From an uncultured Parafilimonas sp. (GTDB lineage: Bacteria; Bacteroidota; Bacteroidia; Chitinophagales; Chitinophagaceae), in NCBI GenBank assembly GCA_903882935.1, contig CAIRZB010000108.1, positions 1 through 64,000 on the forward strand: a DNA stretch of 64,000 bases. The letters are read 5' to 3'. The position numbers were made by a program, and so were the translations under genes. Below, piece by piece: positions 1 to 64,000 of this stretch. Every line of letters begins with the position of its first letter. Positions within the stretch are counted from its first letter, which is position 1. The notes under the pieces are model-generated. The model searched no databases, was not told the origin of the DNA, and was given only the letters and a program-made list of their open reading frames with translations.

Positions 1-1
1 C

Positions 2-121
2 CGCTCATTTATCAGTTTCATCGTTAATATGATTGCCGGGCTTGTGGCCTACAACTTCCTCCCTAAAAAACCGGCCATCAGCTATCAAAAAGACTATTCT
101 ATCCAATTACATGCATTTTGA
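2..121 (+). CDS. C-terminal end of an unidentified gene (partial)
   Basis: The reading frame is open from the window edge to a TGA at 119-121 and gives 39 residues. They include a hydrophobic stretch (FISFIVNMIAGLVAYNFL) followed by a polar tail, so this may be the last membrane segment of an integral membrane protein. The gene converges on the fructokinase gene. The fragment is too short to identify, and whether it is coding at all is only moderately likely. Confidence 0.4.
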   Translation, partial: RSFISFIVNMIAGLVAYNFLPKKPAISYQKDYSIQLHAF

Positions 122-143
122 TTAATCGAACTCAGGTTACAAA

Positions 144-1094
144 CTAATCAAAAACCTGCTTGTTAAGGTGCTTAAACGCTTCCATGGCCCCAAGGTATTC
201 GCAGGTTCTGGCACCGGCCTTATTGCCGTTTAATATAATTGTTTGCCAGTCGCCAACCGCCAAGCCAGCAATTTCGGCACTTGTTTTTCCACTTAACTGG
301 TACAGTACGGCCCCCACAAACGCATCACCGGCACCAGTGGTATCAATAGGTTTTACCGGTATGCTGGGTACAGTATAGGTTTGCTTGTTAATGCCTACCA
401 ACGCACCTTCTTTGCCCAACGTAATGGTAAATACGGCCGTTGTTTTTTCCAGCAGCATATCCGCTGCCTCTTTTACGGTGCCACAGCCCGTAATCAACAT
501 AGCCTCCTCATCACTCACCTTAAAAAAATTACATTCGCGCAAAAAATGCCAAGATTGGTCAATAAATGTTTGGGTATTGTCTTTAAACAACAAGTGCCGG
601 TAATTGGGGTCAAAACTGATGAAGATATTCTTCTCCATGGCTTTTTGCAAAAGCCTTTTGTAAGCTTCCTGCAAGGGGCCGGGCAAAAATGCCGTTGCCG
701 ACCCAAAATGGATGATAGATACATCCGCAAGGTCTATCACTTCAATTTCTTCCTTGGTTAGCTGGCCATCCGCACCCCGGTTAAACACAAAATCGCGCTC
801 ACCGTCCAGCATAAGCGATACAAAGGCAAACGTGGTAAAATAGTGGTTGTCTTGCAGCATCCAACGGGTTGACACGCCAAAATCTTCCATTACTTCCACC
901 AGTTGTTTGCCAAATGGGTCGTTGCCTACTTTGGCCGATAGCTCTACCGTGCCGCCCAAGGCTGCAATGGCCGCCGCAACATTGGTGGGCGCACCGCCGG
1001 GTTTTTTCAAAAAATTTTCGCCCTGCACAAGGGTTTTGCCCTTGTCGGTGCAAATCATGTCTATCAAAGCCTCGCCTATACACAAAATTTTCAT
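144..1094 (-). CDS. PfkB-family sugar kinase, probably fructokinase
   Basis: The product of 316 residues is a ribokinase/PfkB-fold kinase that phosphorylates a sugar with ATP, probably fructose to fructose 6-phosphate. It opens with the family start MKILCIGEALIDM, followed by the sugar-binding motif GGAPTNVAAA, a GDPFG motif, and near residue 250 the signature DTTGAGDAFVGA with the catalytic Asp and anion hole. A start 21 bases further upstream is possible, but the family N-terminus begins at the Met chosen. The gene begins 10 bases after the stop of the sugar transporter, so the two form an operon for uptake and phosphorylation of a fructose-containing sugar. The exact sugar is inferred from the pairing. 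Confidence 0.85.
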   Translation of the reverse strand: MKILCIGEALIDMICTDKGKTLVQGENFLKKPGGAPTNVAAAIAALGGTVELSAKVGNDPFGKQLVEVMEDFGVSTRWMLQDNHYFTTFAFVSLMLDGERDFVFNRGADGQLTKEEIEVIDLADVSIIHFGSATAFLPGPLQEAYKRLLQKAMEKNIFISFDPNYRHLLFKDNTQTFIDQSWHFLRECNFFKVSDEEAMLITGCGTVKEAADMLLEKTTAVFTITLGKEGALVGINKQTYTVPSIPVKPIDTTGAGDAFVGAVLYQLSGKTSAEIAGLAVGDWQTIILNGNKAGARTCEYLGAMEAFKHLNKQVFD

Positions 1095-1104
1095 GAGAAT
1101 TGTT

Positions 1105-2445
1105 TTAATGTCCAACGGAAACCTTTACAAATGGCTGGTCCGGTGCCGGTTTCTTATATTGCACAAAAGTTGTTGCGACTGCCGCGCATAATAATAATAT
1201 TCCCGATAAGCGGATGACATTTTCAGGATTTTTGGCCAACACAGTATTATACAAACCTTCTAAAGTAGCCGTTTCAATTAACATGGGTACAACTATGAAC
1301 ATGTTAAAAATACCAAGGTAAACGCCCGTCCTCACTGCTGGTATGCTGCCTGCAACCATTACATAAGGCATACTCATCATACTTGCCCAAGCTACGCCAA
1401 GCCCAAACATTGGCAGGAATAATAGGTATTTATTCTCAATTGAAGGATAGAAAAACAAGGATATTCCCACAAGTAAAAGGCATGCCATATGTACTTTTTT
1501 TGCACCATACTTTAAGGCAATACGTACTAAAAAGAAAGACGAAACAAACGTAATGGCATTGTAAAAAGCATTGCATTGGTTTGCCCATAAATTAGCAGTA
1601 ACAAAGGTCTCTGACTTTGGGTCGGTGGTATGAAAAATTGTTTTTGCGACACTCAGCGAATTGTATTGCCAATAACAGAACATAGCATACCATTGGAAAA
1701 ACATCATTATAGAAAGTTGCCACATTGCTTTTGGCATACTTCCAAAAGCAAGGAAAATTTCCTTAAAGGCATCAAAAACGCCTGTTTTATTTTTCCTAAT
1801 AATTTCGAGTTCTTCTGGTGACGGTTTTAGTTCTGGGGTTGTTTTGATACTTACTAATACAGAGCCGATGGATGCTACCGCACCAATTAAAAATGCGGCC
1901 ATGGTAATATTGGGGATATTATTAGACATCCTACCTTTAAACAAGCCCAAATATAAAAGAATAGATGGTGTAAGGTATGCCAATGTTTGTCCAAGCCCGG
2001 TGAAAGCGCTCTGCATCAAAAAACCCAGAGAGTGTTGGCTTTTATCTAGTCTGTCTGAAATAAATGCCCTAAAGGGTTCTTGCGCAACATTGTTTGATGC
2101 ATCCAAAATCCAGAGTAAACTAGCGGCCATCCAAACCGCGCTACTAAACGGCATTAGCAATAGCCCTATACTTGCAACCAACGCACCCACGAAAAAATAG
2201 GGCGTGCGCCTGCCCCAACGGGTCCAAGTTTTATCGCTCATCGCACCAATAATGGGTTGAACAATCAAACCTGTTACCGGGCCGGCCATCCAGAGGAAAG
2301 CAAGTTTTTGAGGATCTGCACCCAAATAGCTATAAATAGGGCTCATGCTACCCTGTTGCAAACCGAAACTATATTGGATGCCGAAGAAGCCAAAATTCAT
2401 CATCCAAATCTGCCAAAAACTGAGGCGGGGTTTTACTAATGACAT
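1105..2445 (-). CDS. MFS sugar transporter, GPH/SLC45 (sucrose symporter-like) type
   Basis: This is a 446-residue polytopic membrane protein with about 12 hydrophobic segments. The first segment contains NFGFFGIQYSFGLQQ, and the loop after helix 2 has GAMSDKTWTRWGRRTPYFF. The R-W-G-R-R-x-P-Y/F loop is characteristic of sucrose/glycoside-proton symporters. It probably imports sucrose or a related disaccharide across the inner membrane by proton coupling. It is the first gene of a two-gene operon with the fructokinase. Substrate is inferred; the family call is firm. Confidence 0.8.
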   Translation of the reverse strand: MSLVKPRLSFWQIWMMNFGFFGIQYSFGLQQGSMSPIYSYLGADPQKLAFLWMAGPVTGLIVQPIIGAMSDKTWTRWGRRTPYFFVGALVASIGLLLMPFSSAVWMAASLLWILDASNNVAQEPFRAFISDRLDKSQHSLGFLMQSAFTGLGQTLAYLTPSILLYLGLFKGRMSNNIPNITMAAFLIGAVASIGSVLVSIKTTPELKPSPEELEIIRKNKTGVFDAFKEIFLAFGSMPKAMWQLSIMMFFQWYAMFCYWQYNSLSVAKTIFHTTDPKSETFVTANLWANQCNAFYNAITFVSSFFLVRIALKYGAKKVHMACLLLVGISLFFYPSIENKYLLFLPMFGLGVAWASMMSMPYVMVAGSIPAVRTGVYLGIFNMFIVVPMLIETATLEGLYNTVLAKNPENVIRLSGILLLCAAVATTFVQYKKPAPDQPFVKVSVGH

Positions 2446-2935
2446 AGCAAGCGTTCGTTTAAAACTTTAAAAGCGTAACACGCAACTATAATGCAGCAAC
2501 ATACTGCAACACAATAATAATTATTAATTGTTGATAAAAAAATCATTTATGCCTATTGTGGTGCCAACCATATTTTTGGCGGCTCTTTTGCCAATTTGCA
2601 AGGCTTTGCCTACCGTACAATCAGCCGTTTTAGATAGGGCAAATTATACTGCGGCCATACCTGCAAAAAGGCAATTAATTACAATTTTTCTCATTCGTTA
2701 TTGTAATTTAATAAGCAGAGGTTTTGAAAAAATATAAAAAGGTAGGTGTATTTAGCAGTGTGGGGCTGCCAGTTGTTTGTTTTAGCGCACTATTTAATAC
2801 AGCCGTTTGGCAATGGCTTAGCTTGTATTGGCTGCCAATGCCCTGGCTTTTTTAATACAATGGGCGCCAATAATTATAACGGTTGGTTAAACAAGGCACA
2901 AATAAGCAAAAGCCACCGTACATTGGCACAAATTT
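2446..2935. other. Intergenic region between divergent genes
   Basis: These 490 bases separate the divergent transporter and lipoprotein genes. The reading frames in it have no recognisable protein features. Both promoters should lie here, but no clear -33/-7 pair was recognised. Confidence 0.4.
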
Positions 2936-3727
2936 TTGGGTATGAAGAAATACATGTACTTGCTTTTGGTGCTGACTGGCTTGGGTTGCGGCGGCACAAA
3001 GCAGCAAGAGCCTATTAACGTTGCTGGAGCTTACAATATGCTAACGCAAACCTTTGGCGGCAGCGTGCTTGACACTACCTTTACCCAACACAGGCAGCTA
3101 AAGCTTTATACGGGCAGGTTTATGATGTATGTTCGGTTAAGCCCTGCCGACTCCCTCTCCTCCTTTGGTGTGGGCACATACACGGTTAGCGGAGACAAGC
3201 TGGTTGAAAATATTTTGTACAGCGCGGCAGACACCATTGCCATTAAAACCCCTGACAGCGACACCATTAAAGTTACCACAACCGACCAGGGTATGGAACA
3301 AGCCCGCCCAAAAATTAGGAGCGACAAAGGTGATATTAGCCTGAAAGAAATTTACCAACGTGTTGACACGGCCGTGCTTAGCCCCATTGACGGGTGTTGG
3401 AAACAAATTAGCGGTTACAGTGTAAAAGGCACCGACACGGTACGCTGGGCCGATGTGCAATACAAAGCTTTTTTTGCAGGTAACTTTGCATTTGGCAATG
3501 TTGAAACGGATAAGCATGGCATAACGCACGCAGGCATTAGTTACGGCACCTTTACCATGGCGGGCAGCACCGTTAATGAAACTATTACGGCCAGCACCTG
3601 GGCAGCATTGAACGGCCAGCACTTTTCGGTGGAGATAACTGTAAACAGCCCCGATACTTTTACGCAAACCATACTGCAAAGTGATGGCACCAAAGAAGTG
3701 CTGATGTACGAAAGGTTGAAGGAGTAA
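2936..3727 (+). CDS. Hypothetical lipoprotein
   Basis: A 263-residue protein with a short signal peptide and a lipobox (LTGLGC, Cys near residue 18) followed by a polar linker, so it should be a lipid-anchored envelope protein. The start may be the second Met, two codons downstream. The body is rich in Thr, Asp and beta-strand-like alternation, with two similar halves (each has a Y-T/F-x-G-D/N strand pattern) that resemble lipocalin-like proteins of Bacteroidota. No catalytic motif is seen and the function is unknown. Confidence 0.65.
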   Translation: MGMKKYMYLLLVLTGLGCGGTKQQEPINVAGAYNMLTQTFGGSVLDTTFTQHRQLKLYTGRFMMYVRLSPADSLSSFGVGTYTVSGDKLVENILYSAADTIAIKTPDSDTIKVTTTDQGMEQARPKIRSDKGDISLKEIYQRVDTAVLSPIDGCWKQISGYSVKGTDTVRWADVQYKAFFAGNFAFGNVETDKHGITHAGISYGTFTMAGSTVNETITASTWAALNGQHFSVEITVNSPDTFTQTILQSDGTKEVLMYERLKE

Positions 3728-3818
3728 GAAGTATGTTTATTGCATAATTTTTTTGGGGCAGCTTGCCTTAAATGCCCAAAGTAAAATATGGTTACTTTGC
3801 AGCCTTAAACATACGCTA

Positions 3819-5105
3819 TTGGCATTCCTAAAATTTACAGCAGATAAAATTTTTACCGGCACCACCATGCTGGGGCAAGGCAATGTATTAATTACTGATG
3901 AAACCGGCATTATAGAGTCTATCGTCCCTACTTCCGAGGCTGGGGATGGTATACAATATTACGCCGGCATACTGTCCCCCGGATTCATTAACAGCCATTG
4001 CCATTTGGAGCTAAGCCACATGAAAGGGCTGATACCCGAAAAAACCGGGCTGGTTGATTTTGTGATAGCCGTAATGCAAAAGCGGGGCTTACCGCAAGAG
4101 GCCATATTGGATGCCATTGCCAACGCAGAAGCCGAAATGCTGCAAAACGGCATTGTGGCCGTGGGCGATATTTGCAATACTGCCAATACATTGGCGCAAA
4201 AGCAACAAGGCAACTTGGCTTATTACAATTTTATCGAGGCCTCCGGTTTTGTACCGGCGTTTGCTGAAACACGGTTTAAGCAAGCCGAGGACACGTTTAA
4301 GCAATTCGTGAACCGTGAAACGGGAAATGTGAATCGCGAAACGTCAACCGTCAACCGTCAATCAGCGGCATCATTCACGTTTCACGATTCATCATTCACG
4401 TTTCACGATTCACGTTTCACGTCCATCGTTCCCCACGCGCCATATTCCACCTCGTTGGCATTGATGCAGCGCATCAACCAGCACTCCGCCGGTAAGGTGG
4501 TTACCATACACAACCAAGAAACTAAGGAAGAAAACAACTTTTTTGTTACCGGCGAAAGTGAGTTTAGAAAGCTATTTGCCCTTTTCAACATCAATATTGA
4601 TTTTTACCGGCCCAGCGGCAATACCAGCCTGCAAACTTATTTGCCCTTTTTAAACAACGCTGCCAGCCTGCTACTGGTACACAATACGTTTACGTCAGCG
4701 GAAGATGTGGAGTTCGTGAAACGTGAAACGGCAAACGTGAATAGTCAACCTGCTCCTTCATTCACCATTCACGATTCACGTTTCACGTTCTGCCTTTGCC
4801 CCAACGCCAACCTGTACATTGAAAACGCCCTGCCGCCGGCAGATATGCTGCGGGCGCAAAATGCCCATATTGTGCTGGGCACAGACAGTCTGGCCAGCAA
4901 CCATGCCCTAAGTATATTGGGTGAAGTAAATACGTTGCGAAAGCATTTTCCAAACATACCAACTGCGGAGCTGTTGCAATGGGCCACACTTAACGGAGCC
5001 AATGCTCTGCAAATGGATAGCTGGCTGGGCAGTTTTCACCAAGGCAAACAACCTGGCGTGTTGTGTATTGGCAACAATTTAGAGGCCGTAAAAAGGCTAT
5101 TATAA
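3819..5105 (+). CDS. Amidohydrolase-family deaminase with two in-frame palindromic inserts
   Basis: The product belongs to the metal-dependent amidohydrolase superfamily (S-adenosylhomocysteine/methylthioadenosine deaminase-like). Metal-binding motifs are NSHCHLELSH near the N-terminus, VPHAPYS, VTIHNQE, and LGTDSLASN near the C-terminus, with the typical CPNANLYI before it. A TTG start at 3819 is preferred because the family N-terminus begins at LKFTADKIFTG; the frame is open to a TTG at 3753. Two stretches rich in N-R-E-T and F-T-F-H-D (4305-4424 and 4711-4790) interrupt otherwise conserved sequence and are coded by inverted repeats. The protein may still fold if they form surface loops. 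The natural substrate cannot be told. Confidence 0.75.
   Translation: MAFLKFTADKIFTGTTMLGQGNVLITDETGIIESIVPTSEAGDGIQYYAGILSPGFINSHCHLELSHMKGLIPEKTGLVDFVIAVMQKRGLPQEAILDAIANAEAEMLQNGIVAVGDICNTANTLAQKQQGNLAYYNFIEASGFVPAFAETRFKQAEDTFKQFVNRETGNVNRETSTVNRQSAASFTFHDSSFTFHDSRFTSIVPHAPYSTSLALMQRINQHSAGKVVTIHNQETKEENNFFVTGESEFRKLFALFNINIDFYRPSGNTSLQTYLPFLNNAASLLLVHNTFTSAEDVEFVKRETANVNSQPAPSFTIHDSRFTFCLCPNANLYIENALPPADMLRAQNAHIVLGTDSLASNHALSILGEVNTLRKHFPNIPTAELLQWATLNGANALQMDSWLGSFHQGKQPGVLCIGNNLEAVKRLL
4305..4424. repeat. In-frame palindromic repeat inside the amidohydrolase gene, copy 1
   Basis: The left arm holds reiterated CGTGAAACG-like units and the right arm reiterated TTCACGTTTCACG units, which are their reverse complement, so the RNA can fold into a long hairpin. 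It adds about 40 codons between FKQF and TSIVPHAPYS. Length is compatible with frame retention and no stop is created. Confidence 0.75.
4711..4790. repeat. In-frame palindromic repeat inside the amidohydrolase gene, copy 2
   Basis: A second copy of the same repeat family: CGTGAAACGTGAAACGG on the left and ATTCACGATTCACGTTTCACG-type units on the right. It inserts about 27 codons just before the conserved FCLCPNANLYI. Both copies keep the reading frame. Confidence 0.75.
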
Positions 5106-5235
5106 AATAGCAACAGGCTTCAGGGTGGGCTGTAATTACCCGCTGCTATTTTTTTTAAAAGGTTCGCGTAGTGTTTTAATCTGTTACATCCTCTAAATCA
5201 CCTGCCTGTAATGGAGGCCTTTGGCAAATCCCCGT

Positions 5236-5243
5236 TATCTTTG
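5236..5243 (+). promoter_or_regulatory. Bacteroidota-type -7 box upstream of asnS
   Basis: TATCTTTG matches the TAnnTTTG consensus and lies about 50 bases before the asnS ATG. A -33 element at the expected distance is not clear. Confidence 0.45.
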
Positions 5244-5294
5244 CGTCCCCGCTTTTTGGGGTATTGTACCATTGTACACACTAATTTGTAAGAG

Positions 5295-6734
5295 ATGTTT
5301 AACAAACGCACAAAAATTAAAGCCCTGCTTGCCAGCGAGCAAACAGGTATTGATGTAACGGTTATGGGCTGGGTACGCAGTTTTCGCAACAGCCAGTTTA
5401 TAGCCTTAAACGATGGCAGCACCAACAACAATATACAGGTAGTGGCCGAGCTGGGCTTGCTTGACGAAGCCACCCTTAAAAGGATAAACCCCGGTGCATC
5501 CTTAAAAGTTACCGGACAATTGATTGAATCGCCCGCCAAGGGCCAAAAGGTGGAAATAAAAGCAACCTCCGTGGAAATTTTGGGCGACTGCGACCCGGAA
5601 AAATACCCACTGCAACTAAAAAACAGGCCTACGTTGGAATTTTTACGGGAGAAGGCGCACCTGCGTTTCCGCACCAGCACATTTGGGGCTATTTTCCGCG
5701 TAAGGCATTCGCTGGCATTTGCCGTACACAAGTTTTTTAACGACAAAGGCTTTTTGTACCTGCACACTCCCATCATTACCTCCAGCGATGCGGAAGGTGC
5801 GGGTGAAATGTTCCGTGTAACAACGCTGCCTTTTGACAAAACGCCGCGCAAAGAAGACGGCACCGTTGACTTTGCCGAGGACTTTTTTGGCAAAAGCACC
5901 AACCTTACCGTTAGCGGCCAGTTGGAGGGCGAGCTTGGTGCCACCGCCTTTAGCGATATTTATACATTTGGGCCCACCTTCCGCGCCGAAAACTCCAACA
6001 CAACCCGCCACTTGGCCGAGTTTTGGATGATTGAGCCGGAAATGGCATTTTATGATATTCAGGACAATATGGACCTGGCGGAAGAGTTCATCCGGTACAT
6101 TATTAAATACGCGATGGACAACAACCGCGAAGACCTAGAATTTTTGGCCCAGCGGCTGGTGGAAGAAGAAAAAGCCCTGCCTGCAGACAAACGCAGTGAG
6201 CTTGGCCTTATAGAAAAATTGGAGTTTGTGGTAAACAACGGTTTTGAACGCATTACCTATACCGAGGCCATTGATATTTTGCTACAAAGCCCGGCATATA
6301 AAAAGAAAAAATTCCAGTACCCGGTTAGTTGGGGCATTGACTTGCAGAGCGAGCATGAGCGCTACTTGGTGGAGAAACATTTTAAAAAGCCGGTGATTGT
6401 AACAGGTTACCCCAAGGCAATTAAGGCGTTTTATATGCGCCAGAACGACGACGGAAAAACCGTTGCCGCCATGGACATTCTGGCACCCGGTATTGGTGAA
6501 ATTGTGGGCGGCAGCCAGCGTGAGGAAAGGCTTGAAAAGCTGGAACAACGCATGGCCGAAATGAACATACCCACGCATGAGATGGATTGGTACTTGGACA
6601 CACGGCGCTTTGGCACGGTACCACATGCCGGCTTTGGCCTGGGCTTTGAGCGCATGGTATTGTTTGTAACCGGCATGACCAACATACGCGATGTGATTGC
6701 CTTTGCCCGAACACCCAAGAATTGCGAGTTTTAG
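5295..6734 (+). CDS. asnS: Asparaginyl-tRNA synthetase
   Basis: The product, 479 residues, charges tRNA-Asn with asparagine in the cytoplasm. The N-terminal OB-fold anticodon-binding domain (about residues 10-105) contains [18 protein letters not shown]. The class II catalytic core follows, with motif 2 around [21 protein letters not shown] and motif 3 [10 protein letters not shown] near the C-terminus. Length and motifs match bacterial AsnRS, and the [12 protein letters not shown] segment favours AsnRS over AspRS. It is transcribed alone and is followed about 310 bases later by tRNA-Phe. Confidence 0.95.
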
Positions 6735-7044
6735 TTTTTTGATACGACTTAGCACGAATGGAGGCGAATTTTTGCGAATGGGGCTATTCGGGTACGCAGG
6801 ACTTCTAGGAATATTGCCGAAGTTGACGGTTTTTACACCATTAAAAGTGCCAGTATAACAAACTGCGCAGCTTGGGGGTTTTGGGCCGTCGTTTGCGAGA
6901 ATTCGTTGTTTTTAGTTCGTGTTTTCATTTGCGGCAAAATATTTAGGCCCAAAAGATTATTTTTAATTATTTGCCCCTATATTTGCAACCCAATTAGGAA
7001 AAAAGCCAAGGTGCTTGCACCGGCAGCCCAAGTTCTAACAGGAT
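6735..7044. other. Intergenic region before tRNA-Phe
   Basis: No gene is seen in these 310 bases. They hold the likely tRNA promoter near the right end. The first part has two GCGAATxGxxGC-like repeats and no clear terminator for asnS. Confidence 0.4.
6978..6985 (+). promoter_or_regulatory. Probable -7 box of the tRNA-Phe gene
   Basis: TATATTTG fits TAnnTTTG and sits 60 bases upstream of the tRNA 5' end. It implies a leader of about 50 nt that is removed from the tRNA precursor. Confidence 0.4.
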
Positions 7045-7117
7045 GGTGCGGTAGCTCAGTTGGTAGAGCAAAGGACTGAAAATCCTTGTGTCGCCGGTTC
7101 GATCCCGGCTCACACCA
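7045..7117 (+). tRNA. tRNA-Phe (anticodon GAA)
   Basis: The 73-nt gene folds as a cloverleaf: acceptor GGTGCGG with TCACACC, D arm GCTC/GAGC, anticodon arm AAGGA-CTGAAAA-TCCTT with anticodon GAA, and T arm GCCGG-TTCGATC-CCGGC. Discriminator is A; the CCA end is not encoded. Position 5:68 of the acceptor is a C-A mismatch and 7:66 a G-T wobble. The 3' 49 bases form the left attachment site of the integrated element, so the gene stays intact after integration. Confidence 0.93.
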
Positions 7118-7118
7118 C
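7069..7118 (+). other. Left attachment site (attL) in tRNA-Phe
   Basis: Fifty bases starting CAAAGGACTGAAAATCC and ending GGCTCACACCAC recur exactly at 51403-51452. They cover the anticodon stem to the 3' end of the tRNA, a usual target for tyrosine recombinases. Confidence 0.9.
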
Positions 7119-7126
7119 TGAAAATC

Positions 7127-7159
7127 AAGCGGTTACAGCGAAAGTTGTAACCGCTTTTT
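7127..7159 (+). terminator. Rho-independent terminator after tRNA-Phe (supplied by the element)
   Basis: A perfect 11-bp stem AAGCGGTTACA/TGTAACCGCTT with an 8-nt loop is followed by a T run. It begins 10 bases after the tRNA and lies on the element side of attL, so the element supplies a replacement terminator. Confidence 0.85.
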
Positions 7160-7163
7160 GTTA

Positions 7164-7186
7164 TGGTCGAACAATGGTCGAACAAA
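7164..7186. repeat. Tandem TGGTCGAACAA repeat near the left end
   Basis: Two adjacent units of TGGTCGAACAA are followed by A. The same 23 bases occur at 51285-51307 next to the integrase start. A candidate binding site for integrase arm-type domains or for a directionality factor. Confidence 0.7.
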
Positions 7187-7560
7187 ACAAAGAAGAAAAT
7201 TTCAAAGCACCTGCCGGAAAGATTTTTAAAAAATTAGCCCCTAATATTAGGAGCCTTGATTCAAACCCAAATGGGCTAATGTGAAAATCAAGCGGCTAAG
7301 TTTGAAATCGCGCCTATTTTTTATTTGCATAAGATTTGCGCAGATCTGAACGGTAGTACTTTATCGTTATATATGTAAAAATTTGATTGAGTACTATACA
7401 ATCGGACAAAAAAACATCACTCAAATTTCGACGTTATATCGGCAACTGTCTATCATTTAAATGGTTATATAAATATTTATTACCATTTATTCATTTTTAA
7501 GATAAAAAATACTTATTTTGTTATATATATTTTCTAACGCCCTATTTTAAGACGATTGCA
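7187..7560. other. AT-rich intergenic region before the Hachiman-like pair
   Basis: These 374 bases hold no convincing gene. A short copy of TGAAAATCAAGCGG near 7281 repeats the sequence just after the tRNA. The last 100 bases are very AT-rich and probably carry the promoter for the downstream pair. Confidence 0.45.
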
Positions 7561-8379
7561 ATGCAACCATGCTACTCTTACACAGATTCGGAATTTAGGT
7601 CTTACCATGGCTGGCAGTTTGATGAATCCGAATCGAATAAATTGTTGAAAACATCCATAAAGGACATTCTTTCCGATGCTGAAGAAAAGGATAGTTTTGT
7701 GCTTGAGCTTCAGGATTTGGCTGGATTACCAGCAACCGGCTTTGACAATGCAAGGGTTCTGTTGGACATTCAAGATATTGTGAAGGAAGATCCGCAAGAT
7801 TTAAGAAATTGGCGGATAGGTGAAGCCTTCGCAGAGGCAGCACTAAACAATCACCTTTCTGCTCGTTTTCATTGGAATGAATTAAGAGATGCAAGAAATC
7901 CAAAGGGAAATAAGACAGGAGCCGATTTAGTCGGGTTTGTTGAGGTGAAAGATTGCGTGCTATTTCTTTTTGGCGAAGTTAAAACCTCATCCGAAACCAA
8001 AAACAGACCGCCGCAGGTAATGAACTCCAGTGCAGATTGTATAGAAAATCAGTTAAAAGCGTTATATTCTGAAAGCAATAAAAGAATGATTCTAATTCGA
8101 TATTTAGCGAATAAGGTAAGAAGCTTGAATTCGTCTAACCCCTTTAAAATAGATTATGAAAAGGCTAAGAAGACTTATTACTTAAATAACCACCCTAATT
8201 ATCAATTAATAGGTGTATTGATGAGAGATGTTGAACCAAATGAAGAAGACATAAAAAAAAGCTATCTAACACTTGTCAGCCATGTGAAAGGCATCACAGG
8301 GATAAAATTAATTGCTTGTTACCTTCCAATATCTAAAGAAAAATGGAAAACGATAATTGAGTCTGATAGTGAACAATAA
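7561..8379 (+). CDS. hamA: HamA-like (DUF1837) nuclease subunit of a Hachiman-type defence system
   Basis: A 272-residue protein with a PD-(D/E)xK-like arrangement: Glu88 in WRIGEAFAEAAL, Asp122 in KTGADLVGF, and Glu139-x-Lys141 in LFGEVKTSS. This order and the GEAF...TGxDLxGF...GExK pattern fit DUF1837/HamA, the effector nuclease of Hachiman. Its 3' end overlaps a large helicase gene, as in known hamAB pairs. HamA is held by HamB and released to degrade DNA when the helicase meets damaged or phage DNA (known for the family). No enzyme activity is shown here. It is the first gene inside attL. Confidence 0.7.
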   Translation: MQPCYSYTDSEFRSYHGWQFDESESNKLLKTSIKDILSDAEEKDSFVLELQDLAGLPATGFDNARVLLDIQDIVKEDPQDLRNWRIGEAFAEAALNNHLSARFHWNELRDARNPKGNKTGADLVGFVEVKDCVLFLFGEVKTSSETKNRPPQVMNSSADCIENQLKALYSESNKRMILIRYLANKVRSLNSSNPFKIDYEKAKKTYYLNNHPNYQLIGVLMRDVEPNEEDIKKSYLTLVSHVKGITGIKLIACYLPISKEKWKTIIESDSEQ

Positions 8380-11300
8380 CCTAAAATATCAATATTTAGA
8401 AAACGCTTACCCCCAACTTCTTGAGGGTATAAGTTCGTTAATACAAAAGGCTAAAATAGGTTTAAAATACTCCATAGTTACAATTACGTTGTCGGAAAAC
8501 CTCATAATTGCAAAGGCGAAAGAATTATGTGAGCTTTCAATAATTGAAAAGTGGGACAATCAAGAGTCGGACGAATTCAAAGCACTTTGTGCGACTTATT
8601 ATGATATAGCTACCTTATCCCCTCTACCTGAAAACCGACAAGAGTTAATCTTTGAAATAATTAAATTGATTTCGTTTGGCTATTTAGGTGAAAATTGGCA
8701 CTTGGTACGTCAATATCTAAGAAATATTGAATTAGACATAAACAGTACAGATCACATTTTTAATTGGAATGAAAAACTTCTGAACTCTTCTTTTTCAGCA
8801 TTATTTTTATTGTTAAAAAAAGATAATTGGGAAGAGCTGAGAGCGGCTGTTCAACTTATTGATAAGTTAAGAAATGATCAAAAAGAATTTGAAGATGAAT
8901 ATCTTAACAATATTTCGGTAAGTGAAAAAAAATCTGCGGCTGCAGAATTGATTGCTCTTTACCATTTTGCTCGTTCGATTGAATTATTATCTCAATACAT
9001 GATTAATGGATTACCAAATGATATTATAGATCAAATAAACTATCATCACCATTACGCAGAGCAATATTCAGATGAAGCTCTAAATATAAGCCTGAAAATG
9101 TTGATTCAGTATTTCAACGCTTTTTCAAAAAAACTAATACGAAATAGCATCTGGTTCATAACAAGGGGTATAAATTCACGAGTAACAAGGTTTAATGAAT
9201 TTATAACGCAAAGAGGCGAAAAAGCTGTCTTTGAAATGCTTTATCCTCAACGAGAGGCCATTTTAGAGCAAGGCTTGTTAAATGATGCTTATGATGCCTT
9301 AGTCGTCAATTTGCCAACCTCAAGTGGAAAGACTTTAATTGCTGAATATCGAATATTAAAGGCTTTGAATCAATTTGCTGCACAAGGAGGTTGGATTGCC
9401 TATGTCGTGCCTACTAGGGCGCTAGTTAATCAGATTACGATTCAACTACAAAAAGACCTATCCCCGATTGGAATTAAGATTGAAAAATTAAGTGGCGCTA
9501 TTGAATTGGATGGCTTTGAGTCTAGTTTGTTAGAGGCGGACGCTAAAGAACGACAATTTGACGTTCTAGTTACAACATATGAAAAATTAAATCTTCTGAT
9601 AAGGCAAGGTGTTGGAGTGACAAACGAGCGCCCACTTGTTTTGGCTGTTGTGGATGAGGCGCACAATATTGAAGAAGAAACTAGGGGTATAGGACTTGAA
9701 TTGTTACTTACAACAATCAAAAAAGACTGTTCAAGGGCAAATTTTTTATTACTTACGCCCGAAATAATAAACTCACAAGAAATTTGTGAGTGGTTAGGTA
9801 ACGACCGAGGACATCCAATCCACCTAGGTTTACATTGGTGGCAACCTAATGAAAGAATTATAGGTGCTTTGAGGGCAGAAGGAAGTAAGAAGAATTTTAA
9901 AATAAATCTCAAAACCTTATTGACGGATAAAGGCACTTATCAGCTTGAAGAAGAAATCTTAATTAAACATCTTGAAACCGCTCCGATTACACTGTCAAAA
10001 GTATATGGCGCTAGTGGCATTAAGAAAAATCTAGCTGCGCTAGCTGCACGACACTTTGAAGATGAATCGTTAATTGTATTAGCTCGGGATCCCGCTTCAA
10101 CCTTAGATATCGCAGAGCGAATATGGAGTTACTCAGAAGATCAAAGGGAAGATGATGATGTTCAATTAGTCAGAAGATACGTTGAAACAGAGTTAGGAGT
10201 TAATTTTCCTTTATCCAAATTTCTACTTCGGCGTATTGCGGTTCATAGTTCAGCCTTACCAGATGAAGTTAAGTTTTTAATTGAAGATTTGATGGTGAAA
10301 GGAAAATTGAAAGTTCTTGTCGCAACAACTACAATTGCGCAAGGTATCAACTTTCCAGTATCATCAATAATTATGGCATCCTATAGCTACCCGTTTAAAA
10401 AAATGCCTCATCGAGATTTTTGGAATTTAGTAGGAAGAGTAGGAAGAGCAGGCCAACAGAATATGGGTACTGTCAGTATTGTATTAAAAAATGATTCGGA
10501 ATTAACTGATGTTGCCACTTATGTACGCAATGCGGCAGAGTCTTTGCAATCACAAATGGTTTCAATGATTCAAAAGGCTTTAAATTTCCCCGATATTGAT
10601 TTTGAAACATGGCTATTCAGAGAGCCTAAGTGGTCAAATCTTTTGCAATATATCTCGCACCTCTATAAGCAGACAGAAAATCTTGAAAGGTTTATTACAA
10701 GCTTGGAAATAAATCTTCAAAGCACATTGGGTTTTAGGCAACTTAACGACCAGCAAAAAAATTATCTGAGAACAAATCTACGCACATATGTTTCAAGTGT
10801 AGATCGGAGACATGCTACCTTATCTGACCAAACAGGATTTTCGACAGTTTCGATAAGAAATTTAATAGGCAAGTTGAGCAGTGCGAATATTAACTCAAAT
10901 GATTGGAATAAAAATCAATTGTTTTCAAATCAAAATCAAAGCCTACAAAAATTAGTGGGTATAATGCTAGAGACACCTGAAGTTAGAAGGCAGATGGAAG
11001 ACCTTAACGTAGGAACTAGCGTTATGGATAAAACCCATATTGCAAAGCTTATTACAGACTGGGTTAGCGGTTTGACTATTTCGGAACTTTCTGAAAAATA
11101 CTTTCAGAATATTGACCCGTCTAAATCTATCGAAAGTTGTACAAAAGCAATATATCGAAGTGTTGCAAATGCAGCCACTTGGGGATTGGCCGCCTTGCAA
11201 AAGATGCCAAATAGTGGTTTAAATTGGAATAACCTTTCTGAAAACGAAAAGAAACGGTTTTTAAATCTGCCATCTATGATTCACTATGGAGTTGATACCG

Positions 11301-11533
11301 ATGAAGCGGTTCTGATGCGGAAAAATAACGTTCCAAGAACAATTGCGTCACGGCTAGGTCAACTTTATTCGTCTGCTTTTGGGGAAGATATTTTCAACCA
11401 AAGTTCATCAGCAATTAATAATTGGATAAAAAATTTAGACAATAGCGAATGGAATACTGTTGTTCCGACAAACAGTCTAATGAGTGGTAACGACTATAAG
11501 GTAATATGGAAAACACTGTCTGGAGTCCAATAA
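8357..11533 (+). CDS. hamB: HamB-like superfamily 2 helicase of a Hachiman-type defence system
   Basis: A 1058-residue SF2 helicase. An N-terminal helical region of about 300 residues precedes Walker A (LPTSSGKT, near residue 322), DEAH (VVDEAHNIEEE, near 433), an unusual motif III region LLTPEI in place of S-A-T, motif V (TTTIAQGINFPVSSIIMA), and motif VI (GRVGRAGQ). A roughly 300-residue helical C-terminal part follows. It starts at TTG 8357 or GTG 8369, both inside hamA, so translation is coupled. Size and pairing fit HamB. It could be another Ski2-like defence helicase if hamA is misassigned. Confidence 0.72.
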   Translation: MSLIVNNNLKYQYLENAYPQLLEGISSLIQKAKIGLKYSIVTITLSENLIIAKAKELCELSIIEKWDNQESDEFKALCATYYDIATLSPLPENRQELIFEIIKLISFGYLGENWHLVRQYLRNIELDINSTDHIFNWNEKLLNSSFSALFLLLKKDNWEELRAAVQLIDKLRNDQKEFEDEYLNNISVSEKKSAAAELIALYHFARSIELLSQYMINGLPNDIIDQINYHHHYAEQYSDEALNISLKMLIQYFNAFSKKLIRNSIWFITRGINSRVTRFNEFITQRGEKAVFEMLYPQREAILEQGLLNDAYDALVVNLPTSSGKTLIAEYRILKALNQFAAQGGWIAYVVPTRALVNQITIQLQKDLSPIGIKIEKLSGAIELDGFESSLLEADAKERQFDVLVTTYEKLNLLIRQGVGVTNERPLVLAVVDEAHNIEEETRGIGLELLLTTIKKDCSRANFLLLTPEIINSQEICEWLGNDRGHPIHLGLHWWQPNERIIGALRAEGSKKNFKINLKTLLTDKGTYQLEEEILIKHLETAPITLSKVYGASGIKKNLAALAARHFEDESLIVLARDPASTLDIAERIWSYSEDQREDDDVQLVRRYVETELGVNFPLSKFLLRRIAVHSSALPDEVKFLIEDLMVKGKLKVLVATTTIAQGINFPVSSIIMASYSYPFKKMPHRDFWNLVGRVGRAGQQNMGTVSIVLKNDSELTDVATYVRNAAESLQSQMVSMIQKALNFPDIDFETWLFREPKWSNLLQYISHLYKQTENLERFITSLEINLQSTLGFRQLNDQQKNYLRTNLRTYVSSVDRRHATLSDQTGFSTVSIRNLIGKLSSANINSNDWNKNQLFSNQNQSLQKLVGIMLETPEVRRQMEDLNVGTSVMDKTHIAKLITDWVSGLTISELSEKYFQNIDPSKSIESCTKAIYRSVANAATWGLAALQKMPNSGLNWNNLSENEKKRFLNLPSMIHYGVDTDEAVLMRKNNVPRTIASRLGQLYSSAFGEDIFNQSSSAINNWIKNLDNSEWNTVVPTNSLMSGNDYKVIWKTLSGVQ

Positions 11534-11782
11534 TTTATAATAAATTCAGATAATAGTGATATTATATATTTAAACTATAAGTTGTAACGATAAGTTTATC
11601 GTAATTCTACTGCCTTGTCCGATAACACATTAATATGGGGGTTATTACATGCAAAGTTGCCCAATGCCCAACAAAGCGACAAACTCTTAAACAGAGAGAA
11701 TGGGTTATGGTTTTTACCATACCGTATTTCCAATTGGGAAATTCTCAGCTAATTATTACCTTGAAGCCTAATTTATTTATCT
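11534..11782. other. Intergenic gap after hamB
   Basis: No gene is seen. An imperfect inverted repeat (GGTTATGGT...ACCATACC) at 11703-11723 lies 60 bases before the DNA-binding protein gene and could be an operator. Confidence 0.3.
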
Positions 11783-12052
11783 ATGGAAGTTATCTGCTTA
11801 CAGGATGAAGCATTTTATACCCTCATTGAACGGGTAGTAAGCCGTATTAAGGAAAAGCAAGCAATAATTTCGGATAAGTGGATTTCCGGCGAGGAGGCGA
11901 TGAAAATACTCCGCATTACCAGTAAAACTACTTTGCAAAAATTACGCGATGAAGGCAAAATCCGGTTTTCCCAACCGGAAAAGAAAATCATTTTATATGA
12001 TATGGAATCCATAAACCAATATTTAAACCAGCATGCACACAAACCCTTTTAA
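11783..12052 (+). CDS. Helix-turn-helix DNA-binding protein (excisionase/HTH_17-like)
   Basis: An 89-residue protein with the pattern WISGEEAMKILRITSKTTLQKLRDEGKIRFSQPEKKIILYDMESINQYL, which fits the MerR-like winged HTH of excisionase-family proteins on Bacteroidota mobile elements. It may act as a directionality factor or regulator of the mobilisation genes that follow. There is no Shine-Dalgarno site. The next gene starts 2 bases after its stop. Confidence 0.7.
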   Translation: MEVICLQDEAFYTLIERVVSRIKEKQAIISDKWISGEEAMKILRITSKTTLQKLRDEGKIRFSQPEKKIILYDMESINQYLNQHAHKPF

Positions 12053-12054
12053 GT

Positions 12055-12288
12055 ATGGAAACAGACGAAAAATTATATATGCAGGGTTTCAATAACGGCT
12101 ACCTAATTGCAAAGCACGACCCAGAATTAGCCGCCAAACTCACAACCCAAACAAATGACCAAAGCGATTACTTTCAAGGTTTGGTTTTAGGAAAGCAAGA
12201 ATATGACAAAGAAGTGCGTGAATGGGCAAGAAGTTTTACCAAAGGCAAACCGGCCAGGGATGATAAGGGGTTGGAAAAGGAAAGATAA
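12055..12288 (+). CDS. Hypothetical small protein of the mobilisation block
   Basis: A 77-residue acidic protein, strongly hydrophilic, with the segment MQGFNNGYLIAKHDPELAAKL. It follows the HTH gene by 2 bases and is probably cotranscribed. No family recognised. Confidence 0.55.
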   Translation: METDEKLYMQGFNNGYLIAKHDPELAAKLTTQTNDQSDYFQGLVLGKQEYDKEVREWARSFTKGKPARDDKGLEKER

Positions 12289-12351
12289 CCGGGCGTTACT
12301 GTCATAAAAATTTCACACAAAGCCGCCGGGTAATGTGCTATTATCTTTCAC

Positions 12352-12609
12352 ATGACAAGCGAAAATTCAGATTCCAAAGTAATTGCCACTCATTTTCACC
12401 GGGCTTTTGAACGTGATAATTCCAATTGCGACGAATCGGAAGTTATCAGCTATCAGCTGCGGCTAGTGGGTGTTGAAATGATACGCGTAATTCAAGCAGG
12501 TAAACTGCTACCCCGTGAGGATGTATTACAAACATTAAGGGATGTGAACGAAGGGCTTGCACGGCATGGAAAACCCCTTCTCGATTTTGATTTCTCCAAT
12601 TTGAATTAA
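12352..12609 (+). CDS. Hypothetical small protein of the mobilisation block
   Basis: An 85-residue, mostly helical soluble protein (ATHFHRAFERDNSN, then a helix around LLPREDVLQTLRDVNEGLARHG). No known motif. It lies between two other small genes in the same direction upstream of the coupling protein. Confidence 0.55.
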   Translation: MTSENSDSKVIATHFHRAFERDNSNCDESEVISYQLRLVGVEMIRVIQAGKLLPREDVLQTLRDVNEGLARHGKPLLDFDFSNLN

Positions 12610-12645
12610 TTTTATTATCTTGAGTGGGAACCTAAACTTCCCGCT

Positions 12646-13086
12646 ATGGCAAATGCAATCGAAGATGCCCTTAACCGCGCATCCGCAAAAGACAAGCAGA
12701 CCATTGAAGCTGCTAAATCGCATATATCTTCCATTGAGAATGTCGATAAAGGCGCAGCTTCCAAAACCGAGAAAACAAATTCAGTTGATGAGGCACTTGG
12801 TCGTGCATCTGATAAAGACAAGCAAACTATAGAAGCTGGGAAATCGCATATATCTTCCATTGAAAATGCGGATAAAGTCTCGCCTTCAAACGCTCCCTCT
12901 AATACCCCATCCAATCCCAAAGATTTGGATAAAATGCAGCTTAATCCTGAAACCAAATCCAATATAGAAAGCGTACAGCAGGGGCAAGGCAATAATTATA
13001 TGTACCAAAATGCAGTTGACAGGGCGCAAGCCAGGCCACCGCAAGAACCGCAGAAGGCGCAGCCGCAACAAGATAAGGAACGCTAA
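12646..13086 (+). CDS. Hypothetical protein with a tandemly duplicated segment
   Basis: A 146-residue, very hydrophilic protein. Residues near 5-37 and 48-80 are near copies of one another: DALNRASAKDKQTIEAAKSH then EALGRASDKDKQTIEAGKSH, each followed by ISSIENxDK. The C-terminal third is Pro/Gln-rich (EPQKAQPQQD) and looks disordered. The duplication is also visible in the DNA, so it is recent. No function can be assigned; its place before the coupling protein suggests a mobilisation accessory role. Confidence 0.6.
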   Translation: MANAIEDALNRASAKDKQTIEAAKSHISSIENVDKGAASKTEKTNSVDEALGRASDKDKQTIEAGKSHISSIENADKVSPSNAPSNTPSNPKDLDKMQLNPETKSNIESVQQGQGNNYMYQNAVDRAQARPPQEPQKAQPQQDKER

Positions 13087-13165
13087 CCCTTTAATCTTTT
13101 TTTAATCCACGAAAGGCTATGTATTCTCAATAGTATATATTATATTACTACTGAAATCATTCCCG

Positions 13166-14593
13166 ATGCCCGAAGTTAACTTTACCCTTGATCAAGTCAT
13201 TTACCAGTTCAATAACAATGAACCTTTCACCATTGGCAATGCCTGCGAAGGTGTTCAGATTTTTGGCGGGATTGGTTCCGGCAAAACCAGCGGCAGCGGT
13301 GAAGCCCTGGCCCGTGCATTTTTAACAGCAGGGTTTGGCGGGTTAGTTTTGTGCGCAAAAAAAGACGTGCTGGAAGACTGGCAAAAATATGCCCGTGAGA
13401 CAGGGCGTGACAGGTCTATACTCGTATTTGATTCGTTGGGCGATTATGTGTTTCCCTTTTTGCAATATGAAGTAGAACGCGCTGGTGAGGGTGCAGGTTA
13501 CACCGATAATTTAGTCCGGCTATTTACAACCGTTTACGAGGCAATAGACCGCAGCAATAGTGGCGGCGGCACAGACCCGTATTGGACGCGCGCAATGCAG
13601 CAGTTACTTAGAAACACAATAGATTTATGTTTAATAGCTACGGGAACTGTTTCGGTTCCGCTTATCCATGACGTAATAATGTCTGCGCCCAAGAGCATAG
13701 AAGAAATAGATTCAGAAGCATGGAAAGCTAAAAGTATCTGTTGGAAACTGTTGATTCAAGGGCATGGTAAAAATCTTGATAAATGGGTAAAGCTAGATTT
13801 TGACAGTACCGCTTCCTTTTGGTTGGAAGAATACCCAGGCCTTGCTGAAAAAACCCGCTCCAGTATTTTGTCTACCCTTACATCCATGACAGATATTTTC
13901 TTGCGCCGCCCTTTCAGGAGGCTATTTTCTGAGCCACCAAGCGACCCGCGCAAAATTGCCAAACCGGAACTTACCCATCGCGGTGCGATCATTATTATTA
14001 ACCTTCCGGTAAAAGAGTTTGGTGATGCAGGCAGAGCCGCGCAGGTTGTCTATAAATACCTATGGCAGCAAGCCGTTGAAAGGCGGGAAGTCATTAAAGG
14101 TAAAACAGTGCCTGTTTTCCTATGGGTGGACGAAGCCCAAAATTTCGTAACCGAATATGATATGCAGTTTCAGGCGACCGCCCGAAGCACCATGGCTTGC
14201 ACCGTTTACCTAACCCAAAATATCCCTAACTATTATGCCGAAATGGGAGGCGAAGAAAGCAAATACCGTGTGGATTCTTTGATAGGCAATCTGCAAACAA
14301 AAATCTGGCATGCCAACAGTGACCCCATGACCAACGAACAGGCTGCTGAGACTATCGGCAAAAGTTGGCAGACTAGGCAAACTTCCGGGCAAAGCTACGG
14401 CGCTGATAATTATAATTTAAGTACTGGCAAGAGTGAGAGTTTTGATTATGACGTGCCGCCGCAGTTTTTTACCAAACTGCGAAAAGGAGGCCGCACTAAT
14501 AACAAAATCGTTGATGCCATTATTTTTCAAAATGGCAGAATGTGGGGAAACAAAAAAACGTATCTATTTACCCAATTTAAACAATACGAGTAA
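13166..14593 (+). CDS. Type IV coupling protein (TraG/VirD4-like ATPase)
   Basis: A 475-residue P-loop ATPase. Walker A is GGIGSGKT at residues 34-41 and Walker B is LWVDEAQNF near residue 320; the latter, with TARSTMACTVYLTQNIPNYYAE following, is typical of TraG/VirD4 family coupling proteins. It lacks an N-terminal membrane region, and the next gene, overlapping by one base, codes for a membrane protein that could anchor it. It would bring the relaxase-DNA complex to a secretion channel during transfer. Confidence 0.8.
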   Translation: MPEVNFTLDQVIYQFNNNEPFTIGNACEGVQIFGGIGSGKTSGSGEALARAFLTAGFGGLVLCAKKDVLEDWQKYARETGRDRSILVFDSLGDYVFPFLQYEVERAGEGAGYTDNLVRLFTTVYEAIDRSNSGGGTDPYWTRAMQQLLRNTIDLCLIATGTVSVPLIHDVIMSAPKSIEEIDSEAWKAKSICWKLLIQGHGKNLDKWVKLDFDSTASFWLEEYPGLAEKTRSSILSTLTSMTDIFLRRPFRRLFSEPPSDPRKIAKPELTHRGAIIIINLPVKEFGDAGRAAQVVYKYLWQQAVERREVIKGKTVPVFLWVDEAQNFVTEYDMQFQATARSTMACTVYLTQNIPNYYAEMGGEESKYRVDSLIGNLQTKIWHANSDPMTNEQAAETIGKSWQTRQTSGQSYGADNYNLSTGKSESFDYDVPPQFFTKLRKGGRTNNKIVDAIIFQNGRMWGNKKTYLFTQFKQYE

Positions 14594-15555
14594 TGGCAAA
14601 ATCAGAACAACCCATGCAAGCGGTGCAAGCTGTCGGTTACCAAGGCAAATCCCGCAATGTCCTCGCCGGTTTTAACTTTTTCGGACAGGCACTTCCTTTT
14701 ATCAATTTTATTATGTTTTTACTTGGATGGTTTACCGTTCCGGTAGAAGTCTTGTTTCGCAAGAATTTTGGCCAGCGATGGCTCACCGGCATTAATTTCT
14801 ATGCCGGTCTTTTGGTGCTGGTGATATTTAATGTTTTACAAACACTATCATCCGTATTTGGCTCAAATACCCGCACCTATTCTTATGGCCGTTATGGCCA
14901 GCAGCAGCAAGTGCCGGACGAACCGTCTTTATGGGATTCGTTTATGAATCACAGTATGTTCTTTATTTTATTGGCATACATCCTTGTAGGCTCTTATCAT
15001 TTTTTCAAAATGTGGTGGGGAAACCGTACAAATTCGGCGCAGCACTCTTTTGCAGATGGCACTTCGCGCTTTGAGCCTATTGCTGTATATCTTATGAGGT
15101 TGGTTAATATAATCGCCGTTCCAGTAATACGGATTTACATATTATTACTTCCAAAAGAAGAGCAGAAACGAACTAACGAAATACCCCCGCTTACAAATGA
15201 GGTTACCGCATTTACCAATACGATTTTTGAACCGCTTGTGCTGGTAATATTGTTTTTTATATTCAAGGGAACGACAAGCACATGGTTACTTATATCTGCC
15301 GCAGCTTTAACAGTATATGCTAACTGGAAAGAAGCAGCTAAATTAGATAGAGCACTTGATTTTAGGGATATTGTAATTGAGGCTGAAGACAAAATCGCAG
15401 ATAGAGCGGCTCCACAGGAAACGTCAACTTCAACATTGGAAAACCTCATTATGCAGCAGGCTGCTAATGCTATTGAAACAAAACCCGAAGTAGCCGCACA
15501 AGTCAAACAACAATACCCAGACCTTATGAGTATTATTGATGAAATGAATAGCTAG
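14593..15555 (+). CDS. Polytopic membrane protein paired with the coupling protein
   Basis: A 320-residue protein with four or five hydrophobic segments (for example LPFINFIMFLLGWFTVPVEV, INFYAGLLVLVIFNVL, SMFFILLAYILVGS and an ending pair near LVLVILFFIFKG) and a charged C-terminal tail. The ATG overlaps the stop of the coupling protein gene, which suggests obligate co-translation. A role as membrane anchor of the coupling protein is an inference from this arrangement. Confidence 0.6.
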   Translation: MAKSEQPMQAVQAVGYQGKSRNVLAGFNFFGQALPFINFIMFLLGWFTVPVEVLFRKNFGQRWLTGINFYAGLLVLVIFNVLQTLSSVFGSNTRTYSYGRYGQQQQVPDEPSLWDSFMNHSMFFILLAYILVGSYHFFKMWWGNRTNSAQHSFADGTSRFEPIAVYLMRLVNIIAVPVIRIYILLLPKEEQKRTNEIPPLTNEVTAFTNTIFEPLVLVILFFIFKGTTSTWLLISAAALTVYANWKEAAKLDRALDFRDIVIEAEDKIADRAAPQETSTSTLENLIMQQAANAIETKPEVAAQVKQQYPDLMSIIDEMNS

Positions 15556-15599
15556 AAAAGTGAGGTTGTAATCTAAGAACTGAAGTTGAAACTACTATT

Positions 15600-16508
15600 T
15601 TAAAACCCTGCCTGAATAATCAACCCGCATAATTTGGCAGGGTTTTTTACATTGAAATAGGGAGGTGACACACTCGTATCAATACAATAATTAGCATTCG
15701 CACCGCCTGTGCCTTGCGTGGGTGGATAATAAAAATCTTCAGGATGGCCGTTTGAAATACCAACGGGTATTATGCGGCTTGAGGGTGTAAAGGGCAGTGT
15801 ATTACTGTAACTAAGCTGGTTGCTGCCGGTTTTTGTGAATATATAATCAGCATCGGCAGGTGAAAAATTATTTGAGAAATCCGTTCCTCCCATACTTCCC
15901 CAAGCATTAGTAAAACCCGTGACGCCTGAACGATAATAATTATTACCATTCCACCCTACCGCTATAATACCCGTGCCATCATTTTTTGCAGCGGGCATGC
16001 TTCCTGTATAACCACCCGTATAAGAAGCAAATTCACCTATATAACCTGCTGACTGCAACTCGCTCCAGAAATTTTGAGCTTCATAAGACGGGATTCCCGA
16101 AGATCCATACCAAGTAAATGTGCCATAATTATCAACTGGCAAATTATCATAACTATATGCATTCCCATAGGGGAAAAACGCTGTAATCAAACCATTGCCA
16201 TTGCCGTTATAAGCAAAGCCAAAGCTTGTGGCATTTGCACAATCACCAGGCAGACACGCATATTTGTTTCTAAACGTATTTACGGCAGTATTATATTTTT
16301 CAAGCTGCGAAACAAACGCTCTGTTTTCCGCAATTCTTATTAAATTTTGCCCGACCAATATCCCGCCGACGATAAGGCCAATGATAACGAGAACGATTGA
16401 CATTTCTATGAGGGTGAAGCCTGCTTTCAGGCGCAGCTTGCTCATTGAGTTGAGTTGAGTTGAGTTGAGTTTTTCATACGAGGCAACTATAAACAACGGT
16501 TTTTTCAA
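15600..16508 (-). CDS. Prepilin-like protein 1 (divergent), with SSR at its 5' end
   Basis: The N-terminal class III signal is KAG|FTLIEMSIVLVIIG, with Glu5 of the mature protein and a hydrophobic helix, so a prepilin peptidase would cut after Gly. The body is the most divergent of the six: it has CLPGDC where others have YLPGD, a Gly/Tyr-rich centre, and ends LCGLIIQAGF rather than NCALSFKFQ. Two starts are possible: ATG at 16508 (36-residue leader through the repeat) or ATG at 16445, giving a normal short leader MSKLRLKAG, with the pentanucleotide array directly upstream. The 3' end overlaps a GC-rich hairpin (AAAACCCTGCC arms) that may be its terminator. Confidence 0.75.
   Translation of the reverse strand: MKKPLFIVASYEKLNSTQLNSMSKLRLKAGFTLIEMSIVLVIIGLIVGGILVGQNLIRIAENRAFVSQLEKYNTAVNTFRNKYACLPGDCANATSFGFAYNGNGNGLITAFFPYGNAYSYDNLPVDNYGTFTWYGSSGIPSYEAQNFWSELQSAGYIGEFASYTGGYTGSMPAAKNDGTGIIAVGWNGNNYYRSGVTGFTNAWGSMGGTDFSNNFSPADADYIFTKTGSNQLSYSNTLPFTPSSRIIPVGISNGHPEDFYYPPTQGTGGANANYCIDTSVSPPYFNVKNPAKLCGLIIQAGF
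16445..16469. repeat. Pentanucleotide array TTGAG x5 at the start of prepilin gene 1
   Basis: Five perfect tandem copies of TTGAG (CTCAA on the coding strand) immediately precede or overlap the likely ATG. The related prepilin gene ending at 17997 has a single CTCAA at the equivalent place. Change in copy number would shift the frame of the longer leader or alter spacing before the short start. Confidence 0.85.
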
Positions 16509-16545
16509 AAACTACAAGATTTTTGGCTATTGCTTAACGTAGTGT

Positions 16546-17022
16546 TCAATGAACCTTCTCACTGCCGGGATGAATAATGAATATGCGTTTGTTACCAAAG
16601 GGGCCGGGATAATCCCGGATGGAATCAAGGATTATCCCGCTCGCCTTTTTATAACGCCCAAACTTTTTTATCCGCTTGCAGGTCTTGCGTATTTTATCCG
16701 CGATTTCCGCGCGGGTTGAAGGCGGTGCGCGGCCTAATATTTCTTCTTTTACATCAATGGTCGCGTTGATAAAATGCATTCTTTGTGTGTCGTTGAACCC
16801 CGGCCAGCAAGCAGCCCTCTCTGCCATTTCGTTAAAAAGCGCATAACAGCGGAGGAATATCATTGGGAAAGGTATATTCTTCGTGGCATCACCAAGCAGC
16901 CACTTGGCCTCCGATTCAAGATTTTCTAATGGTATCTGATCGTAATACTGTTTACACTCCTCAAACTTGACAAGCTTTTTGCGGTGAAACTCTGTTATGT
17001 AGGTCAGTATCTCTGTAAACAT
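16546..17022 (-). CDS. Hypothetical protein
   Basis: A 158-residue soluble, helical, basic protein with several Cys/Trp/Lys-rich helices (RKTCKRIKKFGRYKKASG) and a C-terminal stretch RDYPGPFGNKRIFIIHP. It lies between two prepilin genes on the same strand. No family recognised. Confidence 0.5.
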   Translation of the reverse strand: MFTEILTYITEFHRKKLVKFEECKQYYDQIPLENLESEAKWLLGDATKNIPFPMIFLRCYALFNEMAERAACWPGFNDTQRMHFINATIDVKEEILGRAPPSTRAEIADKIRKTCKRIKKFGRYKKASGIILDSIRDYPGPFGNKRIFIIHPGSEKVH

Positions 17023-17160
17023 ATAATCTTTACGCTTTTCTTTGGCGATGAAATCATCTTCGGGCTAACATATGCGTGAAGGGCATCTAAATAACATAGT
17101 TCCTTAAATTATTAGCGTCAATTGATGAGGGTACGATTTTCTTTTATGGTAATATAAGAT

Positions 17161-17997
17161 TTACTGAAACTTAAAGCTCAAAGCACAATTTATACCTGTG
17201 CCATTATTTTGCGTGGTAGAATAGTTTTGCGTTCCTGTAACTCCGCCATTGTCATAACAGGTGGTAGAGGTCGGTAAGGTAGCAGAGGTATTGGATTTAC
17301 CGTTAGCTCCGCCACCTGCGGCCCATTGCACACCGTTGTTGAGATAAGTTGCTGTAACACTGCCTGTTTGGGGGAAACCATCATCCACTTTTTTGTCTAC
17401 GTTATAAGCTTGCTGCACCGATAATCCCGGACTAGAAAGCAGGTACGCGGCTCCGGCCGAACCTGTAGGAATGGATAGACCAAAATAGTTAAATCCTGCA
17501 TTGCTCCATACATACACATAATTTCCATTGCCTATTTTGCCTGCAGGAAAATATTTAGATGCGGGGTGCACAGTAATTAAGCCGGTTTCTACGAAGGTGG
17601 GGGTAGCAAAATTAAATGTGCCATCAATAAGTCCTGCAGTGCTTAAATCGACCCAAAATGCGCCTAGTTCATCGCTTGGAGAATAAAAACCAGTCGTATT
17701 GGCATTATTCCAGGCTTCAATCAAGCCATTGCCATCGCCTTGTCCGGGATGCGCGGTACCTCTCGCCGCAAATCCGGCATTAGTAGCATAAGGATCAGGA
17801 ATATCACCGGGCAGGTAACCATATTTACCTTGGAAGGTGCGCACCGCCGTATTATATCTTTCAATTTGTGAAATCTGTGAACGTATTGCTGCAGCATTTA
17901 CTAAATCAACACCCACCAATATGCCGCCCACAATTAGCCCGATAATCACCAGTACTATGCTCATTTCAATGAGGGTAAAGCCTGATTTCATCCGCAT
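17161..17997 (-). CDS. Prepilin-like protein 2
   Basis: A 278-residue protein with leader MRMKSG| and mature N-terminus FTLIEMSIVLVIIGLIVGG. Conserved paralogue segments follow: RYNTAVRTFQGKYGYLPGDIPDP, GDGNGLIEAW, FWVDLSTAGLIDGTFN, VQQAYNVDKKVDDGFPQTG and TTCYDNGG with a final NCALSFKFQ. The two Cys near the C-terminus could form the disulfide loop of a type IV pilin D-region. Type IVa-like or pseudopilin subunit, exported and processed by a prepilin peptidase not present in this window. Confidence 0.82.
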   Translation of the reverse strand: MRMKSGFTLIEMSIVLVIIGLIVGGILVGVDLVNAAAIRSQISQIERYNTAVRTFQGKYGYLPGDIPDPYATNAGFAARGTAHPGQGDGNGLIEAWNNANTTGFYSPSDELGAFWVDLSTAGLIDGTFNFATPTFVETGLITVHPASKYFPAGKIGNGNYVYVWSNAGFNYFGLSIPTGSAGAAYLLSSPGLSVQQAYNVDKKVDDGFPQTGSVTATYLNNGVQWAAGGGANGKSNTSATLPTSTTCYDNGGVTGTQNYSTTQNNGTGINCALSFKFQ

Positions 17998-18162
17998 CTT
18001 GCTATTTATTTGAGTGAAGGATTTAATACAGAAATACCTTAAGCAATTGTTTTCCCAGCGACTATACTAATAATTGCCATTGATTTTACAACAGTTATTT
18101 TGGGTGATTGAATTAGTGGAATTTTTTGCTCTATTCCAATGGGAATGGGCTTTTCTGTGAAG

Positions 18163-18549
18163 TTAGAAATTCAATTCTTCAAAAAGGATTTCCTTTACAA
18201 AAAGCCCTTCTTCTTTTTGGTCGTTGCCAATATTTGCCTGTATATAGCGTACACGGTAGGTAACTAAATAATCAAAAAGCTTTGATAGGTTTCTGCCAAC
18301 AATTTTTATCCTTTTAGTAGTGGTAAAAATCTCTATGCCTGTTTCATTATCAAAGTTTATTTCCGTAAAATAGGAATAAGGCAAAGCCCTACGGCTGCCT
18401 TCTTTCATTCTGAAATCAAGGCATGCCGGATGGCTTCTTATATTATCAATAGCGTAGTATTCGCTGCGGAAGTCATCTTCCGGCTCGTTTGATAACTCAT
18501 CCTTTGTAAGCCCCGGCCTACTCTGTTCTAGACGTTGCCTGAAGTCCAT
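18163..18549 (-). CDS. Hypothetical protein overlapping the relaxase gene
   Basis: A 128-residue soluble protein with mixed strands and helices (FTEINFDNETGIEIFTTTKRIKIVGRNLSKLFDYLVTYRV). Its start overlaps the 3' end of the relaxase gene by about 30 bases, so they are translationally linked. No known family. Confidence 0.6.
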   Translation of the reverse strand: MDFRQRLEQSRPGLTKDELSNEPEDDFRSEYYAIDNIRSHPACLDFRMKEGSRRALPYSYFTEINFDNETGIEIFTTTKRIKIVGRNLSKLFDYLVTYRVRYIQANIGNDQKEEGLFVKEILFEELNF

Positions 18550-21289
18550 ATTCTTTGATTTTTGTTTTTAATTTATCATACTTTTCAACTGCTTTTTCTT
18601 GCCATTGCCTGAATGTGGAAACGCGGTTTAATTCTTGCGCCTGGCCTTTGAGTTTTGCCATAAGTTCGGTCGCGGAAGTTCTTTGTGCGGAATGGCTGAT
18701 AGCTTGTTTTAAATGTTCCTTGTCATCGGTATAAATGGAAACCGCTTGTTTGCCCCTTGATACAGATACATAAAATTGCTCCATCGAAGAGGCCCTGAAT
18801 GTGGCCGAACTTTGGGAGATAATCACTTTATCGGCAGTTTTGCCTTGCGAAGAATGGGACGTTGTTACATAGCCCAAATTGAAATAACCAAAATCCTTTG
18901 AAATAGCCGAGCCGTTGGAAAGCTTGATATTGCCCTGTTTATCAAAACCATTGATACTAAATGTTGAGCCATTGAAGAGGTTTTTTCCATCATTGCATTT
19001 GCTATTTCCTGTAATGCGTATTTTGTCGCCTTCGGCCACAGCAATTTTTTTGGTATCGTATACACTAAAACGCGGGGCGGCCGTAAGTGGAACTGTATAG
19101 GATAAACCCTTTTCATCTTTGGCAGAAATCTTACCGTTTTCAGTGCCAGTTACTTCCAACTTAACGCCAGCTTTTACACCCTTTATATTTTGGTAGCAGA
19201 TTATGATATTGCCTTGCTTATAACTCTCCAGCTGTTGTTTTTGCGCTTCGGTGAGTTGCAAGTTTTTCAGCACGGTAAATTCGCGTTCTTCGCTGCCAAT
19301 AACTTTTTCTTCTTTTAGTTTCTGCCGGATGTTATTAGTAACTACTTCGCCTTCGGCGTGAGTCGGGGCAATTACCAGCACTTCATTGGTGGACTGTTTT
19401 TGTTTACCGTAAACCGAATTATAATAATCTTCTGAAATGGCTTTCACACGGTCGCTGCTATCGCTTATTTCATTGATTGCGCCGAGGTTATCTAATTTCT
19501 TAAAACCTTTTTCTATGCCGCCATGGGATAGCAGTTTTACCGCTTCGCGGTATTCAGCATTCTTTTGCCTTTGTATTTTATTCACTGTTACCGGATTAAT
19601 GCCAGTCTCTTGCTGCAATATGCGCATGGCATCCCCGCGTTCCACGCTGTTATGTTGTTTGGTATCGCCGGAGAGTATCACCCTTGCGCTTTGTTCTTTG
19701 GCAGTTGTAAGCACCTTATTCATATCCTTGTTAGAAAGCATGCCTGCTTCATCTATCCAAATCACCTGGTGCTTTAAGTCAGGGTGCATAAGCCTATCTT
19801 GGAGCAGCTTTGCGACTGTATCGGCATTTTCAAAACCTTCACTGCGCTGCACCCCACGGCTTGCTTCGCTTGACGGGGCAAACGCATAAATCTTTTTGCC
19901 GCTGGCAAGAATGCCTTGCTGCACTTCTTTCATAAGTGTTGTTTTACCCGTACCGGCTTTGCCGGTAATAATGGTAATGCCATCGGTGGAAGAAAGCGCA
20001 TGTTTCACAGCCGCTTTTTGCTGGTCGTTTAATTGTGGGTTTTTAGGCTCGTAATGCTCATTTATGGGGCGGAACTTATTTTTTGTTGCCGTGGCATTGA
20101 TGATAAGCTGCTTTTCTTCTTGCAGTGCCTCTTTAGTGGTTATGAACGTGCGCAAATTTTCTTGCGCAGAAAGTATGTTGCTATCCTTATCAAACTCTTT
20201 CTTTACCTGCTCTGGCACAGTTTTGCCGATAGAAGATTTTATGGCGGTTGCTAAAATTTCTTTATCACTGGCTACTGATTTTCTTTCCAAATGATGGTCT
20301 AATGAAAATTGCAAAGCCTCTTTAGCAACATTTGCTTTTTCCGGTTCGTAAACAACATCATTACTTCGTTGCTTTAAGTTCTGTAAAATTGCGAGTTCTT
20401 CTGTAGATAGCCGAGTTCGCCAATTCTCTTCTTGGGCTTCACTGCTAATCTCTGTCCGTTTGGCTTCGCGTGTTTTTGCGCCTATTTGTGATTTCTCTTT
20501 TCCATCGGTAATATTATGCTCCTTGGCATAGAGTTCAATCTCTTTGGTGCGCCGGGAAAATTCGTCAATGGTTTCTTTTTCCACGCCATTGAGTTCAAAA
20601 CAATTATTGGTTTTTTGCACCCCATATCCCAAATGCTGAAGCTTGTTTGCAAGCTTAGAATGAAACACCGCTTCATAGTAAGGGGCATCTTGTTTGAGTG
20701 GCTGAAACTGTCCGGCCTTCCATTTCTTTTCCTGAGTGTCGTAAGTGGCGTTAAATACAAAGCAATGGCTGTGCAGATGCGGATCGGGAACGCCCTCAAT
20801 AGGGCGTGTGGTAAAATGGGTAAATTCCCCGTATGCGATATTGCCAGTCATGCGGTTTTCATTTTTGCCTTTTCCGCGAACCCTGGCCTGCATGCCGCTT
20901 TCAACTTCTTGCATAGTTTCTCTTACAGAAGCTTGAAACGCGCTTAGGATTTCTTTTTTATCAGCATCACTTGCAAACGTGTAAGCAAGGCTTACTGATT
21001 TACTTGCGTTAAATGTAAAGTCATAGCCTACGGTTCTATCAGTGTCATTTCGGCCAGTGAGTGTTTTGCCATCGAGCGGGTTTATGTTATCACATAACGC
21101 AGCAAAATCCTTCTTTGCAATATCACCCGTAAGCCCCAATTGTTCAGCCGCTTTACCACCCCATCTTCCTATCGCAATACTGCCTTCTGAGTAATAATTA
21201 TGCTGCGCTGACAAGCCTTCTTTATAATAGGCTTCGCAGTAATATTTCTTAGCATCGTCAGCGGATTTATTCATAGTTATACGCAGCAT
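18518..21289 (-). CDS. MobF-family conjugative relaxase-helicase (TrwC/TraI-like)
   Basis: A protein of about 923 residues. The N-terminal relaxase domain has Tyr pairs (KKYY, residues 16-17, and AYY near 21) and the three-His metal site DPHLHSH at residues 171-175. The helicase domain has Walker A GKAGTGKT near residue 445, DEAGMLS as Walker B, and a C-terminal motif TTSHSSQGKT. It should nick the transfer origin, stay bound to the DNA 5' end and unwind it. ATG 21289 is preferred over GTG 21295, since family members begin ML-x-I. The origin of transfer is probably upstream of the gene but was not identified. Confidence 0.88.
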   Translation of the reverse strand: MLRITMNKSADDAKKYYCEAYYKEGLSAQHNYYSEGSIAIGRWGGKAAEQLGLTGDIAKKDFAALCDNINPLDGKTLTGRNDTDRTVGYDFTFNASKSVSLAYTFASDADKKEILSAFQASVRETMQEVESGMQARVRGKGKNENRMTGNIAYGEFTHFTTRPIEGVPDPHLHSHCFVFNATYDTQEKKWKAGQFQPLKQDAPYYEAVFHSKLANKLQHLGYGVQKTNNCFELNGVEKETIDEFSRRTKEIELYAKEHNITDGKEKSQIGAKTREAKRTEISSEAQEENWRTRLSTEELAILQNLKQRSNDVVYEPEKANVAKEALQFSLDHHLERKSVASDKEILATAIKSSIGKTVPEQVKKEFDKDSNILSAQENLRTFITTKEALQEEKQLIINATATKNKFRPINEHYEPKNPQLNDQQKAAVKHALSSTDGITIITGKAGTGKTTLMKEVQQGILASGKKIYAFAPSSEASRGVQRSEGFENADTVAKLLQDRLMHPDLKHQVIWIDEAGMLSNKDMNKVLTTAKEQSARVILSGDTKQHNSVERGDAMRILQQETGINPVTVNKIQRQKNAEYREAVKLLSHGGIEKGFKKLDNLGAINEISDSSDRVKAISEDYYNSVYGKQKQSTNEVLVIAPTHAEGEVVTNNIRQKLKEEKVIGSEEREFTVLKNLQLTEAQKQQLESYKQGNIIICYQNIKGVKAGVKLEVTGTENGKISAKDEKGLSYTVPLTAAPRFSVYDTKKIAVAEGDKIRITGNSKCNDGKNLFNGSTFSINGFDKQGNIKLSNGSAISKDFGYFNLGYVTTSHSSQGKTADKVIISQSSATFRASSMEQFYVSVSRGKQAVSIYTDDKEHLKQAISHSAQRTSATELMAKLKGQAQELNRVSTFRQWQEKAVEKYDKLKTKIKEYGLQATSRTE

Positions 21290-21541
21290 TTTCACTCATT
21301 TCTACACATATTAAGTGGTCATTTTTAGACTACAAAATATTGGTCTAACGTGGTGCAACGTGGTGTTATATGGTGTTTTGAAACCAGCAGTTTTCCAACC
21401 TTATTTAATTATACCGCACATGAGGAAAGCGCGATATTATAACTCCAAAAAACGGCACTATGGTTCGGGAAAATCTACTTTAATTTGGCAACGACTTTTG
21501 ATAAACTTGCCTTTTATGTCGATTATGTTTAGATAGCTGTC

Positions 21542-22534
21542 ATGATTAATCGAAGAAACCCTTGCAAGGCCAATAGTTTAATAGAAACTCCTAAAGATAT
21601 TTTTAGGAGAGGTTTTACGCTCATAGAACTTTCGATTGTGCTAGTCATAATCGGCCTTATTGTCGGCGGGATATTAGTCGGGCAAGATTTAATTGCAGCC
21701 GCAGCTATTCGCGCACAGATTACACAGATTGAACGTTATAACACTGCTGTAAATACCTTCCGTGGAAAGTATGGCTATTTACCGGGTGATATTCCAGACC
21801 CACAGGCAAGCCAGTTTGGTTTCTCGGCGCGCGGGCAATATGCGGGTGAGGGCGATGGCGATGGGATTATCATGGGGCTTTTTGCAAATGCTCCTAACTC
21901 AAACGCAGGGGGAGCGCAATCCATGGCTGGGGAAAACGCCATGTTCTGGGAAGATTTGAGCACAGCAAAGCTTATTGACCAAACATTTAATACTGCCACA
22001 TCAACAGCTATTCAAGCTTGCTTAACCGACGTTACCAATACATCTAAATATTATCCTCAGGCGAAACTGGGAAATAATAATTTTGTATTTGTTGTAAGCG
22101 ACGGCTATTACCCTGCCGGTGGGCCGTGGGTTGGTTCAGGTGTTAATTACTTTAATGTTTCTGCTCCCAATCTTGCAATAAGCGGTCAATGCTCAAGTGG
22201 TTACGGACAAATACGCTTTACTGGACAAACCACCTTTGGCATAAGTGTAAATCAGGCAGCATTAATAGACACTAAAATAGACGATGGCTTGCCACAATCC
22301 GGTAAAGTAATGGCCCAAACTGTTATAGGATGGACTTTAGTGTGGGCTTCAAGCGCACCTAATGGTTTTAGCAATGGGTTACATGGAATTGCTGGCCCTG
22401 CTTACACAACAATGACGCCCGGTACTTCTACCACCTGTTATGACAATGGCAGTGGAAGTGGAGCAATGCAATATTCCACGGGTCAAAATAACGGCGCAGG
22501 CTTAAACTGCGCACTCAGTTTTAAGTTTCAGTAA
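21542..22534 (+). CDS. Prepilin-like protein 3
   Basis: A 330-residue protein with a 24-residue leader ending FRRG|FTLIELSIVLVIIGL and the conserved segments YGYLPGDIPDPQASQFGFSARG, GDGDGIIMG, MFWEDLSTAKLIDQTFN, DGLPQSGKV, STTCYDNGSG and a terminal NCALSFKFQ. It begins a three-gene operon (4- and 5-base gaps to the next two). A perfect inverted repeat (CTCCTAAA/TTTAGGAG, 21588-21609) lies in the leader codons. It runs divergently from the relaxase gene about 250 bases away. Confidence 0.82.
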   Translation: MINRRNPCKANSLIETPKDIFRRGFTLIELSIVLVIIGLIVGGILVGQDLIAAAAIRAQITQIERYNTAVNTFRGKYGYLPGDIPDPQASQFGFSARGQYAGEGDGDGIIMGLFANAPNSNAGGAQSMAGENAMFWEDLSTAKLIDQTFNTATSTAIQACLTDVTNTSKYYPQAKLGNNNFVFVVSDGYYPAGGPWVGSGVNYFNVSAPNLAISGQCSSGYGQIRFTGQTTFGISVNQAALIDTKIDDGLPQSGKVMAQTVIGWTLVWASSAPNGFSNGLHGIAGPAYTTMTPGTSTTCYDNGSGSGAMQYSTGQNNGAGLNCALSFKFQ

Positions 22535-22538
22535 TCTT

Positions 22539-23423
22539 ATGAACGATAATAAAAATAATTCTGGCTTTACCCTCATTGAAATGAGCATTGTTTTGGTCAT
22601 CATTGGCCTAATTGTCGGCGGGATATTGGTAGGACAGGATTTAATAGCAGCTGCTGCCATTCGTGCGCAGATTTCACAGATAGAACGTTACAATACTGCC
22701 GTAAATACTTTTCGTAATAAATACGGCTATTTACCGGGTGACATACCCGACCCTCAAGCAAGCAGCTTTGGCTTTGCTGCAAGAGGTGTTTATGCCGGTG
22801 AGGGAGATGGCAATGGTATAATCGAAGGTATATATAGCTCAAATGCCGCAGGGCATAATGTAGGGGTTATGCTTTCTGCAGGCGAAACTGCCATGTTTTG
22901 GGTAGATTTAGCAACGGCTAATCTTATAGATGGTGCATTCAACACTGCTACTTCTATAGCTCCTGTTAGCGGTAGCGGTTCAACTATTGATCTCTATATG
23001 CCTAATGCTAAAATTGGCAGCGGCAATTATATTTACGATTATAGTTTTAATGGGATAAATTATTACGGCATTTCAAGCAATTTAGTTTTTGTAGCAGGAT
23101 GGAACCCAAGCTCTACGCCGGGTTTAACGGTACAGCAAGCATACAATATTGATAAAAAAATCGATGACGGATTGCCTCAATCAGGGAGCGTCACTGCGCA
23201 ATATGATAATCATAACCAAAATACTCTTCTTGCTGCGTGGGCTGCGGGCGGAGGATTACAAGGCGCAAATAGCGGCGGCCCTTACCATGTGGCTACCACG
23301 TCAGCAACTCCTTATGCGACGACTAACTGCTATGATAATGGCGGAAATACAGGAACACAGCAGTATTCTACCGCGCAAAATGCTACTGCCGTAAACTGCG
23401 CACTCAGTTTTAAATTTCAGTAA
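22539..23423 (+). CDS. Prepilin-like protein 4
   Basis: A 294-residue paralogue with leader MNDNKNNSG|FTLIEMS. It shows YGYLPGDIPDPQASSFGFAARG, GDGNGIIEG, TAMFWVDLATANLIDGAFN, VQQAYNIDKKIDDGLPQSG, TNCYDNGGNTG and ends NCALSFKFQ. The N-terminal 60 residues and the C-terminal Cys loop are almost the same as in the neighbours, while residues about 140-240 diverge. Second gene of the pilin operon, no Shine-Dalgarno site. Confidence 0.82.
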   Translation: MNDNKNNSGFTLIEMSIVLVIIGLIVGGILVGQDLIAAAAIRAQISQIERYNTAVNTFRNKYGYLPGDIPDPQASSFGFAARGVYAGEGDGNGIIEGIYSSNAAGHNVGVMLSAGETAMFWVDLATANLIDGAFNTATSIAPVSGSGSTIDLYMPNAKIGSGNYIYDYSFNGINYYGISSNLVFVAGWNPSSTPGLTVQQAYNIDKKIDDGLPQSGSVTAQYDNHNQNTLLAAWAAGGGLQGANSGGPYHVATTSATPYATTNCYDNGGNTGTQQYSTAQNATAVNCALSFKFQ

Positions 23424-23428
23424 TACCC

Positions 23429-24352
23429 ATGAAGGATAATAAAAATAATTCTGGCTTTACCCTCATTGAAATGAGTATTGTGCTTGTTATTATCGGCCTC
23501 ATCGTCGGCGGGATATTGGTAGGTGTGGATATGGTAAATGCCGCAGCAATACGCGCGCAGATTAGTCAAATTGAAAAATATAATACGGCAGTACATACCT
23601 TTCAAAGCAAATATGGCTATCTGCCGGGAGATATTCCAAACCCTTACGCAAGCCAATTCGGTTTTCAGTCTCGAGGCAATTATCCGGGCACGGGAGATGG
23701 AAACGGCATACTTCAAGGATTTGATCCGGGGGATGGGTATGCCAATGGCCTTTTCGAAAATGGTGAGACCACCATGTTCTGGGTAGATTTAAGCACCGCG
23801 AATCTCATTGACGGGACATTCAATACCGCCAGCGGCTATACTATGCCACTTTCTACTGTCACAGCGGCAACCACCCCAAGCCTGAATAATTACTTTCCCA
23901 CTGCCAAAATAGGCAATAGTAATAATGTGATCGTATGGAGTGGGGGGCTTAATTACTACTCGACCGCACACAATACCGGCGACAGCATTAATTATTTTGC
24001 TGTTACCGGAATTTCTGCAATGACTAATCAACATGCCTACCTAATCAGCCCATCTTTTATGAGTATTACGGTGGCACAGGCTTATGCTATAGATAGTAAA
24101 ATAGATGATGGTTACCCTATGACAGGAAAGGTTCTGGCGGTGGGCCCGCGGTGGTATAATAGCAGTTTAGCAGGACAAGGAGCTAATAGCGCGCCTTCTA
24201 CAGCAGCAACACCGGGTTCCACCACCACTTGCTTTGATAACAGCAGTGCAAGCGGCGGCACGCCAGGTGTTACAGGTGCTACCCAGCATTATTCCCTTGA
24301 GATGAGTAGTGGTGCAAATGTGAACTGCGTGCTCAGCTTCAGTTTTCAGTAA
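23429..24352 (+). CDS. Prepilin-like protein 5
   Basis: A 307-residue paralogue with leader MKDNKNNSG|FTLIEMS, nearly identical in its first 15 codons to the previous gene. The central part is unique (a Thr/Ala/Tyr-rich stretch and NYFPTAKIGNSNNVIVW). It ends NCVLSFSFQ after TTCFDNSSASGG. Last gene of the operon; a methyltransferase gene converges from the right 77 bases on. Confidence 0.82.
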   Translation: MKDNKNNSGFTLIEMSIVLVIIGLIVGGILVGVDMVNAAAIRAQISQIEKYNTAVHTFQSKYGYLPGDIPNPYASQFGFQSRGNYPGTGDGNGILQGFDPGDGYANGLFENGETTMFWVDLSTANLIDGTFNTASGYTMPLSTVTAATTPSLNNYFPTAKIGNSNNVIVWSGGLNYYSTAHNTGDSINYFAVTGISAMTNQHAYLISPSFMSITVAQAYAIDSKIDDGYPMTGKVLAVGPRWYNSSLAGQGANSAPSTAATPGSTTTCFDNSSASGGTPGVTGATQHYSLEMSSGANVNCVLSFSFQ

Positions 24353-24429
24353 AATACATTCTCAGTGATTCGGTTGTACTAAGCTTATTCTCTTTATGAT
24401 AAGTAAAGCCTCAGTCATGCAGAATAAAA

Positions 24430-25542
24430 TTAGCCATACATGTTAGTAAAAAGGCTTGCCTTTATCTTTCTTGCCAAGTGAAAAGCAAAATTGACCGGAA
24501 CGGCGTTGCCCACCATTTTATAACCGTCAAGAATATTATGGTAGCTGAACATATAACTGTCGGGAAAGGTCTGTACGCGGGCGCATTCACGCACAGAAAG
24601 CCTTCGGTACAAATGCTCCTGGCCCGGCACAAATATTCTTTGGCTTGGGGTAATAAATTGCATTTTTGGTGCTTGCGGGTGAAGCGGGGCATGCCTCCCG
24701 CCAGCTTGAATCGTATATGAAGGTTCATGCCATGAACGAACGCGGTTTCTTGACATGTAAAGTGTCGAAAAATCACCGGTCATATATTCGTGATTTACTA
24801 TTTCTAAAGCATCACCGTTTGTCCTATTGCCAAACATTGCAGGCAATGCCGAATGCTGTAAATCTGAAATGCTTTCTTGCAATGTCAATTTCTTGTCGCT
24901 TTGCTCTGGAAATTGAAAACTACATCCCAACTTCTTTTTATTAAAGCCAATAATAATAACACGGTAACGGTCTTGGGGTACTCCATAATCATGGGCGTTG
25001 AGAAGCTTGTAATTTACATTATAACCGGCCGCTTCCAATTGCTCTAAAATAGCTTTGAATGCATTGAAATGTTTTTTATGCAGAATGCCCGGAACATTCT
25101 CTGCTAAGAAGAAGCTGGGCTGCTTTTCTTTCAAGATACGGATATATTCATAAAATAGCCTTCCGCGATTGTCCTCTATGCCGCGACTCGCGCCGGCCTC
25201 ACTCCAGCTTTGGCAAGGCGGCCCGCCAATAATACCATCCACTTCGGGAATTTCCGAAGCCTTAATTTCAACTATGCTTCTTTTATCAAGATAAGTTTGC
25301 GGAAAATTATAATTGAATGTTGGCCATATTTTGGGGTCATATTCGTTAGCCCAAACAGTTTTGAAACCCGCCTTTTTAAAACCGAGGTCAAGCCCTCCGG
25401 CTCCCGAAAATAGCGATGCAATCGTAAGCTGTCTATCTTGTACAAATTCTGAATTACCAAGTGAATGTTTTTTGCTGACTGGAAATTTGGGTAGGAAAGC
25501 AGGTTTTGTTACCTCTGGTGTTCTTAAGAGAAAGGAACTCAT
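24430..25542 (-). CDS. DNA (cytosine-5) methyltransferase, orphan
   Basis: A 370-residue enzyme transferring a methyl group from SAM to cytosine C5. Motifs in order: SLFSGAGGLDLGFKKAGF (I), GGPPCQSWSEAGASRG (IV, catalytic Cys), AENVPGI (VI), DYGVPQDRYRVIIIGFN (VIII), ECARVQTFPDSYMF and VGNAVPVNFA (IX-X). ATG 25542 is preferred to GTG 25548 because AGGGGGTG lies just upstream as a Shine-Dalgarno site. No restriction endonuclease partner is next to it, so it may protect the element from restriction or be a regulatory orphan. Recognition sequence cannot be read from the protein. Confidence 0.88.
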   Translation of the reverse strand: MSSFLLRTPEVTKPAFLPKFPVSKKHSLGNSEFVQDRQLTIASLFSGAGGLDLGFKKAGFKTVWANEYDPKIWPTFNYNFPQTYLDKRSIVEIKASEIPEVDGIIGGPPCQSWSEAGASRGIEDNRGRLFYEYIRILKEKQPSFFLAENVPGILHKKHFNAFKAILEQLEAAGYNVNYKLLNAHDYGVPQDRYRVIIIGFNKKKLGCSFQFPEQSDKKLTLQESISDLQHSALPAMFGNRTNGDALEIVNHEYMTGDFSTLYMSRNRVRSWHEPSYTIQAGGRHAPLHPQAPKMQFITPSQRIFVPGQEHLYRRLSVRECARVQTFPDSYMFSYHNILDGYKMVGNAVPVNFAFHLARKIKASLFTNMYG

Positions 25543-26010
25543 ATTCACCCCCTGAAAAATTCAACATGGTGGTCTTCAAAGCTTCCTTAATAATAAAACA
25601 CATGGCGGCGGGTTAAAATCCTTGTCCCGAAAAACAGAACTATGGTTCGGCAGATTTGCGGCCAAATCATTGAAATGCTTTCTTGTGGCTTCATTGCTGC
25701 GCTAATAACCTACCGTTCCAGCCCCCTCTTAGACCTTTTTTTTCAAGCTGTTAATGGTGGGGCTTCGGATGCATAGAGGTTTGGTTGTCCTGTTTCTTTA
25801 TCCGTTTCTCACTTTGCAAAGACTACTTACCCCGTCCTTTTTATGTGAGGCATAAAGCCGCTGCCGTGCCGGTAAACCTGCCAACACGGTTTCCGCTATG
25901 CAGACCCTCCGTGTTTCGGTTGACCGGTAAAGCTCCGCCACGTCTTAGCAGCTTTTGAGTTGCCCCCATAAGGACGCAATGAAGCAGCCTTAAAAACAAG
26001 GAGAAAGAAC
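25543..26010. other. Intergenic region upstream of the ArdC block
   Basis: No gene is seen in these 470 bases. The right half (about 25855-25985) is GC-richer and has inverted motifs (CCGTG...CACGG near 25863-25890, and GCCGGTAAACC with GACCGGTAAAGC), so it may form a structured leader or be an origin-like site. AAGGAGAAAGAAC before the next ATG is a strong Shine-Dalgarno site. Confidence 0.45.
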
Positions 26011-26211
26011 ATGAGTAATACAGAAACAGAAAATACCACTGGCAAAGCACCTACCCACACGGCTTATCAAATACGCGAAAACGGCGATAGAGGATACTGG
26101 ACACGCATCGGGGCAGCATGGGCACACAGGGATGGCAAAGGCTTCAATATTCAGCTCGATGCAGTACCGCTTGATGGCAAAATCACCCTTCGGGTTCCAT
26201 CGGAAGAATAA
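26011..26211 (+). CDS. Small conserved hypothetical protein next to ardC
   Basis: A 66-residue protein with the pattern YWTRIGAAWAHRDGKGFNIQLDAVPLDGKITLRVP. Small proteins with this pattern accompany ardC-like genes on proteobacterial plasmids. A strong Shine-Dalgarno site (AAGGAG) lies 8-10 bases before the ATG. Function unknown. Confidence 0.65.
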   Translation: MSNTETENTTGKAPTHTAYQIRENGDRGYWTRIGAAWAHRDGKGFNIQLDAVPLDGKITLRVPSEE

Positions 26212-26270
26212 TAACACTCCCACCTGGGCGGGCTTTAAGTCCGCCCAACAACGAAAGGAATCATTAGGCC

Positions 26271-27164
26271 ATGAGCAACAAAACGGATATTTACGATACT
26301 GTAACTAACAAAATCATTGCTGATTTAGAACGCGGAAATCTGACATGGTTGCAGCCTTGGCAGGCTCAACATCATGCTGGGCATATTTGCCGGCCACTTC
26401 GTGCAAGTGGTGAAGCCTATCGTGGTGTAAATGTGCTGATGCTTTGGGCTTCCGCCCTAGAGCATGGGTTTAATAACCCGATATGGCTAACCTATAAACA
26501 GGCTTCCGCATTAAACGCGCATGTTAAAAAAGGCTCGGAAGGCTCACTTGTGGTTTATGCGGATAGTTTTACCAAGAACGGCACGGATGAAAACGGCACA
26601 GAAGTTGAAACTGCCATCCCGTTTATGAAAGCCTATACGGTTTTTAATGCGGAACAGGTGAACGGATTACCAAGCCATTTTTATGAAATCCCAACAACGG
26701 TTAATAAAGAAAATGCACGGTTTGAATCCGTTGAAAAGTTCTTCTCTGCTACCCACGCTAAAATCCAGCATGGCGGAAACGAGGCTTTTTATAGCACTTC
26801 GGGCGACATCGTACAAATGCCCCCTATCGAAACCTTCCTGGATTCTGAAAGCTATTATGCCACGCTTGCCCATGAAATGACCCATTGGACACGCCATGAA
26901 ACACGGCTTGACCGAAATCTTGGTGGCAAACGTTTTGCTGATACCGGCTATGCCATGGAAGAACTGGTTGCTGAAATCGGTGCCGCCTTCTTATGCGCGG
27001 ACCTCGGTATTACCCCCGAAACTCGCGAAGACCACGCCGCCTATATTGCTTCATGGCTCAAAGCATTACGTAATGACAAACGCGCCATTTTTACTGCAGC
27101 CAGCCATGCTCAGAAAGCAGCCGACCATCTTCACGGCTACCAGCCTAAGCAGGGAGCCTTTTGA
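26271..27164 (+). CDS. ArdC-like antirestriction protein (DUF1738 + zincin metallopeptidase)
   Basis: A 297-residue protein. The N-terminal ssDNA-binding region (about 1-130) has LERGNLTWLQPW and a GVNVLMLW motif. The C-terminal zincin has HEMTH near residue 201 and a downstream Glu in EELVAEIGAAFL as third metal ligand. ArdC proteins bind incoming single-stranded DNA and protect plasmids from host restriction on entry (family knowledge). It is preceded by AAAGGA. The neighbourhood points to a proteobacterial plasmid or island as source. Confidence 0.82.
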   Translation: MSNKTDIYDTVTNKIIADLERGNLTWLQPWQAQHHAGHICRPLRASGEAYRGVNVLMLWASALEHGFNNPIWLTYKQASALNAHVKKGSEGSLVVYADSFTKNGTDENGTEVETAIPFMKAYTVFNAEQVNGLPSHFYEIPTTVNKENARFESVEKFFSATHAKIQHGGNEAFYSTSGDIVQMPPIETFLDSESYYATLAHEMTHWTRHETRLDRNLGGKRFADTGYAMEELVAEIGAAFLCADLGITPETREDHAAYIASWLKALRNDKRAIFTAASHAQKAADHLHGYQPKQGAF

Positions 27165-27452
27165 GCAGAATGCCACTTATTACCATCGACTAAAAATACT
27201 ATTGCTGGACGGACAGTCCATCCTATTCCTATTGATTGATTGCCTGGCAAAGCTTGGGAAGTGCCGATGCTTCTTTTCCCCCTGAAGCACAGAATCCATA
27301 CACGGATTTTTTTGATAGATTTTATTAAGTAGTTTTTGGAACAGATGCGGTAATTGCACGTGCTCACGCGCACGTTGCATGTGTATGGTGACTCTGCTCC
27401 AATGGGAGTGCTCAAGGTGAGCGACCTTAACCAATTTTACGGAGTCAGAGTC
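27165..27452. other. Left flank of the IS110-family transposase, possible bridge-RNA region
   Basis: About 290 non-coding bases. They contain inverted repeats GGAC/GTCC near 27210 and an imperfect hairpin around TGCACGTGC...GCGCACGTTGCA at about 27355-27380. IS110 elements encode a structured bridge RNA in a non-coding end, and this stretch directly upstream of the transposase is the expected place for it. The exact IS end is not resolved. Confidence 0.4.
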
Positions 27453-28960
27453 ATGGATGTTTATATCGGATTTGATATTTCTTTGCAAACAACTCATATA
27501 TGCGCAGTCGATAAAGATGGCAATATTGTAAAAGAAGGCACGGCAACTTCGGAAGTATATGCCATCGATGATTGGTTAAGACGTTTTGGTGAAGAGTGGA
27601 ATATAAAACGGATTGTGTTTGAGACCGGACAACTCAGTACGCATTTTTTTCACGGGCTTGCAAAGTCATGGCCGGTTGATTGCATTGATGCACGCCACGC
27701 AAACGGAACGCTTAAAGCACAGCGCACCAAAACGGATAAAAACGATGCTCGCGGCTTAGCACAAATTGCTCGCACAGGATGGTGCAAAGTGGTGCATGTC
27801 AAATCCAATGAATCACAAACACTCCGGGCATTGGTCGGTGGTCGCAAACAATTAGTTACCATGCGCATGGATATAGAAAACCATATACGCGGTGTGCTGA
27901 AAACGTTCGGCATCAAACTTGGAATAGTAACCGCCGCCGCGTTTGAGATGAAAGTCAATCATCTGCTTGCCAACCATGATGCCGCGCTGCATGATACCAT
28001 GAGTGCTTTACTCAAAGCCCGTGCTGGATTAATAGAGCAGCAGAAAATGCTCGATAGGCGGTGTGGGGCAATCGCGCGAAAGAATGAAGTATGCAAACGG
28101 CTTATGACAGTTCCCGGAGTCGGCGTTATTACTGCCCTGACGTTTCAGGCAGAAATCGACAATCCGCTGCGCTTCAAAAAATCCCGCGATGTGGGTGTGC
28201 ATGTGGGGCTTACCCCAAGGCGTTATGCTTCGGGCGAGATTGACCGACCTGGCCGTATTAGCAAGTGTGGCAATACTGCATTGCGCACGTTATTGTTTGA
28301 AGCATCGGTAACCATGCTCACGCGCAGTGGCAAGTGGAGCCGCCTTAAAGCATGGGGTGTAAGGCTTGCCAAACGCAATGGCTTTAAGGCGGCATCAACT
28401 GCGGTCGCCCGTAAACTTGCGGTTATTATGCACCGCATGTGGGTGGATGAAACGAATTTTGTCTATGGAGAAATGCCTGCTTTAGAAGCAGCTTAGTCCC
28501 GAGGCAATCAAGGAGTCAATCGGCGGGTAAATGGTGACCCGGCGGCTTGGCAAAGTGAAAGAGAAGACGAGGTGTGAGGAGAGTACGTGGAAGAAGTTGC
28601 CGGAGCAAATTTTACTGCTACTGCGCGGAACAGATCGTACCCCTCACTCTCAATCAGACCGAATCCTGAAGCACGGCGCTATGCCCTGACTTCGCAGAAC
28701 AGACTGGTTCTCTTGTCATTTAGTTAGGCTACCATGGCGTTACCAGTTAACCAATGAAGGCTAACGTTTGACGGGGGTAACATGGTGTTGGCAACGCCAC
28801 CGATGTGCTATGCGCGCTCCCCAAATCCGTGTGCACCTACAAAGACTATTGACAGGTAAAACGAAAATAAATATTATGACGGTGGATGCAGAAAAACTGT
28901 ATGCCGCACCTGATGAACAATGTAAACCCCTTGCCATTCTCACTATGGCCAATACCTAAA
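27190..28960 (+). mobile_element. IS110-family insertion sequence (ends approximate)
   Basis: The transposase is flanked by about 290 bp upstream and 450 bp downstream of non-coding DNA that belongs to neither neighbouring operon. IS110 members lack long terminal inverted repeats, so the ends cannot be set from one copy. Confidence 0.5.
27453..28496 (+). CDS. IS110-family transposase (DEDD recombinase)
   Basis: A 347-residue recombinase. The N-terminal RuvC-like domain starts VYIGFDISLQTTHICAVD, with acidic residues in ETGQLS and TDKNDARGLA. The C-terminal domain has PGVGVITALTF, VGLTPRRYASG and SKCGNTALRTLLFEA with the serine region of this family. ATG 27453 is chosen because it follows GGAG with an 8-base gap and begins the family domain; an upstream in-frame start would extend it by 33 residues without similarity. 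It appears intact. Confidence 0.88.
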   Translation: MDVYIGFDISLQTTHICAVDKDGNIVKEGTATSEVYAIDDWLRRFGEEWNIKRIVFETGQLSTHFFHGLAKSWPVDCIDARHANGTLKAQRTKTDKNDARGLAQIARTGWCKVVHVKSNESQTLRALVGGRKQLVTMRMDIENHIRGVLKTFGIKLGIVTAAAFEMKVNHLLANHDAALHDTMSALLKARAGLIEQQKMLDRRCGAIARKNEVCKRLMTVPGVGVITALTFQAEIDNPLRFKKSRDVGVHVGLTPRRYASGEIDRPGRISKCGNTALRTLLFEASVTMLTRSGKWSRLKAWGVRLAKRNGFKAASTAVARKLAVIMHRMWVDETNFVYGEMPALEAA

Positions 28961-29184
28961 ATTAGCTTCTATTTTATAGACGATTTTAAGAGTTAAATAC
29001 AGGGGTGCAATTAGAACAGACTCCTTCCCTTATGGAGTCCATAAGGAGTTTTTTTGGTTTGAAAATAGGTCAAGGTATAATTTGGTTAATAACTATATTA
29101 CAACCTTTACCCAGGCGGTACAATCTACTAAAAAGAAGAAATATATTTGACAAGTTTTAATGTAAAAAAGCCGAAAGAAAAATA
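28497..29184. other. Intergenic region between IS110 and hsdM
   Basis: About 690 bases, GC-rich on the left and AT-rich on the right. A short reading frame 28876-28959 (27 codons, MTVDAEKLYAAPDEQCKPLAI) might be the tail of a gene cut by the insertion. The last part holds a terminator and presumably the hsd promoter. Confidence 0.4.
29020..29055 (+). terminator. Rho-independent terminator before hsdM
   Basis: Stem ACTCCTT/AAGGAGT, with an alternative inner pairing GACTCC/GGAGTC, followed by seven T. Confidence 0.65.
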
Positions 29185-31665
29185 ATGGCAATTAAGAAAT
29201 CAGAGTTATACAGTTCCCTATGGGCAAGTTGCGACGAACTACGCGGTGGAATGGATCCAAGCCAATACAAGGACTATGTATTGGTGTTATTATTCGTAAA
29301 ATACGTTTCAGACAAGTACGCTAACGACCCTGATGCCATCATTGAAATACCCAAAGGCGGTAGCTTCAAGGACATGATTGCACTCAAACATCAAAAGGAC
29401 ATAGGCGATAAAATAAATACCATCATTGGCGAATTGGCCAAAGCTAATGACCTTGTAGGTGTTATTGATGTAGCCGATTTTAATGATGATGAAAAATTGG
29501 GTAAGGGAAAGGAAATGGTGGACAAGCTCACCAACCTGATTTCAATTTTTCAAAATCCAGCCTTGGATTTTAGTAAAAACCGTGCTGAAGGGGATGACAT
29601 CCTTGGCGATGCTTTTGAATACTTAATGAAGAATTTTGCCACCGAAAGCGGGAAGAGCAAGGGGCAATTCTACACACCAAGCGAGGTAAGCCGAGTAATA
29701 GCCAAAGTGTTGAGTATTCATAACGCGACCAATAAAACCACCTTTTATGACCCTACCTGCGGTTCAGGTTCATTATTGCTAAAAGCGGTAGATGAAGCCG
29801 ACGGCAAGGGAACGATTTATGGTCAGGAAAAAGATGTGGCAACAGCCGCTTTGGCCCGAATGAATATGATTTTACACGGTCAGGAAGCTATTGAAATTCA
29901 TCGGGGGCAAAGCACACTCTCCGACCCGTTTTTTAAAGATAACAATGGTTATCTAAAAACCTTTGACTTTGTGGTGGCCAATCCGCCATTTTCTTCTAAA
30001 AACTGGGCTACCGGCTTTAATCCCCAAGATGATTTATACGGCAGGTTTGAGAAGGATGAAGAAGAAACCCAGAAAACTGGAAAAGCATCTTACAAAACGC
30101 CACCCGATAAAAATGGCGATTATGCCTTTCTATTGCACATCATTAAGTCATTAAAAAGCACCGGAAAAGGTGCTTGTATTTTACCTCACGGCGTATTATT
30201 CCGTGGCAATGCTGAGTCTGAAATCCGTAAGAGTTTAATCGAACGTGGCTATATTAAGGGCATTATAGGATTACCTGCCAACCTGTTTTACGGCACGGGT
30301 ATTCCGGCTTGCATCATTGTAATAGACAAAGAAGGTGCGGCCAACCGAAAGCACATTTTTATGGTTGATGCCGGTAAAGGATACATCAAAGACGGGAATA
30401 AAAACCGGCTGCGGGAGCAGGACATCCATAAAATAGTGGATATATTCAATAAGCAAATTGAAGTCGCCGGATTTAGCCGTTTGGTAAGTGTTGAGGAAAT
30501 AAGCGACCCTAAGAACGATTTCAATTTAAATATTCCGCGTTACATAGATAGCAAGGAAGTAGAGGATATTCAGGACATAGAAGCCCATTTATTGGGCGGT
30601 ATACCCAATGCCGATATCGAAGCGCTTAAAGAATATTGGGATGTATATAAAACATTGAAGGCTGAATTATTTTCAGCAAGTATCCGGCCAAACTATAGCC
30701 AGTTAAAGATTAACAAAGACAGCGTAAAACAAACCATTTTCAAACATCCTGAGTTTGTAAGTTTTAGCAGTGAAATGGATAACCTATTTACTGATTGGAA
30801 AAACCGAAACGCCAAAACCTTAAAAGCGCTCACCGTTGGTATAAAGCCAAAACAAATCATTCATAAGGTTTCAGAAGACATACTTAAAACCTATACCGAT
30901 AAGGCCCTAATGGACAAATACGATGTGTACCAGCATTTAATGAATTACTGGAACGAAGTAATGCAAGATGATTGCTATTTGATAGCAGTCGATGGCTGGA
31001 AGGCCGAACTGAGCATTATTAAGCAAACAAAATCTGCCACGGTCTGGGATTGCGAGTTGGTACCGAAAACATTGGTAATTGGCCGATATTTCTTAAAAGA
31101 GAAAAAAGCCATAGATCAACTGGAAGTCGATAAGGAGGCTGCTGCCACCCAACTCACTGAACTAGAAGAAGAACATAATACTGAAGAAGGATATTTTGCT
31201 GACCTGGATAAAGTAAACAAAGCAAATGTACAAAAGCGATTAAAAGAACTATTGTCAGCTAAGCCAAAAGCTAAGAAAGAAAAGTTGCCAATGGCTGCCG
31301 AACCAGAGGCTGCCTGTGGCGAACAGGCAATATTAGAATTGTATTTAAAACTATTGGACGACCAAGCCGACCTAAACAAAAAAATAAAGGAAGCCATTGC
31401 CAACCTCGACACTAAAGTTATTGAATGTTACAAAACACTCACTGAAGATGAAATAAAGCAGTTAGTGGTGGATGATAAATGGATGGCATCTATTGAACGC
31501 AGCGTAAAAACCGAAATGGAACGCATAAGTCAACGCCTAACGCAACGTATAAAAGACTTGGCAGAACGCTATGGAACAACTTTACCAAAGCAAACCGCTA
31601 ATGTAGCAGAACTGGAAGCTAAGGTAAGCAATCACTTACAAAAAATGGGATTTGTATGGAGTTAA
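29185..31665 (+). CDS. hsdM: Type I restriction-modification methylase subunit HsdM
   Basis: The 826-residue modification subunit methylates adenine N6 in the type I complex. The N-terminal helical HsdM domain (MDPSQYKDYVLVLLFVKYVSDKY) is followed by SAM motif DPTCGSGSLLL near residue 190 and catalytic NPPF near 263. A C-terminal extension of about 330 residues (from about 495), including a coiled-coil-like Glu/Lys-rich stretch, makes it much longer than the classical 500-520 residues; this longer form is common in Bacteroidota. It overlaps hsdS by 10 bases. Confidence 0.92.
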   Translation: MAIKKSELYSSLWASCDELRGGMDPSQYKDYVLVLLFVKYVSDKYANDPDAIIEIPKGGSFKDMIALKHQKDIGDKINTIIGELAKANDLVGVIDVADFNDDEKLGKGKEMVDKLTNLISIFQNPALDFSKNRAEGDDILGDAFEYLMKNFATESGKSKGQFYTPSEVSRVIAKVLSIHNATNKTTFYDPTCGSGSLLLKAVDEADGKGTIYGQEKDVATAALARMNMILHGQEAIEIHRGQSTLSDPFFKDNNGYLKTFDFVVANPPFSSKNWATGFNPQDDLYGRFEKDEEETQKTGKASYKTPPDKNGDYAFLLHIIKSLKSTGKGACILPHGVLFRGNAESEIRKSLIERGYIKGIIGLPANLFYGTGIPACIIVIDKEGAANRKHIFMVDAGKGYIKDGNKNRLREQDIHKIVDIFNKQIEVAGFSRLVSVEEISDPKNDFNLNIPRYIDSKEVEDIQDIEAHLLGGIPNADIEALKEYWDVYKTLKAELFSASIRPNYSQLKINKDSVKQTIFKHPEFVSFSSEMDNLFTDWKNRNAKTLKALTVGIKPKQIIHKVSEDILKTYTDKALMDKYDVYQHLMNYWNEVMQDDCYLIAVDGWKAELSIIKQTKSATVWDCELVPKTLVIGRYFLKEKKAIDQLEVDKEAAATQLTELEEEHNTEEGYFADLDKVNKANVQKRLKELLSAKPKAKKEKLPMAAEPEAACGEQAILELYLKLLDDQADLNKKIKEAIANLDTKVIECYKTLTEDEIKQLVVDDKWMASIERSVKTEMERISQRLTQRIKDLAERYGTTLPKQTANVAELEAKVSNHLQKMGFVWS

Positions 31666-32834
31666 GAGCAGGGTTTAAAAAAACTGATATTGGCATTATT
31701 CCGGAAAATTGGGAGGTTACTACATTTGATATGATTGCAGATAAATCTAAAAAATGGAGTATTACGGGAGGCCCATTCGGTTCAAACTTAAAAGCATCCG
31801 ATTATACAAACGATGGAGTTCAAATTATTCAATTACAAAATATCGGTGATGGCTATTTCATAGACGATTATCAGATTTATACATCTGAGGAAAAAGCAAA
31901 TGAACTCGTTAGTTGCAATATATATCCAAATGAAATTATTATCTCGAAAATGGGTGATCCTGTTGCAAGAGCTTGTTTTATGCCAACCAAGGCTAAAAGG
32001 TATTTAATGGCTTCTGACGGAATAAGACTTGTCGTAAATGAAAAAGATTTTTCCAAAAAATTTATTCACGACTATATTAATTCACCATATTTCAGAAAAA
32101 GAGCTTTTGAAAATAGCCGAGGCTCAACCAGACTAAGAATTGGATTGCCTGAATTAAAAGGTTTGGCGGTAATAAAACCAACTCTGTCCGAACAAAACTC
32201 AATTGCTAATGCTCTATCAGATACAGATTATTTAATAGGCAGTTTAGAAAAACTTATTGCCAAAAAACGCAACATCAAGCAAGGGGCAATGCAAAAACTG
32301 CTGCAACCAGAAGAAGGGTGGTCGGTGAAGAATTTCGGAGAGGTTTGTGATAACATAAGTTCTGGAAAATCAAATACACAATCGGAAGATGGTCAGTTTC
32401 CAATATACGGTTCTACTGGAATTATTGGTTGGAGTAAAACAAATGACTATGCAGGGAATAAAATTTTAGTTGCAAGGGTTGGTGCAAATGCAGGAACAGT
32501 AAATATAGTTGATGGTAAATATTGTGTCTCTGATAATACTCTAATTGTTTCATTAAACCCTGCGATGGACATACATTTTATTTTCAGCTTCCTAATTCTA
32601 TTCCAACTTAACAAACTGGTATTTGGTTCAGGACAACCACTAATAACAGGTGGACAATTAAAAAATATTCTAATTCCAATTCCTAAATCTAAGGAAGAAC
32701 AAACCCGTATCGCTAACATTCTTTTCGATATGGATGCAGAAATAACGGTATTAGAAACCAAATTGGAGAAATACAGAAAGGTAAAATTGGGGATGATGCA
32801 AAGCCTTTTAACCGGGAAAATCAGATTAGTATGA
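31656..32834 (+). CDS. hsdS: Type I restriction specificity subunit HsdS
   Basis: A 392-residue protein with two target-recognition domains. The first starts after KKTDIGIIPENWEV and the second after EEGWSVKNFGEV; each ends with a helical spacer (LIGSLEKLIAKKRNIKQGAMQKLL and ITVLETKLEKYRKVKLGMMQSLL). The sequence between them sets the bipartite DNA target, which cannot be predicted. It overlaps hsdR by 4 bases (ATGA). Confidence 0.92.
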   Translation: MELRAGFKKTDIGIIPENWEVTTFDMIADKSKKWSITGGPFGSNLKASDYTNDGVQIIQLQNIGDGYFIDDYQIYTSEEKANELVSCNIYPNEIIISKMGDPVARACFMPTKAKRYLMASDGIRLVVNEKDFSKKFIHDYINSPYFRKRAFENSRGSTRLRIGLPELKGLAVIKPTLSEQNSIANALSDTDYLIGSLEKLIAKKRNIKQGAMQKLLQPEEGWSVKNFGEVCDNISSGKSNTQSEDGQFPIYGSTGIIGWSKTNDYAGNKILVARVGANAGTVNIVDGKYCVSDNTLIVSLNPAMDIHFIFSFLILFQLNKLVFGSGQPLITGGQLKNILIPIPKSKEEQTRIANILFDMDAEITVLETKLEKYRKVKLGMMQSLLTGKIRLV

Positions 32835-35800
32835 GCAAAGTGGGTCAAATAGAACGAGCCGCTCAAAACCGCATAGTGCAATTGTTTCAGCAGCAGTTGA
32901 AATATCGCTATTTGGGTAATTTGGAAAAGGAAGAAGATAACAGCAATGTAATTGAACCCATTCTTAAGGCTTTTCTTATCAAAAAAGGCTATAGCTCTGC
33001 ACTCATAACCAAAGCATTGTTTGAATTTAAGAAGGCGGTAACCATCAACACGGGCGATGACCTTTACCAGGCTAATAAGGCGGTCTACTCAATCCTGCGC
33101 TATGGCTTGCCAATAAAAGAAGAGGCTGGGCATAACAAAGAGACGGTTTACTTCATTGACTGGAAGAATGTCGGGGAAAACGATTTTGCTATCGCTGAAG
33201 AAGTAACCATAAAAGGGCAATTCAAAAAAAGGCCGGATATAGTTATTTATATCAACGGGATTGCCATAGGTGTGTTAGAGTTAAAACGAAGCACCGTTTC
33301 GGTTTCCGAAGGTATCCGCCAAAACAACGATAATCAGAAGCATCTTTTCATTAAGCCATTTTATACCACCATACAATTAGTAATGGCAGGCCAAGATGTG
33401 GAAGGCTTGCGTTATGCCGCCATTGATACCCCCGAAAAATATTACCTCAAATGGAAGGAAGTAAGTGAGGAATTTAACCCCAACGATAAATACCTGTTAG
33501 AACTTACCCGGCAACTCAGGGAGCTAGCCGATAAAGCCGATAACCTTTTAGACAAAAATATCATCGAGTTCCTAAACAAAGACCGTCTGCTTGAAATGAT
33601 CCATGATTTTGTGGTTTTCGATCGAGGTCAGAAGAAATTATGCCGCCCAAATCAATATTTCGGTTTAAAAGCGGCACAGGAAAATATCCGCCAAAAAGAA
33701 GGCGGAATCATTTGGCATACACAGGGCAGCGGTAAAAGTTTGACAATGGTATGGGTTGCCAAATGGATAAGTGAACATAATCCCAATGCAAGGGTGCTGA
33801 TCATTACCGACAGGGACGAATTGGACAAGCAAATAGAAAAGGTATTTAAAGGCGTTGATGAAGAAATTGTAAGAACCAAAAGCGGGGCAGATTTAATTGC
33901 CAAGCTAAACGATACAAAGCCCTGGCTGCTTTGCTCGCTCATTCATAAATTCGGTAACAAGGCAGAACCAGATTATGACAGTTATTTAGAAGAACTAAAA
34001 AAAAGTTTACCAAAAGGCTTTAAACCCAAAGGCGATTTTTTTGTGTTCGTTGATGAATGTCATCGGACACAAAGCGGCGACTTGAATAAAGCGATGCGCC
34101 AGTTATTGGGCGAAAATGCCTTGTTCATTGGCTTCACCGGCACACCTCTTTTACATTCCGATAAAAAGAAGAGCATTGAAATTTTTGGCAAATACATTCA
34201 CACTTACAAATTCGATGAAGCGGTAAAAGACGGTGTAGTGCTGGATTTGCGTTATGAAGCCAGAGACATTGAGCAAAAGATTACTTCACTTGATAAAATA
34301 GATTTTTGGTTCGACAGCAAAACAAGAGGCTTGACCGACTTTGCCAAAACAGAACTTAAACAAAAATGGGGCACTATGAAAAAAGTGTTCAGTTCTGTTG
34401 GTCGCCTGCAAAAAATCGTTGCCGATATTTTGCTGGACATGGAAACCAAAGAAAGATTGGAAAACGGCAGAGGCAACGCCATTCTTGTTTCTGGCAGCAT
34501 TTACAATGCTTGCCGCTATTATCAATTATTTCAGGAGGCAGGATTTAAGAAGTGTGCCATCGTTACCTCTTTCGCTCCAACCCATAGTGATATCAAAGGT
34601 GAGGAAACAGGTGAAGGCTATACTGAAAAATTGATGCAATATGAGATTTATCAAAGAATGCTCAACGGTAAGAACAGCGAGGATTTTGAAGACGAAGCTA
34701 AAAAACGTTTTATAGATGAACCGGCGCAAATGAAACTCCTGATAGTGGTTGATAAGTTGCTCACTGGTTTTGACGCTCCGAGTGCTACATATCTCTACAT
34801 TGACAAAACCATGCGAGACCACGGTTTGTTCCAAGCCATTTGTCGTGTAAACCGTTTGGATGGAGAGGATAAGGATTACGGCTATATTATTGACTATAAA
34901 GACTTGTTTGGCAGCTTAGAAACAGCAGTAGACGATTATACTTCCGAGGCTTTTGATGCATACGATAAAGAAGATGTGGAAGGTTTGTTGACCGATAGGC
35001 TGGTGAAAGGCAAGGAAAGATTAGACGATGCGTTAGAGGCTATAAAAGCTCTATGTGAACCGGTAGCCCCGCCCAAAGGAACGAAAGAATATATTGCTTA
35101 TTTCTGTGGTGATACACAAAATAAAGACGATTTAAAAGACAGTGAACCCAAGCGGGTTGCTTTATATAAGGCGGTTATTGGTCTTATCCGCGCCTATGCA
35201 GGCATTGCTGATGAAATGCAAGAAGCCGGATATAGGCCTGCTGAAATTGAAGCTATTAAAATTGACGTCAAACATTTTGAGAATGTCCGTAAAGAAATTC
35301 AATTAGCCAGTGGCGACTGGGTAGATTTGAAACAGTTTGAACCTGCCATGCGGCACCTAATTGATAGCTATATTGGTGCAGAGGACAGCAGGAAGGTTTC
35401 AGCATTTGATGATTTTAGCCTAGTAGAGTTGATTGTGCAAAATGGCAAAGATGCGCTGGATAAATTACCGACGAGCATTAGGGAAAACAAAGAGGCTATG
35501 GCAGAAACCATTGAAAACAATCTGCGGAAAGTGATTGTTGAAGAAAGCCCCACCAACCCAATTTATTATGAAAAAATGAGTGTTTTGCTTGATGAATTAA
35601 TAAAGCTGCGAAATGAAGAAGCGGATCGTTACGAAGAATATTTGGATAAAATTGTTGGGTTAGCCGTAAAAGTTAAAAAGCCTGAAACCAGCAAAGAGTA
35701 TCCTCCTATTATTAATACACAGGCAAGACGGGCATTGTATGATAATTTAGATAAAGATGAGACCCTCTCCATAGCAATCGACGAAGCGGTTATCGATGGA

Positions 35801-35944
35801 AAACATGATAATTGGGAAGGGAACCCAACCAAAGAAAAGCACCTGAAGAATAAAGTGCTAAAACCAGTATTGGAAGGCTACCAGAAGATTGAAAAGCTGG
35901 ATGCTATTTTTGAAATCATCAAACAGCAAAAAGATTATAAGTGA
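32831..35944 (+). CDS. hsdR: Type I restriction endonuclease subunit HsdR
   Basis: A 1037-residue motor-nuclease subunit. The N-terminal PD-(D/E)xK nuclease has RPDIVIYINGIAIGVLELKRS. The helicase has Walker A TQGSGKS near residue 300, DECH (FVDECHRTQ) near 407, GFTGTPL, and ICRVNR as motif VI. It cuts unmodified DNA at a distance after translocation. All key residues are present, so the system looks functional. The GTGA overlap with the next gene couples translation. Confidence 0.93.
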   Translation: MSKVGQIERAAQNRIVQLFQQQLKYRYLGNLEKEEDNSNVIEPILKAFLIKKGYSSALITKALFEFKKAVTINTGDDLYQANKAVYSILRYGLPIKEEAGHNKETVYFIDWKNVGENDFAIAEEVTIKGQFKKRPDIVIYINGIAIGVLELKRSTVSVSEGIRQNNDNQKHLFIKPFYTTIQLVMAGQDVEGLRYAAIDTPEKYYLKWKEVSEEFNPNDKYLLELTRQLRELADKADNLLDKNIIEFLNKDRLLEMIHDFVVFDRGQKKLCRPNQYFGLKAAQENIRQKEGGIIWHTQGSGKSLTMVWVAKWISEHNPNARVLIITDRDELDKQIEKVFKGVDEEIVRTKSGADLIAKLNDTKPWLLCSLIHKFGNKAEPDYDSYLEELKKSLPKGFKPKGDFFVFVDECHRTQSGDLNKAMRQLLGENALFIGFTGTPLLHSDKKKSIEIFGKYIHTYKFDEAVKDGVVLDLRYEARDIEQKITSLDKIDFWFDSKTRGLTDFAKTELKQKWGTMKKVFSSVGRLQKIVADILLDMETKERLENGRGNAILVSGSIYNACRYYQLFQEAGFKKCAIVTSFAPTHSDIKGEETGEGYTEKLMQYEIYQRMLNGKNSEDFEDEAKKRFIDEPAQMKLLIVVDKLLTGFDAPSATYLYIDKTMRDHGLFQAICRVNRLDGEDKDYGYIIDYKDLFGSLETAVDDYTSEAFDAYDKEDVEGLLTDRLVKGKERLDDALEAIKALCEPVAPPKGTKEYIAYFCGDTQNKDDLKDSEPKRVALYKAVIGLIRAYAGIADEMQEAGYRPAEIEAIKIDVKHFENVRKEIQLASGDWVDLKQFEPAMRHLIDSYIGAEDSRKVSAFDDFSLVELIVQNGKDALDKLPTSIRENKEAMAETIENNLRKVIVEESPTNPIYYEKMSVLLDELIKLRNEEADRYEEYLDKIVGLAVKVKKPETSKEYPPIINTQARRALYDNLDKDETLSIAIDEAVIDGKHDNWEGNPTKEKHLKNKVLKPVLEGYQKIEKLDAIFEIIKQQKDYK

Positions 35945-36675
35945 CCGTGGAAGAAACCAAAGTGTTACAGATTACTACGCAACTTTCTATTGATGTGGTA
36001 AGAAAAAACATCAAAAATATGCATTTGGCTGTTTATCCTCCAACTGGTCGCGTTCGCATCGCAGCACCGTTAAGGATTGATGATGAAGCCGTAAGACTTT
36101 TTGCCATATCTAAAATTGGCTGGATAAAAAAACACCAGCGAAATTTTGCTGCACAAGACCGCCAGCCACCGCGCCAGTTTAAAGAAAGGGAAAGCCACTA
36201 TTTTCAAGGAAAACGGTATTTGTTACGGGTAATAGAACAAGATGCACCTCCAAAAGTGGAAGTGAAAACTAAGACATACATTGACTTGTATGTTAGACCA
36301 AACACTACCAATGAACAAAGGCAGTCCATATTTAACGAATGGTACAGAGCTGAGTTAAAGAAACTTATTCAGCCTATCATTGAAAAATGGGCACCAAAAG
36401 TTGGAGTAACCGTTGCTGACTGGCAGGTAAAACAAATGAAAACCAAGTGGGGAAGTTGCAATATTGAAGAGAGGCGGATTTGGATAAACCTTGAATTGGC
36501 CAAAAAGCCAATTCATTGTCTGGAGTATATAGTTGTTCACGAAATGATACATCTTTTGGAACGCCACCACAATGAGCGGTTTGTAAAATTGATGGAAAAA
36601 TACATGCCTCAGTGGAAGTTCAATAAAGAAGAATTAAATCGTTTACCCGTAAGCCATGAGGATTGGTCTTACTAG
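35941..36675 (+). CDS. YgjP/SprT-like (DUF45) zinc metallopeptidase in the hsd operon
   Basis: A 244-residue protein with GTG start overlapping the hsdR stop. The zinc site is VVHEMIHLLERHHNERF near residue 200, preceded by MKTKWGSCN and LAKKPIHCLEYIV, the usual order for the YgjP/DUF45 family (DUF45/WLM peptidase). Such genes often close type I restriction operons, but their role there is unknown. Confidence 0.85.
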   Translation: MTVEETKVLQITTQLSIDVVRKNIKNMHLAVYPPTGRVRIAAPLRIDDEAVRLFAISKIGWIKKHQRNFAAQDRQPPRQFKERESHYFQGKRYLLRVIEQDAPPKVEVKTKTYIDLYVRPNTTNEQRQSIFNEWYRAELKKLIQPIIEKWAPKVGVTVADWQVKQMKTKWGSCNIEERRIWINLELAKKPIHCLEYIVVHEMIHLLERHHNERFVKLMEKYMPQWKFNKEELNRLPVSHEDWSY

Positions 36676-36693
36676 TAACTAAACTTTTACCAC

Positions 36694-37051
36694 TTGATTT
36701 AGCTTGGTTTGCGACGCTCCGTTTTACGGTTTGTCCGCTTGTCATCTTTCTTTTTATTGTGAAGCCATTGCAGCATCTGCGGTGGCTTTTGTTTTTTTGT
36801 AAGCCATAGAAGCTGCAATCGCTTCTATGTGTATGCAGGCTTTGGCTCATAGCTTCCCTGCCCCCATAATATTTGATTTTTTTATGAAGGGGCAGATTGC
36901 CATTCACCAAAGCCACCATACGAATCTATTAGATGGTGACTACCTTGTACTGAAGGATTATTAAGTAATATACCATTATTAATAATATCTCGTCTGGCCA
37001 TTTCCATCGCTCTTGGAATTTCTTAAGCAACGTTCATAAAAGTATGGTCTG
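36694..37051 (+). repeat. Structured dispersed repeat, copy 1
   Basis: Starts TTGATTTAGCTTGG, shared with copies at 39976 and 41307. A conserved hairpin AAGCCATTGCAG/CTGCGGTGGCTT (12 bp with G-U pairs) is followed by a second, ATAGAAGC/GCTTCTAT. The end part (AATTTCTTAAGCA...GTTCA) is shared with copy 3. Confidence 0.85.
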
Positions 37052-37190
37052 GCCTCATCTATCACTATCTTCCACTATATCTTCATATAATTTTTCCGGC
37101 TCCTTTTTTGGAGGTGTTGCTCTTTTTGCAATAAGAGGATTTATAAAATAAATTTTTTTCCCGTAATAAGAAATAGGTTGTTTTGGCAAC

Positions 37191-37424
37191 TCATTGTCGG
37201 TTTCCATATTCTACTCCATATTGTTTTGTGGTTTTCAGTTCAATTTGTGACTGAGAAATTCTTTCTTGAATCCACTGCTCAATTTCCGCTTCGACCCATC
37301 CGACAGATTTAGAACCAAGCGCAATTTGCCCAGGAAAATTGTTTGCAGCCATCATTTTGTAAATGGTGCTTCTGGCAAGCCCTGTGTATTTCATTACTTC
37401 TGGCAATCTTATAATTTTGTGCAT
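37191..37424 (-). CDS. AlpA-family regulator
   Basis: A 77-residue protein: MHKIIRLPEVMKYTGLARSTIYKMMAANNFPGQIALG then VGWVEAEIEQWI. This is the standard AlpA (prophage CP4-57 type) helix-turn-helix. AlpA proteins activate excision functions of P4-like integrases, and such an integrase gene lies nearby on the other strand. Confidence 0.85.
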   Translation of the reverse strand: MHKIIRLPEVMKYTGLARSTIYKMMAANNFPGQIALGSKSVGWVEAEIEQWIQERISQSQIELKTTKQYGVEYGNRQ

Positions 37425-37834
37425 ATGGTTTCCACTTGCGAAAAAATTGCAGAATCTTTATATTACCTCAAAAGTAGAATATACGAAAGTCCACGGCGTA
37501 AATAATGTGCCGCACAATAGTTCTTTTTGGGGCTAAAAAAGCGCTCCTTTTTGCAACAAATTCAGTTGAATCTTTTTAGCTGTTTTGGGGGCACATACGG
37601 GGGCATATAAAAATGGGGCGTGGAAATTCTTATATAATACAATTTATTAACCGTCGAATGTGAACCCCGTCACTCCCGCCATTATCCCTTCCCCAGCCTT
37701 CCACCAAAATCCATATAACCCTTGCATTTTGGCCAATTTTATGGCATAATGTGTCCACCACAATACACCTAGATGTACTACCAACGATTGAACTTTGGGG
37801 AAACATTTGGGGATATAAAAGGGATGATTAAAAA
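37425..37834. other. Intergenic region upstream of the P4-type integrase genes
   Basis: No gene is seen. Around 37660-37690 the sequence CCCCGTCACTCCCGCCA looks like the 3' end of a tRNA gene, which may be a relic attachment site of the inner integrase. No matching second copy was found in the window. Confidence 0.35.
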
Positions 37835-38266
37835 ATGTTTCCCCACTCTAAGCTGAAAGATGCAGATATATTGGCGGCAAAGCCAAAGCTAAAATCCTAC
37901 AAATTATCGGAGGGCGGAGGTCTTTATCTTTTAGTCACACCATACGGTGCTAAGTATTGGAGGCTGAAATACAGGTTTGCCGGGAAAGAAAAAACCTATT
38001 CAATAGGTGTTTACCCGCAAGTAACTATAAGAATGGCGATTATGGCTAGGGATGATGCAAAAGACTCCCTTAGCTGCGGGATTGATCCTGTCGAAAATAA
38101 AAAGAAGATTAAACAAGCTAAAATCACCCGAAATAAAACACCTCACGTTTTTGAATACATCCTGCATCAAGATGGGGGTATTACTGTAAAAAAACATAAG
38201 CAATCCCTGACGATTGCAGCGAATGAGATTGAACTTTTACTAAACATTTTGAAGTTATCATTATAG
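37835..38266 (+). CDS. Solo DUF4102 arm-binding domain, truncated integrase paralogue
   Basis: A 143-residue protein whose first 90 residues (LKSYKLSEGGGLYLLVTPYGAKYWRLKYRFAGKEKTYSIGVYP) copy the N-terminal arm-binding domain of the next gene. The catalytic domain is missing and the last 40 residues are unrelated. It may be a decayed integrase, or a DNA-binding protein that competes for arm sites. Confidence 0.7.
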   Translation: MFPHSKLKDADILAAKPKLKSYKLSEGGGLYLLVTPYGAKYWRLKYRFAGKEKTYSIGVYPQVTIRMAIMARDDAKDSLSCGIDPVENKKKIKQAKITRNKTPHVFEYILHQDGGITVKKHKQSLTIAANEIELLLNILKLSL

Positions 38267-38282
38267 AATTAGAGGTAATGGA

Positions 38283-39461
38283 ATGCTGAAAGATATTGAA
38301 GCTAAAAACGCTAAGCCCAAAGATAAGGTGTATAGGAAATTTGCTGGCCTGGGCCTATATCTCGAAATAACGCCTGCTGGAGGTAAATACTGGAGGCTTA
38401 AATACCGCTTTGGTGGTATTGAGAAGCGTATAGCCATCGGGGTTTACCCCGAAATTTCCCTTAAAAGAGCAAGGGAGCTAGCGGAAGATGCAAGGCAAAA
38501 GCTACGCAACGGCATAGACCCTTCTGCCGAGAGAAAGGCGTTAAGGCTGCAGTTAATCCTCAATACTGAAAATACGTTTAAAGCAGTTACACTTGAGTGG
38601 TTTGAGAAGCGCAAGCATCTATGGACTGAAAAATACGCAAAGAAACTATTAAGGAAGTTTGAACTGAGTGTTTTTCCAAGTTTAGGTAATTCGGCTGTCA
38701 ATAAAATTACTCCTATGGAACTTTTGTCCTTCTTAAGAACAATTGAAACTAAGGGTACTCTTGATAAAGCCCATAGAATACACCAAACCATAGGCCAAAT
38801 ATTACGGTATGCAGTTGCTACCGGCAAGGCAGAGCGCGATATTTCCTCGGACTTGCGTGGTGCGCTAGCTCCCGTTAAGAAACAAGGGCATGCCCATTTA
38901 TCTGCTGATGAATTACCCGAATTATTAGAAAAACTTGAAAATTACGAAGGTGACATTCAAACTCGGATAGGTCTGAAATTACTGCTTTTGACTTTTGTCA
39001 GAACCATAGAGTTAAGAGGTGCCAAATGGAAAGAGATAAACTTTGATAAGGCTGAGTGGCGTATCCCTGCCGAACGTATGAAAATGCGGGAAATCCATAT
39101 TGTGCCATTATCGAAACAGGTGTTACAGCTTTTTGAAGAACTGCGAATGATAACAGGAAACTATGAATATGTTTTACCACACAGGACTAATCCTCAAAAG
39201 TTTATAAGTGAAAACACCTTATTATATGCGCTCTATCGTATGGGTTACCACTCCCGCACGACCGCACACGGTTTCAGGCATACTGCATCCACGATACTGA
39301 ACGAACAGGGCTTTACTTCAGATGCTATTGAGAGGCAGCTTGCCCACGGCCAGCGAAACAAGGTCAGGGCGAGCTATAATTTTGCACAATACCTTCCCGA
39401 GCGTAGGGAAATCATGCAATGGTGGGCTGATTATATTGATTCTCTTCCCAAGCAGGTTTAA
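38283..39461 (+). CDS. P4-type tyrosine integrase (DUF4102 + phage integrase domain)
   Basis: A 392-residue recombinase. The N-terminal DUF4102 domain has GLGLYLEITPAGGKYWRLKYRFGG. The catalytic domain has Arg in FVRTIELRGAKW, HGFRHTAS near residue 329, His in LAHGQRNKVRASY and the nucleophilic Tyr in the same segment near 365. A Shine-Dalgarno site (AGAGG) lies before the ATG, unlike most genes here. It is a different family from the integrase next to attR, so it marks an inner, older island. It ends in a 4-base overlap with a convergent gene. Confidence 0.9.
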   Translation: MLKDIEAKNAKPKDKVYRKFAGLGLYLEITPAGGKYWRLKYRFGGIEKRIAIGVYPEISLKRARELAEDARQKLRNGIDPSAERKALRLQLILNTENTFKAVTLEWFEKRKHLWTEKYAKKLLRKFELSVFPSLGNSAVNKITPMELLSFLRTIETKGTLDKAHRIHQTIGQILRYAVATGKAERDISSDLRGALAPVKKQGHAHLSADELPELLEKLENYEGDIQTRIGLKLLLLTFVRTIELRGAKWKEINFDKAEWRIPAERMKMREIHIVPLSKQVLQLFEELRMITGNYEYVLPHRTNPQKFISENTLLYALYRMGYHSRTTAHGFRHTASTILNEQGFTSDAIERQLAHGQRNKVRASYNFAQYLPERREIMQWWADYIDSLPKQV

Positions 39462-39805
39462 AACTGCCGTTCAATTCTTATCACCCCAATTTCGCGTAAA
39501 TATTTGAGGCACTTTGTAACTGTGTCGTAGTTTACTTCCATAGCTTTCGCAAGTTGCCGGGCGCAAATGCACATTCGCCCTTCTGAATCAATACCTGCAA
39601 TCACATGGTTTAAAATACGCAAAGTAAGCTGGGGGTAGCGGCAATTTTCGTCTTTGCAGATTTTTTCTGTAAGGTAAAAGAGGCATTGCTGTTCTATTTG
39701 AACAATATCTTTCGATAACGAAGGCTTACCACTCTCAGAAGATTCCTGATGTTGATTTCTGTAAAATTCCATAAATAACCCCTCTTGGTTACTACGGATG
39801 TCCAT
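39458..39805 (-). CDS. Winged-helix/HTH protein, possible regulator
   Basis: A 115-residue protein (an internal Met gives 104). The C-terminal part CARQLAKAMEVNYDTVTKCLKYLREIGVIRIERQF has the shape of a winged helix that sorts between target-bound states, as in replication or conjugation regulators. It converges on the integrase gene. Function not assigned. Confidence 0.6.
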   Translation of the reverse strand: MDIRSNQEGLFMEFYRNQHQESSESGKPSLSKDIVQIEQQCLFYLTEKICKDENCRYPQLTLRILNHVIAGIDSEGRMCICARQLAKAMEVNYDTVTKCLKYLREIGVIRIERQF

Positions 39806-39975
39806 TATACAGAAAACATTGTGGCTTGTAAAGGCCGGTTATGTTGGGTTTAAGCAAGTTTATTTAGTTATATTTTGATTGTACGTTCAAACATTTTTAG
39901 CGGAAATAGACTTTTATTCGCATCGCGATAAATGCAGTGTTTCTTAAATAACTTTTGGGACAGGGGGCTAAAACA

Positions 39976-40235
39976 TTGATTTAGCTTGGTTTGCGACGCT
40001 CCGTTTTATGGTTTGTCCGCTGTTGGGCTTTTTCTATTGGTGAAGCCATTGCAGCCTTCTGCGGTGGCTTTTGTTTTTGGATTAGCCACAGAAGCTGCAA
40101 CCGCTTCATCGGTGTATGCAGACAGGCGTTCTCCCGTTCATATCTCCCTGCCGTTTCGTTCGTGCCTCTCTACATTTTCAGGCATCATTCCGTCATCTGC
40201 CTGCCCCATACGAATCTGTTTGATGGTGAACATGA
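39976..40235 (+). repeat. Structured dispersed repeat, copy 2 (right part missing)
   Basis: Matches copies 1 and 3 from TTGATTTAGCTTGG to the ATACGAATCTGTTTGATGGTGA region. The same 12-bp hairpin is kept with a different loop (CCTT instead of CAT). The tail after this is replaced by the prepilin gene that ends at 40270. Confidence 0.85.
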
Positions 40236-40269
40236 TATATTAAAAGGGTAACTTGTTTTAAAAGGTTAA

Positions 40270-41214
40270 TTACTGAAACTTAAAACTTAGCGCACAGTTC
40301 ATACCAGTACCATTATTTTGTGCCATGGAATATTGCTGCACACCCGCTACTCCTCCATTATCATAGCAGGTTGTAGATAAAGGAGGGGTGGCTGATGTAT
40401 CTGATGTTCCGTAGGTTGCTGAAGATGCTGTGCCAGCTGCCCAATATATAGCATTTGTTCCTACAAATTGCGCAGTAACTTTTCCTGTTTGCGGGAAACC
40501 GTCATCCATTTTTTTATCGATGTTATAAGCTTGAGCGACAGTTAAAGAGAGCGTTGGTGTAGAACTTAGATCGCCTGCACCATCAACCATTGAGGCGATA
40601 TTCACTAGACCGAAATAGTTAGTTCCTGCATTTGTGTAAATACCACAGCAGATAGTAGAAAGAGGGCTATAAACATATATATAATTTCCTTGGCCAATTT
40701 TAGCACTTGGAAAATAGTTGTTTAATGAGGGAGTACTTGTAAGGCTTATTAATCCTGAAGAAGAACAACAAGTTGCAGAAGAAAAAGAACCATCGATAAG
40801 CAGAGCTGTACTTAAGTCTCGCCAAAATAATGCAGTTTCTCCAGCAGTCTGCGTCATTCTCGCAGTTGCACTGCCGCCGAATGCACCTTCAAGTAAGCCG
40901 TTGCCGTCTCCTTGTGCTCTTCCTGTTCCCCTTGCTGCAAAGCCAAACTGACTGGCTTGGGGGTCAGGTATATCACCCGGTAAAAAACCATATTTACCAC
41001 GGAAGGTATAAACAGCTGTATTGTAACGTTCAATTTGTGAAATTTGTGAACGAATAGCAGCAGATGCAATTAAATCCTGCCCGACCAATATTCCGCCCAC
41101 AATCAAACCTATGATAACGAGTACAATACTCATTTCAATTAGTGTAAAACCCGATCTAAGCGACTGTTTGCGCCGATTTATTCGGGGGGGGGGGGGGTAA
41201 TTGTATTTTTGCAT
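40270..41214 (-). CDS. Prepilin-like protein 6 with homopolymer in its leader
   Basis: A 314-residue protein. The leader MQKYNYPPPPRINRRKQSLRSG| includes four Pro codons from the C tract, then FTLIEMSIVLVIIGLIVGG starts the mature helix. Conserved parts: YGFLPGDIPDPQASQFGFAARG, GDGNGLLEG, FWRDLSTALLIDGSF, TVAQAYNIDKKMDDGFPQTG, TTCYDNGGVAG and NCALSFKFQ. No alternative ATG, GTG or TTG exists downstream of the tract before the pilin signal, so the reading frame through 14 C is required for expression. It sits between repeat copies 2 and 3. Confidence 0.85.
   Translation of the reverse strand: MQKYNYPPPPRINRRKQSLRSGFTLIEMSIVLVIIGLIVGGILVGQDLIASAAIRSQISQIERYNTAVYTFRGKYGFLPGDIPDPQASQFGFAARGTGRAQGDGNGLLEGAFGGSATARMTQTAGETALFWRDLSTALLIDGSFSSATCCSSSGLISLTSTPSLNNYFPSAKIGQGNYIYVYSPLSTICCGIYTNAGTNYFGLVNIASMVDGAGDLSSTPTLSLTVAQAYNIDKKMDDGFPQTGKVTAQFVGTNAIYWAAGTASSATYGTSDTSATPPLSTTCYDNGGVAGVQQYSMAQNNGTGMNCALSFKFQ
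41184..41197. repeat. Homopolymer G14 (C14 on the coding strand) in the prepilin leader
   Basis: Fourteen consecutive G at codons 6-11 of prepilin 6. A tract this long is prone to slipped-strand changes, and any change not a multiple of three puts the gene out of frame. Sequencing of such tracts is also error-prone. Confidence 0.9.
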
Positions 41215-41306
41215 ATTTTTCCCATCATGGAAATTATGTAATCATAAACGGCAGAAAATGCAAGCTTATCAAATTCTAATGCTATTTTGACTGTAATCTA
41301 TAAATC

Positions 41307-41675
41307 TTGATTTAGCTTGGTTTGCGACGCTCCGTTTTACGGTTTGTCCGCTTGTCAGCTTTCTTTTTATAGTGAAGCCATTGCAGCATCTGCGGTGGCT
41401 TTTGTTTTTAGGTTAGCCGAAGAAGCTGCAACCGCTTCATAGGTGTATGCAGACAGGCGTTCTTCCGTTCATTCGCCCTGCCGTTTCGTTCGTGCCTCTC
41501 TGCACTACCGGGCATCATTCCGTCATCTCTGCCTGCCACCATACGAATCTCTTTGATGGTGACCGCCTTGTATAGAAAGGGCATTTAGTTATTTCCCATG
41601 GTAAAATAATCCTTCGTCTATCCATTCTCATCGCGCCGCGAATTTCTTAAGCATCGTTCACAAAAGCAAGGTCTG
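41307..41675 (+). repeat. Structured dispersed repeat, copy 3
   Basis: Same start and hairpins as copies 1 and 2, with the tail AATTTCTTAAGCATCGTTCA shared with copy 1. The hairpin AAGCCATTGCAG/CTGCGGTGGCTT is identical to copy 1. Confidence 0.85.
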
Positions 41676-41798
41676 CGCCTCCGCAGGCTGCGGCTTGCCT
41701 GACGGTTTCACAATAAAAAATATTCGCTTTCGCGGCATAAACCGCTGCGCTTTTTATTCCACGGTCGAATGTTTTTTATTGCGAAAACCTTGCTTTTG
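41661..41798. other. Large inverted repeat upstream of ssb
   Basis: Outer arms CAAAAGCAAGGT (41661-41672) and ACCTTGCTTTTG (41787-41798) are perfect reverse complements. Inner arms CAATAAAAAATATTCG (41711-41726) and CGAATGTTTTTTATTG (41766-41781) pair at 15 of 16 positions. The DNA or RNA could form a long stem with side hairpins (CCGCA/TGCGG and GCGG/CCGC). A single-strand origin or a regulatory RNA is possible. Confidence 0.7.
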
Positions 41799-41896
41799 CG
41801 TAACGCCGCTTTAAGGCCGGGTTGCTACGATAGAACGGAACGAGGCGCAAGCCGAGTATTAGAAAAAAACCATTCATTCATTTTAAAAATTCAATT

Positions 41897-42277
41897 ATGG
41901 AAATTTTGGTAGGACGTGTAACCGCAGATGCAAAAGTGTACACTTTAAAAGACGAAAGGCAGGTAGTGAATTTTTCGATTGCCGTTAATGAAAGCTACAA
42001 GCTTAAAGGCAGTGGGGAGGTAAAAAAGATAGTGCGCTATTTTAAATGTGCCTACTGGCTACGGGCAGAAATAGCCAAGTATTTAACCAAGGGCGCAATT
42101 GTGGAATTATGCGGGCGCATTGGCGTAGACAGCTACAAGGACATGCAAGGCGAAGCAAAGGCAGCTTTAACCCTGCATGTAAATAACATCAAACTACATA
42201 GCGGCAACAAACTAAGTGCAACAGCACCCGCACAGCCTGCAGCCGCCACCGCCACCGTAGACGATTTGCCATTTTAA
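41897..42277 (+). CDS. Single-stranded DNA-binding protein (SSB-like)
   Basis: A 126-residue OB-fold protein: MEILVGRVTADAKVYTLKDERQVVNFSIAVNESYKLKGSGEVKK, then WLRAEIAKYLTKGAIVELCGRIGVDSY. It ends in an Ala/Thr/Pro-rich linker and the acidic tip DDLPF, the SSB interaction tail. It is an element-borne SSB, typical of Bacteroidota conjugative elements, and it should coat transferred single-stranded DNA. Confidence 0.85.
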   Translation: MEILVGRVTADAKVYTLKDERQVVNFSIAVNESYKLKGSGEVKKIVRYFKCAYWLRAEIAKYLTKGAIVELCGRIGVDSYKDMQGEAKAALTLHVNNIKLHSGNKLSATAPAQPAAATATVDDLPF

Positions 42278-42318
42278 ACGGCTCCGCTCTCATTTCTTTC
42301 AAACGTAAAAACAAAGCA

Positions 42319-42792
42319 ATGAAATACTTTAAAGACTGTAAAACAATAATAGAAATAAAAGCTTTATATAAAAAATTAGCCAAAGAAAACCATCCCGACA
42401 TGGGCGGCGATACTGCTACGATGCAGGCAATAAATACCGAATATAGTTTTGCCTGTGCCAAAATTGCCAAGGGCGAAGGTATGACCAAGCAAGAAACAGA
42501 CGAAACTATTAGGCTATCGGAAGAATACCGCAGGGTAATTGAGAAAATTATTAACCTGCCGAGTATTATTATTGAAGTGGTAGGGCATTGGATTTGGGTA
42601 ACCGGAAACACTTTTCCAGTAAAAGCACGTTTAAAGGAAGCTGGGCTATTTTTTGCCTCTAAGAAAACCGCGTGGTATTACCGCGCAGAGGAATATAAAA
42701 CCAAGGGCGGCAAAAAGACCCTTGAAGAAATCCGGCGTAAATACGGCAGTGAAAAAATCAACACTACCAGGCCGAGCAAGGAAATTGAATGA
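42319..42792 (+). CDS. DnaJ-domain protein of mobile elements
   Basis: A 157-residue protein. The first 50 residues form a J-like domain (IIEIKALYKKLAKENHPDMGGDTATMQAINTEY) with the HPD motif. The C-terminal half has a region WIWVTGNTFPVKARLKEAGLFFASKKTAWYYR, known from many Bacteroidota element proteins of unknown role. It is probably cotranscribed with ssb. Confidence 0.75.
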   Translation: MKYFKDCKTIIEIKALYKKLAKENHPDMGGDTATMQAINTEYSFACAKIAKGEGMTKQETDETIRLSEEYRRVIEKIINLPSIIIEVVGHWIWVTGNTFPVKARLKEAGLFFASKKTAWYYRAEEYKTKGGKKTLEEIRRKYGSEKINTTRPSKEIE

Positions 42793-42867
42793 GGGGCGAA
42801 AGCCCCTTGTCTTTTATCTAAAGGTCGGGCAGTCGTGCAATATACCCGCTGCTTTGCGCTGCTCAAA

Positions 42868-42960
42868 CTACTTTTCTTTGCCCAGGCAGCAAAGTAAAGT
42901 AGCAAAAGAAAGTGCCGTCCCGCGCTGCGTTCAAAGGATGCCGGTATCTTTTTGATTTTT
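42868..42960. repeat. Hairpin repeat, copy A
   Basis: CTACTTTTCTTTGCC pairs with GGCAGCAAAGTAAAGTAG; then AGCAAAAGAAA and GCGCTGCGTTCAAAGGA and CCGGTAT follow. The same sequence recurs at 43961-44050, on the other side of the toxin-antitoxin pair, in the same orientation. Confidence 0.8.
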
Positions 42961-43055
42961 CCGTGGTTCGGCATAGAATATCCGTACCAAGCGGCCATTT
43001 CTTCCTTGCAAATTAAGCCGTTAGGGGTGTTGGCGTTTCCTTACAGCCTTCAAGT

Positions 43056-43108
43056 TTGTACGTTTTGCACAAATTAGGCTTGTACGTTTTGTACAAAAGG
43101 TCTATAGT
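43056..43108 (+). promoter_or_regulatory. Promoter and twin operator of the Phd/PIN operon
   Basis: A perfect palindrome TTGTACGTTTTGTACAA at 43080-43096 and an imperfect copy (TTGTACGTTTTGCACAA) at 43056-43072 are spaced 24 bases apart. A sigma70-like pair TTGTAC (43080-43085), 17-base spacer, TATAGT (43103-43108) overlaps the second palindrome. Such overlap is normal for autoregulated toxin-antitoxin operons. Confidence 0.75.
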
Positions 43109-43142
43109 TAGCCTCCAACCCATACATGATGAGGTAACCCCC

Positions 43143-43388
43143 ATGCAGACTATTTCTTCGAGCGATGCCCGCAACAACCTCGCCGCCATGCTGGATAAAG
43201 CCCAGCACGAACCCATTGCCATTCAGAAACAAGGGCGCAACGCTGCTGTGTTATTGTCATATGAAGAGTATGAACGGCTGACGAACGCCTCGGTCGCGGC
43301 GTTTCAGGTAATCTGTGATACTGTGGGTGCGAAGGCAAAGTCCCGTGGCTTGACGGAAGCAAAGCTTGTCAAGCTTTTGGCTGAATAA
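43143..43388 (+). CDS. Phd/YefM-family antitoxin
   Basis: An 81-residue protein: MQTISSSDARNNLAAMLDKAQHEPIAIQKQGRNAAVLLSYEEYERL is the Phd/YefM DNA-binding and dimer domain, and the C-terminal 30 residues (AKSRGLTEAKLVKLL) would wrap the toxin. The ATG follows a GAGG site. It overlaps the toxin gene by one base, so the two are made together. Confidence 0.88.
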   Translation: MQTISSSDARNNLAAMLDKAQHEPIAIQKQGRNAAVLLSYEEYERLTNASVAAFQVICDTVGAKAKSRGLTEAKLVKLLAE

Positions 43389-43813
43389 TGACGGCTAAAC
43401 CCAAGCCGCGCGTAATCATTGATACAAACCTTCTGGTGAGCCGCGCACTTACACCGGATTCTATTACCGCAAGCGCAGTACGTATGATAATCGATCATTG
43501 CCATCTGCTGGTATCGCAAGCGACCATGGATGAACTTGTGTTGGTGCTGATGCGTATTCAATCAAAAGGCTACATAAAACAAGACGAAACCCTTCAAATA
43601 ATCCATGCCTACAAAGAACTGGTAGAATGGGTTCCAATTATTGAGCGCGTCCAAGTCTGCCGTGACCCAAAGGATGACAAGTTTCTCGAACTGGCGGTGA
43701 ACGGTAACGCAGAATATCTTGTGACAGGCGATAAGGATTTACTGGTGCTGCACCCGTTCAAAGAAACCAAGATTCTTACTACCAAAGACTTCATCGATAT
43801 GCTGCTTATGTAA
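43388..43813 (+). CDS. PIN-domain toxin (ribonuclease)
   Basis: A 141-residue PIN protein: VIIDTNLLVSRAL (first Asp), TMDELVLVLMR, CRDPKDDKFLELAVNGNAEYLVTGDKDLL with the acidic residues that hold the metal. It should cut RNA when free of antitoxin. It pairs with the Phd-type antitoxin upstream. The genes look proteobacterial by promoter and ribosome site. Confidence 0.88.
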   Translation: MTAKPKPRVIIDTNLLVSRALTPDSITASAVRMIIDHCHLLVSQATMDELVLVLMRIQSKGYIKQDETLQIIHAYKELVEWVPIIERVQVCRDPKDDKFLELAVNGNAEYLVTGDKDLLVLHPFKETKILTTKDFIDMLLM

Positions 43814-43835
43814 TCTTAAGGAAGAATACAAAACG

Positions 43836-43865
43836 AAAGCCTCTTGTAGAAACAGGAGGCTTTTT
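43836..43865 (+). terminator. Rho-independent terminator after the PIN toxin gene
   Basis: Stem AAAGCCTCTTGT/ACAGGAGGCTTT with a 4-base loop and a T run. Confidence 0.85.
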
Positions 43866-43960
43866 CAACCCTAAACCCTTAAAAATTGCAAATATAAAAA
43901 ATCGGACTTTAAAAGCCATCCTTTTCCTACGCCTCGCACATGGCTTCCAACATGCGCCGA

Positions 43961-44050
43961 CTACTTTTCTTTGCCAAGGCAGCAAAGTAAAGTAGCAAAA
44001 GAAATGCCGCCACCGCTGCGTTCAAAGGAGGCCGGTATTTTTTTGATTTT
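43961..44050. repeat. Hairpin repeat, copy B
   Basis: Same orientation and hairpin as copy A at 42868-42960, with a few substitutions. The two copies flank the toxin-antitoxin module about 1.1 kb apart. The rest of the interval to 44256 shows no gene. Confidence 0.8.
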
Positions 44051-44256
44051 TTCAGCGATATTGCTAAATGAATTGTTTGGCAAGCAACGTGCTTAATATT
44101 GGATGGTCGATGCGTTGAAGATTGTAACAGAATAGCGGTTTTTATAAACGCGTTGCGAAAAGTGACGAATAATGTCACTTATTGCAACATATTTATATTT
44201 TTAGAAAAATATAATGACCCAAGTTTTGCGATTGCTTGCGGTGGCATCTATATTCT

Positions 44257-45162
44257 TTAAAAACTGCTCAGAAGTGCTTGCAGTGTAGTGTACATTTTCT
44301 GGTGCTTGTCAGGGTTGCGTTCTTTGAGGGTTTGTAAGTTTTGCAGTTTCCAACTTATTGCTGGGAAATTCTGAAAATCATACCGGCTCCAATCAGGAGT
44401 TCGGTTTTTAAAGTTTAGGAGAAATTCTTTATCTTCTTTTGTAAGACTCGCGTGGATTGTGCTAACAAGGGTTTCCCTTACCGCCTCATATTCTTCATAG
44501 CTAAATTCCTCCTTGCTCATTCCGGCAAACTGGTTTTCCATTGCAAGGCGTTGGTCTAAATAGTTAGGGGAAAGTATTTCATTCAATGGCCGGTCGCTGC
44601 TTAGCAAGCTAAACAGAAAGCCAGTCTTTACGGCTTCGGAGAAGCCTTCATTGGCCATTAAATATTTCACATCAAATATATCCCTTGGATGCTGGCGGTC
44701 TAAAGCCGCGCAGATTTTCCCGCCATATAATTGGCCTAAAGGGACAAGATCAATCGCGCAAAACACATCAAATTCTTCTTGCGCTTTATTGCACAAAGGC
44801 ATTCTGGCTGTATTACCTATTACGCCGCGCTTTACAGGGTTGACTTCCAGTTTGATCGTATTCCCCTGTGCTGAAATCAGCAGTTTACCAATTTCTTCTT
44901 TGTGGTTTACACGCGCACCCGGTACTACTTTTTCAATGTTGGCTTTTATTCTTTCCAAAGCCTTGGCAATATTTGCCAGAGAAGTGTTTCTATCCTCAAT
45001 CGGCAGGTAGGTAAGGTCAATATCCACCGATAGCCTTGGCATGTCACGCACGAAAAGATTGATGGCCGTTCCGCCATGGAGCGCAAAACAATTCTCTTTT
45101 GCCACTTCGGGCAATACATTTAATAATAGGGCAACCTGTTTTTTATACGCCGGGTTTTCCAT
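44257..45162 (-). CDS. AbiEii-type nucleotidyltransferase toxin
   Basis: A 301-residue protein. The nucleotidyltransferase signature is LHGGTAINLFVRDMPRLSVDIDL (GG, then D-x-D), followed by a LYGGKICAALDRQHPRDIFDVKYL helix typical of AbiEii. These enzymes block growth by modifying tRNA ends and are held in check by AbiEi at the transcription level (type IV arrangement). It overlaps the AbiEi gene by 20 bases. Confidence 0.88.
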   Translation of the reverse strand: MENPAYKKQVALLLNVLPEVAKENCFALHGGTAINLFVRDMPRLSVDIDLTYLPIEDRNTSLANIAKALERIKANIEKVVPGARVNHKEEIGKLLISAQGNTIKLEVNPVKRGVIGNTARMPLCNKAQEEFDVFCAIDLVPLGQLYGGKICAALDRQHPRDIFDVKYLMANEGFSEAVKTGFLFSLLSSDRPLNEILSPNYLDQRLAMENQFAGMSKEEFSYEEYEAVRETLVSTIHASLTKEDKEFLLNFKNRTPDWSRYDFQNFPAISWKLQNLQTLKERNPDKHQKMYTTLQALLSSF

Positions 45163-45925
45163 ATTCCTCTAATTCTTTGGGTACGGTTATCTGGTATTTT
45201 GGGATATAAACCCCGTCTTTTACTAAGCTGCGCTTACCGCTGCCCAAATCCACCTTCTTTACATCAAGGTATTGGAACCAGTCGTGACCGGCCTTTTCCG
45301 CCAAATATATAAACAGGCGCTTTACTTTCACGGACTGGCACTTTTCCAATAACTCCTGTACTTGGTTAGGGCGCAGGTTATTGAGCCCTTCCATAAGTTC
45401 ATAACACTCCGTCAGTTCTTGCTTTTCCGGCGCAAGATAAAGGCACTCCATTATAGCACGGGCAGGGTTTGATATTTTTATGGAGAAGTTTTTAAACTCA
45501 AAATCTACTAAGCCTATCTCTGAGGGTAAAAAGGAAGTTTGGTAATAGTCTATGTTTATATCCCAATCATGGTTTTGAAACCATGTTGGCAATTTCTCTC
45601 CTTTGCCGCCAAAAAGGACTGCCTTTTTGGAGCCTAATTCTAAATAATGGGCTTTACCCAAAAGCGTTAAAGCCGTTCTGGCCGCTGGGTGTATAGTTGA
45701 GGATGATTGGTTTTGGAGCGCGTATAGTCCGCCTTCATAGCTAACTTGGTCGCCAGAGCGTTTCATCGCCCCATTGCCTATGGAATCCAGCCATTTACTT
45801 TTGCGATAACGCTTTTGAAGGTCTTGGCTATACCCTTGCTCTGTTAGCCAAAAGGATTGGAACACAACCCCTTTAGGTTGTGCACTCAATAACTGGTTTA
45901 TTTTTGTTCCTTTTTCAGTACTCAT
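45143..45925 (-). CDS. AbiEi-type antitoxin
   Basis: A 260-residue protein. The N-terminal winged helix (residues 1-75, QGYSQDLQKRYRKSKWLDSIGNGA and YEGGLYALQ) and the C-terminal part (RAIMECLYLAPEK, LRPNQVQELLEKCQSVKVKRLFIYLAEKAGHDW) match the AbiEi antitoxin. It probably binds the palindrome upstream and represses its own operon. Together with AbiEii it forms a phage abortive-infection unit. Confidence 0.85.
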   Translation of the reverse strand: MSTEKGTKINQLLSAQPKGVVFQSFWLTEQGYSQDLQKRYRKSKWLDSIGNGAMKRSGDQVSYEGGLYALQNQSSSTIHPAARTALTLLGKAHYLELGSKKAVLFGGKGEKLPTWFQNHDWDINIDYYQTSFLPSEIGLVDFEFKNFSIKISNPARAIMECLYLAPEKQELTECYELMEGLNNLRPNQVQELLEKCQSVKVKRLFIYLAEKAGHDWFQYLDVKKVDLGSGKRSLVKDGVYIPKYQITVPKELEEYGKPGV

Positions 45926-45931
45926 AGTACC

Positions 45932-45960
45932 AATATATCAGTAAAATTAAACTATGTCAA
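45932..45960 (-). promoter_or_regulatory. Sigma70-like promoter of the abiE pair
   Basis: Read on the minus strand, TTGACA (45955-45960), a 17-base spacer, and TATATT (45932-45937). Only 6 bases separate TATATT from the AbiEi ATG, so the transcript would be leaderless or nearly so. Confidence 0.7.
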
Positions 45961-45982
45961 TTTAATGGTTTATATAAAACAC

Positions 45983-46009
45983 AATAAAGGTACTAATAGT
46001 ACCTTTATT
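45983..46009. promoter_or_regulatory. Palindromic operator candidate of the abiE pair
   Basis: A 27-bp perfect inverted repeat with arms AATAAAGGTACT and AGTACCTTTATT around AAT. A further half-site TAGTACC overlaps the AbiEi start. AbiEi proteins bind inverted repeats at their promoter. As it lies between convergently facing genes' ends it could also act as a bidirectional hairpin for the E1 gene end. Confidence 0.65.
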
Positions 46010-46064
46010 AAAGTAATTTTAAACTATGATAGTTAGAATAACAAGGGGTGCAAGATAACTAGGA

Positions 46065-47432
46065 TTACGGCCAAAAGCTTCTAATAACGTCTTTTGTAAT
46101 TTCATTATTGCAGAACTCGCATTCTGGATTAGTGTGGCGACTTTGTTGAAGCCTGAAATTAGGACTCCTCCAAGGGCTGACCCGCCAATAATTATAAGGA
46201 AGGGGCATAATGTTATTAGATACAAAATTTAGCGCTAAAAAGGCACCAGCCAAACCGGATACAAACGCCAATGGGGCTAAAACCTGCTTATTCTCTTCTA
46301 TTTGTAATTTGCCTTCGCCACATAATTGTTTGAATAAAGTGTCATAAGCTAAACCCACAATTTCACTAGGCTCAACAGAATACTTTGCCGAAATTAGAAG
46401 CGCAGCATTTTCGTTAATAAATTGTTCACCAATTTGTTCTAAAGAAACGCCCAACTGGTTTGCAATATGTTTTTCATGAGCCTGCTCCTCCTGTTCTTTA
46501 TGGTAAATACAACCCAAACACGCTTTACCGTTTAATGGATTTTTGTGGTAATGTATTACTACTTCCTCAATGCGCGTAGTGGATGCATCAAATACTTCAC
46601 CAGGCAATTCATTTTGCAGATTGCGTCTTGCACGCCTGCTATCAACGCCTACAATTAGTTTTTTTAACCACGGCCCACCTTTTTTTGCAGCAGGGGCGTT
46701 TTGTAGCAATTCAGGTATTGGGAGGAGAGTTAATTGTGGAAACAATGGTTGCGAATGATAAATTAACGCATCGACTTTATTTTGTTCAATATCATCATTT
46801 GTGAAGAACAGGCATCTGTTCAGATTGCCACCGCTTACAATATCTGCATCTACAACATGCATTAGCCCTTTTACATTGAATTTTGAAAGGGCATATAAAA
46901 AGGAATTTCCAACAGCACCGGCGCCAGCCAAATAAGATTCCCCAACATCAATTTCAGTATCAAAAACCAACCGATTGGTAATGATCTTATCAAGTTCTAC
47001 ATTAATTTCATCTTCTATAAAAAAGGGGAGTTTTTCACCGGCCACCACTTTGACAACCAGTGCGGCTACATAGCAAGAAATTAGAAACGAAATGAAAGGG
47101 TGATGATTCTGTAAACTCCCTGAACTTCTCTTTAAAGAAATAAGGAAATTGTTTTTCTCCTGCTCACAAACAAAAACATGAGGCCCTGCTGTGCAGGGAA
47201 TGGCACCTCCTATAACAATCTCACAATTGTATGACAAATCAGGATTGAAGATATCAGAAACGTTTTCAAATGTTTTTTCAAGCACATCTATGCTACACTG
47301 TACTAAGTTCGTATCGGATTGCCCCCCTGTTATTAAAACAAAAGAACCTAATATCTTTTCTGCTTTTTCCTCAGAAACACCTAACAAGTTTTGCAAGGTC
47401 ATGCGGTTCTCTTTGGCAGCTTCTACATTCAT
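46065..47432 (-). CDS. E1-like (ThiF-family) activating enzyme of a ubiquitin-like system
   Basis: A 455-residue protein. Residues about 1-160 form a non-catalytic N-terminal region. The adenylation domain has AGAGAVGNSF at 169-178 (nucleotide loop), VVDADIVSGGNLNRCLFF (Asp and Arg near 195-206), GVDSRRARRNL and CLGC at 305-308, with CEFC near 440 for a structural zinc site. It should adenylate the C-terminal Gly of the Ubl and pass it to the E2. The catalytic Cys is not clear. It overlaps the JAB gene by 4 bases. Confidence 0.85.
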   Translation of the reverse strand: MNVEAAKENRMTLQNLLGVSEEKAEKILGSFVLITGGQSDTNLVQCSIDVLEKTFENVSDIFNPDLSYNCEIVIGGAIPCTAGPHVFVCEQEKNNFLISLKRSSGSLQNHHPFISFLISCYVAALVVKVVAGEKLPFFIEDEINVELDKIITNRLVFDTEIDVGESYLAGAGAVGNSFLYALSKFNVKGLMHVVDADIVSGGNLNRCLFFTNDDIEQNKVDALIYHSQPLFPQLTLLPIPELLQNAPAAKKGGPWLKKLIVGVDSRRARRNLQNELPGEVFDASTTRIEEVVIHYHKNPLNGKACLGCIYHKEQEEQAHEKHIANQLGVSLEQIGEQFINENAALLISAKYSVEPSEIVGLAYDTLFKQLCGEGKLQIEENKQVLAPLAFVSGLAGAFLALNFVSNNIMPLPYNYWRVSPWRSPNFRLQQSRHTNPECEFCNNEITKDVIRSFWP

Positions 47433-47875
47433 ACAACAATTATATTATTGTTTGATACTAGTTGCCATTTATTGCGCTTGCTTAAAACGAAAGTGGCAAC
47501 TGTTTTTTTAAAATTTGTTTCACCGGTTGAGGCGCAAAAATTAGGTAGCACAAGCGAATATGCATTCAAGTGGCGTATAATTGCCCAGGTGTCGTCTGCT
47601 CTCGAATAAAATGCCTCAAAAGGATGAGTATGAACCTGGGCAACTATCATAGTTCTACTAACCTTTAGCCTTTCTAACAGTTGCTTCATCCCCCCTTCGG
47701 GTATCCAAAAACGGTCTTTTTCGGTCTCCTGAATTGGCATAAAGACTTCTTTAACCAAATATTTTCCCGCTTCTTCAATGCCAAGCCACAAAACAACTCT
47801 TTCCTTATCAGGAGAATCTTTAAGGATTTCAACCGAGTTTTTTAGTAGCGGCGTAGGTATGTGTAGTTTAATCAT
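47429..47875 (-). CDS. JAB/MPN-type metallopeptidase (Ubl-processing)
   Basis: A 148-residue JAMM protein with VAQVHTHPFEAFYSRADD at residues 78-95, giving His82, His84, Ser91 and Asp94 for zinc and catalysis. A Glu near residue 25 would complete the site. It should trim the Ubl tail to expose Gly and can remove Ubl from targets, as in bacterial Bil/Bub pathways. It overlaps E2 and E1 genes by 8 and 4 bases. Confidence 0.85.
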   Translation of the reverse strand: MIKLHIPTPLLKNSVEILKDSPDKERVVLWLGIEEAGKYLVKEVFMPIQETEKDRFWIPEGGMKQLLERLKVSRTMIVAQVHTHPFEAFYSRADDTWAIIRHLNAYSLVLPNFCASTGETNFKKTVATFVLSKRNKWQLVSNNNIIVV

Positions 47876-48305
47876 TTGTTATTTTCCAAGCTTTCCAAAT
47901 CTGTGTTAATAATCCGCCTAAATCAAAGCCAGACTTTCCTTTATAATTATCCCAAAAGTCTTGCAGGTGACTAGGATGCGTGTGATACTCCAACGTGCCC
48001 GGAGTACACACAAAGGGGCGCTGTGTATTGGGATGAGGTCCTTGATGTAATACCCCTGATCCAGAGGGTGCTTTTACAAGGTAAGTGCCAGCGGCTGAAA
48101 GAAATTCAATTGAAGGCGGGCGTTCATTCCATTCATTGCATAACAACCTAACACGAAATGAATTGCGGCTCGGCTTACAAAACGTAATATCAAGAACTGG
48201 GAATGCCATTTCATTTATAGCCCAGTTTCGCAATTCTAACAGCCGAGCCGAATTCAAAGCGTTCACTTCACTTTCAAAAAGCGCCCGTGAAAGTGCGTTA
48301 TTCAT
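47868..48305 (-). CDS. E2-like conjugating enzyme
   Basis: A 145-residue protein read from ATG 48305, which overlaps the Ubl stop; a longer frame upstream is inside the Ubl gene and is rejected. It has the bacterial E2-like motif HPNTQRPFVCTPGTLEYHTHPS with the likely catalytic Cys100 and His108/His110, then LQDFWDNYKG. It should accept the activated Ubl from E1 as a thioester and conjugate it to a target. Confidence 0.8.
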   Translation of the reverse strand: MNNALSRALFESEVNALNSARLLELRNWAINEMAFPVLDITFCKPSRNSFRVRLLCNEWNERPPSIEFLSAAGTYLVKAPSGSGVLHQGPHPNTQRPFVCTPGTLEYHTHPSHLQDFWDNYKGKSGFDLGGLLTQIWKAWKITND

Positions 48306-48750
48306 ACCCCCCACCTCCAGCACTTGGCCCGTAATCAATACAGATTTTACCGGACAGCTTGTTTTCAAAATAGGAAAGCTCTGGGTTGATTTGATTGCCG
48401 TCAACCGTTGCTACCCATTTTTCAACAGAAACAATTTTCAACTCTCTTGCAGCAATAGCCAAAAAAACTTTTACTCTTTGGTTGCCGGGGATTTTGTCAA
48501 ACCCTTCTTTTGGCCAAGAGCCTGCAGTAGTTATAACCGCAACCTTTACATGGTCTTTTTCATGCTCGCGCTCTTCCTCACTTTCCATCTCTTCAATTTC
48601 CTCAGACAAACGGGAAAGCTTCTTTTTTTCGTAATCAACCTCTTCCTGAAGGTGCTGAATCTCTTCGCGCTCGTGGCGGATTTCTTCTTTAAGTTCATTC
48701 AGCCTGTCTTTTTCGTGCTCTTCTGAGCCATTTTTGTAATGTTCGTTCAT
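48298..48750 (-). CDS. Coiled-coil ubiquitin-like modifier (Ubl)
   Basis: A 150-residue protein. Residues about 8-65 are a Glu/Lys/Arg-rich coiled coil (IRHEREEIQHLQEEVDYEKK). The remaining 85 residues look like a beta-grasp domain (VKVAVITTAGSWPKEGFDKI, VKVFLAIAARELKI, WVATVDGNQIN) and end AGGGGYE. The Gly run followed by Tyr-Glu means the last two residues must be cut before activation, presumably by the JAB protein. It is the first gene of the operon and is controlled by a -7 box at 48817-48824. An N-terminal coiled coil is not typical of the best-known Bil Ubl proteins, which have one or two beta-grasp domains. Confidence 0.75.
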   Translation of the reverse strand: MNEHYKNGSEEHEKDRLNELKEEIRHEREEIQHLQEEVDYEKKKLSRLSEEIEEMESEEEREHEKDHVKVAVITTAGSWPKEGFDKIPGNQRVKVFLAIAARELKIVSVEKWVATVDGNQINPELSYFENKLSGKICIDYGPSAGGGGYE

Positions 48751-48816
48751 GTCCTTTTTTTTAAAATTTTAATAATAGCCATTTTAGCTAAAAAACGCAT
48801 CCATGGCTTCCTAGTA

Positions 48817-48824
48817 CAAAGATA
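48817..48824 (-). promoter_or_regulatory. -7 box of the Ubl operon promoter
   Basis: Minus-strand TATCTTTG fits TAnnTTTG, 67 bases before the Ubl ATG. The -33 position falls on the first operator-like palindrome. Confidence 0.6.
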
Positions 48825-48841
48825 CAAAACTCAAATAAAAT

Positions 48842-48932
48842 GTAAGTATTATTTACTTATTTATTATGTAAGTATTACTTACTATAATAATAATTAATAC
48901 AATTATTTTAAAATCATGTAACTTTCACTTAC
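48842..48932. promoter_or_regulatory. Three operator-like palindromes between the Ubl operon and the XRE gene
   Basis: GTAAGTATTATTTAC (48842-48856), GTAAGTATTACTTAC (48868-48882) and GTAACTTTCACTTAC (48918-48932) share GTAAGT-N3-ACTTAC, the middle copy perfectly. The first covers the expected -33 of the Ubl promoter, the last the -33 of the XRE promoter. The natural ligand is the XRE protein. Confidence 0.75.
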
Positions 48933-48941
48933 ATTTAAGGC

Positions 48942-48949
48942 TACATTTG
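48942..48949 (+). promoter_or_regulatory. -7 box of the XRE/ImmA promoter
   Basis: TACATTTG fits TAnnTTTG and lies 18 bases before the GTG start, so the leader is about 10 nt. Confidence 0.55.
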
Positions 48950-48966
48950 CTCCTAATAATAAACCA

Positions 48967-49332
48967 GTGCTTAGCAAGACCGAACAACAAGAATTTTATA
49001 ATCGCTTGGGGGACAAAATCCGCCTTTTGAGAGACGAAAAAAGCATTAAACAGGAAGCTTTGGCTAGTTATTTAGGTTTTACGAGGATATCAATTTCAAA
49101 TATTGAAACTGGTAAACAAAAAATTCAACTTCACACCCTTATTGACTTAGCCGACTATATGAATGTACCCGTTGAAGAAATTATTCCCGCCCTTAAAACA
49201 ATCAAAATAGAATCATCAGAAAAGCATAAATTGGAAAAAAAGATTTTAAACACGGAAATATCCAATAGACCATTAGCGGTTGAAAAAATCAAAGATTTTA
49301 TCAGGTTATCCACGTCAAAAAACAGCAAGTAA
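48967..49332 (+). CDS. XRE-family HTH repressor
   Basis: A 121-residue protein read from GTG. The HTH (DKIRLLRDEKSIKQEALASYLGFTRISISNIETGKQKI) is of the Cro/C1 type, and the C-terminal 45 residues are basic/helical and may be a dimer region or a cleavage target. It is coupled to the ImmA-like peptidase gene by a one-base overlap. By analogy with CapH/CapP-type pairs near CBASS and related defence loci it should repress the divergent Ubl operon until cleaved. Confidence 0.82.
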   Translation: MLSKTEQQEFYNRLGDKIRLLRDEKSIKQEALASYLGFTRISISNIETGKQKIQLHTLIDLADYMNVPVEEIIPALKTIKIESSEKHKLEKKILNTEISNRPLAVEKIKDFIRLSTSKNSK

Positions 49333-49874
49333 TGAACTTCGATAATCGATTCTTGGAAAAAGCCGAAGTGAAAGCTATCGAGCTGCTTGAAAAACTGAAA
49401 ATCTTGGCACCGCCCATCCCCATAAAAGAAATTGTAACGCAGTTGGGCTTACACCTGATAAGCTATGACCTTGGCGATGAAGTGTCAGGCATACTTGTAA
49501 TTGAAAATGATAAGGGAACAATTGGGTTTAATCCTAAAAATTCAAAAGTCAGGCAGCGCTTTACCATCGCTCACGAACTTGGGCATTATCTACTACATAA
49601 GCACGCAAGTAGTGAGGTTTTTGTCGACAAGGATTTTATTGTTAAATATAGATCGGCTAAGCAATACTCGTTTGCAGAAATTAAGCAGGAGCAGGAAGCG
49701 AATTTATTCGCTGCAGCGATATTGATGCCTAAAGAGTTGATTAAGGCTGAACTTTCAAAAAAAGATTATAACGACCTTTCAGAGACAGACTTTATCGCTG
49801 CCATGGCAAAAATCTTCGATGTTAGCATTCCCGCAATGACCTATCGAATCGCAAATTCTAATTTTTATTTTTAA
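49332..49874 (+). CDS. ImmA/IrrE-family zinc metallopeptidase
   Basis: A 180-residue protein with FTIAHELGHYLLHKH near residue 80 (HExxH) and EQEANLFAAAILMP as the third ligand region, the classical ImmA/IrrE arrangement. In this family the peptidase cuts or inactivates the partner XRE repressor on a stress cue such as single-stranded DNA. The cue for this pair is not known. Confidence 0.88.
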   Translation: MNFDNRFLEKAEVKAIELLEKLKILAPPIPIKEIVTQLGLHLISYDLGDEVSGILVIENDKGTIGFNPKNSKVRQRFTIAHELGHYLLHKHASSEVFVDKDFIVKYRSAKQYSFAEIKQEQEANLFAAAILMPKELIKAELSKKDYNDLSETDFIAAMAKIFDVSIPAMTYRIANSNFYF

Positions 49875-49920
49875 CGGCAAATCATATGCTATCAGCCTTT
49901 GGGCTGTATTAATCATGCGT

Positions 49921-51249
49921 TTATCCAATGACAGAACTTAAAGCATCATCCACATCCTTATGTATGAAGTTGGATTGGTAGCCGATAGTCGTTTGGACAT
50001 GTGCATGCCTGTATAGCTTTTGCAAAACTTGGATTGGGATACGGTCTTTGGAAATATTGCCGAATGTATGCCTGGCTATGTGCATAGTTAACGACTTCTC
50101 TATTTCAGCAGCTGGGGCGACATATTTATTTAAGAATTTATCATATCGGCTGGTGAGGTAATTTATCTGCCTTTCCAAGTAAAATTCATCATTCAAATAG
50201 GGCGAGTCCTTTAAATCAGGAAAAACAAAGTCATCATATGACCTTTTCAGTGGACGATATTTCTCCAATATCAGCAGTGCTTTCGCCGGTATTTTTAATG
50301 AATCGTCTTTGTCATTTTTCCCCATTGAATAATATAACCTGCCATCGCTTATTGAAGACCACCGTAGCGCAAAAGTGTCCGCTATCCTCATACCGGCAAA
50401 ATAATAGTTAAACAGCCAGATGTTTCTTGCATGGTCGAAACGTGCGTCCGTTAATACAACTTCTTCAAGCCGTTTTAATTCAGCTTCATTAAGCCCCTCT
50501 TTTTTCGAAGGGGGGAAATTTATTTTGATACCTTTTTTGCCAAACGGGGTTATTTCTTTAGAATCTATCACCTTGTTTTTATCAGCATGGGAGTAAACAG
50601 AACGTATAACGGAGAGATGGTTTACTATTGTTCTTTTGCCTTTATCACCGCAGGCTTTTAAATAGTTGCTAAATTTTTCTAACAAGCCGGGGGTAATAGT
50701 TGAGAAAGGTATATCCTTATTTAGAAGAAATTTTTCAAATATCTTATTTCGTTCTTCCTCAGTTAGTTTTTTATTTTCTTGCCTTTCTTTTTTTTCTTGC
50801 TCGGCGGTTTTTATTACCGGCTTGGGATTTAATATGAATTCCTTAAAATGCCTTATCCTTGGTTTGTTAGCTGTATATTGGTTGTATTTTTTTGCGTCTC
50901 TTAATCCTTCCAAATACGAAAATGCTTGCGCAAAGAACATTTTTTCAGCCGGTGGCTTAATAGTTTCTTTTACTTCGGCGGCGGTAACGTTCTCATTGGC
51001 GGTTTCGAGTTCTACTGAATTGTTACTTACTTCTGACTTTTTCTTTAAAAGATAGTTATTCAACCGTACTGAATTTGGGTGGGACTTTTTAACTTTTTGG
51101 TTTACCGCGTCCCAATCTGCTTCCGCCACATCATGGCCGGTGTGGACAATTGATGATTTCCTATTTTTTATTATTTGTATCACGATAGGACGGGTACCGT
51201 CCTGATTTGCACGTTTGCGTAAAATGATTTTGATTGACGCGGCAGACAT
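49921..51249 (-). CDS. Bacteroidota-type tyrosine recombinase (integrase of the element)
   Basis: About 442 residues from the preferred start at 51249 (MSAASIKIILRKRANQDG). The N-terminal arm-binding domain is followed by a SAM-like core-binding domain (residues 120-225) and a catalytic domain with Arg in GMRIADTFALRW, HIARHTFGNIS, HAHVQTTIGYQS containing the nucleophilic Tyr. An upstream start at 51306 would read through the TGGTCGAACAA repeats and is less likely. It lies about 150 bases inside attR and presumably acts on the tRNA-Phe site. Confidence 0.9.
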   Translation of the reverse strand: MSAASIKIILRKRANQDGTRPIVIQIIKNRKSSIVHTGHDVAEADWDAVNQKVKKSHPNSVRLNNYLLKKKSEVSNNSVELETANENVTAAEVKETIKPPAEKMFFAQAFSYLEGLRDAKKYNQYTANKPRIRHFKEFILNPKPVIKTAEQEKKERQENKKLTEEERNKIFEKFLLNKDIPFSTITPGLLEKFSNYLKACGDKGKRTIVNHLSVIRSVYSHADKNKVIDSKEITPFGKKGIKINFPPSKKEGLNEAELKRLEEVVLTDARFDHARNIWLFNYYFAGMRIADTFALRWSSISDGRLYYSMGKNDKDDSLKIPAKALLILEKYRPLKRSYDDFVFPDLKDSPYLNDEFYLERQINYLTSRYDKFLNKYVAPAAEIEKSLTMHIARHTFGNISKDRIPIQVLQKLYRHAHVQTTIGYQSNFIHKDVDDALSSVIG

Positions 51250-51284
51250 ATACAATTGGTTTGTCTGATAAAGATACAAATGTT

Positions 51285-51307
51285 TGGTCGAACAATGGTC
51301 GAACAAA
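51285..51307. repeat. Tandem TGGTCGAACAA repeat near the right end
   Basis: Same 23 bases as 7164-7186, 46 bases from attL and 96 bases from attR respectively. It overlaps the integrase promoter region, so it may act in recombination and in autoregulation. Confidence 0.7.
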
Positions 51308-51402
51308 TTATGTTTTTTTATGAAATCACCTGAATCAATATTTTTATTAATAATTGATTATCAATCATATTAATTCATATTAAACCATTTAAAACCATTT
51401 AC

Positions 51403-51452
51403 CAAAGGACTGAAAATCCTTGTGTCGCCGGTTCGATCCCGGCTCACACCAC
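51403..51452 (+). other. Right attachment site (attR), duplicate of the tRNA-Phe 3' part
   Basis: Identical to 7069-7118 over 50 bases. The upstream half of the tRNA is missing, so this is not a tRNA gene but the second attachment core. Confidence 0.9.
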
Positions 51453-51457
51453 CATCA

Positions 51458-51488
51458 AAGGCCTCAACAGTAATGTTGGGGCTTCTTT
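51458..51488 (+). terminator. Original host terminator of tRNA-Phe
   Basis: AAGGCCTCAACA, loop GTAA, TGTTGGGGCTT and a T-rich tail follow attR directly, as a terminator would follow an uninterrupted tRNA gene. Confidence 0.65.
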
Positions 51489-51644
51489 ATGTACTTCGAT
51501 GCTGTAGGGGGGCAGCAATCAAGTAAAATTTATGGGAGATGAATAATTAAGCAAAGACAACTGAACCTTCAAACTGTAAGCCGACTATCACAGTACCGCC
51601 CTATTTTAAAAATGCGATTAACAATGCTCATTCTTAACTCCGTT

Positions 51645-52451
51645 TCAAAACAATTGTAACCGAATCATCGTATCAAGCATATTATATTTTGAAATTCTTA
51701 AATAACGGCTTTCAGGCGAAGTAGTATCTACTACAAAGTCGCAATCATTAATTTTTCCGTAAAATTCGTTGGAGTAATAAAACTTATCAGCACCCAGAAG
51801 CTTGAATCGTAACTTGGTTTCGTAGTCGCCATTTTTGGGCAAATGGGTAACGAATGAATTAGCGGTTTTCGGCGGAAAGGGCTTGTCATAATAGCTATTG
51901 CCGCAACGGCTAAAGCGCCAATATTGTACGGGTAACCACTGCCCGCTTTTTGATAGTGCTTGCATGATACATATGTAGCTACCGTCCTGCATTTGAACAG
52001 AAACAGTATCATCTGTATTATTGACGATCCAAATCTGGTTTTGCTGTTGGTTATTTGTTTTGTGGACGGAGTCCGCTTGCTGTTTATATGCAATACGCTC
52101 TTGCAACACTTTGGCCATCTTTTGTTTGGGTGTCATTATTTCCCATGCATCATCTTTGTTCAAATATGTAAATGTGTCAAGTTCATTAGATTGCTCTCTT
52201 AAAAATTCTTCCCAAGATGATATGAAGTTTGTTGGCCTCAAATTAGTATCAACTAAAATTTGGAAGCTATTGCCGAGGGTTAGGTTATTAGGTATTGGCC
52301 CATCGCCGCCATACTCATACCAAGCATGCTCCATAAGACCATGTGCGCAATCAAAGGTTTCATTGGGGGTATTGAACGCACTGCTTGTTTTAACGTCACG
52401 TGTAAACAGTAAAATTATTAACCCGCAAGTAAGCATAGTATTGTTGGCCAT
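51645..52451 (-). CDS. Hypothetical exported protein
   Basis: A 268-residue protein with a short hydrophobic N-terminus (MLTCGLIILLF) that may be a signal peptide or anchor. The second half is beta-rich (NQIWIVNNTDDTVSVQMQDGSYICIMQAL and later GDYETKLRFKLLGADKFYYSNEFYG). No known motif. It is outside the integrated element. Confidence 0.6.
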   Translation of the reverse strand: MANNTMLTCGLIILLFTRDVKTSSAFNTPNETFDCAHGLMEHAWYEYGGDGPIPNNLTLGNSFQILVDTNLRPTNFISSWEEFLREQSNELDTFTYLNKDDAWEIMTPKQKMAKVLQERIAYKQQADSVHKTNNQQQNQIWIVNNTDDTVSVQMQDGSYICIMQALSKSGQWLPVQYWRFSRCGNSYYDKPFPPKTANSFVTHLPKNGDYETKLRFKLLGADKFYYSNEFYGKINDCDFVVDTTSPESRYLRISKYNMLDTMIRLQLF

Positions 52452-52554
52452 CGCTTGTTTATATTAGGATGAAAATTCCCGGTTTTTCCACAAAATACCC
52501 GTCATTTAAAAGCGGTCTGGGTTTGTGGATGTTTTGTTGGCATTCTATCCCCCC

Positions 52555-53591
52555 TCAATACAACTTTGGTGCGGTATTCAACATCGGAAACTGCCTTTGG
52601 TGCCAGTACGGGTAGGCGGGCAGTATATCGCTGGCTGCGTCTAATTTTTTCAATTGGTCAATGGTTAGCTGCCAGCCGGTGGCACCCAGGTTTTGTTTCA
52701 ACTGCTCCTCGTTGCGCGCACCTATGATGATGTTGTCAACCGTGGGGCGTTGCAGCAGCCAGTTTAGGGCAATTTGTGCCAAGGTTTTGCCGGTTTCCTC
52801 AGCCACCTCATCCAGCACGTCTACAATTTTGTACAAGCGTTCATCATCGGCCGGTGTACCCAACACGGGGCTACCTCCCTGAACAACGCGTGCATCTTTG
52901 GGCATCTCCATATTGCGGCGGTATTTGCCGGTTAGTTTACCGCTGGCCAGGGGCTCCAAACAATGGTACCCACTTTTTGGTCAATTCCGAGCGGCATCAG
53001 CTCCCATTCAAAATCCCGGTTTAGGAGCGAGTAGTAGCTTTGCTGGGCAACATAACGGCTCCAACCATACCGCTCAGAAACGGATAGCGACTTCATTAAA
53101 TGCCAACCAGAGAAATTGGAGCAGGCGATATACCGTATTTTACCCGCCTGCACCAGGCTGTCCAACGCTCTCAAGGCTTCTTCCACCGGCGTATTGGCAT
53201 CAAACCCATGTAGGTGGTAAATGTCAATATGGTCTATGCCGAGGCGTTGTAGGCTGCCTTCGCAGGATTTTATGAGGTTAAACCGCGACGACCCAAAATC
53301 GTTCATCTCCGCCGACATAGGGAAGGTGGCCTTGGTTGATACCAACACCTTGTTTCTTAACCCCGCAATAGCCTTGCCGAGTATTTCTTCAGCCGCAACG
53401 GTGGAATATACATTGGCCGTATCAAAAAGCGTTACCCCGGCATCCAGGCACAGGTTTACCATGCGGGTGGCTTCTTCCACCTGGGTGCTGCCCCACGCCT
53501 TAAAAAAATCGTTGCCTCCGCCAAATGTGGCGGTGCCAAAACTTAATACCGGTACCCTTAACCCCGACCCGCCTAATTGCCTGTATTCCAT
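52555..53591 (-). pseudogene. Aldo/keto reductase, frameshifted
   Basis: The N-terminal part (53591-52932) has the AKR features LSFGTATFGGG, Asp in DTANVYSTVAAEEILG, Lys in VSTKATF and IDIYHLHGFD. The C-terminal part (to 52555) carries LASGKLTGKYRR and the NADP-binding IIGARNEEQLKQN. They are joined if one base is added in the 4-G run at 52950-52953: coding AGCCCCTGG would be AGCCCCCTGG, giving WSPLASGKL. It is a single-base indel in a homopolymer, so either a recent inactivation or a sequencing error. Intact length would be about 345 residues. Confidence 0.8.
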
Positions 53592-53865
53592 GATGGTGTT
53601 GTTTATGCTTTTATGTGTGGTGTTGTGCTACTCACCGCCAGTTTATTGAATGCTAAAATTCGATAAATCTTTTGAATCGCAGATAGTTCCTTTTTAAAAA
53701 AAGGGACTGTGCATTTATTACTATTATTTTACTTTTGTAAGGCAAGGCGGAACGCCCGCATTTAACCATTGGCAGGCGAAACGGATAATTTGCCTGCCTT
53801 GTAAATTTGCGAGGCAAAGCCCTAATGTTATTGGGAGCATTGTTAAACTACACGATATTTAAACC

Positions 53866-54192
53866 ATGAAAAAATACAAGCCAACAATTACGGGCAACCT
53901 AGACATATTTATTATTGACAATGAAGAAGACCATGATGGCGAAATACAAAAATGGCGGGATATTTTAATTCATGGTGACCCAGAAGGCTTACGATCGTTG
54001 GCCGCGCTTTTAATAAAAATGGCGGATATAAACCAAAACGATGTTGTTGACCTTCCAACAGGGGCAAGAGAGCATATACACCTTAGGCCGGATGATGATT
54101 TAAGCAATAGCTCGGAAAACGTGATCATCGGAAGATTAGATGCAAAAGGTACAGGTGCTTTTTATGACAGATACATTCCCCTTAACCAATAA
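53866..54192 (+). CDS. Imm32-like immunity protein candidate
   Basis: A 108-residue protein with the pattern GDPEGLRSLAALLIKMADINQNDV, then GAREHIHLRPDDDLSNSSENVIIGRLDAKGTGAFYDRYIP. This resembles the Imm32 group (GDPEGLRxLA core and HxHL). No toxin gene is seen nearby. Family assignment is from memory of the motif only. Confidence 0.5.
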   Translation: MKKYKPTITGNLDIFIIDNEEDHDGEIQKWRDILIHGDPEGLRSLAALLIKMADINQNDVVDLPTGAREHIHLRPDDDLSNSSENVIIGRLDAKGTGAFYDRYIPLNQ

Positions 54193-54278
54193 CTTCAAGC
54201 TGAAACATACCGCCTATTATAGCCACAATTGTTGCACAAACATGGTGGCATGGTTACATTATCATAGCCAATATAGGC

Positions 54279-54331
54279 GTTGTTGGTGAAAACACCCAAC
54301 AACGGCGGAGAGCAACCGGCATCCAAACCAA
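54279..54331. repeat. Dispersed hairpin repeat, copy 1
   Basis: GTTGTTG-GTGAAAACAC-CCAACAAC hairpin followed by GGCGGAGAGCAACCGGC; it recurs at 62914-62966 with a few changes. Confidence 0.7.
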
Positions 54332-54372
54332 ATGGTGGGTCGTTTTTAACGATTAATCCATTTAATTTAAAA

Positions 54373-54894
54373 TTAGCCCTCCTTCTGTTCTTCCACAGCC
54401 TGCTCCGCCGCAATTTCTTTTTTGGTTTTACAACGCTCAATATCGGCCTGGTAGTCGCGTATTTTATCGTTATTAAAGCAATGGAGTATCGCCAGGCGGT
54501 AATTTTTGGTGGCATCGTCGTAGTTGCCGGCCATTTCATCCAACATGCCATAACGGTAGTACACCCAGGCCTTCTCAAGGCTGGGCACCTTTACACATTT
54601 AGCCAGGTGTTTTTTTAACTCAGCAAAATTTTCCAAGTCGTTATACAACGCTGCCAAATGAAAATAAGGGTGTGGGTATGCAGGGTTGCTTTGCATAGCC
54701 GCCAAAAAATGCATCTTGGCCTGCTCGTAATTATCAAACTGTGTTTTGTATATCCAGCCCATGCTGTTGTGGGCGGGGGCATAGCCAGGTTCCTCGTACA
54801 AAATGCTCTCGTATTTTAAAAAAGCTTCCCTGTAGCTGCTATTGCGTATATCGGCCTCGGCTTCTAGGTATAATTCTTCAAATCTGTTCGTCAT
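54373..54894 (-). CDS. TPR-repeat protein
   Basis: A 173-residue protein with tetratricopeptide helices (YEEPGYAPAHNSMGWIYKTQFDNYEQAKMHFLAAMQSNPAYPHPYFHLAALYNDL). An internal start, MTNRFEELYL at 54894, is used because the upstream 42 codons are not similar to anything helical. It probably mediates protein-protein contacts. Function unknown. Confidence 0.75.
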   Translation of the reverse strand: MTNRFEELYLEAEADIRNSSYREAFLKYESILYEEPGYAPAHNSMGWIYKTQFDNYEQAKMHFLAAMQSNPAYPHPYFHLAALYNDLENFAELKKHLAKCVKVPSLEKAWVYYRYGMLDEMAGNYDDATKNYRLAILHCFNNDKIRDYQADIERCKTKKEIAAEQAVEEQKEG

Positions 54895-55051
54895 CGCAAT
54901 AGTTTTTAGTATACATAATGCTGGCAGTTGTTTACTGTCTCCCCCCCTTGCCCATCCTCCCAAAAAGTGTTCGTAAACACGGCACGAAAACACGGCACTG
55001 CTGCTGAGCGGCTTTCCCAAAATTACACCAAACGATTGTAGCCGTTTAGTT

Positions 55052-55081
55052 AAAAAAAAGGGCTTCCGTTGGTGGAAGCCC
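55052..55081 (-). terminator. Rho-independent terminator of the DHS-like gene
   Basis: Minus-strand stem GGGCTTCC/GGAAGCCC followed by eight T, 37 bases after the stop codon. Confidence 0.85.
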
Positions 55082-55117
55082 TGTATAAATAGGTATGTGC
55101 TGCTTGTTTGTTGCTTA

Positions 55118-56092
55118 CTACCAGCCTAACAGGTAAGCAAATATTAGCGGAACCACAATAGTGGCATCGCTTTCAACAATAAACTTGGGGGTTTCAATAC
55201 CCAGTTTGCCCCAGGTAATTTTTTCGTTGGGCACCGCGCCGGAGTATGAGCCGTACGAAGTGGTAGAATCACTTATCTGGCAGAAGTAATTCCAAAAAGG
55301 CACATCGTGCCATTCAAGGTCCTGGTACATCATGGGCACTACGCAAATGGGGAAATCGCCCGCAATACCGCCACCAATTTGGAAGAAACCAACGCCTTTG
55401 CCGCTGCTGTTATGGCGGTACCAGTCGGCCAGCCATACCATATATTCAATACCACTCTTCATGGTGCTGGCTTTTAGCTGGCCCTTTATAACGTACGATG
55501 CAAAAATGTTGCCCATGGTACTGTCTTCCCAGCCACCAACTACTATCGGCAGGTTTTTTTCGGCAGCGGCCAGCATCCAGCTATCCTTAGGGTCAATTTC
55601 GTAATACTGCTCCAGCACACCGCTGTTAAGCATTTTGTACATGTACTCATGCGGAAAATAACGCTCACCGGCATCTTCTGCATCTTTCCATAATTTATGA
55701 ATATGCTTTTGCAACCTGCGGAAGGCTTCTTCCTCGGGTATGCAGGTATCGGTAACACGGTTATAATGGTTTTCCAGCAGGTCCCACTCTTCCTGGGGGC
55801 TCAGGTCGCGGTAGTTGGGTACCCTTTTATAATGGCTGTGGGCCACCAGGTTCATAATGTCTTCTTCCAGGTTGGCGCCTGTACAGCTAATAATATCTAC
55901 TTTATCCTGCCGTATCATTTCAGCTAACGATAAACCCAGCTCGGCGGTACTCATGGCACCGGCAAGGGTAACCATCATTTTACCGCCATCCAGCAAATGT
56001 GTTTCGTAGCCTTTGGCGGCATCAATCAAAGCGGCCGCGTTAAAATGGCGGTAATGGTGTAGTATGTATTGCGATACTGGTCCTTTTGGCAT
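55118..56092 (-). CDS. Deoxyhypusine-synthase-like enzyme
   Basis: A 324-residue protein with the DHS fold signs: VTLAGAMSTAELG near the N-terminus, ISCTGANLEED, GGGIAGDFPICVVP, the segment TTSYGSYSGAVPNEKITWGKL with the catalytic Lys, and SDATIVVPLIFAYLLGW at the end. True DHS modifies eIF5A, which bacteria lack; bacterial members are thought to make homospermidine or similar polyamines from spermidine with NAD. It is a single gene with its own terminator. Confidence 0.85.
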   Translation of the reverse strand: MPKGPVSQYILHHYRHFNAAALIDAAKGYETHLLDGGKMMVTLAGAMSTAELGLSLAEMIRQDKVDIISCTGANLEEDIMNLVAHSHYKRVPNYRDLSPQEEWDLLENHYNRVTDTCIPEEEAFRRLQKHIHKLWKDAEDAGERYFPHEYMYKMLNSGVLEQYYEIDPKDSWMLAAAEKNLPIVVGGWEDSTMGNIFASYVIKGQLKASTMKSGIEYMVWLADWYRHNSSGKGVGFFQIGGGIAGDFPICVVPMMYQDLEWHDVPFWNYFCQISDSTTSYGSYSGAVPNEKITWGKLGIETPKFIVESDATIVVPLIFAYLLGW

Positions 56093-56481
56093 GGTAAAAA
56101 TTTTGAGGGCACAAAAGTAGTTTTTTTAGGGTGTATAAAAAGGGTATTGGGTGAAAGGTAATATTAAATATTCTGCAAACGTGGTATGGTAGGGTTTCGT
56201 GTTGGTAAGGCAAGGGGTAACCGGCTCGCTCGCCACCATATAGTGGCTGGTGGCCCTGCGCAGCCAAGGGGATACTGTTACCGCATGGGCCTTTTAAAGC
56301 TCGGCCTGTTGGCAATGGCAGTAGCATTGGTACTGGCGTTGGCGGCTTTGTGGGTGTGATGGGGGGTGCGGTTTTTGAAATATTAAGCTTTAACTTAAAA
56401 AACAGCCTGCGTAAACGTAAATGTTTTGCAGGCTGTTTTGATTAGGGATTTTAAAGGCCTTTACAACTAATAATCAACTCG
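56093..56481. other. Intergenic region with a hairpin terminator
   Basis: A strong hairpin AAAACAGCCTGC/GCAGGCTGTTTT (56398-56440) with flanking A and T runs can stop transcription from both sides. A short hydrophobic reading frame (56285-56359, 24 codons, MGLLKLGLLAMAVALVLALA) lies in it and may be a tiny membrane peptide, but nothing else supports it. Confidence 0.5.
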
Positions 56482-57849
56482 TTAAAAGCCGCTGAAAAGA
56501 TCAAACGGGGCTGCAATAAATATGCTGGCATTAAAACCTTTATTGAAGCTTGCCAACTGGCCTTGGTTAAGAGCCGTTAAGTAGCCGATATTTATACCCC
56601 CTTGCAGCCCGGCTACTTTATTATTTTCTTTGTACTGCAAAAAATAGATGGGTAAAGAAACGGCTAGCGACTGTTTGTTGAACAAATAGGAAATAGAGGG
56701 GGAAATGGCAAAATCTTTTATAAAAGCCTTGGTTTCAAACTTCCTTCTCCACTCTATGGAAACCCTATTTTTTATTTTATTTGAAGGAACCCCTACGGTT
56801 ACTTTTTCATTAAACCTTGCACCATTTGGCCCAATTGGGAAGCTATAATCCACAGGGTCGCCAGCCGCTTCATAAGTACTTGAAAGCACATAACTAAGTA
56901 CCAAAACACTAATTGATTTTGGGTTTTCTGGGTTAAAAATTTTGCCTATAGATACATTATAGCTTTGGTTAACCTTGCTTATCGTGGCCGGAGTTATTGA
57001 AGATGCATCGGGAATATAATTAAATTCATTTTTGGCAAAACCCACAGAGGCGTTGATTAAAAGTGTTTTGCTGACAACCTGCTTATAAAAGGCTGCTTGA
57101 GAGGCGGAGTCTAGGCCCTGCAAGGTTATACTATTTATTGCTATTATATCTGCATTATCCAATTGTGCTGTATCTTTTGCGTAAAAAATATCAACGCTGT
57201 CTTGGGTGTGCAATGTGTCTTTCGTATTGCAGCAACAACACCCTATTGTCATAAAGGAGTCAACTTTTGTTTTTTTGTCATTGTTTAAGAAATAATAATC
57301 GCTACCGCCAGCTTTCTTTATTGTGATGAGGTCTTTACAAGAGATTCTCTTTTTATTGCTAGTTGTGGAAACATAAAATTGTATCTTGATTTTTTTAAAA
57401 ATAGCCGAAATCTCGGCAAGGCTTTTTGTACGCCAAAAATAGTGTTGAAAACCTACCTTAACGGAGGTGCCGTTATCCAAGCCGTCTAATGAGAAGGGGG
57501 TTACTTGGGTTGGCTTTTGGTTAAATGGCTGTTTAAAAGTAGTGGAAAAGGCATTTTGACCGAATGTGCCTCCAAAAGTTGCGCTGGCTTCTTGTTGACC
57601 AAAATCTGACTGCAAATTTACGGCTGTTGTAGAACTAATGATTGAGCTGACCGATGACGCCTGGGGGGAAAATAACTTTCTTGCAAATAGTTTTGACCCG
57701 CTGAATTTTTCAATTTTTTGCCCTTGCTGAATTTTTGCCACAACGGCTGAATCCGTAATTGTTAGTGCCTTCGCAATATTTTGGGCATTTACTATTTTAG
57801 TTAGAAAAATACTGCTAACTAACAAGATGTATACTTTAGTAATTTTCAT
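56482..57849 (-). CDS. Hypothetical exported protein
   Basis: A 455-residue protein with a signal peptide (KVYILLVSSIFLTKIVNA|QN). The rest is rich in beta-strand alternation and Ser/Thr/Asn, with a short Cys cluster GCCCCNT near residue 205. It may be an outer-membrane-associated barrel-like protein. It follows the next gene by 10 bases. Confidence 0.6.
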   Translation of the reverse strand: MKITKVYILLVSSIFLTKIVNAQNIAKALTITDSAVVAKIQQGQKIEKFSGSKLFARKLFSPQASSVSSIISSTTAVNLQSDFGQQEASATFGGTFGQNAFSTTFKQPFNQKPTQVTPFSLDGLDNGTSVKVGFQHYFWRTKSLAEISAIFKKIKIQFYVSTTSNKKRISCKDLITIKKAGGSDYYFLNNDKKTKVDSFMTIGCCCCNTKDTLHTQDSVDIFYAKDTAQLDNADIIAINSITLQGLDSASQAAFYKQVVSKTLLINASVGFAKNEFNYIPDASSITPATISKVNQSYNVSIGKIFNPENPKSISVLVLSYVLSSTYEAAGDPVDYSFPIGPNGARFNEKVTVGVPSNKIKNRVSIEWRRKFETKAFIKDFAISPSISYLFNKQSLAVSLPIYFLQYKENNKVAGLQGGINIGYLTALNQGQLASFNKGFNASIFIAAPFDLFSGF

Positions 57850-57859
57850 AATTTAAGTT

Positions 57860-58162
57860 TTAGGTATGGAAGGGTATTGCGTTAAAATCCGTATCGCCTT
57901 TATGTAAGGTTAGCACTATATGGGCCTGTGCCGGTGCGGGGCTTGTTACATCAAATTTGTAAACGCAACCCTCCTTTTTCGCCTTTACATTGTAAATGAT
58001 TGAATAGTTTTTGCCATCTTCCAGCGGGGTGTCTAATTGGCCGGCCGGGTTGCCGTCTGAAAGGCTTAGGCTGTCTAGCAAAACATTGTCGTCTGTCCTA
58101 AAGAAATTAATGTTGAGTGTACCTCCCGAAACGGAGGCACTCAATTGTAAATTGGTTGCCAT
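57860..58162 (-). CDS. Small hypothetical protein
   Basis: About 100 residues from ATG 58162 (MATNLQLSASVSGGTLNINF). The predicted strands (LDSLSLSDGNPAGQLDTPLEDGKNYSIIYNVKAKKEGC) suggest a beta-sandwich. It forms an operon with the exported protein downstream. Confidence 0.55.
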   Translation of the reverse strand: MATNLQLSASVSGGTLNINFFRTDDNVLLDSLSLSDGNPAGQLDTPLEDGKNYSIIYNVKAKKEGCVYKFDVTSPAPAQAHIVLTLHKGDTDFNAIPFHT

Positions 58163-58397
58163 ACATGTTGTATTTTTTTGCCTACTCTTAAATCCCGTTT
58201 TCGGCTTTCCGGGTAACACAACTTTGTGTGTTAATTACCCGGCTAAGATATTCGCACACTGTCGCCTAAAATAGCGTGGTTTCCTTTGCTTTAGGGGGTG
58301 TTTTACACGGTGTATAAATTGGGGAAAAGGCTGTTTGGGAATACGGAAGTTTATGCCAATATTGTGGAAACAAATTTCAAAACCTAAAAAACAAATT

Positions 58398-58955
58398 ATG
58401 AAAAATTTTTTGTGGGCTTTTGCAGGTTTAGTAGTCGGGTGTTTAGCCACTAACTTTTACTTAAAACAAACAACTAATCCTGAAGAGCCATCGCTTGCTG
58501 ATAAAAATGGTTCCCCAGCCTCTCGTGAAGCATTCACGGTGGACACTAAGGTGCTACGTCGCTTAAGTGGTACCGTGGATCCAGTCGTTGCTCAAAACAT
58601 GCAGACTGCCTATTTAAACAGCGCGCTTAGCTTGCGGTTTACATATCATGACCCATTACATGCAGGTGCTGTTACATTAGCAACCTTTAAAGGCTTTTCA
58701 CTAGACGCCAAAAATGTACAAGATGTAATTAACCAAGCAGGGTGTACCAAATTATATATCGCCTTGGGCATAAGGGATACTGTGTTTCCACAAAGCACCG
58801 TAAAAGATCAAATATTTACCTCTATTCTCTATGGTTTAAAGCCGGATAATACGACTGTTAGCACAACAAACCCATTTCCATATACTGTCATAGGCGGTGC
58901 AAGCCAAGTCATTGTTGATTACAGTGACCCATGCCCGCCATATTGCCCTAAATAA
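58398..58955 (+). CDS. Membrane-anchored or lipoprotein-like hypothetical protein
   Basis: 185 residues from ATG 58398. The N-terminus MKNFLWAFAGLVVGCLATNF is a hydrophobic anchor with GLVVGC, a possible lipobox. The remainder (from about 45) is soluble, with the central part VARLxxxVDPVVAQNMQTAYLNSALSLRF-like and a Pro/Cys-rich end (CPPYCPK). No family recognised. Confidence 0.6.
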   Translation: MKNFLWAFAGLVVGCLATNFYLKQTTNPEEPSLADKNGSPASREAFTVDTKVLRRLSGTVDPVVAQNMQTAYLNSALSLRFTYHDPLHAGAVTLATFKGFSLDAKNVQDVINQAGCTKLYIALGIRDTVFPQSTVKDQIFTSILYGLKPDNTTVSTTNPFPYTVIGGASQVIVDYSDPCPPYCPK

Positions 58956-58978
58956 TAATTTTGGGAAAACTTTGTCAG

Positions 58979-59644
58979 ATGGAATTTTCAATCATTAGAA
59001 ATATTATTTATTTAGCCATAATACTCATTTCATGTGTTATAGGCCTGTGCAATTTTAAACTGTCTAACAAAGTGTTTAAGTTGCTAACCTGTTTTTCGGG
59101 GTATACTTTTATTTCTGAAACTATTGCACAAGTTTCATCGCACGTAAACAAAACAAATGCATTTGTTCACAAAATTTATCTGCCGGTACATTTAATTTTT
59201 TTTTGTAGCATATATTACTATTTGTTTCAAGCAAAATCGTGGAAGATACGGGCTACTATAAGTTCAGCTATTCTATTTGTGTTGATAGTTATATACGAAA
59301 AATACCAAGAGAAGCTTGTTTTGCCTGCTTACGGTATAATGCTTGAAGGAATTTTGCTGGTGGTATTTTCAATACTCTATTTTTTTCAGTTAATAAAAAA
59401 CCCAATTGAAGGTAAATTGACTTCGTTGGGTGAGTTTTGGCTTAACAGCAGCGTTTTATTTTATTTTAGTGGTACTTTCCTTTTTTGGGCAACATTTAAT
59501 TATTTTTACTTCAACAAGCTGAGCTTTATGCCGTATATGATGATATTATGGGTGTTAAACATAATACATTATAGCATTTTGGGATTATCGTTGTTAATGC
59601 ATGTAAGAGGTAATCTTTCTTCTCATGGTAAAATTAAACGGTGA
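58979..59644 (+). CDS. Polytopic membrane protein upstream of a sensor kinase
   Basis: About 221 residues from ATG 58979 with seven hydrophobic stretches (IIYLAIILISCVIGLC, IYLPVHLIFFCSIYYYLF, ATISSAILFVLIVIYE and others). Its 3' end overlaps the kinase gene by 20 bases, so it may work as sensor or partner of that kinase. Confidence 0.65.
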   Translation: MEFSIIRNIIYLAIILISCVIGLCNFKLSNKVFKLLTCFSGYTFISETIAQVSSHVNKTNAFVHKIYLPVHLIFFCSIYYYLFQAKSWKIRATISSAILFVLIVIYEKYQEKLVLPAYGIMLEGILLVVFSILYFFQLIKNPIEGKLTSLGEFWLNSSVLFYFSGTFLFWATFNYFYFNKLSFMPYMMILWVLNIIHYSILGLSLLMHVRGNLSSHGKIKR

Positions 59645-60416
59645 GTTTTTTATTATTTTTTTAAGCCTGACGATTTTTCTAATGGTCTTAGGGCTTGGTA
59701 TCTCCCTTTTTGTTGTTTACTATCATAAAAAAAGAACGGAGTATGCACAAGAAAAACAAGCCATGCAAAACACCTTTCAGCGCGAGATGCTGAAAACCCA
59801 ATTGGAAACCCAAGAATACGCCTTTCACCAAATAAGCGAAGAATTGCACGATAACGTTGGCCAACTGCTCAGCACCACCAAAATGCTGATTGGCATTACC
59901 GAACGCAACCTGCCCCAACCACCCGACTCGCTTAAAACAGCCTCCGAAACCTTGGGCAAGGCCATACAAGACCTCCGCTCCCTGTCAAAATCGCTCAGCA
60001 ATGAGTGGCTGCACCAGTTTAATATAGTAGACAACCTGCGCGCCGAGCTTGAACGGCTAAACACCGCCAGGCAGGTGCTGGTTAGCTTTACCACCAACAG
60101 TAAAACCTTGCCGTTGGAGCCGCAGCAACAAGTAATGCTGTTTAGGGTAATGCAGGAAGCCCTGCAAAACAGCATAAAGCATGCCGAGGCATCGGCCATT
60201 GGCGTTACCATACAGCTGGCCGATGGCAGCGTGTTTTTATGCCTGGCCGACAATGGCACGGGCTTTAATGCCGAGCTAGCCACTAAAAACGGACTGGGGT
60301 TGATGAATATGAAGCACCGTGTTAAATTGCTGGGCGGCAACATTGTTTGGGTTTCGAATATTAATAACGGCACAAAAGTTGAAATACGTTTGCCTGTACA
60401 AAAAGCTGAGTTATGA
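59625..60416 (+). CDS. Histidine kinase (HisKA_3/HATPase type)
   Basis: A 263-residue sensor kinase. One N-terminal membrane segment (residues 8-30), a short coiled region, the His box ISEELHDNVGQLLS near residue 75 (phospho-acceptor His), then the ATPase N box EALQNSIKHAEA and G box DNGTGFN. It should phosphorylate the response regulator encoded 4 bases in overlap downstream. Signal unknown. Confidence 0.88.
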   Translation: MVKLNGEFFIIFLSLTIFLMVLGLGISLFVVYYHKKRTEYAQEKQAMQNTFQREMLKTQLETQEYAFHQISEELHDNVGQLLSTTKMLIGITERNLPQPPDSLKTASETLGKAIQDLRSLSKSLSNEWLHQFNIVDNLRAELERLNTARQVLVSFTTNSKTLPLEPQQQVMLFRVMQEALQNSIKHAEASAIGVTIQLADGSVFLCLADNGTGFNAELATKNGLGLMNMKHRVKLLGGNIVWVSNINNGTKVEIRLPVQKAEL

Positions 60417-61051
60417 TAAACATCGGTATTGTTGACGACCACCAATTGTTTCTTAAATCGCTGGCCCTGCTAATTTCGGGCATACCCAACTGCACCATTG
60501 TGGTTGAGGCACTTAACGGTAAAGACCTAGGCGAAAAATTGCAAGCCAAGAAAATAATACCCGACATTTTGCTGGTTGACGTAAACATGCCCGTGATGGA
60601 CGGCCCCGCAACCGCCAAATACATGCAGCAAAAATACCCTGGCGTTAAATTGGTGGCCCTATCAATGAAAGATGATGACACCACCATTTTAAAAATGCTG
60701 CGCGAAGGGTGCTGCGCTTACCTGCTGAAAGATATACACCCCGATGAACTGGAGAAAGCCATACTGGAGATAGACAAAAAAGGCTACTACAATGCCGATG
60801 CAGGCAACATAAACTTTAGGCGTTTGCTGATGCATGCTAAAACCGAAGAAGAACTGGCACTTACCGAACGCGAAAAAAACTTTTTGCAATTGGCCAGCAG
60901 CGACCTTACCTACAAGGAAATTGCGGACAAAATGTTTATCTCAGAAAGAACGGTTGACGGCTACCGCGATACGCTGTTTAAAAAACTGAGCGTGCAAAGC
61001 CGCGTAGGTATGGTATTGGAGGCTGTGCGACGAAACTTGGTGGTTATTTGA
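60413..61051 (+). CDS. LuxR/NarL-type response regulator
   Basis: A 212-residue protein. The receiver domain has DDHQLF and phospho-acceptor Asp in VDVNMPVMDG, conserved Ser in ALSMKDDD, and Lys in AYLLKDIH. The C-terminal LuxR-type HTH is LTEREKNFLQLASSDLTYKEIADKMFISERTVDGYRDTLFKKL. It pairs with the preceding kinase. Confidence 0.9.
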   Translation: MINIGIVDDHQLFLKSLALLISGIPNCTIVVEALNGKDLGEKLQAKKIIPDILLVDVNMPVMDGPATAKYMQQKYPGVKLVALSMKDDDTTILKMLREGCCAYLLKDIHPDELEKAILEIDKKGYYNADAGNINFRRLLMHAKTEEELALTEREKNFLQLASSDLTYKEIADKMFISERTVDGYRDTLFKKLSVQSRVGMVLEAVRRNLVVI

Positions 61052-61287
61052 GCCTAAAATACCAACAGCCCCAAAGCGTTATGCAGATGAACTGAGCGTA
61101 GCAACGATGTTTCATAAAGGCTAGGGTGCTGGTAACCAGCCAATGCCAGCCGTTTGCATTGCTGCAAGCCGCTGTTGTTGAGCGTCGTCGCTTCACATGC
61201 TTATACTATCGCCCTCGGCGATTATGCTGCCGCCACACGGCCAAATTAAAAAAAAACCCATGTAACGCTGTGCAACAAATATTGGTA

Positions 61288-62706
61288 CTACCGCACCAAC
61301 ACCAAACTGCCCTTAACCGTCTTCTTGGGCTGGCCGCTGAATTGGTAATTGACTACGTAAATATAGTTGCCGAGTGGGCAGTCGGCCGTGTTGCAGGTAC
61401 CGTCCCATTTGTCGGTGGGGTTTTTTGTGTGGTACACTGGCATGCCCCAACGGTTAAAAACTATTAACTCGTAGGCCACCAAGGCACAGGCCGTAACGGG
61501 CCCAAACACATCATTTTTACTATCGCCGTTGGGCGTAAAGCTGTTAGGTATATACAGTTTGCAACTGTCGTTGGCCGGGGTTGTGCCGCAGTTGACAATG
61601 GTAACCGATTTAAACAGGCTGGCGGTACCACAGCTTAGGTTTACCACCGCCCCCACAAGGTAGGTTTGGTAAGTGCCAAATGTATGGGTAGGCGCGGTAG
61701 CAGTTGACACATTGGCAGCACCGCTGGCGGGGTCGTTAAAATTCCAAGTGATTGAATTGATGGGGTAGGCCGTATTGATGCTAAAACCCGCGCCGTGTTG
61801 CAAACAACTATCGGTAACCATTATTGCACCTGTGCAGGGTGCGGCATGGTCACAGTCAACCATGTTAATGGTCCGGTTAATGGTCACAGGCCCGCAGCCC
61901 AGGTTTACCTGGGCTGTAACGCTGTATTTACCCGGTATTGAATACCGGTGTCGGGCAATAATGTTGATATTGTTGGTATTACCGGCCAGGGGGTCGCCAA
62001 AATCCCAAGTAACGGCATTTACCGGGTACGATGCATATATTTGAAAATTGGCCCCTGTTTTAAGGCAACTGTCGTTAAACAGTATTTTGGCGGTACAGGT
62101 TGGGGGCACACATTTTACCACACGCTGCGAAAAAGTGTCAATAAAAGTGCCGCAGGGTGCATGCACCGTGGCTTTTACCGTATACCGGCCCACGGCCGTG
62201 TAAAAATGGGCAGGGTTTAAGCCGGTGTAACTATTGTTGGCACCACTGGCAGGGTCACCAAAATTCCAAGCAATGTTACTAACGTTGGCACCAGTGGTTA
62301 GGGTAAAGGCTACGCTGTTTTGCAGGCAGCTATCTGCCGACTGTATAATGCCTTTGCAGCAAAGCCCGATGGTAACGGTTCTGCAAATAACCGAAACAGT
62401 TTGCCCCGGCTCCCGTAAGGTAACGCATACATTGTATACCCCGGGGTTAGTGAAGGTGTGGGTGGGAAACAGCGATGGGCTGTTGCCCGAAATGGTAACG
62501 GTATCGTTGGTGCCACTTGTTGGGTCGCTAAAACTCCAAAAAAAATACGGGGCGTTACTGGTTCCAACAGCTTGTAAACCCAGTGTAAAGTTGTTGCAGG
62601 TGTCGCCGTTTATTTTGATATCTGTTATTTGTGCTGCTGCCTGCAGGTTAATTAAAAAAAATAGTACAATAACTGCTAAACATTTTATGCGTACTATTTT
62701 TTTCAT
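61288..62706 (-). CDS. PKD-repeat protein with a T9SS-type C-terminal sorting domain
   Basis: A 472-residue exported protein with signal peptide (MKKIVRIKCLAVIVLFFLINLQAAA). Four PKD-like beta-sandwich repeats follow, each with WNFGDP/WSFSDP and CCxGxI or CxGAIM cysteines. The C-terminus NSFTPNGDSKNDVFGPV... LIVFNRWGMPVYHTKNPTDKWDGT is the gliding-motility-associated C-terminal domain that directs proteins to the type IX secretion system. It should reach the cell surface. Confidence 0.85.
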   Translation of the reverse strand: MKKIVRIKCLAVIVLFFLINLQAAAQITDIKINGDTCNNFTLGLQAVGTSNAPYFFWSFSDPTSGTNDTVTISGNSPSLFPTHTFTNPGVYNVCVTLREPGQTVSVICRTVTIGLCCKGIIQSADSCLQNSVAFTLTTGANVSNIAWNFGDPASGANNSYTGLNPAHFYTAVGRYTVKATVHAPCGTFIDTFSQRVVKCVPPTCTAKILFNDSCLKTGANFQIYASYPVNAVTWDFGDPLAGNTNNINIIARHRYSIPGKYSVTAQVNLGCGPVTINRTINMVDCDHAAPCTGAIMVTDSCLQHGAGFSINTAYPINSITWNFNDPASGAANVSTATAPTHTFGTYQTYLVGAVVNLSCGTASLFKSVTIVNCGTTPANDSCKLYIPNSFTPNGDSKNDVFGPVTACALVAYELIVFNRWGMPVYHTKNPTDKWDGTCNTADCPLGNYIYVVNYQFSGQPKKTVKGSLVLVR

Positions 62707-62913
62707 CAGACAACTGTGTGGTAGTTTAGTATATGGCGTTTTGGTTATTACCGGCCCTTTTGCTTAAAAGGGTAATAGTAAAGCTACTGCATTGGCAAAC
62801 AATAATAAGGGGCGGTGTAAAAATTTTAATGCCTATCTGCTATTTGGTTTACCCGCTTTTGTTGGTGTTTTTACCAACACAGTTTCTCATCGTATTGTCG
62901 GCCCCGTATGGTC

Positions 62914-62966
62914 GTTGTTGGTGAAAACACGCAACAACGGCGAAGAACAATCGGTAGCCAAACCAA
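62914..62966. repeat. Dispersed hairpin repeat, copy 2
   Basis: GTTGTTG-GTGAAAACAC-GCAACAAC followed by GGCGAAGAACAATCGG, matching 54279-54331 closely. Confidence 0.7.
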
Positions 62967-63325
62967 AAAGCAGATAGTCATTAAAATTTTTAGGTCTGCG
63001 TTCATCTTCCAACAATCCTTCTATTGCCCTGCTCACTGTTTAGGCTGTAACCAAAATTCATTAGGCCTGCCCACCCTGCAACAATTTGGTTTGCAAACAC
63101 CTGTGGGTGCATTTCCAATTGTCGCAAATGAAAGCCGAATTTTAAAAAGGGGTTCTTCGCTCCAAGGGAGTCCTTTTGAACAAAGCCTCCCGATTATATC
63201 GGGAAGAGGGGTTGGGATGAGGTGAAAACAGCTGAAACAATTATATATAACCCTTCTACAAACGTTTGATAATCAGCGTTGTTAAAAATATGTCTCTTTG
63301 CTTGTTTAGGGTAAGCCAACCTAAG

Positions 63326-63543
63326 CGTCATAGCGAGCCCGCAGGAAGGTTAACAGAATCTAGTGTAAGCCGAAAGCGGGCGTGGCTATCTGCCCAAACA
63401 CGAAACGTTTTTTGCATGCAGCCATCTATCACCGGCTGCACATTCGCCACGGCGCAATACCTTTAAGCGGGTACAGGCAGATAGCCACGCCGCTTTTAGG
63501 CAGCATGTGGCTTTGGTTTGCGTGTACGCGGCTCGCTATGACG
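63326..63543. repeat. 218-bp imperfect palindrome (MITE-like or REP-like)
   Basis: Outer arms CGTCATAGCGAGCC (63326-63339) and GGCTCGCTATGACG (63530-63543) are exact reverse complements. Inner arms GGCGTGGCTATCTGCC (near 63379-63394) and GGCAGATAGCCACGCC (63476-63491) also pair exactly. The long stem is interrupted by loops, as in non-autonomous repeats. No other copy is in the window. Confidence 0.8.
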
Positions 63544-63675
63544 GTGCATATCTTTATTCGTCTGCAAATAATTGGTCACCAATAGTGTAAAAAAGGTTAT
63601 ACGCTCTTGTTGCCTCGTTTGCAAGGCAGGATGAATTTGGAACACTCCCCGGCCTATTCTATCCCAAACTTTCCC

Positions 63676-63683
63676 TATCTTTG
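63676..63683 (+). promoter_or_regulatory. -7 box before the last gene
   Basis: TATCTTTG fits TAnnTTTG, 9 bases before the TTG start at 63692, giving a very short leader. Confidence 0.45.
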
Positions 63684-63691
63684 CAACAATT

Positions 63692-64000
63692 TTGAAAAAA
63701 GCAACCGCAATATTTTTTCTCGCAATATACCTGTTTTCAACAACGGAAATGCACCAGTTGTTGAAGCTGCCAGTGGTTTTTCAACATTACGCCGAGCACA
63801 AACTGATGAACGGCAACATTTCTTTCCTACAGTTTTTAGATATGCATTATATGCATGGCAGCCCCATGGACAGCGACCACGACAGAGACATGCAACTGCC
63901 GTTTAAAACCATTGATGACTGCGTTTACTTTGTTTCCAATGTGTTTATCCCGCTGTTACAACAGCCGTCCATAAGCGCACCGGCATTGGTGGGGCAAAAG
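63692..64000 (+). CDS. Conserved hypothetical exported protein (5' part)
   Basis: The reading frame is open from TTG 63692 to the window end (103 codons). It starts LKKATAIFFLAIYLFSTTE, a signal peptide, then HQLLKLPVVFQHYAEHKLMNGNISFLQFLDMHYMHGSPMDSDHDRD, a pattern I know from Bacteroidota proteins of unknown role rich in His/Asp. The gene continues outside the window. Confidence 0.7.
   Translation, partial: MKKATAIFFLAIYLFSTTEMHQLLKLPVVFQHYAEHKLMNGNISFLQFLDMHYMHGSPMDSDHDRDMQLPFKTIDDCVYFVSNVFIPLLQQPSISAPALVGQK

Follow-up and report, generated by a model that had tools for sequence, protein, structure and literature searches.

In-frame inserts in an amidohydrolase gene of an uncultured Parafilimonas belong to a dispersed family of heptanucleotide arrays

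Nucleotides 3819 to 5105 of the window (the whole 64,000-nucleotide stretch of DNA that was analysed) hold a gene of the amidohydrolase superfamily that contains two repetitive inserts. Homologue alignments span approximately from the TTG at 3819 to the stop codon at 5105. The product matches Pfam PF01979 (E = 4e-27); the best NCBIfam model is for an aminofutalosine deaminase family, with a match below the cut-off of that model. Among solved structures, the closest are amidohydrolases, with aminofutalosine and adenosine-type deaminases among them. The protein was matched in 46 of 59 genomes (own genome counted), and the named relatives of the gene are Bacteroidota MAGs, with Filimonas and Arachidicoccus among the closest, in agreement with the Bacteroidota host named by the first-pass annotation. 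The features of the locus are as follows.

3819..5105, plus strand: amidohydrolase-superfamily gene, 428 aa, start TTG; host of inserts A and B
4306-4422: insert A (whole), facing forward and reverse heptamer arrays
4306..4363, plus strand: insert A forward arm, GTGAACC GTGAAAC GGGAAAT GTGAATC GCGAAAC GTCAACC GTCAACC GTCAATC; segment score 32.2; TRF period 7
4373..4422, minus strand: insert A reverse arm, GTTTCAC/GATTCAC units; segment score 41.6; TRF periods 7 and 21; pairs with the forward arm
4308..4421, plus strand: insert A coding extent, 38 codons, residues 164-201, VNRETGNVNRETSTVNRQSAASFTFHDSSFTFHDSRFT; between F163 and SIVPHAP
4714-4789: insert B (whole), facing forward and reverse heptamer arrays
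4714..4748, plus strand: insert B forward arm; segment score 22.6
4760..4789, minus strand: insert B reverse arm; segment score 25.4
4719..4790, plus strand: insert B coding extent, 24 codons, residues 301-324, KRETANVNSQPAPSFTIHDSRFTF; between V300 and CLCPNAN

Both inserts consist of a forward array of the heptamer GTGAAWC, a short loop and then a reverse array of GWTTCAC. The first-pass annotation had described them as hairpin-forming repeats that keep the frame and lie at joints between conserved motifs, and all of this was borne out: the frame is read through 38 and 24 codons, and inserts A and B stand directly 5' of the motifs SIVPHAPYS and CLCPNANLYIE, respectively. The RNA minimum free energy is −47.7 for 4300-4430 (insert A) and −28.8 for 4710-4795 (insert B), and folding of the inserts was better than that of all 200 shuffles (z = −5.7 and −5.05). 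When the window was searched for CGTGAAACGTGAA with up to two mismatches, 14 places were found, every one of them within insert A or B, compared to 1.1 in shuffled sequences (sd 0.94, max 4). These matches and the hairpin z-scores exclude a chance origin. Two further properties had gone unmentioned: the period is 7 throughout both inserts, and the forward arms deviate from the unit at the positions of in-frame TGA. The two inserts share 77% of their nucleotides over 74 nt, in register. They are paired facing arrays of one heptamer, rather than copies of a discrete element with a conserved body.

In an AlphaFold2 model of the protein (alignment 7 rows, mean pLDDT 73.3, pTM 0.76), each insert falls in the stretch joining a helix to the strand that follows (H146-177 to E201-205 for A; H294-308 to E322-326 for B). 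In barrel enzymes of this superfamily, helix-to-strand loops are on the face opposite the active site. Predicted order is low in both inserts, with pLDDT < 50 at residues 168-197 and 311-319, although an alignment as thin as 7 rows would also be expected to give low values. Each insert peptide would be a disordered linker that leaves the enzyme largely or wholly unaffected.

The repeat is widespread in the genome. The exact sequence GTGAAACGTGAA was found in 81 places (some overlapping), compared to 1 for the reversed control, and GTGAAWCGTGAAWCG with up to two mismatches was found in 677 places, compared to 37 for the control. Besides the main unit, GTGAAWC, the family includes the variants GGGAAWC, GTCAAWC and GGCAAWC. 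To survey clusters, we used 1.264 Mb, comprising long parts of seven contigs and the window; as the contigs were chosen for length among those already showing the repeat, the density of clusters is somewhat biased upward. This sample contained 30 segments in 25 clusters, versus 4 segments, at or just over the threshold, in the reversed sequence. Eight of the 25 clusters lie deep within open frames (ispG twice, gcvP, hisS, aroA, asnB and the amidohydrolase gene twice), or 6 of 23 if the window, chosen for its inserts, is left out. The other 17 support the earlier suggestion that the repeat occurs mostly between genes, with gene classes here resting on longest open frames rather than annotation. 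One of the 17 (C100:45192) lies 26 nt into an open frame, but is probably upstream of the true gene start. The densest of the fetched sites (L096:11783-12984, corresponding to G000:C98 ~56.6-57.8 kb) extends over ~1.2 kb and contains reverse arrays as well as a forward array of 295 nt.

In all three genomes of the genus, tandem repeats are most numerous at period 7, with units that are partly different. In our sample, TRF reported 0, 29 and 14 arrays of period 6, 7 and 8, the next largest classes being periods 14 (19 arrays) and 15 (15 arrays). The corresponding numbers were 1, 17 and 2 in one congener (G001; next, period 12 with 11) and 0, 27 and 6 in the other (G002; next, period 14 with 10). 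A stricter lag test gave 18 clusters at lag 7 versus 0-3 at the other lags between 5 and 11 in our sample, 5 versus 0 in G001, and 5 versus 1-2 in G002. A repeat of another kind is found elsewhere in the window, at 16445-16471, where 5.4 perfect copies of TTGAG lie close to the 5' terminus of an open frame on the minus strand (15600-16508). The N-terminus of the predicted product is type IV pilin-like by eye, and the pentamer is possibly phase-variable.

Given this dispersal, the idea that the inserts are ordinary protein segments, repetitive by accident, is scarcely credible. Although the loops of orthologues are variable at both insert places, as that idea would have it, the identical DNA repeat occurs outside genes and in unrelated genes, and the genome-wide repeat by itself refutes it. 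Nor was the GTGAAWC insert seen in any of 27 other-genus orthologues of the amidohydrolase, so the outcome that the first-pass annotation had singled out as fatal to its proposal, the same sequence as normal protein of other genera, was not observed.

Stretches fetched for the repeat add further coding arrays, in valS, an E1 dehydrogenase gene, tilS (twice) and a NadR-like gene, bringing the total to 13 array clusters in 10 genes. Two of these arrays have units of higher order. The valS insert (L062:4008-4280) contains a 30-nt unit (10 codons, VKRETGNGNG) in five near-copies, a repeat of frame length, and the array of the E1 gene has a 42-nt (14-codon) unit. In tilS (L094), ~four copies of a different heptamer family, CCATAGT, are coded 5' of the TTCACGA array at site 1; its complement, ACTATGG, ranks among the top three period-7 units of the G002 sample, with 4 arrays each. 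Repeats are hard to assemble, and the assembly is in 114 contigs, which raises the question of an assembly or binning artefact. We give this next to no credence: the open frames continue through all 13 clusters, and two separately assembled congeners have arrays at the same places.

Read in the forward direction, the unit contains TGA, and its treatment depends on frame. Counting slots by frame in eight genes (asnB and aroA left out), we found TGA in 0 of 29 in-frame slots of forward arms, compared to 38 of 74 slots in other frames (Fisher P = 1e-7). In-frame TGA is replaced by GGGAAAC, GTCAATC and GGCAAAC, variants that are common in arrays elsewhere. Because an open frame forces the zero, this number shows that the arrays are read as coding sequence and says nothing on how they arrived. 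The informative point is that about half of the other-frame slots keep TGA. Reverse arms in the same genes have TGA in 46 of 72 slots, and arrays outside the eight genes (including a few at gene starts) have TGA in 397 and GGA in 97 of 666 slots.

The placement of arrays follows rules of strand and order. We examined 76 segments in a non-redundant 1.488 Mb (partly fetched for the repeat), relative to open frames of ≥100 codons. Arrays start within 25 nt 3' of a stop codon in 23 of 76 cases in the sense orientation versus 1 of 76 in antisense (P = 3e-6), though shadow frames underlie a few of the 23 (one, 25 nt from its stop in tilS, is intragenic) and the antisense case lies inside aroA. The cleaner count is that for starts 0-6 nt 3' of the stop, 18 of 76 in sense and 0 in antisense. 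Where neighbours of opposite orientation are <150 nt apart, the order is forward-then-reverse in 11 of 11 cases (P = 0.001), with the purine-rich arm first. In a relative with the unit AGTGAAA (G010), the listing likewise showed, by eye, 5 pairs closer than ~150 nt, all plus-then-minus. The array pattern of G010 has 65 matches versus 47 for the reversed control, but it is near-identical when read backwards, which makes this control uninformative.

Such regularity after stop codons makes function at gene ends the strongest rival explanation, in which the arrays are under selection as protein-binding sites or as signals at 3' ends or in mRNA, the coding copies being the ones that landed in genes. 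The 18 versus 0 count, the fixed forward-to-reverse order and the stable hairpins are all as expected for such elements, and heptamers of Xanthomonas are reported to favour the 50 bp past the stop in sense or the region before the start in antisense (PMC4692102). What argues against this explanation is that the unit is not constant among congeners (site A, and tilS of G002), and that G-quadruplexes, the proposal made for Xanthomonas, are impossible for most units here, given the predominance of TGA over GGA slots. Rfam matched no family in 3700-5300, and a likeness to ParB sites leads nowhere. GTGAAAC is half of the ParB parS consensus, but facing pairs run the opposite way, and GTTTCACGTGAAAC (up to two mismatches) occurs once in the genome, at C4:30314, with two mismatches and on a contig without a listed array match; the ParB reading was therefore dropped. 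We regard function as an unlikely account of the family as a whole, but the after-stop regularity (mostly 0-6 nt, sense) exceeds what mutation and loose selection need, and some arrays may serve a function there.

We then compared the insert sites across an alignment of 30 of the 46 matched proteins: our own, the two congeners and 27 from other genera. At site A, both congeners carry a palindrome of a different heptamer, AGTKAAA, within the same protein-alignment borders, with minimum free energies of −22.5 and −40.3 kcal/mol in G001 and G002 (−45.7 for our genome). At site B, G001 has an array of GTCAATC, a variant also common in our genome, and G002 has a longer loop with no detectable period. 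Other genera occasionally have arrays of their own: TTCAAAA in G025 and ATTCAAC in G017, ~four copies each, at site A, and CGGCAGT in G006 at site B. The lag-7 test was positive for 4 of 29 orthologues at A and 2 of 29 at B, while lags 5, 6, 8, 9 and 10 marked none of the 29 and three control stretches were also negative.

Eight sites could be compared with congeners: A, B, ispG 1 and 2, tilS 1 and 2, hisS and aroA, with arrays scored by eye where the lag test was not applied. An array was present in 6 of 12 congener orthologues and missing from the other 6. In half of the arrays the unit is another one (site A in both congeners and tilS 1 in G002), and the remaining three keep the unit family of our genome (site B, ispG 1 and tilS 1, all in G001), indicating that inheritance without rewriting also occurs. 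The hisS array is absent in G002 and the aroA array in G001, pointing to lineage-specific gain. None of 10 other genera has the valS array, and valS itself had no match in G001 or G002; for gcvP, asnB and the NadR-like gene, no match was found in the sampled stretches of the congeners, and the search for the E1 gene covered those same stretches. The 12 comparisons and the absence of the valS array elsewhere show that some sites are old, some of these have been rewritten, and others are new. In aroA of G001 (L271), the loop matching our array contains a different palindromic stretch, TCTCCCCTAAAGGGGGAGATTTAGAGGGG, so this loop may collect several kinds of repeat.

Palindromy, dispersal and in-frame positions within conserved genes, together with the 77% identity between A and B, could also reflect a palindromic element that is mobile, as in the Rickettsia (RPE) or MITE/REP kinds, and inserts copies, in frame if tolerated. 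Y1 (RAYT-type) transposase matches, moreover, number 5 in our genome, 8 in G001 and 6 in G002, placing the genus above most other genomes of the family (0-8), and one of our Y1 genes is ~0.4 kb from an array. Nevertheless, the other 4 of 5 Y1 genes have no exact repeat match within 10 kb. Among the 59 genomes searched with Y1_Tnp, own included, G010 has many arrays and no Y1 match, and G005 has 60 exact matches and a single weak one (E = 8e-5), which rejects a RAYT transposase as a necessary driver. The six palindromic coding copies range from 76 to 273 nt, and by eye their loops and lengths have nothing in common beyond the heptamer. In many copies the array is direct and has no opposing arm, and congeners have other units at some shared sites. 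We consider a mobile element clearly improbable.

Taken together, these data favour the view, to which we assign a probability of roughly 0.6, that the inserts belong, as coding copies, to a genome-wide family of heptanucleotide arrays, generated by 7-nt slippage and fold-back copying and filtered by selection. Slippage or duplication, fold-back copying and selective filtering we infer, the first from one assembly per species rather than from reads, and fold-back from arm order by itself. Arrays would lengthen by slippage or duplication of 7 nt, and the 30-nt unit of valS and the 42-nt unit of the E1 gene would represent growth in frame lengths. The second arm would be a copy of a purine-rich 3' end made after that end has folded back, and the invariable lead of the purine-rich arm would follow from this. 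Many arrays would persist directly 3' of stop codons. Within genes, persistence would require a loop that tolerates the insert (here, one leading from helix to strand in the barrel), a frame-preserving length and, in place of in-frame TGA, variants that arrays elsewhere already commonly contain.

A bolder proposition, which we think quite improbable, is that sites rather than sequences are inherited, with a family-wide process growing, and sometimes rewriting, 7-nt arrays of fixed strand polarity. The purine-rich strand would be on the sense side right after stops and would lead in every facing pair; one possible route is that purine-rich ends are extended or copied where untranslated purine-rich RNA pairs with its template. 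If this were true, the unit would have been swapped wholesale between sister species at some loops (3 of 6 congener arrays), and essential enzymes would repeatedly receive new disordered linkers.

Heptamer arrays, reported as mainly intergenic, here also supply housekeeping enzymes with new in-frame peptide. Among the open-licence papers searched, no title or abstract dealt with heptamer arrays within essential Bacteroidota genes. A rule now exists for the bases that have to change, and sister species provide a natural comparison. This opens two questions to testing: the route by which essential proteins acquire new linkers, and the reason for a unit of seven. For annotators, peptides such as VNRETGNVNRE, FTIHDSR and SEKLKVKSEEL are translated repeats, not domains.

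The first-pass annotation had likened the inserts to the palindromic elements of Rickettsia. Passages of the reviews PMC10969869 and PMC2229807 describe RPEs as discrete families of ~105-150 bp, conserved in sequence and in the encoded peptide and bearing terminal repeats, found in frame in conserved enzymes and also between genes. What stands is that both are in-frame palindromes within genes. A conserved body and loop are absent here; the copies (76-273 nt) have loops unrelated by eye and consist of a 7-nt tandem unit, terms in which those passages do not describe RPEs. RPEs have a terminal inverted repeat of ~12 bp; our arrays end in heptamer units, beyond which no terminal sequence was seen by eye. 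With direct arrays lacking a second arm, another heptamer at site A of the congeners and a host outside Rickettsia, going by the gene's named relatives, the likeness is one of effect, and the inserts fall outside the sequence definition of an RPE. REPs, according to passages of PMC3733652, are 20-40 bp long, bear a tetranucleotide tag (GTAG or CGTC) and are tied to RAYT transposases. They too are dispersed palindromes, some of them genic, including same-site copies in Xanthomonas recB, but the association with Y1 genes fails here (1 of 5 near an exact repeat match), even though the genus is Y1-rich. PARCEL coding palindromes, a 25-residue motif (PMC2996958), are unlike heptamer arrays and were set aside.

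Closer parallels are found among heptameric tandem repeats (the LSSR class), which have in common with ours a 7-nt tandem unit and dispersed loci mostly outside genes. TAACTGA heptamers occur in Beggiatoaceae, Cyanobacteria and five Bacteroidetes (MacGregor 2015, PMC4679880; extracts), and 7-nt slippage was proposed for heptamers by Mrazek 2007, as cited there. Like our unit, their forward form carries stops in all three frames, and there are occasional genic copies. In these extracts, however, TAACTGA repeats are mostly right before start codons, with one indirect repeat, and their coding copies are chiefly at protein ends, the internal ones being reversed; coding forward arms with altered stops are not among the copies described. 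The GGGAATC heptamers of Xanthomonas (Rehm 2015, PMC4692102) are the other close parallel. GGGAATC is itself a variant here, and both systems have heterogeneous, dispersed arrays on the sense, stop-codon side of genes and close convergent pairs (70 and 75 cases in Xanthomonas; 11 of 11 opposite neighbours under 150 nt here). Reportedly, 83% of the Xanthomonas heptamers have the same gene context in two species, and 7-11% at least partly overlap genes. The arrays described here differ from that form in that the main unit, GTGAAWC, would lack the G-tracts of a quadruplex, as judged from slot composition, in that 8 of 25 clusters are deep in open frames, and in that some congeners have another unit in the same loop. 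In kind, the family described here is a variant, coding and hairpin-forming, of heptameric repeats already reported in Xanthomonas and cyanobacteria.
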